From a virus, in IMG/VR virus record IMGVR_UViG_3300046472_000079, positions 1 to 22,646 of that record: a DNA stretch of 22,646 nt. The stretch is one strand, 5' to 3'. Both the position numbers and the translations under genes were made by a program. The notes under the pieces were generated by a model. That model worked only from the letters and a program-made list of their open reading frames with translations. It was not told the origin of the DNA and did not search any database. This document shows, piece after piece, positions 1-22,646 of this stretch (position 1 is its first letter; each line of letters opens with the position of its first letter).

Positions 1-1
1 A

Positions 2-856
2 AGCGTCGCCGGAGGCGCAGCTGGCGCGGCTGGTTCAGGAGTCGCGGCAGCGGGAGCGGGAGGCGTGGACCCGGCTGCAGGCGCTGCTGCTGCAGCAGGA
101 TCGGCCCTCGCAGTTGGTGCTGCAGCCGCTGACCCGTCAGGAAGCGGTACGAATTTTGACTGGATCCCCGAAAAATATCGAGTGAACGGCGCCGATGGCG
201 CTGTTGACGTCGCCGCTTCGGCTCAGAAGCTGGCCGGCGGCTATGGCGAACTGTCCAAGCGCTTCGGCGATGGGGGCGCCGCACCGAAGTCCGCCGAGGA
301 ATACGCCGTTGTCGTGCCCGATACGCTGAAAGAAGCGATGGGCGACATCGGCAACGACGACATGTTCAAGCAGTTCCGCACGGACATGCACGGCTTGGGC
401 CTGTCGCAGAAGCAGTTCGACGGCGTAATGTCGCGCTATTTCGAACTGGTGCCGCAGCTCGTCGCCGGTGGTGTAGCGTTCAACACCGAGTCTGCAACCG
501 CAGAGTTGCATAAGATGTGGCCCGATGCTGAGGCGTTCAAGCAGAACGTCAAGCTCTCATATGCTGCTGGCAATGCCATTGCCAATGCGGCCGGGATGAA
601 GTTCGACGATCTGGAAAAGTCGGGTCTCGCGAACAACCCGACGTTCATCAAACTCATGGCTGCGATTGGTCCCGAGTTCGGCGAAGACGTGCCCGTGGAG
701 GGCGGTTCGCCAACCGGTTTCGCGAGCGAGTCCGACATCCAGAAGCTGCTTATCTCTGAAGCCAACACGAACCCGAAGCACGCTGATCACAAAGCAACTC
801 GCGCGAAGGTCGATGCGTACTACGCACGCAAGTACGGCAACGCGCCAGTCGCATAA
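2..856 (+). CDS. Phage head scaffolding (capsid assembly) protein, 5' end cut off
   Basis: The reading frame is open from the left window edge, so the true start lies outside; about 284 residues are visible. The first ~50 residues are almost pure Ala/Gly low complexity, followed by FDWIPEKYRV and then a region with KLAGGYGELSKRFGDG and PKSAEEYAVVVP. This 'WIPEKYR... Y..L.KR.G.G..P...EEY' pattern is typical of scaffolding proteins of T7-like podoviruses (T7 gp9 role). Such proteins template procapsid assembly and leave before DNA packaging. Position directly before the major capsid gene supports this. The rest is acidic and probably helical. A strong terminator follows 27 bases after the stop. 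The identification is by motif and order; the missing N-terminus prevents comparison of full length. Confidence 0.8.
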   Translation, partial: SVAGGAAGAAGSGVAAAGAGGVDPAAGAAAAAGSALAVGAAAADPSGSGTNFDWIPEKYRVNGADGAVDVAASAQKLAGGYGELSKRFGDGGAAPKSAEEYAVVVPDTLKEAMGDIGNDDMFKQFRTDMHGLGLSQKQFDGVMSRYFELVPQLVAGGVAFNTESATAELHKMWPDAEAFKQNVKLSYAAGNAIANAAGMKFDDLEKSGLANNPTFIKLMAAIGPEFGEDVPVEGGSPTGFASESDIQKLLISEANTNPKHADHKATRAKVDAYYARKYGNAPVA

Positions 857-883
857 CAAGGTCTCCTCGCTGCACCCCCGTTT

Positions 884-907
884 GCCCCGCTTCGGCGGGG
901 CTTTTTT
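884..907 (+). terminator. Strong intrinsic terminator after scaffold gene
   Basis: A perfect 7-bp GC stem (GCCCCGC / GCGGGGC) closes a TTCG tetraloop and is followed directly by six T residues. It lies between the scaffold stop and the capsid gene, so scaffold and capsid transcripts can be separated or their ratio adjusted. Confidence 0.92.
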
Positions 908-969
908 GTTAACGCTCATTTGGTCGGGATTCCGACAGTTCCCCTGCAAGAAGATCGTGCTCATTCGGC

Positions 970-1049
970 CCGCAGTGGCGTGCGGACACCCGACAAGCCC
1001 GATGCATCGCGTTCGCCGACGTGATGCCGTATTACAGGCCCGGTAACGG
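970..1049 (+). promoter_or_regulatory. Structured 5' leader of the major capsid gene (two hairpins)
   Basis: The 190-base gap between the terminator and the capsid start holds no convincing gene. Two hairpins can be drawn. The first is CCGCA / TGCGG (970-974 with 981-985). The second is CCGT-(AT)-TAC / GTAACGG (1027-1035 with 1043-1049), a 7-bp stem with a two-base bulge. The capsid ribosome binding site (GGGAG, about 1088-1092) lies further downstream. The leader may stabilise the message or control translation. I saw no clear -35/-10 pair here. Function is inferred only. Confidence 0.35.
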
Positions 1050-1098
1050 ACACCCTGGAAGGCGACAAGAACACATCGAACCTTTTGGGAGCCATTCC

Positions 1099-1989
1099 AT
1101 GAACACGGCAGTCAACGACAGCATCACCGCCGCATTTGTCCAGCAGTTTGCGGACACGTACATGATGGTCGCGCAGCAAAAAGACTCGCGACTTCAATCG
1201 ACCGTCACCGATGTTGGTGGCGTGACTGGCACCTCGTTCACCGCGAACAACATCGCCGCGACCCAGGCCAACCAGGTGACCAGCCGTCTCGGCGACACCG
1301 AATGGTCGGACAACGCGAACGATACGCGCGTGATCATGATGGGTGACTGGGACTGGGCAACGCCGGTCGACACGTTCGACGTGCCGAAGCTCAAGGCGAA
1401 CCCGGGCGGCACCTACACGCAGAACGGCGTGGCCGCAATGAATCGCGCGAAAGACGCTGTGATCTACAACGCAGCGCTGGCTGCGTCGATCACGCGTGCG
1501 GCTGAGGCGACGCCTTACGGCACGGTCGCGCTGCCTTCCTCGCAGAAGATCGTCGACGGTGGCACCGGCATGACGAAGGCCAAGCTGATCACGGCCAAGA
1601 AGCTGTTCCGCAAGGCCGAGGCCGACGAACAGAACGGCGAAGAACTGTACATGCTGTACGACGCCGAAATGCTCGAGGACATCCTGAGCGACACCACGCT
1701 GACGTCGGCCGACTTCATGGCCGTTCAGATGCTGCAGGACGGCAAGCTGTCCGGCAAGTGGCTGGGCTTTAACTGGATTCCGTACGAAGCCTTGAAGACG
1801 GTCAGCACGGTGAAGACCACGGTGGCGTACACGAAGACCGGCATCCAGTTCGGCACGGGTATGAACCGCGTTGTCGACATCGGGCCGCGCCGCGACAAGA
1901 AGAATGCGACGCAGATCTACATCCAGGAGTCGTACGGCGCTGGCCGAATCCAGGAAAACAAGGTCGTCACCATCGACTACCAGTTCTGA
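1099..1989 (+). CDS. Major capsid protein
   Basis: A 296-residue protein. I chose ATG 1099 because GGGAG lies seven to eight bases upstream. The frame is open to an ATG at 1021, but that extension would read through the structured leader. The N-terminal part (AFVQQFADTYMMVAQQKDSRLQ) and the segments DTRVIMMGDWDWATPVD, VYNAAL-like helix region and the C-terminal NATQIYIQESYGAGRIQE are typical of the capsid proteins of T7-like and BPP-1/Bcep22-like temperate podoviruses. Products of this family form the icosahedral shell. It sits between scaffold and a small virion protein, the expected place. A 9-bp hairpin follows the stop. Family assignment is from sequence pattern and order; the fold was not tested. 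Confidence 0.88.
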   Translation: MNTAVNDSITAAFVQQFADTYMMVAQQKDSRLQSTVTDVGGVTGTSFTANNIAATQANQVTSRLGDTEWSDNANDTRVIMMGDWDWATPVDTFDVPKLKANPGGTYTQNGVAAMNRAKDAVIYNAALAASITRAAEATPYGTVALPSSQKIVDGGTGMTKAKLITAKKLFRKAEADEQNGEELYMLYDAEMLEDILSDTTLTSADFMAVQMLQDGKLSGKWLGFNWIPYEALKTVSTVKTTVAYTKTGIQFGTGMNRVVDIGPRRDKKNATQIYIQESYGAGRIQENKVVTIDYQF

Positions 1990-1998
1990 TCGTGATGT

Positions 1999-2024
1999 GG
2001 GGAGCGGCGTAACACCGCTTCCCC
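1999..2024 (+). other. Hairpin after capsid gene, no T-tract
   Basis: GGGGAGCGG pairs with CCGC(T)TCCCC: nine base pairs with one bulged T, seven-base loop. No run of T follows, so it is more likely an mRNA 3' stabiliser or partial attenuator between capsid and the next gene than a full terminator. Confidence 0.45.
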
Positions 2025-2058
2025 TGTCCGTCTAAACACAGATTCAGGAGCACACATC

Positions 2059-2520
2059 ATGGCAGAAGCAAACTCGGTACAGATGGCGAAAGTTCTCGCG
2101 AGCCCGCCGTCCAAGCTTCAACCGAACGAGCGCAATGGCCGTTCGCGGATCATGTTCGGCACGATCACTTCGATCTCCGGCCAGATCGGCGACACGATCT
2201 ACTTCGGTCGTATTCCGACCGGCGCTCGCATTACCGGTTGCTGGCTGAACACCGCAGCAGGCACGGCGAGCTCGACGCTCGCGCTCGGCCTTCGCAAGGC
2301 GTCTGACAAAACCGTCATCGATGCGGCCGGCTTGGCTGCTGCGACGTCGATCGCCTCGGCGCAGAAAACCGACACGATCGCCACGGGCAATCTGACGAAG
2401 AACGGCCTGTCGTACGTGACGCAACAAGAGGTGGACGTGTACGGCACGATCGCCGGCGCAGTAACGCCGGTGAGTCCCGGTCAGGCGATCTCGGTGACCG
2501 TCGACTACGTGATCGACTAA
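2059..2520 (+). CDS. Small virion protein, probable head decoration or head-fibre type
   Basis: A 153-residue protein with AGGAG about ten bases before its ATG. After a polar N-terminus of about 30 residues (with NERNGRSRIMFG) it is rich in Thr, Ile, Val and Gly. Segments such as ITSISGQIGDTIYFGRIP, GARITGCWLN and AISVTVDYVID suggest an all-beta fold. It lies directly after the major capsid gene and before a strong terminator, so it shares a transcription unit with capsid. Proteins in this position in related podoviruses are often capsid-decorating or head-fibre proteins. I do not recognise a named family; virion location is inferred from position and composition. Confidence 0.6.
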   Translation: MAEANSVQMAKVLASPPSKLQPNERNGRSRIMFGTITSISGQIGDTIYFGRIPTGARITGCWLNTAAGTASSTLALGLRKASDKTVIDAAGLAAATSIASAQKTDTIATGNLTKNGLSYVTQQEVDVYGTIAGAVTPVSPGQAISVTVDYVID

Positions 2521-2552
2521 CGGGCGAATTGCCCGGCTAGGTGTTTGAGGTC

Positions 2553-2582
2553 ATGCCGGGAGTTCGCGCTCCCGGCATTTTT
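2553..2582 (+). terminator. Strong intrinsic terminator after the decoration-like gene
   Basis: A perfect 10-bp stem (ATGCCGGGAG / CTCCCGGCAT) with a six-base loop (TTCGCG) runs into five T residues. A smaller 5-bp hairpin (CGGGC / GCCCG) sits just before it at 2521-2535. Together they close the capsid-decoration unit; downstream tail genes need read-through, antitermination or their own promoter. Confidence 0.93.
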
Positions 2583-2597
2583 GTTTGAGGCGAGGCG

Positions 2598-3188
2598 ATG
2601 ACTAGCAGCGTATCGATTTGTTCGAATGCATTGATCCGACTCGGCGATTCGCCGATTTCGTCGTTCACGGACCCGTCGAAGCGCGCCACGGCATGCTCGA
2701 ATCTCTACCCTGAAACGCGTGACGCCATTCTGCGTTCTCATCCGTGGAATTGCGCGACCAAGCGCGTGGTGCTCGCTCCGTCGACGGACGCACCCGCGTT
2801 CGATTACCTCTACCAGTTCCAGTTGCCGGACGACTGGCTCAGGTCGATCCAGATCGGCCAGCTTGGATGCCCGCTGAAATACACGATCGAAGGCCAGCGC
2901 ATCCTCGCGAATGTGACCGCGCTGCAGCTCGTCTACATCTACCGCAACACGAACGAACAGTCGTGGGATCCGGCGCTGGTCGACGTCGTCACCGCAGCAA
3001 TGACTGCCGCGCTCGCGTATCCGATCACGCAAAGCGCGTCGATGCAGCAATCGATGCAGGCCCAGTTCATCAATACATTCAAGCAGGCGAAAGCCGTCAA
3101 CGGCCAGGACGACGACGAGGAAACGCTTGGCGACTTCCCTCTGATCGCCGGGCGCATGTCCAGCTATAGCCGCGCGCCGGGCCGGTAA
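2598..3188 (+). CDS. Tail tubular protein A (T7 gp11-like)
   Basis: 196 residues, the same length class as T7 gp11. The N-terminus SSVSICSNALIRLGDSPISS, then CSNLYPETRDAILRSHPWNCA and YLYQFQLPDDWLRSI, are hallmark segments of the tail tubular A / head-closure family. These proteins form the ring between portal and nozzle in short-tailed phages. The ATG follows GAGGCGAGGCG. The next gene, the nozzle protein, begins three bases after the stop, matching the usual gp11-gp12 pairing. The C-terminus is acidic then basic (DDDEETLGD...RAPGR). I am confident of the family. Confidence 0.88.
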   Translation: MTSSVSICSNALIRLGDSPISSFTDPSKRATACSNLYPETRDAILRSHPWNCATKRVVLAPSTDAPAFDYLYQFQLPDDWLRSIQIGQLGCPLKYTIEGQRILANVTALQLVYIYRNTNEQSWDPALVDVVTAAMTAALAYPITQSASMQQSMQAQFINTFKQAKAVNGQDDDEETLGDFPLIAGRMSSYSRAPGR

Positions 3189-3191
3189 GCC

Positions 3192-5594
3192 ATGGCAAAG
3201 CTCACGCTCATCCAGACCAGTTTCAATGCTGGCGAGTTGTCGCCGGATCTGGCTGGACACATCGACCTCGACCGCTATCAGAACGGCGCGAAGGTCGAAT
3301 TGAACGTTGTGCCGCAGGTGTCGGGCGGAGCTAAGCGCCGCGACGGATCGCGGCTACTGGCACCCACGAAGACGACCGGCATGACGCGGCTTATCCCGTT
3401 CGTGTTCAACAAGTCGCAGGCGTACGTGCTCGAGCTGGGCGATTCTTACGTGCGTTTCTTTTCCCCAGATGGGCAACTGGTGAATGCCGGCGTGCCGCTC
3501 GAGGTGCCGTCGCCTTGGACAGCAGACGAAGTTTTCTCGATCGAGTTCGCGCAGGGCAGCGACACGATGTTCATGGCGCAATCGGCTGCGCCGATGAAGC
3601 GGCTCGTTCGGATTCTGCAGAATGCATGGTCTATCGATGATGCTCCTTTCGATCCCGCTCCGATCGACGAGATTGGCACGCGACCGCAGGCGACATTGCA
3701 TCTGTCGTTGACTTCTGGAGCGGGCACTGGTGTTGCGTCGGCATCCACCAGCGTGTTCCATCCTGCAGATGTCGGGCGAAACATCGTAACCACGCAGGGC
3801 ATTGGGCTGATCACCGGCATCAGCAATCCGGCGCAAGCCACCTACACGGTGACGTCTGCTTTCAGCTCGGCCGACTGGGCGCCTAATGCCTGGAAGATCG
3901 ATCAGTCGCCCATGGCGCCGGTATCGCCGTCGAACAAGTCGCCAGTTGATGGCGGTATTCGTCTTGTCGTTGACGGACCGCCGATCGCCGTGGCCACGGT
4001 TTCGCTGGTCAGCACGACCATGACCATTGCGACGGTCGATCCTCACGGTCTGATCGTCGGCGAAACGTTCGTTCTTTCAGGCTTTGAGTCTGCTGGTCTG
4101 GACGGAACGTATGCAGTCGCGACGGTCCCGAGCCCTACATCTATCACGTTCACATTCAATGGCAGCCTTCTGGCTGGCAGCACAGTTGGGACGATGTATG
4201 CGTACGGCGCTGGCGATGCATGGCGGCCCAGCGACGTCGGAAGTTTTGTCGCGATCAATGGCGGCCTTGTCGAAATCACCGAGGTGCAGAACGGATCGTC
4301 GGCGCTCGGACGCATCGTTAAGGAACTTACTGCGACCATTACTGCGCCCGCGAACAGCTGGTCGCTGAAGTCGTTCGTCTGGAATGCCGTTGACGGCTAC
4401 CCGCGCGCTGTGAGCCTCTACCAGCAGCGTCTGTATGCAGCCGGCTCGACCAGCTTTCCCGAAACGATATGGGGCAGCAGCACGGGCCTTTATTTCGACT
4501 TCACGCCTGGCACCGACGACGATGACGCGTTCTCGTATTCAGCGGCGTCCGACCAGGTCAACGAAATCCAGCATCTGGCCTCGTCGAAGATCCTGACGAT
4601 TTTGACCCAGGGCGAAGAATTCACCGTCGATGGCGGCGCTGCCAGCAGCGTGACGCCGACGAACATCAACGTTCGCAGCCAGTCGATTTTCGGTTGCGCC
4701 TCCGCGCGCCCGGTGCGCGTCGCCAATGAACTGATCTACGCGCAACGCGCCGGCAAGAAAATCCGGTCGATGGCGTACGACTTCAACACCGATTCGTTTC
4801 GCTCGCAGAACCTGACGCGGCTAGCCGCACACATCACCGGGCCGGGCGTTGTCGACATGGCGTTCCAGGCTGAGCCGAATCCAGTGGTTTGGATGGTGCG
4901 CAGCGACGGCGTGCTGGTGTCTATGACGTACGACCGCGACGACAACGTCTGCGGCTTTGCGCGGCATACGACAGACGGGCTTTACAAATCTGTTTGCGTG
5001 ATACCCGGCGACGACTCGGACATTGTTTTCGTCGTGGTACAGCGCACGGTCAATGGCGTGACTGTCCAGTACGTCGAGCAGTTCGACCCGGAAGTCATGA
5101 CCGACGCCGCGATTCTCGGCACGAACAGCGCGCCGTCAAACGTATGGACCGGGTTCGGATCGCTCGAGGGGAAGAATTGCGATGTGAAGGCAGATGGCGT
5201 CTACATGGGGCAGATGACTGTCACCGGCGGCACGATCACGCTGCCGCGCACCGCGACTTCCATTGAGGTGGGCTTGCACTACGACTCGACGATTGTCGCG
5301 CTGACGCCGAATGTATCAGGCGGCCTCGGCACTTCGCAGGGCAATCAGCAGCGTACGGGCAGGGTCATTCTGCGCATGCTCGATTCGACTCGCGCCGTGG
5401 TCAATGGCCAGCCGATCGCGTTCCGTCAGTTCGGCAGCGACGTGCTCGACCAGCCGCCGTTGCTTTTCACCGGCGACAAAGACATTTCCGATTTCGGCTG
5501 GGACGACTCGTCCGAGATCACGATCGTTCAGGATCAGCCGTACAAGTGGCACGTGCTGGCGCTGATCCGTCAATTCACCGTTAATAACGGCTAG
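3192..5594 (+). CDS. Tail tubular protein B / tail nozzle protein (T7 gp12-like)
   Basis: 800 residues, close to T7 gp12 (794). The N-terminus TSFNAGELSPDL...DLDRYQNGAK...NVVPQVSGGAKRRDGSR matches the family pattern: a GG/FNAGE start, a tyrosine-Asn-Gly segment, then a Gly-Gly-x-x-RRxG turn. The protein forms the tubular nozzle of the short tail. Two related segments can be seen: PADVGRNIVTTQG...ITGISN at about 191-212 and PSDVGSFVAINGG...ITEVQN at about 346-367. Between them (about 264-339) lies a beta-rich insert with VDPHGLIVGETFVLSG and LDGTYAVATVPSPTS. That insert resembles the small beta domain (often labelled FCCH-like) common in phage tail proteins. The next gene starts three bases after the stop. 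Confidence 0.87.
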   Translation: MAKLTLIQTSFNAGELSPDLAGHIDLDRYQNGAKVELNVVPQVSGGAKRRDGSRLLAPTKTTGMTRLIPFVFNKSQAYVLELGDSYVRFFSPDGQLVNAGVPLEVPSPWTADEVFSIEFAQGSDTMFMAQSAAPMKRLVRILQNAWSIDDAPFDPAPIDEIGTRPQATLHLSLTSGAGTGVASASTSVFHPADVGRNIVTTQGIGLITGISNPAQATYTVTSAFSSADWAPNAWKIDQSPMAPVSPSNKSPVDGGIRLVVDGPPIAVATVSLVSTTMTIATVDPHGLIVGETFVLSGFESAGLDGTYAVATVPSPTSITFTFNGSLLAGSTVGTMYAYGAGDAWRPSDVGSFVAINGGLVEITEVQNGSSALGRIVKELTATITAPANSWSLKSFVWNAVDGYPRAVSLYQQRLYAAGSTSFPETIWGSSTGLYFDFTPGTDDDDAFSYSAASDQVNEIQHLASSKILTILTQGEEFTVDGGAASSVTPTNINVRSQSIFGCASARPVRVANELIYAQRAGKKIRSMAYDFNTDSFRSQNLTRLAAHITGPGVVDMAFQAEPNPVVWMVRSDGVLVSMTYDRDDNVCGFARHTTDGLYKSVCVIPGDDSDIVFVVVQRTVNGVTVQYVEQFDPEVMTDAAILGTNSAPSNVWTGFGSLEGKNCDVKADGVYMGQMTVTGGTITLPRTATSIEVGLHYDSTIVALTPNVSGGLGTSQGNQQRTGRVILRMLDSTRAVVNGQPIAFRQFGSDVLDQPPLLFTGDKDISDFGWDDSSEITIVQDQPYKWHVLALIRQFTVNNG

Positions 5595-5597
5595 ACC

Positions 5598-6044
5598 ATG
5601 ATCCGACTCGCCACACACGAAGACATGCCGTCGCTTCTGCGCATGGCGCGCGCGCTGGTCGCGGAGGGCCGCTTTGCGTCGTTCGGATTCGTCGAGCAAA
5701 AGGTGTTCACGCTTTTCACCGCGTTGATCGACGGCGCCGGCGCGATCTTCGTCAACGAGCGCAATGGCGAACTCGTCGGCGCTATGGCTTGCGGGAAGTC
5801 GCAGGACTGGTTCTCGGATCTTCCGCTCACGTACGACTACGGCGTTTTCGTGTGGCCTGAACACCGCGGCACGTTCGCTGGCTTCTCGCTCATGCGCGCT
5901 TACGTTGAATGGGCGAACAGCCTCGGACCGCGGGTGAACGTGAACATCGGCGTCACGTCAGGCATCGACGAGGAGCGCACGGTCGCGCTTTATGGATTGC
6001 TCGGCCTGAATCGGGTCGGCACGGCGCTTTCGAATCAGGGGTGA
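5598..6044 (+). CDS. GNAT-family N-acetyltransferase-like protein in the virion gene block
   Basis: 148 residues. The beginning MIRLATHEDMPSLLRMARAL fits the first strand and helix of GNAT enzymes. GAIFVNERNGELVGAMACG fits strands 2-4, and YGVFVWPEHRGTFAGFSLMRAYVEWA fits the acetyl-CoA-binding strand-loop-helix. The usual Q/RxxGxG/A loop is replaced by EHRGTFAG, which keeps the R-G-x-x-x-G pattern. The C-terminal LYGLLGLNRVG fits the last strand pair. GNAT enzymes transfer acetyl from acetyl-CoA to amines, so a protein or small-molecule target is possible; the substrate is unknown. Three bases separate it from each neighbour, so it is part of the structural operon. It could instead be a virion protein that keeps a GNAT fold. 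Confidence 0.7.
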   Translation: MIRLATHEDMPSLLRMARALVAEGRFASFGFVEQKVFTLFTALIDGAGAIFVNERNGELVGAMACGKSQDWFSDLPLTYDYGVFVWPEHRGTFAGFSLMRAYVEWANSLGPRVNVNIGVTSGIDEERTVALYGLLGLNRVGTALSNQG

Positions 6045-6047
6045 CTC

Positions 6048-6575
6048 ATGGCATGGCTCGCACTCGTTGCGCAGGCTGGCGGGGCAGTGGTGAACGCGCA
6101 AGGGCAGAAACAGCAGGCCGACGCGCAGGCCCAGCAACTCACCATGCAGGCCAATCAGGACGATCAGACGGCGGATATGACGCAATCGGCGGGATATCAG
6201 GCTGCGCGGCGCATTCGTACGCAGGGCGCGTCAAACATCGGGCAGGCAAACGCCGCGATCGCGGCGTCAGGCGTCGACGTTAGCCAGGGCACGGCGAACG
6301 ATGTGCGCGAGAAGATCACGCAGAACACCGAGCAGGACGCCCTGAACACGATTCTCAATTCTGATTCGCGTGCTTCGAATCAGAGGCTGCAGGCGTTTTA
6401 TGAGCGCCAGGGCGCCGCTGATGCCATCAAGGCGGGCCGGATGGGCTTGGCCAAGTCGGCGCTTGGCGCGTTGGGTGGCGCGAGTCAGGCCAGCGGCTGG
6501 AAGACATCGGGCGGCTCGAGCAGCTCGAGCGGCAGCGCCGACACATCCTTCGACAATCCTTCCGACTACGGTTAA
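6048..6575 (+). CDS. Small internal virion (ejection) protein, T7 gp14-like
   Basis: 175 residues. It begins MAWLALVAQAGGAVVNAQGQ, a short hydrophobic start, followed by a long Gln/Ala-rich helical region (KQQADAQAQQLTMQANQDDQT) with likely coiled coil. GASNIGQANAAIAASGVDVS and a Ser/Gly-rich tail (about 150-165) follow. This 'hydrophobic start, Q-rich helix, AAxGVDxSxGT' pattern is typical of the smallest ejection protein of T7-like phages (gp14) and its P22 counterpart. These leave the head and form a channel in the outer membrane. GGGGTG precedes its ATG. It is the first of four consecutive ejection-type genes. Confidence 0.75.
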   Translation: MAWLALVAQAGGAVVNAQGQKQQADAQAQQLTMQANQDDQTADMTQSAGYQAARRIRTQGASNIGQANAAIAASGVDVSQGTANDVREKITQNTEQDALNTILNSDSRASNQRLQAFYERQGAADAIKAGRMGLAKSALGALGGASQASGWKTSGGSSSSSGSADTSFDNPSDYG

Positions 6576-6578
6576 GAC

Positions 6579-8735
6579 ATGGCGCGCATCCCACTCGGCA
6601 ATCAGGGCGACACGATAAGCCAACCGGCGCAACAGGTGCAGACCAGTGCGGCGGACTTCGGCGCTCTTTCGGCGCAAGCCAAGCAGGGCGTTGGCGCGTC
6701 TCTCGAGCAACTCGGCAACACGCTCGCGACGCAACAGGCAAAGATCAACGACGATCTGCAGCGGACGGCCGCGGCGACTGCCTATCAGCAGCACGCGACC
6801 AACATGCAGTTGGCGATGCACGACGCCGGCACGAAGCTTCAAAGCGGTGAGCTCGACCAGACAGGCTATCAGGCTGCTGTCACGGACGCGCAGAAGCAGT
6901 CGTTCGACTCAACTATTGGTGCGCTGCCTGACAACCACTACAAAAACGTTGCGAGCATCCAGGCGCAAGGGGTCAATCGCACGGTCCAACTCGGCACTCA
7001 GGAAGCGCTGACGAAGAACTCGCAGCAGCAGATTGCCGCGAACGCCAATTCATTGCTCGACACGGCGGGAAAAAGCATCGCCGTCGCGCCGGCCACGATC
7101 GATTCGACTGTCGCGAGCACGCGCTCCGCATATCTCAGTGCGGCCGCCGCGGCAGGCATCCCGAAGCCGACCGCCGACAAGGTCGCGCAGGACTGGGCGG
7201 ACAACCAGTATGCGGCCCACGCAGAGGGCGCCGTCATCGCTGCTCGAGCGAATGGCGACCTCCCAGCGCTTCAAAAACTGCAGGCCGACCTGACTTCGCC
7301 GGACGGGTTCTATGCTGGCAAGCTCGACGCGAACGCGCGCAATCGCGTGCTGTCGACGGCGGTGTCGCAAAGCCTCGCTATGCAGAACCAGACGGACGCC
7401 GCGGCGCAGGCCCGCGAGACGCAGGCCGCTAGCGCATTCAATCAAGGCCTCGACCTGATGAATCAGGGCAAGCAGTTCAGCCCGGCATACATCAAGCAAC
7501 TCACCGAAACGACGGCCGGCACCTCGCTTGCCGGCCAGACGCAGGAACTGATTGCAGGAAGCGCGAAGAACGCGGGCTTCTCGACGCTGCCCATTCCGCA
7601 GATGCGCACCGCAATTCAGGCCGACCAGGCTGCGGCGAACACGCCCGGCGTCGGCACTGATCCGGCGATCGCGGCAGCGGTGAAGCAGCGGCAGCAGATC
7701 TACACCGCGAGCGTCGAGGCGTATCAGAAAGACCCGTGGAACGCCGCGCTCGATCGAGGCGTGATTCAGGCCATGCCGCCGATCGATACCTCGAGCATCC
7801 CAGCGCTTACCGCATCGCTCGCCGCGCGTAGCAAAGCGGCAGGCATCGTCGATCAGGCTGCTGGCCGTCAGGTCTCGCTGCTCACTCCGGATGAGGCTCA
7901 GAACGTCCTGAAGACCGTCACGGCACTTCCCGTAGATGCTCAGGCCCAGATGCTCAATGGCATCGGCGGTGCGTTTGGGCAAGGCCCGCGCATCAATGAT
8001 CTGGCCAAGCAGTGGGAAGAAAAGAACCCGGCCGTCGCGCTCGCGCTGAAGGCGGGCGCCGCCGGCGGCAACGGCTCGCCGCTGACGACGATCACCGGCC
8101 AGCCGGTCGGCGCGTTCATCCTCTCCGGCCAGCAGGCGATCACGGACAAGACTGTCAAGGTCGACGAAATGGCCGGTACCGGCATGCACTCGAAGATCGC
8201 CAGCGCGATCGACGGCGCGATGCCGCCGGATCAGGCGACGGACGCCAAGGAAAGCGCCTATTACATCGCGATCGGCAGCGCCGCGCGCAACGGTCGCACG
8301 ACTCCGAACAGCACTGACATCCAGAACGGCATTGACGCAGCGACGGGCGGCATATCCAACACCGGCGGCACCCGCTACAACGGCAACCCGAATCGGGTGG
8401 CGATGCCATACGGCTGGAAAGAGAGCGATTTCCAGTCGAGCGTCAAGAGCGCGGACGCCAGCAACATCGAGAACATGGTCGGCGGCAAGCCGATCGACAC
8501 GGTCTACGCCAACGGAAAGCCGATCCCGGTGAACGACTTCATGTCGAAGTTCCCCAGCTATCAGCTGGTGCGAGTCGGCGTGCGCGGGACGTACGCGGTT
8601 GCGACCGGTTCGAAGTTCGTTCAGGACTCCACTGGTGCTCCCGTAACAGTTCACCTTTCGCTCGGGCAGAAAGCCAAGCCTGCTGCGTCGGCCGCCGCTG
8701 CATCGACGCCCGACACGATCAATAACCCGTTCTGA
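6579..8735 (+). CDS. Internal virion (ejection) protein, T7 gp15-like
   Basis: 718 residues, near the size of T7 gp15 (747). It starts MARIPLGNQGDTISQPAQQV, followed by long Ala/Gln-rich helical stretches through most of the protein. Short non-helical islands occur (ITGQPVGAFILSGQQAI, FMSKFPSYQLVRVGVRGTYA), and the C-terminus ends DTINNPF. There is no signal peptide and no clear enzymatic motif. By size, helical content and its place between the small ejection protein and the transglycosylase protein, it is the middle ejection protein. That protein would extend the DNA conduit across the periplasm. It is separated from its neighbours by 3 and 7 bases. Very long minus-strand open frames in this gene come from third-position GC bias. 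Confidence 0.75.
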   Translation: MARIPLGNQGDTISQPAQQVQTSAADFGALSAQAKQGVGASLEQLGNTLATQQAKINDDLQRTAAATAYQQHATNMQLAMHDAGTKLQSGELDQTGYQAAVTDAQKQSFDSTIGALPDNHYKNVASIQAQGVNRTVQLGTQEALTKNSQQQIAANANSLLDTAGKSIAVAPATIDSTVASTRSAYLSAAAAAGIPKPTADKVAQDWADNQYAAHAEGAVIAARANGDLPALQKLQADLTSPDGFYAGKLDANARNRVLSTAVSQSLAMQNQTDAAAQARETQAASAFNQGLDLMNQGKQFSPAYIKQLTETTAGTSLAGQTQELIAGSAKNAGFSTLPIPQMRTAIQADQAAANTPGVGTDPAIAAAVKQRQQIYTASVEAYQKDPWNAALDRGVIQAMPPIDTSSIPALTASLAARSKAAGIVDQAAGRQVSLLTPDEAQNVLKTVTALPVDAQAQMLNGIGGAFGQGPRINDLAKQWEEKNPAVALALKAGAAGGNGSPLTTITGQPVGAFILSGQQAITDKTVKVDEMAGTGMHSKIASAIDGAMPPDQATDAKESAYYIAIGSAARNGRTTPNSTDIQNGIDAATGGISNTGGTRYNGNPNRVAMPYGWKESDFQSSVKSADASNIENMVGGKPIDTVYANGKPIPVNDFMSKFPSYQLVRVGVRGTYAVATGSKFVQDSTGAPVTVHLSLGQKAKPAASAAAASTPDTINNPF

Positions 8736-8742
8736 GGCCACC

Positions 8743-11025
8743 ATGCCGATTGATGACCTCTACGCGGAATCGACGAACCAGTACCTGGCTGGCTCGAATC
8801 AGGTGAATGTGCCGGCGCCTCAGACCGCGCCGTCGACGTCTATCAGTTCGATCGCTCGCGCGGTGGGCCGCGGCTTCGGTCAGGGTACGCTGCAGTTCGG
8901 CGGCGGCCTGTCTGACACTGTCGCTGGCGCATCGCAGATCTTCGTTGATCCTGACACGCTCGCACTGAACCCGAACGCGCAGGCCGACGCCGACAAGCAG
9001 ATCAATGACGCGATCGCGAAGCAGCAGGCCGGCCATTTATTCGAATCGAAGCTCGGCACCTCGGCGTATGACCTGGCCGACACGCTGAAGCCTGACCCGA
9101 CGAAGACCACCGCGACCGATCAGATTGTGCAGGGCGCCGTGAGTGGCCTCACGCAACTCGTCCCGTCGACGCTGCTGTTCGGTCCTGTCGGCGGCGCGGT
9201 GGCCGGAGGCGCGTCGATCGGCTTGGCGCGGTCGGAAGACCTGAAGCGCCAGGGCGTAGATGTCGGCACGCGTACCGCTGTCGGCGCGGTCGAAGGTTCG
9301 CTCAGTGGCGTCGGCGCCGTGCTTCCGGTTGCTGGGTCGACACTCGCCAGAACGGCTGGTCTGGTGGCCGTTGGCGGTCCCGGCATGAACATCGCGCAGG
9401 GCGTCGCCGAGAAGGCAATTCTGCGCAACTCGAACTACGACCACCTTGCCGATCAGATTGACCCGCTAGACCCGACGAGCCTTGCCGCGTCAACGCTGGT
9501 TGCTGGCATGTTCGCCGGCGCGCACGCGGTCGGCATGGCGCGCTCGGCGAAGGCTGGTGCGGCAACTGATGCAGCGGCGGCCGCGCCGAAGACCGCGCCC
9601 GTCGACGTGCCGCTCACTGATTTGCCTGTCGATACGCGCAAGGCTTTGCGGTACAACGCGCCGCAGCTCGACGCGTACGCGACACAGGCCGCGCAGGCTG
9701 CCGGCGTGCCGCCCGAAATGCTGCTGTTCATCAAGAACAAGGGCGAGCAGTCGAACAGCAATCAGGTGAGCCCGAAGGGCGCGAAGGGTGTCATGCAGTT
9801 CACCGACCCGACATTCGCGCAATTCGGCAAGGGCGATCCTACCGACCCAGTCAACTCGATCGATGCGGCCGCAGCGTATGCGAAGGATCTGCTGCAGCGT
9901 TACGACGGCGATGTGCGTGCGGCGATCACGGAATACAACGGCGGCGTGAAGCAGGCCGAGGCTGTGCACGCCGGCGGCGCGCCGACCGATCCTGAGACGA
10001 TCAAGTATCTGCGCAAGTACGACCGGTTCGCGGCCACGCAGCAGATCAACAGCGTGAAGTTCAATGCGACGCCCGACCAGGTCGACGCCGCGCTGGTGTC
10101 GCACGGCCAGAACATGGTTGACGACGCAAACATTCTGCCGGAGACGGACGTTGCGGGAATGAGCGCGCATCAGGACGCATTCGAGCTGGCGGCGAACCAG
10201 ATGAGCACCGGCGCGTTTCCTGACATCACCGATGGTATCCCGGCGGATGCGACGAGTCGCGCGGCGTATCAGGCGTTCGAACGCGATGTCGGCGACGCTG
10301 CCGTAGGCGGCGGCGAACAATCCAGATCAGAGCTTGAGCCGAACGCCTTTGGGCCTGTGCACGATAACTTCCGCGGCGATGCGCAGGGCGCCGTTTCACG
10401 CCTGATGGCTGATCAGACGGGCGAGGCCACCGCGGCGCTGAGCCATCCGGACATTGGCGATATCGATCTGGTCTACGGCAAGCCGCCCGAAGGTAGAAAC
10501 CCGGGCTTCGGCCTCGCCAAGATCGCGCAGAAGCATCCCGAAGTGATGGATGATCTGCAGGGGTTTCTGTCGAGATTGCGCCGCGATGATGCTGGCTCTG
10601 GCTCGAATCGCGTTCGCCTGAGCGACGACAACGGCGTTGCGATGGTGAGCTTGAACTGGAAGGGGGCGGAAAAGAAGTGGCTGCTTACTGCCTATGAGAA
10701 GAAGGCCGGCAGAGACGCTAGTATAGACACCGCCTCTGTGAAACCCGCGGATGACACAGCTAGCCGCGGGACCGGCAATGAAATTGTAGGCGGTCCAGGT
10801 GGCGAAGGCAAGCAACTGAGCCCCGTGGAGTCCAACGTGCGCGAGGCTGCGCAGCTGGCACCGGAAACGCCGGTTCATCTGGACTCGTCTGACCCGAACG
10901 CGGCCGAGCATAACGGCACGCTCGCGTCGGCGCTCGAGATCATCGACAACGAGCATGCCGCCACAGTGGACGACGCAAAGCTATTCAGCGTCGCGGCGAA
11001 CTGCTTCATTGCAACGGGGTTCTGA
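8743..11025 (+). CDS. Ejection protein with lytic transglycosylase domain and C-terminal BECR/PBECR-type nuclease-like domain
   Basis: 760 residues; ATG preceded by TGAGG. Residues 1-290 are Ala/Gly-rich with hydrophobic patches (about 142-165, 185-215). Residues about 304-425 form a soluble-lytic-transglycosylase domain: putative catalytic Glu335 in GEQSNSN, then SPKGAKGVMQF (343-353) and YNGG (398-401). This would cut peptidoglycan during DNA entry. Residues about 545-655 (SHPDIGDIDLVYGK, GFGLAKIAQKHPEV, WKGAEKKWLLTAYEKK) match my memory of the phage 'Barnase-EndoU-ColicinE5/D-RelE-like nuclease' (PBECR) domains. His598 and Thr649 are candidate active-site residues. A low-complexity linker (656-695) and a conserved-looking tail ending AANCFIATGF follow. 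The linker contains a 7-bp inverted repeat in the DNA (10744-10770). Transglycosylase call is firm, nuclease call good but untested. Confidence 0.85.
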   Translation: MPIDDLYAESTNQYLAGSNQVNVPAPQTAPSTSISSIARAVGRGFGQGTLQFGGGLSDTVAGASQIFVDPDTLALNPNAQADADKQINDAIAKQQAGHLFESKLGTSAYDLADTLKPDPTKTTATDQIVQGAVSGLTQLVPSTLLFGPVGGAVAGGASIGLARSEDLKRQGVDVGTRTAVGAVEGSLSGVGAVLPVAGSTLARTAGLVAVGGPGMNIAQGVAEKAILRNSNYDHLADQIDPLDPTSLAASTLVAGMFAGAHAVGMARSAKAGAATDAAAAAPKTAPVDVPLTDLPVDTRKALRYNAPQLDAYATQAAQAAGVPPEMLLFIKNKGEQSNSNQVSPKGAKGVMQFTDPTFAQFGKGDPTDPVNSIDAAAAYAKDLLQRYDGDVRAAITEYNGGVKQAEAVHAGGAPTDPETIKYLRKYDRFAATQQINSVKFNATPDQVDAALVSHGQNMVDDANILPETDVAGMSAHQDAFELAANQMSTGAFPDITDGIPADATSRAAYQAFERDVGDAAVGGGEQSRSELEPNAFGPVHDNFRGDAQGAVSRLMADQTGEATAALSHPDIGDIDLVYGKPPEGRNPGFGLAKIAQKHPEVMDDLQGFLSRLRRDDAGSGSNRVRLSDDNGVAMVSLNWKGAEKKWLLTAYEKKAGRDASIDTASVKPADDTASRGTGNEIVGGPGGEGKQLSPVESNVREAAQLAPETPVHLDSSDPNAAEHNGTLASALEIIDNEHAATVDDAKLFSVAANCFIATGF

Positions 11026-11026
11026 A

Positions 11027-13633
11027 ATGCATGACAAATGCGCAAATGCGGTGCAGCAGGTTCGCGAGGCCGCTGGCCGCAAGCCGCTGACCAAGGCTGA
11101 ACTCGACCACATCGAGGATCGCGTACGCGCCGGGATGCGTTCTGTCGCGAACAAAGACATCGACGCCTGGCGCGGCATGTCCGTCAATGAGCGCGTCGCT
11201 GCCGGGGCTGAGTGGGCATCGAAGCAACTGATTCAGGAAGCGGAACTCGCGAAGCAGCGCAAGCTGTTGCAGGTGTCGAAGCAACTCGAAACGCAAAACC
11301 GGATCGAGGACGCGCTTTACGCAGAGCCCGAAAAAGCTCACTCCAAAAATGCGCGCCAGAAGGTCGTCAAACACGACATCGAGCAGGCTTACGTCATGTC
11401 CGGCGCGATCAAGGCCGACTACATGCGCCAGACGATGGGCGCGATTGACGCGATGAAGGAAGGTCAGAACTTCCTCGCGCGTGCATTCGACGTCGACAAT
11501 CCCGCAATGGAGCGCGACATCATTCGCGAGATCTACAAGAAGGCGGACGGTTCGACAGGTAACGACGTGGCGAAGGCCGCGGCGGAGCAGATCAGCAAGA
11601 CAAACGAGGCGATGCGCAAGCGCTTCAACGCATCCGGCGGCAATGTCGGCGACGTGGGCTATGGCTACGTGCCGATCCGGCACAGTCAATCGAAGGTGCT
11701 CGGCAATGGCTCGGACGTGCAGCGCCGCGCGTGGGCTGATTTCGTGCTGCCGTTGCTCGATCGCTCGAAGTATCTGAACGACAACGGCGACGTAATGACT
11801 GATGGCGAGGTGCGCCAGATGCTGACTGGCGAGGCGCGCGGTCCGTGGCAGGAAGCGAACATTGCCGCGAAGGGGAAAGACGTCAAGAAACGCGCACCCG
11901 GCATCTGGGACGAAATCGCCGGCACGTCACCGCGCGAGATCACGACCGTCCGCGGCGCGGTCGGCGCCCGCGCTAACGCTAACTCCGAACATCGCTTTCT
12001 ACACTTCGTCGACGCCGACGCGCACATGGATTACAACCGCGCCTATGGCGAGGGTTCGCTGCTGAATGCCTTGAACGATCACGTCACCGGCATGGCGAAG
12101 AACATCGCGCTGGTCGAGCGGTACGGCCCGAATCCTACGCGCAACATCATGGCGCAGATCGACCGCACGGCCGAGCACGACGGCACGCCGGTGCGTATCC
12201 TCGAGAAAGGCCCGACGTCGATCGGTGCCTATTGGGACTACGTCAACGGAAACACGAACACACCGATCGATCCGGAGCTCGCGCGCAATTTCCAGACTGT
12301 CCGGACAACGGTCGGTGCGATCAAGCTGCAGGGCACGCTTCTCGCCGCGCTGGGCGACGTCGGCACCATGTTCGTGACAGCGAACTACAACAAGGTGCCA
12401 TTCTTCCGCACACTGGGCACCGCAGCGCGCCTGATGGCGCCGGGCTCGAAAGATCTGCGTTCGTGGTTGTCGTCGCAAGGGCTGATCGCTGAAAACCTCG
12501 AGCACGGCATGACGCGCTGGGGGCAAGACAATCTCGCGACTGACTGGGCGAAAAACCTTTCGGCGGCGACGATGAAGTTCGGCGGCGTGACCGGCTGGAC
12601 GGATGCGCTTCGGACCGGCTTCCAGGCCAACATGATGCGCGGCCTCGCCGAGATCTCGAAGACGCCTTGGGCAGACCTGACCGAGTGGGACCGGCGCGCG
12701 CTGACGCGCGGGGGAATCACGAATGGCGATTGGGATGTGGTCAACAAAGCCGAACCGAGTAAGTTCGGCAGCAATCAATATCTGACGCCAGACTCGATCT
12801 ATGAGACGGGCCACGCCGACGCGTCGAACATCGCGCCGAAGCTGCTCGGCATGATTCGCGAGGAAGGCGAGTTCGCCGTGCTGAATCCCGACCTGACGAC
12901 GAAGGTGATTGCGTCGGGCAACTCGGGCACGTGGAAGGGCGAGCTGCAGAAGACGTTCATGCAGTTCAAGAGCTTCCCAATCGCGATGATCACGCGCCAC
13001 TGGGGGCGACTGTCGGAAATGCGCCGCTCGGGAGATTTCAAGGTCGACGGCGCACCGGCACTCGCTAACCCGCTGGCATACGGTACCGCGCTGATCGTCA
13101 GCACGACGCTGATCGGTGCCATCACGACGGAAATCAAGAATCTGCTGGCCGGCAAAGATCCGGAGTCGGTGGGCGGCGACCTGAAGCACGCAGCGTCGTT
13201 CTGGACGCGCGCCTTCACGACCGGCGGCGGCGCGGGCTTTGCGGGTGACATGTTGAACGCAGCTCTAACCAGCAACGACTACGGCTCGCTGCTGTCCAGT
13301 CTGGTCGGCGGCCCGGTGCTATCGACTATCTTTCAGCCTGTGCACGCGCTGGCGGAGAATGCGGCCGATGCATCCGAAGGTAAGGACACGCACGTTGGCG
13401 CCGATCTGGTGAAGGTCGCAAAGTCAAATTTACCGCTTGTGAATTTATGGTATTGGCGCACGGTCATGAACCGCCTGATCTGGGACAATCTCGCCGAGAA
13501 CGTTTCGCCGGGCGTGACGCAACGGAACATCAACAAGTCGAACAAAGAGTTCGGCAACGATTACTGGTGGCAGCCGGGATCGACGTCGCCGCAGCGCGCG
13601 CCGAATCTCGCAACAGTGGCGGGGGCACAATAA
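11027..13633 (+). CDS. Large internal virion (ejection) protein, T7 gp16 C-terminal-like
   Basis: 868 residues. I chose ATG 11027, one base after the previous stop, with ACGGGG upstream. An upstream in-frame start at 10955 would overlap the previous gene by 71 bases and adds unlikely sequence. The N-terminal third is a charged helix region (about 1-200). The middle has a conserved-looking block FLHFVDADAHMDYNRAYGEG. The C-terminal third contains QKTFMQFKSFPIAMITRHWG (about 641-660) and a hydrophobic segment, about 682-705, that could span a membrane. The FMQFKSFP-type motif and following hydrophobic segment are common in the largest ejection proteins of T7-like phages. With the preceding transglycosylase protein it appears to divide the roles of the single T7 gp16. 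The stop overlaps the next start (TAATG). Confidence 0.78.
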   Translation: MHDKCANAVQQVREAAGRKPLTKAELDHIEDRVRAGMRSVANKDIDAWRGMSVNERVAAGAEWASKQLIQEAELAKQRKLLQVSKQLETQNRIEDALYAEPEKAHSKNARQKVVKHDIEQAYVMSGAIKADYMRQTMGAIDAMKEGQNFLARAFDVDNPAMERDIIREIYKKADGSTGNDVAKAAAEQISKTNEAMRKRFNASGGNVGDVGYGYVPIRHSQSKVLGNGSDVQRRAWADFVLPLLDRSKYLNDNGDVMTDGEVRQMLTGEARGPWQEANIAAKGKDVKKRAPGIWDEIAGTSPREITTVRGAVGARANANSEHRFLHFVDADAHMDYNRAYGEGSLLNALNDHVTGMAKNIALVERYGPNPTRNIMAQIDRTAEHDGTPVRILEKGPTSIGAYWDYVNGNTNTPIDPELARNFQTVRTTVGAIKLQGTLLAALGDVGTMFVTANYNKVPFFRTLGTAARLMAPGSKDLRSWLSSQGLIAENLEHGMTRWGQDNLATDWAKNLSAATMKFGGVTGWTDALRTGFQANMMRGLAEISKTPWADLTEWDRRALTRGGITNGDWDVVNKAEPSKFGSNQYLTPDSIYETGHADASNIAPKLLGMIREEGEFAVLNPDLTTKVIASGNSGTWKGELQKTFMQFKSFPIAMITRHWGRLSEMRRSGDFKVDGAPALANPLAYGTALIVSTTLIGAITTEIKNLLAGKDPESVGGDLKHAASFWTRAFTTGGGAGFAGDMLNAALTSNDYGSLLSSLVGGPVLSTIFQPVHALAENAADASEGKDTHVGADLVKVAKSNLPLVNLWYWRTVMNRLIWDNLAENVSPGVTQRNINKSNKEFGNDYWWQPGSTSPQRAPNLATVAGAQ

Positions 13634-14115
13634 TGTTGACGATCGAACGCTTGAAGCATCTGCTGCACTACGACCCTGATACAGGTGTTTTCACGCATCG
13701 CGTGGCACGCAAAAGAGTGGTGGTTGGCGAAGAGGCTGGGCATGTCGATGCGAGCCACGGCTACCGCACGATCTGTATCGACTATAAAAAGTACTACGCC
13801 CATAGACTGGCGATCTTTTATATGACGGGTGAATGGCCGACTAAGCTGGTCGATCACTGGGATACCAATCGCCTTAACAATCGATACAAAAATCTGCGCG
13901 ATGCGTCACGGCTGGTGAATCAGCAGAATCTGCGCAAAGCGAATACGGATAACTCATCCGGACTACTTGGAGCCCATAAGAAGAGGGGCAAGTGGTCTTC
14001 ACAAATCCGCGTTTCTGGGAAGGTAATCCGGCTCGGCAGTTTCGATACTGCCGAGCAAGCCCATGAGGCCTACGTCAGCGCAAAACGTGAATTGCATGTG
14101 GGGTGCACGCTATGA
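13633..14115 (+). CDS. HNH endonuclease with AP2 DNA-binding domain (free-standing homing type)
   Basis: 160 residues. ATG 13633 overlaps the upstream stop as TAATG; a longer open frame starting at 13447 lies inside the previous gene and is not used. The N-terminal DPDTGVFTHRV and YYAHRLAIFYMTGEWP, then VDHWDTNRLNNRYKNLR (about 74-90), form the HNH_3-type fold with the central His-Asn core. The C-terminal NSSGLLGAHKK...KWSSQIRVSGKVIRLGSF and TAEQAHEAYVSAKRELH form an AP2 domain. Such proteins nick or cut DNA and spread by homing. It sits between the ejection gene and the terminase pair without breaking either. Its codon and base use look slightly more AT-rich than its neighbours, consistent with later insertion. 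The next gene overlaps by ATGA. Confidence 0.9.
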   Translation: MLTIERLKHLLHYDPDTGVFTHRVARKRVVVGEEAGHVDASHGYRTICIDYKKYYAHRLAIFYMTGEWPTKLVDHWDTNRLNNRYKNLRDASRLVNQQNLRKANTDNSSGLLGAHKKRGKWSSQIRVSGKVIRLGSFDTAEQAHEAYVSAKRELHVGCTL

Positions 14116-14474
14116 GGCCAGATCAGGCAGAGCGCCTTGCTCAGCTCGAAGAGTCTTTGATCGACGTATATCTCGACGAAGCGGACCCGGCGAACTGGCC
14201 CGGCGTCGGCACCGCCGGTGAGCACATGACGAAGGAGGAGCGGGGCGATAGATACTGGAGCAAGAAGAATGCCGCTGCAACTGTCATGCTGGCGATGGAG
14301 ACCCGGAAGCTGATCGCTAACGATAAGGGTGCGCTCGGGCGCGATCCGTACAGCGACGGTGAAATGGATCGGAAAATCCATGACGCCGAGAAGCGTGCGG
14401 CCGATCTGGTCAAAAAGGTTCAGGATGGCACGTCGCGAGCGGGCTTCCTGAAGCGTGCAGCCGGTGGGGCGTAA
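14112..14474 (+). CDS. Probable small terminase subunit
   Basis: 120 residues from ATG 14112, which overlaps the previous stop (ATGA); a GTG at 14103 would add three residues. The sequence LEESLIDVYLDEADPANWPG, then EERGDRYWSKKNAAATVMLA, matches a family regularly found directly before the large terminase subunit in BPP-1-like podoviruses. The product would recognise the phage DNA and recruit the motor. The C-terminal half is charged and helical (EMDRKIHDAEKRAADLVKKV), fitting an oligomerisation helix. The large subunit starts 20 bases before this gene ends, in a different frame, which favours coupled translation. I see no clear helix-turn-helix, so the role rests on position and remembered similarity. 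Confidence 0.68.
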   Translation: MRPDQAERLAQLEESLIDVYLDEADPANWPGVGTAGEHMTKEERGDRYWSKKNAAATVMLAMETRKLIANDKGALGRDPYSDGEMDRKIHDAEKRAADLVKKVQDGTSRAGFLKRAAGGA

Positions 14475-16089
14475 AACATCGTTCCTCGCGTTTTATCTAA
14501 TCTGGGCGGACCGCATGCGCTGGACCGTCCCGGATGTGCACATCATTGCGTGTCACTGGCTGGAGAGCCGCGGCGACCTCGCAGTTCTGCGCTGCTTTCG
14601 CGGCTTCGGTAAATCGACGATCCTCGCGGTCTATAACGCCTGGTGCTATTACGAGAATCAGGCGTATCGGATACTCCACCAGTCCGAAGCTGATGGCACT
14701 GCCTATAAGACCAGCCGCGACACGCAGAACGTCATCCGCCGGCACCCGCTGACGTTCGACCTGCTGCCGCCCAATCAGGGTACCGTAGAGCAATGGTGGG
14801 TGATCGGCGCGACCGATCATCGGAACGCCAGCATGTACGCGAAGGGCATTCTGTCGAACGTGACCAGCGCGCGCGCCGATGAATGTCAGAACGATGACGT
14901 CGAGGTGCCGCGCAACATCCAGACGCCCGAGGCACGCGAGAAGCTGCGCTATCGCCTCGGCGAACAGACGCACATTCTGGTGCCGGGCGGCCGCAAGTTG
15001 TACATCGGCACGCCGCATACGCACGATTCCCTATACGACGAAATGGAGCGGCTCGGCGCGGACTGCCTGACGATCCGCATGTTCGAGCATGAGCACCGGA
15101 TCGATAACGCGACAGACGACCGTTATCAGGTGCCGTTCCATCCTGAATACGTGTTTTCGGGCATCGGCAAGCCTGCGCGCCTTCTGTCGGAGGGCGTCGA
15201 CTATTTTGTCGAGGAAGGCAACCGCGTCTGGTTCGCGCATCCGCCCGGCGCGCTGATTGACTTCTATGCCGGCTGCGCGTGGCCCGAGCGCTTCTCCAAG
15301 GCTGAACTCGAAAAGCGGCGCCGCGAGACGCGCACGATCAACGAGTGGGACAGCCAGTACCAGCTTCATTCGAAACCCGTCACTGAGTCGCGTCTCGATC
15401 CGGAGAAGATGCGGCCGTACGACGTGCAGCCGGTCGTCGAGCGCGCGAATCGCGAAGTGCGCATGATGCTTGGCGCGGCGCGCATTGTCAGCGCTCGCGC
15501 CTATTGGGACTGCGCTACGGGCAAGGCTGGGGGCGACGACTCGGCTGTGTCGCTGATCCTCGATGACGCGGCTGGAAATTATTACTGGCATGTCGCGCAA
15601 GCAATGCTCGGCGAGTACGCGGTGTTCTCCGAAAACAACGCGATGATCGTTGGCGGCCAAGTGATGCAGATTTGCGACCTGATCGAGCGCTACTCGATCC
15701 CGCAGATCTATGTCGAAACGAACGGCGTCGGGACATTCGCGCCGCAACTGTTGCGAAAAGCCATCAGCCAGCGGCGGCTTCAGTGTGGCGTGCTCGAGCG
15801 CACGGCGACCGTCAATAAGAACGAGAAGATCCTCGGCGGGCTCGAGGGGCCGCTGCGATCGGGCATCTTGTGGGCGCACGTTGACGTGCTCGACGGCCCG
15901 GTCTGGGACCAGATGAAGCAGTTCAATCCACTGATCAAGACGCAGCCAGACGATTTCATCGACTCTGGCGCTTCCGCGATTCTCGAAACACCTGTGCGTA
16001 TAGGCAAGTTGGTCGGGAATTCGACAGGCGACTCATCGCACGATTGGCGTCCATCAACGGGCGTTCATGAAGTGACGCTCGAAATGTAG
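14455..16089 (+). CDS. Large terminase subunit (packaging ATPase and nuclease)
   Basis: 544 residues from GTG 14455 (GTG 14464 also possible). The ATPase domain has the Walker A motif CFRGFGKST (about 47-55) and a Walker-B-like acidic stretch ADECQNDDVE (141-150). SEADGTAYKTSRDTQNVIR (77-95) is typical of this T7-like/BPP-1-like lineage. The RNase-H-fold nuclease domain shows YWDCATGKAGGDDSA (Asp352, Asp361/362), IYVETNGVGTF (Glu421) and PDDFIDSGASA (Asp499/500, Asp503). These are the expected acidic residues. The protein drives DNA into the procapsid and makes the packaging cuts. It overlaps the small subunit by 20 bases. Here the terminase pair lies after the ejection genes and before the tailspike. 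Confidence 0.95.
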   Translation: MQPVGRKTSFLAFYLIWADRMRWTVPDVHIIACHWLESRGDLAVLRCFRGFGKSTILAVYNAWCYYENQAYRILHQSEADGTAYKTSRDTQNVIRRHPLTFDLLPPNQGTVEQWWVIGATDHRNASMYAKGILSNVTSARADECQNDDVEVPRNIQTPEAREKLRYRLGEQTHILVPGGRKLYIGTPHTHDSLYDEMERLGADCLTIRMFEHEHRIDNATDDRYQVPFHPEYVFSGIGKPARLLSEGVDYFVEEGNRVWFAHPPGALIDFYAGCAWPERFSKAELEKRRRETRTINEWDSQYQLHSKPVTESRLDPEKMRPYDVQPVVERANREVRMMLGAARIVSARAYWDCATGKAGGDDSAVSLILDDAAGNYYWHVAQAMLGEYAVFSENNAMIVGGQVMQICDLIERYSIPQIYVETNGVGTFAPQLLRKAISQRRLQCGVLERTATVNKNEKILGGLEGPLRSGILWAHVDVLDGPVWDQMKQFNPLIKTQPDDFIDSGASAILETPVRIGKLVGNSTGDSSHDWRPSTGVHEVTLEM

Positions 16090-16105
16090 CGCCGCCCGGC
16101 GGCGC
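16089..16105 (+). other. GC-rich hairpin at the terminase stop
   Basis: GCGCCGC pairs with GCGGCGC around a three-base loop (CCG); it begins at the last base of the terminase stop codon. There is no T-tract. It may protect the message end or reduce coupling to the tailspike gene, whose own ribosome binding site (GAGAGG) follows. Confidence 0.4.
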
Positions 16106-16126
16106 GCCATAAAGAGAGGCCGCCGC

Positions 16127-18088
16127 GTGACAGTCCCAGTTCAAGACCCGATCATTTCTTCCGTGGGTAACGGCGTAACGACGCTGTTTCCCTTCCCATT
16201 TGCCATTATCGAAAGCGCGGACCTGAAGGTTCTGCTCGATGGTGGATTGCAGACGATCGGCTCCCAAATTTCGGTGAACGGTATCGGCTCGCCAAACGGC
16301 GGTTCTGTGGTCTTCTCAACCGCGCCAGCCGTAGGCAGCAAGATCATCATCTATCGCGACATTTCGATCGAGCGCGACACCGACTATCAGGACAACGGCG
16401 ATCTGCTGGCGGTCACCGTCAATGCTGACTTCGACAGAATCTGGATGGCGCTGCAGGACATCGGCGCCGCCAACACGCGAGCAATTCAATACCCGATAAC
16501 GGAATTTGCTCTCGACGGCACACTGCCGCCCGCGACCGAGCGAGCGGGGATGCTGCTTGGATTTGACTCCAGTGGCTTTCAGGAAATGGTGCCGCCGTCA
16601 GCGCAAATCGGCGCAGGCGATATGCGCTTCGAAAAAGGCTCGGACGGAAATCCCGGCTTCAAGGCTGGCGCCGACTTCACTCCCGACGTGTCGACCAGCC
16701 TTACACTTTCTCGCGCGCCGATCAGCAGTGCAAATTGCTGGGTGTACTGGGATGCGACGCCGCAACTGGACTTTACGCTCAGCGGCACGACTCTTGGTTT
16801 CCCAACGCCCATCCCGACCGGTGTTTCGCGCGTCTACGTACGTACCGGCACAACGCTGTCGATCGGCAAGCCGGCGCAGCAAACTGTCGGCGACGACGAA
16901 CTGATTTGGGGCGGGAGCCTTCGCAAGAATTTCACCTCCATCGCCAAACTGCGCGCGAATCTCGATGCCCGATTCCAATCCTGTTTTGTGACCGGCTACT
17001 ACAACCCGCTTGACGGCGGCGGTGGACCATACGAAGTGGATGCATCGGACACGACCAGTACGGATAACAAAGGCTCATGTATCGTCGATGCACTCGGCCG
17101 ACGCTGGAAGCTGAACACCGGCGCAGACTGGTATGTTGAGCAGTTCGGTGCGAAAGGCGACGGCGCGACGGATGACGCACCCGCGATCAACGCGGCTATT
17201 GCCGCGCTTCCTGATCACGGCGGCACGGTTCGCCTGCGTGGGAAAACGTATGCGGTCGGGTCCACTATCTCGATTGGCAACGGCGATGCGGGCTCGACCC
17301 CATCGACGAAAAACGGCGTGAAGCTGATCGGCACCGGCGGCGGCGCGGGCGCGTACGCGAATCCCACGCTGCTGCAGGTGATCGATAACGGCGGATCGGT
17401 GCCGTATGTCGATACCGTCATCTCGATCAAAGGCGCGATCGACAGCGTGCACCTGGAAGGCTTCAAGATTTATTGCCTTGGCGCACATGGATCGATGGCG
17501 AATACGGCCATTTTCATGCACTCGGCGACGGGTTGCCTGTTCCGCAACATTCACATGGAACAGTACGCGCTTACGGGTCTGTGGATCATGGCCGGCGTAG
17601 CGCCGACTGGCAACTACAACATCTCGAACGAGTTCCACCAGGTCAGCGGGATCAGTTCGATCAACGGCCACAACGGCCTGCTGATGGACGGTGTGTATTC
17701 GGTATCGAACGACACGTGGCTCAGCTCGTTTTACAACTGCCGATTCGACACGTTCACCGCGATCAATGCGAATGCCGGCTATTTCCACTTTGTCGACAGC
17801 TGCTCGTTCCATCGCTGCCACTTCGTCGGAAACAACACGGATGGCGTCGGGCTGTCCGGTTGCACTGGGGCGTATTTCAACGCGGTCGGTAACAACGGCT
17901 TCCCGTGCGGCCTCAACTTCCACTTCTGCTCGATTCTCTCGACTTTCGTGAATGAATCGGTGAGCGACAAGATCCGCCAGATCACGTTCGAAGGTTACGG
18001 GACGCTCGATAACGAAGCTGTTCCGACGCACCCGAAACTGATCGGGTACACGGACACAGGTGTTCGGTTCAACGGATGGGGGGCATAA
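16127..18088 (+). CDS. Tailspike: T7 fibre-type anchor fused to a pectate-lyase-type beta-helix
   Basis: 653 residues from a GTG start preceded by GAGAGG. Residues 1 to about 130 form a T7 gp17-type N-terminal anchor (VGNGVTTLFPFPFAIIESAD, LLDGGL, YRDISIERDTDYQDNGDLLA, NADFDRIWMALQDI) that docks on the short tail. A connector follows to about 335. VEQFGAKGDGATDDAPAINA (about 336-355) then opens a pectate-lyase-3-like right-handed beta-helix, continuing with GGTVRLRGKTYAVGSTISI and repeated short strands to about 600. Such proteins bind and usually cleave capsule, O-antigen or exopolysaccharide. The C-terminus is short (ends VRFNGWGA), with no visible chaperone domain. The polysaccharide target cannot be read from sequence. 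No catalytic residues can be assigned with certainty. Confidence 0.87.
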   Translation: MTVPVQDPIISSVGNGVTTLFPFPFAIIESADLKVLLDGGLQTIGSQISVNGIGSPNGGSVVFSTAPAVGSKIIIYRDISIERDTDYQDNGDLLAVTVNADFDRIWMALQDIGAANTRAIQYPITEFALDGTLPPATERAGMLLGFDSSGFQEMVPPSAQIGAGDMRFEKGSDGNPGFKAGADFTPDVSTSLTLSRAPISSANCWVYWDATPQLDFTLSGTTLGFPTPIPTGVSRVYVRTGTTLSIGKPAQQTVGDDELIWGGSLRKNFTSIAKLRANLDARFQSCFVTGYYNPLDGGGGPYEVDASDTTSTDNKGSCIVDALGRRWKLNTGADWYVEQFGAKGDGATDDAPAINAAIAALPDHGGTVRLRGKTYAVGSTISIGNGDAGSTPSTKNGVKLIGTGGGAGAYANPTLLQVIDNGGSVPYVDTVISIKGAIDSVHLEGFKIYCLGAHGSMANTAIFMHSATGCLFRNIHMEQYALTGLWIMAGVAPTGNYNISNEFHQVSGISSINGHNGLLMDGVYSVSNDTWLSSFYNCRFDTFTAINANAGYFHFVDSCSFHRCHFVGNNTDGVGLSGCTGAYFNAVGNNGFPCGLNFHFCSILSTFVNESVSDKIRQITFEGYGTLDNEAVPTHPKLIGYTDTGVRFNGWGA

Positions 18089-18090
18089 GC

Positions 18091-18417
18091 ATGGATGCTC
18101 CGCACAAGGCTAGGTGGCTCGACACGAACGTCAACGTTCAGTCGCTGTTCTTCGCCTTGATTGCCGGCGGCGCGGTAGTCATGTGGTACACGCTCGTCGG
18201 TCGCGTGTCCACGCTCGAGGAGCACGACAAGCAGCAGGAAGTTCACTTCACGCAGATAGAGCGGTCACTGGACCAGCAGCGCACGGACGTGAAAGAGCAG
18301 CTGCGCGGCATAGGTCAGGACGTGAAGGACACGAACAACAAGATCGACGCGCTGACCCAGCAGCTAATCCTGAGTAGCGCCGGCAATCGGGCCGATACAA
18401 AGAGGTGGGCACGATGA
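18091..18417 (+). CDS. Small membrane protein with one TM segment and coiled coil, lysis block
   Basis: 108 residues from ATG 18091, with a G-run upstream; an in-frame ATG at 18076 overlaps the tailspike end and is less likely. One hydrophobic segment (VQSLFFALIAGGAVVMWYTL, about 16-35) is followed by a long heptad-like polar helix from about 38 to 98 (VGRVSTLEEHDKQQEVHFTQ, then QLRGIGQDVKDTNNKIDALT). Its start places the helix in either the cytoplasm or periplasm; positive residues before the TM suggest an inside N-terminus and a periplasmic helix. It precedes the holin by an ATGA overlap. It could be a holin partner, antiholin or another membrane lysis factor. I do not recognise a named family. 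Confidence 0.65.
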   Translation: MDAPHKARWLDTNVNVQSLFFALIAGGAVVMWYTLVGRVSTLEEHDKQQEVHFTQIERSLDQQRTDVKEQLRGIGQDVKDTNNKIDALTQQLILSSAGNRADTKRWAR

Positions 18418-18671
18418 AAATCACTCTCGCAGATAACTGGCGCCAGCTCCACAAGCGCGGCACCGTAATCGCGGCCGGCGCTTTCGCGGCGATCACTGCA
18501 TTCGGTCCTTCGCTGATCGACGCATGGAACGCGGTGCCGCCAGATCTGAAGGCGGCGCTGCCGCAGGGCACTGCACGCTACGTCTCGACGGCAGCATTCG
18601 TGCTGATGATCTTCGTGCGCTACACGGCGATCCGCCGCGACCCGAAAGGCGGCGACGATGGCCCGCATTGA
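18414..18671 (+). CDS. Holin candidate, two hydrophobic segments
   Basis: 85 residues; ATG 18414 overlaps the previous stop (ATGA), with AGAGG upstream. Two hydrophobic segments are visible: GTVIAAGAFAAITAFGPSLI (about 16-35) and ARYVSTAAFVLMIFVRYTAI (about 54-73). Between them is a short linker with PPDLKAALPQG; the tail is charged (RRDPKGGDDGPH). Size, topology and the gene immediately following, an endolysin that overlaps it by 14 bases, are those of a small phage holin. A holin forms holes in the inner membrane at a set time. The endolysin shows no secretion signal, so it would need this release path. Assignment to a specific holin family is not made. Confidence 0.75.
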   Translation: MKITLADNWRQLHKRGTVIAAGAFAAITAFGPSLIDAWNAVPPDLKAALPQGTARYVSTAAFVLMIFVRYTAIRRDPKGGDDGPH

Positions 18672-19146
18672 CGCTCAGGCGGCTGGCGGTGCGAATCGCG
18701 TGGCCTTCCTTGACATGATCGCTTTCAGCGAGATTGGCGCTCAACTGCTCGCCCTGAGCGACGACGGCTACAACGTTCTGGTCGGCAGCACCCCGGCCAA
18801 GCCGCTGCTGCTCAAAAGCTACGCGGACCATCCGAACGTGTTGAATGCGGCGCTGCATTCGACGGCGGCCGGGCGGTACCAGATCCTGTATCGATGGTGG
18901 CGCATCTACAAGGCGCAAATGTTTCTGCGCGACTTCTCGCCGATTTCGCAGGATCGGTATGCGCTCCAGCAATTGAAAGAGCATGGGGCGTTGCCCTATA
19001 TCGACTCTGGACGCATCGAGCTCGCCGTGTCGAAGTGCGCCAACGTGTGGGCCAGCCTTCCCGGCGCCGGATATGGCCAGCACGAAAACCAATTGGCGCA
19101 CTTGCAGGCGGCTTATCAGGCCGCCGGCGGAGAGGTGTCTGTATGA
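18658..19146 (+). CDS. Endolysin, lambda R-like lytic transglycosylase (GH104 type)
   Basis: 162 residues; ATG 18658 lies inside the end of the holin gene (14-base overlap), with AGGCGG upstream. It closely follows lambda R: FLDMIAFSE, DGYNVLVG, TAAGRYQILYRWWRIYKAQ, LRDFSPISQDRYALQQLKE, GALPYIDSG and NVWASLPGAGYGQHENQL. Glu25 in FSEIG corresponds to the catalytic Glu of lambda R (SEGT). The enzyme cleaves the glycan strand to give 1,6-anhydro ends. There is no signal peptide or SAR segment, so export depends on the holin. The usual EGT is EIG followed by a few different residues, a small variation near the active site. Its stop overlaps the Rz-like start (ATGA). Confidence 0.95.
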   Translation: MARIDAQAAGGANRVAFLDMIAFSEIGAQLLALSDDGYNVLVGSTPAKPLLLKSYADHPNVLNAALHSTAAGRYQILYRWWRIYKAQMFLRDFSPISQDRYALQQLKEHGALPYIDSGRIELAVSKCANVWASLPGAGYGQHENQLAHLQAAYQAAGGEVSV

Positions 19147-19454
19147 CGATCATCGTTGCATTCATCGTCGCGCACATTGGCGCGATCTTGGGCGGCCTCG
19201 CCGGTGTCGCCGGTGTTCTGTTCGGCGCCTTTCGAAGCCAACAGGCGAAAACGAAATCCGCTGAAGCTGACGCTGCCAAAGCTCAAGCCGCCCAGCAGGT
19301 GGCCGCGCAACAGGTCGCCGAGACGCAGGCTAATGCCGATGCTCAGAAGGCCGGCAGTGACGCCGCAGCAGCGCGCACCGACATCGACAACGCGATCGCC
19401 GCTAAACCAACCGACGAGGTGCGAAATGAACTTCAGGATTGGACTCGCAAGTAG
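19143..19454 (+). CDS. Rz-like inner-membrane spanin
   Basis: 103 residues from ATG 19143, which overlaps the endolysin stop (ATGA). A longer open frame upstream lies in the endolysin gene and is not used. The N-terminus FIVAHIGAILGGLAGVAGVL is a membrane anchor. It is followed by an Ala/Gln-rich helix with heptad character (AAKAQAAQQVAAQQVAETQA), then DIDNAIAAKPTDEVRNELQD. One TM plus a periplasmic coiled coil is the plan of Rz-type i-spanins, which join with Rz1 to fuse the two membranes at lysis. A lipoprotein gene starts inside its 3' end in another frame, the classic Rz/Rz1 layout. It is shorter than lambda Rz (153). Confidence 0.82.
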   Translation: MTIIVAFIVAHIGAILGGLAGVAGVLFGAFRSQQAKTKSAEADAAKAQAAQQVAAQQVAETQANADAQKAGSDAAAARTDIDNAIAAKPTDEVRNELQDWTRK

Positions 19455-19671
19455 CGCGTTGTTTGCGCTGGCGGCGTGCCAGTCGTGCCCGACCGTCACG
19501 GCGCCGCCGCCCGAGGTCATCACCAAAACCCGTGTCGTCGATACGTCGTGCGATTGGGTCAAGCCGATCTATCTCGACAAGACCGACGTCCTGTCTGACG
19601 CGACCGCGAAAGCGATCCTCGCACACGACCAGGCTGGCGCCAAGAATTGCAACTGGAAACCGCTCAAATGA
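19426..19671 (+). CDS. Rz1-like outer-membrane spanin lipoprotein
   Basis: 81 residues; ATG 19426 preceded by GAGG, starting inside the Rz-like gene (29-base overlap, different frame). The N-terminal signal ends in the lipobox LAAC, so Cys18 should be lipidated. Mature residues include a short proline-rich part (TVTAPPPEV) and CDWVKPIYLDKTDVLSDATA, then AILAHDQAGAKNC. The proline-rich lipoprotein overlapping Rz is the mark of an Rz1-type o-spanin. The mature part is longer than that of lambda Rz1 (about 40), and it has four further cysteines. The stop overlaps the next gene's start (ATGA). Confidence 0.82.
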   Translation: MNFRIGLASSALFALAACQSCPTVTAPPPEVITKTRVVDTSCDWVKPIYLDKTDVLSDATAKAILAHDQAGAKNCNWKPLK

Positions 19672-20678
19672 AAAGACTTCTCATCGCTGCGCTGTTCGCG
19701 CTCTCGTCGACGGTCTTTGCCGCGACGCTCAATCCCATCCAACTCCTGAACCCGGCTGGCTCGACCGCAGGTCAGGCGATCGTCTCGACCGGTCCGAGCA
19801 CTCCGCCGGGTTGGACGAAAGTCGCGGCCACAAGCGGCGCCTCGTTCACCGGCAACATTGCGTTCTCGTATCCGACCGCGGCCACGCAGCTCGGCGTCGT
19901 CTGGCAGAACAATGGCAGCACCCGCTGGCTGTTCCAGAATGACGGAGTCGCAGAGAGCGGTTCGAACGCAGGTAGCAATCTGGTCATCGGGAGATTTTCC
20001 GACGCCGGCTCGTTCCTGTCGTCGCCACTGAGCATCACCCGTTCGACCGGCCTGGTTACGATGCCGAACGGCGCCGCGATCACCGGTGGCTCGATCACCA
20101 GCGCGACCAGCATTTCGACGTCGAACGCCACCATTTCGGGCGGTGCGATTTCAGGCGTCACCCTGTCGGGTGCTTCGATCACGAACTCGCCTATCAGCGG
20201 CGCGGCCGGATCGTTCACGACGCTCGGCGCCACTGGCCTGATCAATCCGACAAGCTCGATCGGCATCAAGGGCACCGCGACGAACGATAGCCCTGCTGCG
20301 GGCAGCATCGGGGAATCGGCTAGCAACACAACCGGCCCGACCTCGGCCACTACCGGAACGACGCTTAACGCGACCTCCGTCCCGCTTACTGCAGGGAACT
20401 GGATGGTTCAATGCTCGGCATTGTTCACGCCCGCCGCGAGCACCGTGACGTCGGTAATATTCGTCTCGGTGAATACTGTGTCGGCGACAAATGGCGGACT
20501 CGGCGCCAACACGCAATTGGTGGCTTCGTTCGTGAACGGTCAGCAGCAGACTATCAACAGCCCATGGGTCAATGTGAAACTGGCTTCGTCGGGGACGGTC
20601 TATTGCCCGTCGTTCGCCAGCTTTTCCACTTCAACGATGACAATTAGCGGCGCCATTAGCGCGGTGCGCATCCGCTGA
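19668..20678 (+). CDS. Secreted fibre-like protein with signal peptide
   Basis: 336 residues; ATG 19668 overlaps the Rz1-like stop (ATGA). A TTG at 19647 would put seven residues before the signal and is less likely. MKRLLIAALFALSSTVFA is a clear Sec signal peptide with likely cleavage near residue 18-19. Next comes TLNPIQLLNPAGSTAGQAIV, a low-complexity Ser/Gly/Ile repeat region (about 136-190) like a beta-helical fibre shaft, then GIKGTATNDSPAAGSIGE and a beta-rich C-terminal domain (about 225-336). The latter resembles terminal domains of phage fibres (LTAGNWMVQC...). A signal peptide on a fibre-like protein is unusual, because virion proteins normally stay cytoplasmic. It could coat the cell surface, act after lysis, or be a receptor-like decoy. 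I do not know its function. Confidence 0.75.
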   Translation: MKRLLIAALFALSSTVFAATLNPIQLLNPAGSTAGQAIVSTGPSTPPGWTKVAATSGASFTGNIAFSYPTAATQLGVVWQNNGSTRWLFQNDGVAESGSNAGSNLVIGRFSDAGSFLSSPLSITRSTGLVTMPNGAAITGGSITSATSISTSNATISGGAISGVTLSGASITNSPISGAAGSFTTLGATGLINPTSSIGIKGTATNDSPAAGSIGESASNTTGPTSATTGTTLNATSVPLTAGNWMVQCSALFTPAASTVTSVIFVSVNTVSATNGGLGANTQLVASFVNGQQQTINSPWVNVKLASSGTVYCPSFASFSTSTMTISGAISAVRIR

Positions 20679-20684
20679 AATGAA

Positions 20685-20716
20685 GGGGAAACCCGGTCCT
20701 TACCTCAAGTTTCCCC
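20685..20716 (+). terminator. Hairpin ending the late operon (no T-run)
   Basis: GGGGAAAC pairs perfectly with GTTTCCCC across a 16-base loop. Outside it, ATGAA and TTTCAT could pair further with a small bulge. The downstream side has only scattered T residues, so as an intrinsic terminator it is imperfect. It lies directly after the last late gene and before the acyltransferase. Confidence 0.5.
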
Positions 20717-20737
20717 ATCCTTTCATAGTGTTACAAT
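20709..20737 (+). promoter_or_regulatory. Possible promoter of the acyltransferase gene
   Basis: TACAAT (20732-20737) is a good -10 hexamer. With a 17-base spacer the -35 would be GTTTCC, a weak match that also forms the 3' arm of the hairpin. A separate promoter fits expression from the lysogen, but the -35 is poor. Confidence 0.25.
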
Positions 20738-20765
20738 CGCCCGCATTGGTAATACGAGCCGGATA

Positions 20766-21869
20766 ATGCCCGGCATACGGGCGATGACTCACCCCAAATC
20801 CGGCCGCATCGCAGGCCTAGACGGGCTCCGCGCGCTGTCGGTTCTCGCAGTCTTCCTATCCCACACCGGTCTTGCTGGCGTCGATGGCGGATTTATTGGC
20901 GTCGATGTGTTCTTCGTCCTGAGCGGCTTCCTGATTACGCGCCTGCTGGCTGCAGAGTATTCGCGCGAGCACCGCATCAGTCTTGCCGCCTTCTACGGAC
21001 GACGGGCCCGGCGCCTCTATCCGGCACTGTTCGGTGTGCTGGCAGCGGTGGCGATCTACTGCTCATTCTTCGAACCACGCCTGAGCGGCTCGTTGGAAGT
21101 CTTTCCAGCGCTTCTCTATGTGATGAATTGGGTTCGGGCATTCGGCGGTTATGATGCCGCGCTGACCGGGCACACCTGGTCGCTGGCGATCGAAGAACAG
21201 TTCTATCTTTTGTGGCCGCTCGTTCTGCTGGGTCTACTGAAGCTCGACCGGCGCCGCGCGCTGATCGGCCTGGTGGCGATCGCGCTGACGTTATGCGCAT
21301 GGCGCTACTGGCTGTTCTCCGTCGACCATGTGCGACTCGCGCGGATCTATTCGGGCTTCGACACCCACACGGACGGGCTTATCTACGGCGCATTGCTTGC
21401 GCTCATGAGTCGCGACTGGCTGCGAAAGGTCGGCTATCTTTGGCCGCTCGGTGCCGCTTACCTGTGTGTGGCGCTGTTCAATCCGCACGCGGTTAGATTT
21501 GCGGTGAATCCGCACGGCTATGCTGTCACGGCGATCGCCGCAGCGCTGGTGATCGCGCGCGTGGTGTCTGCGCAGTCGTCGCTGCTGGTTCGTGGCCTGG
21601 ATGTCGCACCGCTGTCGGGGCTCGGCCGGGTGTCCTACGGCTTCTATCTGTGGCACTACCCCGTAATCCACGTGATGCTATACGGCGGCCATGACCCGGT
21701 GATGGCATTCTTTGGCGGCTTCGCCTATCCCAAGCTTATGATGGTCGCCTCGACCTTCGCCGTCTCGCTGGCATTCACGCTGGTGTCGTGGTTCGTGATC
21801 GAGAAGCCGGCGATGCGGCTGCGCTTCCCGCGACGAGCTGACCCGGAACCTCAGCTCCAAACACGCTGA
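20766..21869 (+). CDS. Membrane O-acyltransferase (OafA/YrhL family), probable lysogenic conversion
   Basis: 367 residues from ATG 20766; ATG 20784 (MTHPKSGRIAGLDGLRAL) is equally plausible, and neither has a strong ribosome binding site. It is a typical acyltransferase-3 protein of about ten TM segments. Seen are IAGLDGLRALSVLAVFLSHT (His33), GGFIGVDVFFVLSGFLITRL, FYGRRARRLYPALF, HTWSLAIEEQFYLLWPLVLL (His136, Glu143/144), DTHTDGLIYGALLAL and YGFYLWHYPVI. The family moves acetyl or other acyl groups onto sugars across the inner membrane. Phage members modify O-antigen and change serotype or receptor. There is no SGNH domain. It lies between the late operon and the integrase, the usual spot for conversion genes, with a possible promoter of its own. 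Target sugar unknown. Confidence 0.9.
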   Translation: MPGIRAMTHPKSGRIAGLDGLRALSVLAVFLSHTGLAGVDGGFIGVDVFFVLSGFLITRLLAAEYSREHRISLAAFYGRRARRLYPALFGVLAAVAIYCSFFEPRLSGSLEVFPALLYVMNWVRAFGGYDAALTGHTWSLAIEEQFYLLWPLVLLGLLKLDRRRALIGLVAIALTLCAWRYWLFSVDHVRLARIYSGFDTHTDGLIYGALLALMSRDWLRKVGYLWPLGAAYLCVALFNPHAVRFAVNPHGYAVTAIAAALVIARVVSAQSSLLVRGLDVAPLSGLGRVSYGFYLWHYPVIHVMLYGGHDPVMAFFGGFAYPKLMMVASTFAVSLAFTLVSWFVIEKPAMRLRFPRRADPEPQLQTR

Positions 21870-22191
21870 CAACGAACGACCGCATGAGCGCGACGAGTGG
21901 TGTCGCGCCCGCGGCGTGATCTGCCTGGAATCCATCGTCAAGCGATCCGGTAAGACAGATCCCATTTCGGCCCGCGCTCATGCGGTCGATGACTGCGCCG
22001 GCGACGCCCCAATCTGTCGAGTAAGGTGGCGCGACGCCCGGTCCGCTGCCGACCGGATAGTCTCGCGGGTCGAAGTATTGCGCGGTGTCTACGCTCACCG
22101 GCTCGAACCGCTTGCTGCGATCGATGGGTGTTTGCAGGGCGCGCGATACCCAATAGTCGAGCAGGGTGCCTTCGAGAGTTTTCGTTTTCAC
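21775..22191 (-). CDS. DUF2591 (NinX-like) phage protein
   Basis: 138 residues on the minus strand from a GTG at 22191. The open frame continues to a GTG at 22335, but that extension (FFGPFRPLLYRCGRT...) looks non-coding, and the family starts near LEGTLLDYWVSRAL. Family features are LLDYWVSRA (10-18), YSTDWGVAGAVIDRM (57-71) and ALMRSFVVSVFGAEV (101-115). Length suits the family plus about 20 extra residues. The function of DUF2591 proteins is not established; they occur in early or accessory regions of temperate phages. The last 95 bases overlap the 3' end of the convergent acyltransferase gene. No good ribosome binding site is seen at either start. Confidence 0.72.
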   Translation of the reverse strand: MKTKTLEGTLLDYWVSRALQTPIDRSKRFEPVSVDTAQYFDPRDYPVGSGPGVAPPYSTDWGVAGAVIDRMSAGRNGICLTGSLDDGFQADHAAGATPLVALMRSFVVSVFGAEVPGQLVAGSAAASPASRSRTTTPA

Positions 22192-22373
22192 GGCGGATGT
22201 GGCTTGCGATGGAGGGCCGCAGTCTACAACAAGATTCGGTAATGGTCGGAGGATAGCTGATGCGGCTGTGACCAAAGTGCGTCCACATCTATACAATAAA
22301 GGGCGAAAAGGTCCGAAAAACCTACAAAGTGGCACTGTCTCAAGGCTGACCGGCGCGAGACATTTGTGTTAAA

Positions 22374-22386
22374 AATCAACCTGTTA
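22374..22386 (+). promoter_or_regulatory. IHF-consensus site
   Basis: AATCAACCTGTTA matches the IHF consensus WATCAANNNNTTR at every defined position. IHF sites are standard in phage attachment regions and some regulatory regions, and this one is about 60 bases from the integrase stop. Confidence 0.45.
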
Positions 22387-22396
22387 CTGCATTAAC
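22383..22396. promoter_or_regulatory. Near-perfect 14-bp palindrome
   Basis: GTTACTGCATTAAC reads the same on both strands at 12 of 14 positions, and it overlaps the IHF-like site by four bases. It could be an operator, an integrase core-type site or chance in AT-rich DNA. Confidence 0.3.
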
Positions 22397-22428
22397 CCCG
22401 ATCCTTCCTTGTCGTGACCCTAGCGAAT

Positions 22429-22449
22429 TAAGGCTTTCCGAGAGCCTTA
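22429..22449 (-). terminator. Hairpin containing the integrase stop codon
   Basis: TAAGGCT and AGCCTTA form a 7-bp stem with a seven-base loop; the first three bases on the minus strand are the integrase TAA. No T-tract follows, so termination would be weak. Confidence 0.35.
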
Positions 22450-22646
22450 TGCCGCAAGGGTTTGCACGTTGTCTGCATCCGGTTGTGCCCAGATTGTGAC
22501 CATGTTGGCGTGCTCTGCCAGATGGTCCGGTGCGAGGTGGGCATACCGGAGAACGTGCTCATACTTTGCCCATCCCCCTAATTCCATCAGCCGATTAAGC
22601 GGCGTGCCTGCCTGAACGTGCCAGCTTGCCCAGGTGTGGCGCACGT
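22447..22646 (-). CDS. int: Tyrosine integrase, C-terminal end only (start beyond right edge)
   Basis: About 66 residues of the C-terminus are present; the gene continues past the right edge. [20 protein letters not shown] is the HxxR region of the catalytic domain, and the first His of HxxR would lie just outside the window. LGGWAKYEH contains the Trp that replaces the second His in many members, and VLRYAHL contains the nucleophilic Tyr. The tail after it ([20 protein letters not shown]) is typical of phage integrases of Proteobacteria. The enzyme recombines attP with the bacterial site. It reads toward the DUF2591 gene. Whether it belongs to this phage or to a neighbouring element cannot be fully proven from a partial gene. 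Confidence 0.88.

What the first reader, a model, noticed from the sequence alone, without database searches (positions are those of the whole stretch)
10378..10712. Toxin-like BECR/PBECR endoribonuclease domain on an injected virion protein
The transglycosylase-bearing ejection protein has a second domain at about residues 545-655 with SHPDIGDIDLVYGK, GFGLAKIAQKHPEV and WLLTAYEKK, followed by a low-complexity linker. By recognition this is a phage Barnase-EndoU-ColicinE5/D-RelE-like nuclease (PBECR), a fold shared with bacterial toxins. T7-like ejection proteins enter the cell with the DNA. The phage may therefore deliver an RNase at the first moment of infection, before any gene is expressed, to cut tRNA, disable defence or kill a co-infecting competitor. 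The combination peptidoglycan cutter + RNase + ejection protein in one polypeptide is a strong candidate for a little-studied system. No immunity gene is obvious nearby.
Basis: partly seen in the sequence, partly recalled or inferred. Interest (0 to 1): 0.8.

Follow-up and report, generated by a model that had tools for sequence, protein, structure and literature searches.

The report
Swappable RNase-like cargo in ejection protein
A short-tailed phage carries, inside the cell-wall-cutting protein that it probably ejects with its DNA, a predicted RNA-cutting domain that sits in a slot where close relatives carry a different domain or nothing, which suggests it is delivered cargo rather than part of the ejection machine.

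Summary
The 760-aa protein at 8743-11025 has an SLT transglycosylase domain (res 312-404) and a PBECR1 domain (PF18809, 30.8 bits in the whole protein, 36.7 alone; cut-off 27.6). AlphaFold2 models the domain confidently (pLDDT 90.8). Its best solved-structure neighbours are RelE/BrnT/CdiA-type RNase toxins, with weak Z-scores. The predicted catalytic pair His598/Thr649 is kept in 70/72 and 72/72 relatives.

What I add is a cargo slot. Among 40 distinct orthologs, the stretch between a conserved N-part and a conserved 70-residue C-tail holds PBECR1 (4, two after a coiled coil), a GNAT-like domain (2), a coiled coil alone (27), a short linker (6) or unknown sequence (1). Relatives with 93-97% identical N-parts carry PBECR1, GNAT or nothing, with sharp DNA breakpoints. 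Domain identity is decoupled from scaffold identity. No linked immunity gene was found.

Best reading: an optional, recombining RNase effector delivered by virions, more likely against host RNA or defence than a kin-killing toxin. The domain family and the injected-RNase idea were published in 2017 (PMC5512222). Packaging, cytosolic entry and RNase activity remain untested. New variant of a known kind.

The parts
8743..11025 (+). gp16-like ejection protein, 760 aa, with SLT, cargo slot and C-tail
   Evidence: ORF; Pfam and PHROG matches; 52% identical to BcepC6B gp16
9157..9540 (+). Three moderately hydrophobic regions (res 139-162, 178-211, 246-266), all before the SLT domain; candidate membrane-active part
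   Evidence: 19-residue hydropathy scan, peaks 1.34-1.55
9676..9954 (+). SLT transglycosylase domain, res 312-404
   Evidence: PF01464, E 1.1e-13
10304..10813 (+). Exchangeable cassette (cargo slot), about res 521-690
   Evidence: DNA homology to L101 and L102 stops at gene nt 1561/1553 and resumes at nt 2072; slot contents in 40 orthologs
10348..10710 (+). PBECR1 domain with its N-terminal helix, res 536-656
   Evidence: PF18809 match 10441-10707; alignment A4; AF2 pLDDT 90.8
10534..10536 (+). Codon of His598, predicted catalytic histidine
   Evidence: Kept in 70 of 72 relatives
10687..10689 (+). Codon of Thr649, predicted catalytic threonine
   Evidence: Kept in 72 of 72 relatives
10813..11022 (+). 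Conserved C-tail ending VAANCFIATGF
   Evidence: Alignments of orthologs
6048..6575 (+). T7 gp14-like internal virion protein
   Evidence: phrog_418 E 9e-23; PF24072 below cut-off
6579..8735 (+). Second ejection/head protein, in the position of gp15
   Evidence: phrog_992 E 1.7e-52; position by analogy
11027..13633 (+). Virion structural protein directly downstream, no gap for an immunity gene
   Evidence: phrog_684 E 6.6e-215 matching from res 25 of the listed ORF, i.e. the ATG at 11027

Best explanation
The protein is a T7-gp16-type ejection protein with an internal cargo slot, filled here by a PBECR1 endoribonuclease-like domain. Proposed mechanism: the protein is packaged in the virion core and leaves with the genome; its hydrophobic N-part and SLT domain help breach the envelope; the slot domain then folds in the host cytosol and cuts host RNA by a metal-independent His598/Thr649 mechanism before phage genes are expressed, most likely blunting a host defence or host translation. 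Phages gain, lose and exchange this domain by recombination without altering the ejection scaffold. Shown here: domain identity, predicted fold, conserved active-site residues, genomic context and cassette exchange. Inferred: packaging, cytosolic delivery, RNase activity and target.
For: PBECR1 above curated cut-off; confident AF2 model whose best PDB neighbours are BECR RNase toxins; His598 and Thr649 conserved; ejection-protein operon; near-identical orthologs with PBECR1, GNAT or linker in the slot and sharp breakpoints; domain identity decoupled from scaffold identity, with few nonsynonymous changes while synonymous sites are saturated, so the domain is kept under purifying selection; no linked immunity gene; published prediction that virion PBECRs are injected RNases (PMC5512222).
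Against: No assay of any PBECR domain was found in the library searched. PDB matches are weak (Foldseek E above 0.001, VIA Z at most 4.8). Hydrophobic stretches precede SLT, unlike T7 gp16, so the side of the membrane reached by the slot is uncertain. Only 4 of 40 orthologs carry PBECR1.
Confidence: 0.5

Rival explanations
1. Kin-discriminating toxin: the domain is a polymorphic toxin arm, as in MuF phage toxins, that poisons newly infected competitors while lysogens are protected by an immunity protein.
For: Exchangeable toxin-like domain on a virion-type protein; at least one carrier is a locus in a bacterial genome, Burkholderia sp. TSV86; the MuF precedent (PMC5576092, PMC11699363).
Against: The next gene starts 1 bp after the stop codon and is structural; no gene is specific to PBECR1 carriers in the flanks examined. 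The domain is internal, not C-terminal. Poisoning its own new host would harm the phage.
Confidence: 0.12
2. Non-catalytic nucleic-acid-binding or spacer domain that helps hold or thread the genome during ejection.
For: Most orthologs have a coiled coil in the same place, which could be structural; the phage Mu MuF protein is reported to carry an inactive PBECR domain (PMC5512222).
Against: Relatives with 84-93% identical N-parts do with a short linker; the predicted catalytic residues are kept; in L005 and L022 PBECR1 is added to the coiled coil instead of replacing it.
Confidence: 0.15
3. Regulator of the phage's own early mRNA, as RegB of T4, instead of an attack on the host.
For: RegB is a phage BECR-fold RNase that cuts early mRNAs; the authors of PBECR raised phage mRNA as a possible target (PMC5512222).
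Against: Patchy presence among near-identical phages (4 of 40) fits an accessory function better than a core step of gene expression.
Confidence: 0.1

Closest known systems
PBECR1 domains of phage polyvalent proteins (Iyer et al. 2017, PMC5512222)
   Same: Same Pfam family, same His/Thr configuration, virion-gene context, fusion to peptidoglycan-cutting domains already noted.
   Different: Here in a compact 760-aa SLT ejection protein, in a slot that near-identical relatives fill differently; the other PBECR1 proteins found lack this scaffold and most are far larger.
Burkholderia phage BcepC6B gp16 (NC_005887)
   Same: Orthologous ejection protein, 52% identical, same SLT, N-part and C-tail.
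   Different: Coiled coil in the slot and no PBECR1.
Bordetella phage BPP-1 Bbp11 and Bbp10
   Same: Related phage with SLT protein and a PBECR1 domain about 50% identical to the window's.
   Different: SLT and PBECR1 are in two adjacent genes; Bbp10 is 2052 aa with LPD22.
Phage T7 gp16
   Same: SLT-bearing internal virion protein in a gene set with gp14-like protein.
   Different: In T7 the SLT is N-terminal and the membrane and cytosolic parts follow (PMC8954989); no RNase domain is described in that review.
MuF polymorphic toxins of temperate phages (PMC5576092)
   Same: Virion-type protein with exchangeable effector domains.
   Different: No MuF domain, no adjacent immunity gene, cargo internal with a conserved tail after it.

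Membership tests
PBECR1 (PF18809) | Profile match above curated cut-off | tested here: met
   30.8 bits in the whole protein and 36.7 alone against 27.6
PBECR1 (PF18809) | Histidine in a helix plus Thr/Ser near the C-terminal end | tested here: met
   His598 lies in model helix 56-63/65-77 region and Thr649 in strand 108-118; kept in 70/72 and 72/72 relatives
PBECR1 (PF18809) | BECR fold | tested here: inconclusive
   Confident model with helix-strand composition as expected; top PDB rows are BECR toxins but Z is at most 4.8 and Foldseek E exceeds 0.001
PBECR1 (PF18809) | Endoribonuclease activity | not testable with these tools
   No assay found in the literature held
T7 gp16-type ejection protein | SLT domain in a protein encoded beside other internal virion proteins | tested here: met
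   PF01464 and phrog_342, with phrog_418 and phrog_992 neighbours
T7 gp16-type ejection protein | SLT first, then membrane segment, then cytosolic C-part | tested here: not met
   Hydrophobic stretches at res 139-266 precede SLT at 312-404; so it is called gp16-like, not a gp16 ortholog in topology
T7 gp16-type ejection protein | Present in virions and ejected | not testable with these tools
   Needs virion proteomics
MuF polymorphic toxin | N-terminal MuF domain | tested here: not met
   Only SLT and PBECR1 match in Pfam
MuF polymorphic toxin | Small immunity ORF directly downstream | tested here: not met
   Next gene starts at 11027 and is a structural protein; no PBECR1-linked gene found

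The most novel reading that the evidence does not exclude
Burkholderia-type podoviruses have a dedicated cargo bay in their SLT ejection protein: one scaffold with a conserved C-tail into which effector domains (RNase, GNAT acetyltransferase, perhaps others) are swapped, so that phages change which enzyme they inject at infection independently of the genes they express later.
Probability: 0.4. Interest if true: 0.75.

Novelty: new variant of a known kind. Interest (0 to 1): 0.52.

Why it matters
PBECR domains occur in many phages, yet their function is a 2017 prediction with no assay found in the library searched. These phages offer a natural comparison: nearly identical ejection proteins with an RNase-like domain, another domain or none in one short slot. 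That makes the question of what virion-delivered RNases do directly testable by removing about 170 residues that relatives lack, in a protein of modest size instead of one of 2000-4600 residues. A real cargo bay would also be a natural protein-delivery route of short-tailed phages.

Tried and rejected
AF2 with 8 sequences gave a poor model (pLDDT 51.7), replaced by the 72-sequence model. Sequence search of the PDB with the domain profile found only chance-level hits; Colicin E5, colicin D, barnase and EndoU entries did not appear among the rows listed by the structure searches, which shows nothing either way. An immunity gene was sought by comparing PBECR1+ and PBECR1- flanks; the candidates were short frames overlapping the gp16 gene itself (mostly antisense), rejected as overlapping-frame artefacts of GC-rich DNA. 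dN/dS for L005 and L022 from the global alignment was wrong because the coiled coil shifted the domain; it was redone on the domain alone, where synonymous sites are saturated, so no ratio is quoted. The slot of L180 (RLYHGG...) looks like an ADP-ribosyltransferase by eye, but no library confirmed it. The antisense ORF 10396-10956(-) is not treated as a gene. A literature search for BPP-1 Bbp10 in virions gave nothing usable.

Full report
WHAT IS THERE. The window is a 22,646-bp virus record from IMG/VR. It carries major head, tail tubular, nozzle, ejection, terminase, fibre and lysis genes of a short-tailed phage. The nearest phage record is Burkholderia phage BcepC6B. The finding's protein runs 8743-11025 (760 aa). 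It has an SLT transglycosylase domain at res 312-404 and PBECR1 (PF18809) at res 567-655, above the curated cut-off. A profile built from 71 relatives without the window row scores the protein 155.8 bits; 1000 shuffled domains reach at most 9.8.

FOLD AND ACTIVE SITE. With a 72-sequence alignment AlphaFold2 gives pLDDT 90.8 and pTM 0.83 for res 535-661: a helix, two strands, two helices, three strands. Foldseek against the PDB gives no match below E 0.001. In the VIA re-alignment the nine best rows are toxins of the BECR type (BrnT, CdiA-CT NC101, RelE homologs), and so are about two thirds of the 50 rows listed, but Z does not exceed 4.8. I take this as support for the BECR fold by consistency, not as proof. 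Against predicted viral structures the nine matches below E 0.001 are phage proteins (TM-score by query length 0.65-0.86). His598 is kept in 70 of 72 relatives; Thr649, Lys644 and Trp646 in all 72; Arg623 in 67; His568 and Asp575 in 68. A helix histidine plus a C-terminal Thr/Ser is the configuration given for PBECR by Iyer et al. 2017 (PMC5512222).

THE SLOT. I searched for orthologs with the N-part alone (res 1-506), so that the search did not depend on PBECR1; L005 and L022 first came in through PBECR1 but L005's contig relative L120 and L022's copy L126 were also found through the N-part. Forty distinct orthologs share the N-part and a conserved tail of about 70 residues that typically ends in AANCF plus a few residues. 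What lies between differs: PBECR1 in four (window, L103, L005, L022; in the last two it follows a coiled coil), a GNAT-like domain in two (L101, L109; PF00583 just above cut-off), a coiled coil alone in 27, a short Ala/Pro-rich linker in six, and unidentified sequence in one (L110). The most telling comparison is among relatives whose N-part is 93-97% identical to the window: L103 has PBECR1, L101 has GNAT, L102 has only a linker. At the DNA level L101 is 87% identical up to gene nt 1561, unrelated for about 510 nt, and 89.5% identical again from nt 2072; L102 shows nearly the same breakpoints.

EXCHANGE AND SELECTION. Domain identity does not follow scaffold identity: L103 67% (scaffold 97%), L005 78% (57%), L022 70% (43%), and Pseudomonas phage Itty13 65% with no detectable scaffold. 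Between window and L103 the proportion of synonymous differences is 0.25 in the N-part but about 0.75, i.e. saturated, in PBECR1, where the nonsynonymous proportion is only about 0.2. The two phages therefore share a recent scaffold but carry old, different alleles of the domain, kept under purifying selection. This is what exchange of a functional cassette predicts. It argues against an essential structural part of the ejection machine, since near-identical relatives do without it.

CONTEXT ELSEWHERE. The other PBECR1 loci examined lie in proteins without this SLT scaffold, mostly very large ones. In Bordetella phage BPP-1 the SLT (bbp11, 720 aa) and PBECR1 (bbp10, 2052 aa, with LPD22) are in adjacent genes. 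In the window they are fused in one compact protein.

HOW IT MOST LIKELY WORKS. Step 1, packaging with the ejection core: inferred from the operon and from homology to internal virion proteins. Step 2, ejection and envelope breach: inferred from T7 (PMC8954989). Step 3, delivery of the slot domain to the cytosol: inferred and the weakest step, because the hydrophobic stretches come before SLT here, whereas in T7 gp16 the cytosolic part comes after SLT and membrane segments. An RNase would have little to do in the periplasm, so its retention under selection argues indirectly for cytosolic access. Step 4, RNA cleavage by His598/Thr649: predicted from family and conservation. Step 5, target: unknown. 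Patchy presence and exchange favour a host-variable target, such as a defence RNA or translation under defence, over a core step. A kin-killing toxin with immunity is less likely because no immunity gene is linked, unlike MuF toxins, most of which are followed by a small ORF (PMC5576092).

NOVELTY. The domain family, its predicted RNase role and the idea of injection were published in 2017, so this is not a new kind. New here, as far as the library searched shows, is the compact SLT ejection scaffold with an internal slot whose content is exchanged among near-identical phages. The cargo-bay reading rests on few effector-bearing examples (four PBECR1, two GNAT-like near threshold), so I give it 0.4. 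I rate the whole as a new variant of a known kind.

Noticed in passing
window 5598-6044 (+): Stand-alone GNAT acetyltransferase (PF00583, phrog_1249) between the nozzle gene and the gp14-like gene; no BLAST similarity to the GNAT-like slot domains of L101 and L109.
   Followed up: partly
window 13447-14115 (+): HNH endonuclease with a weak AP2 match beside the terminase gene.
   Followed up: no
window 20766-21869 (+): O-antigen acetylase-like protein (phrog_6705), a candidate for surface modification of the host.
   Followed up: no
L003 4359-16421: Pseudomonas phage Itty13 (MW460249) is annotated on one strand here, but the other strand holds a 4021-residue open frame with PBECR1; the annotated genes may be on the wrong strand.
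   Followed up: partly
L180 about 1165-1470: Slot sequence RLYHGG... resembles an ADP-ribosyltransferase by eye; no library match, but part of it is 44% identical to a stretch of Xanthomonas phages.
   Followed up: partly
L182 2468-4090: A relative with the N-part and C-tail but no SLT domain.
   Followed up: no
L012 4087-6279 and the frame from 6050: PBECR1 is split over two reading frames, so this copy is interrupted or holds a sequencing error.
   Followed up: no
L019, L025, L100: Two or three PBECR1 copies, in one giant protein (L019, L025) or on two separate open frames (L100).
   Followed up: no
window 10813-11022 and orthologs: The C-tail motif VAANCFI is conserved whatever the cargo; it may be a packaging or assembly signal.
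   Followed up: partly
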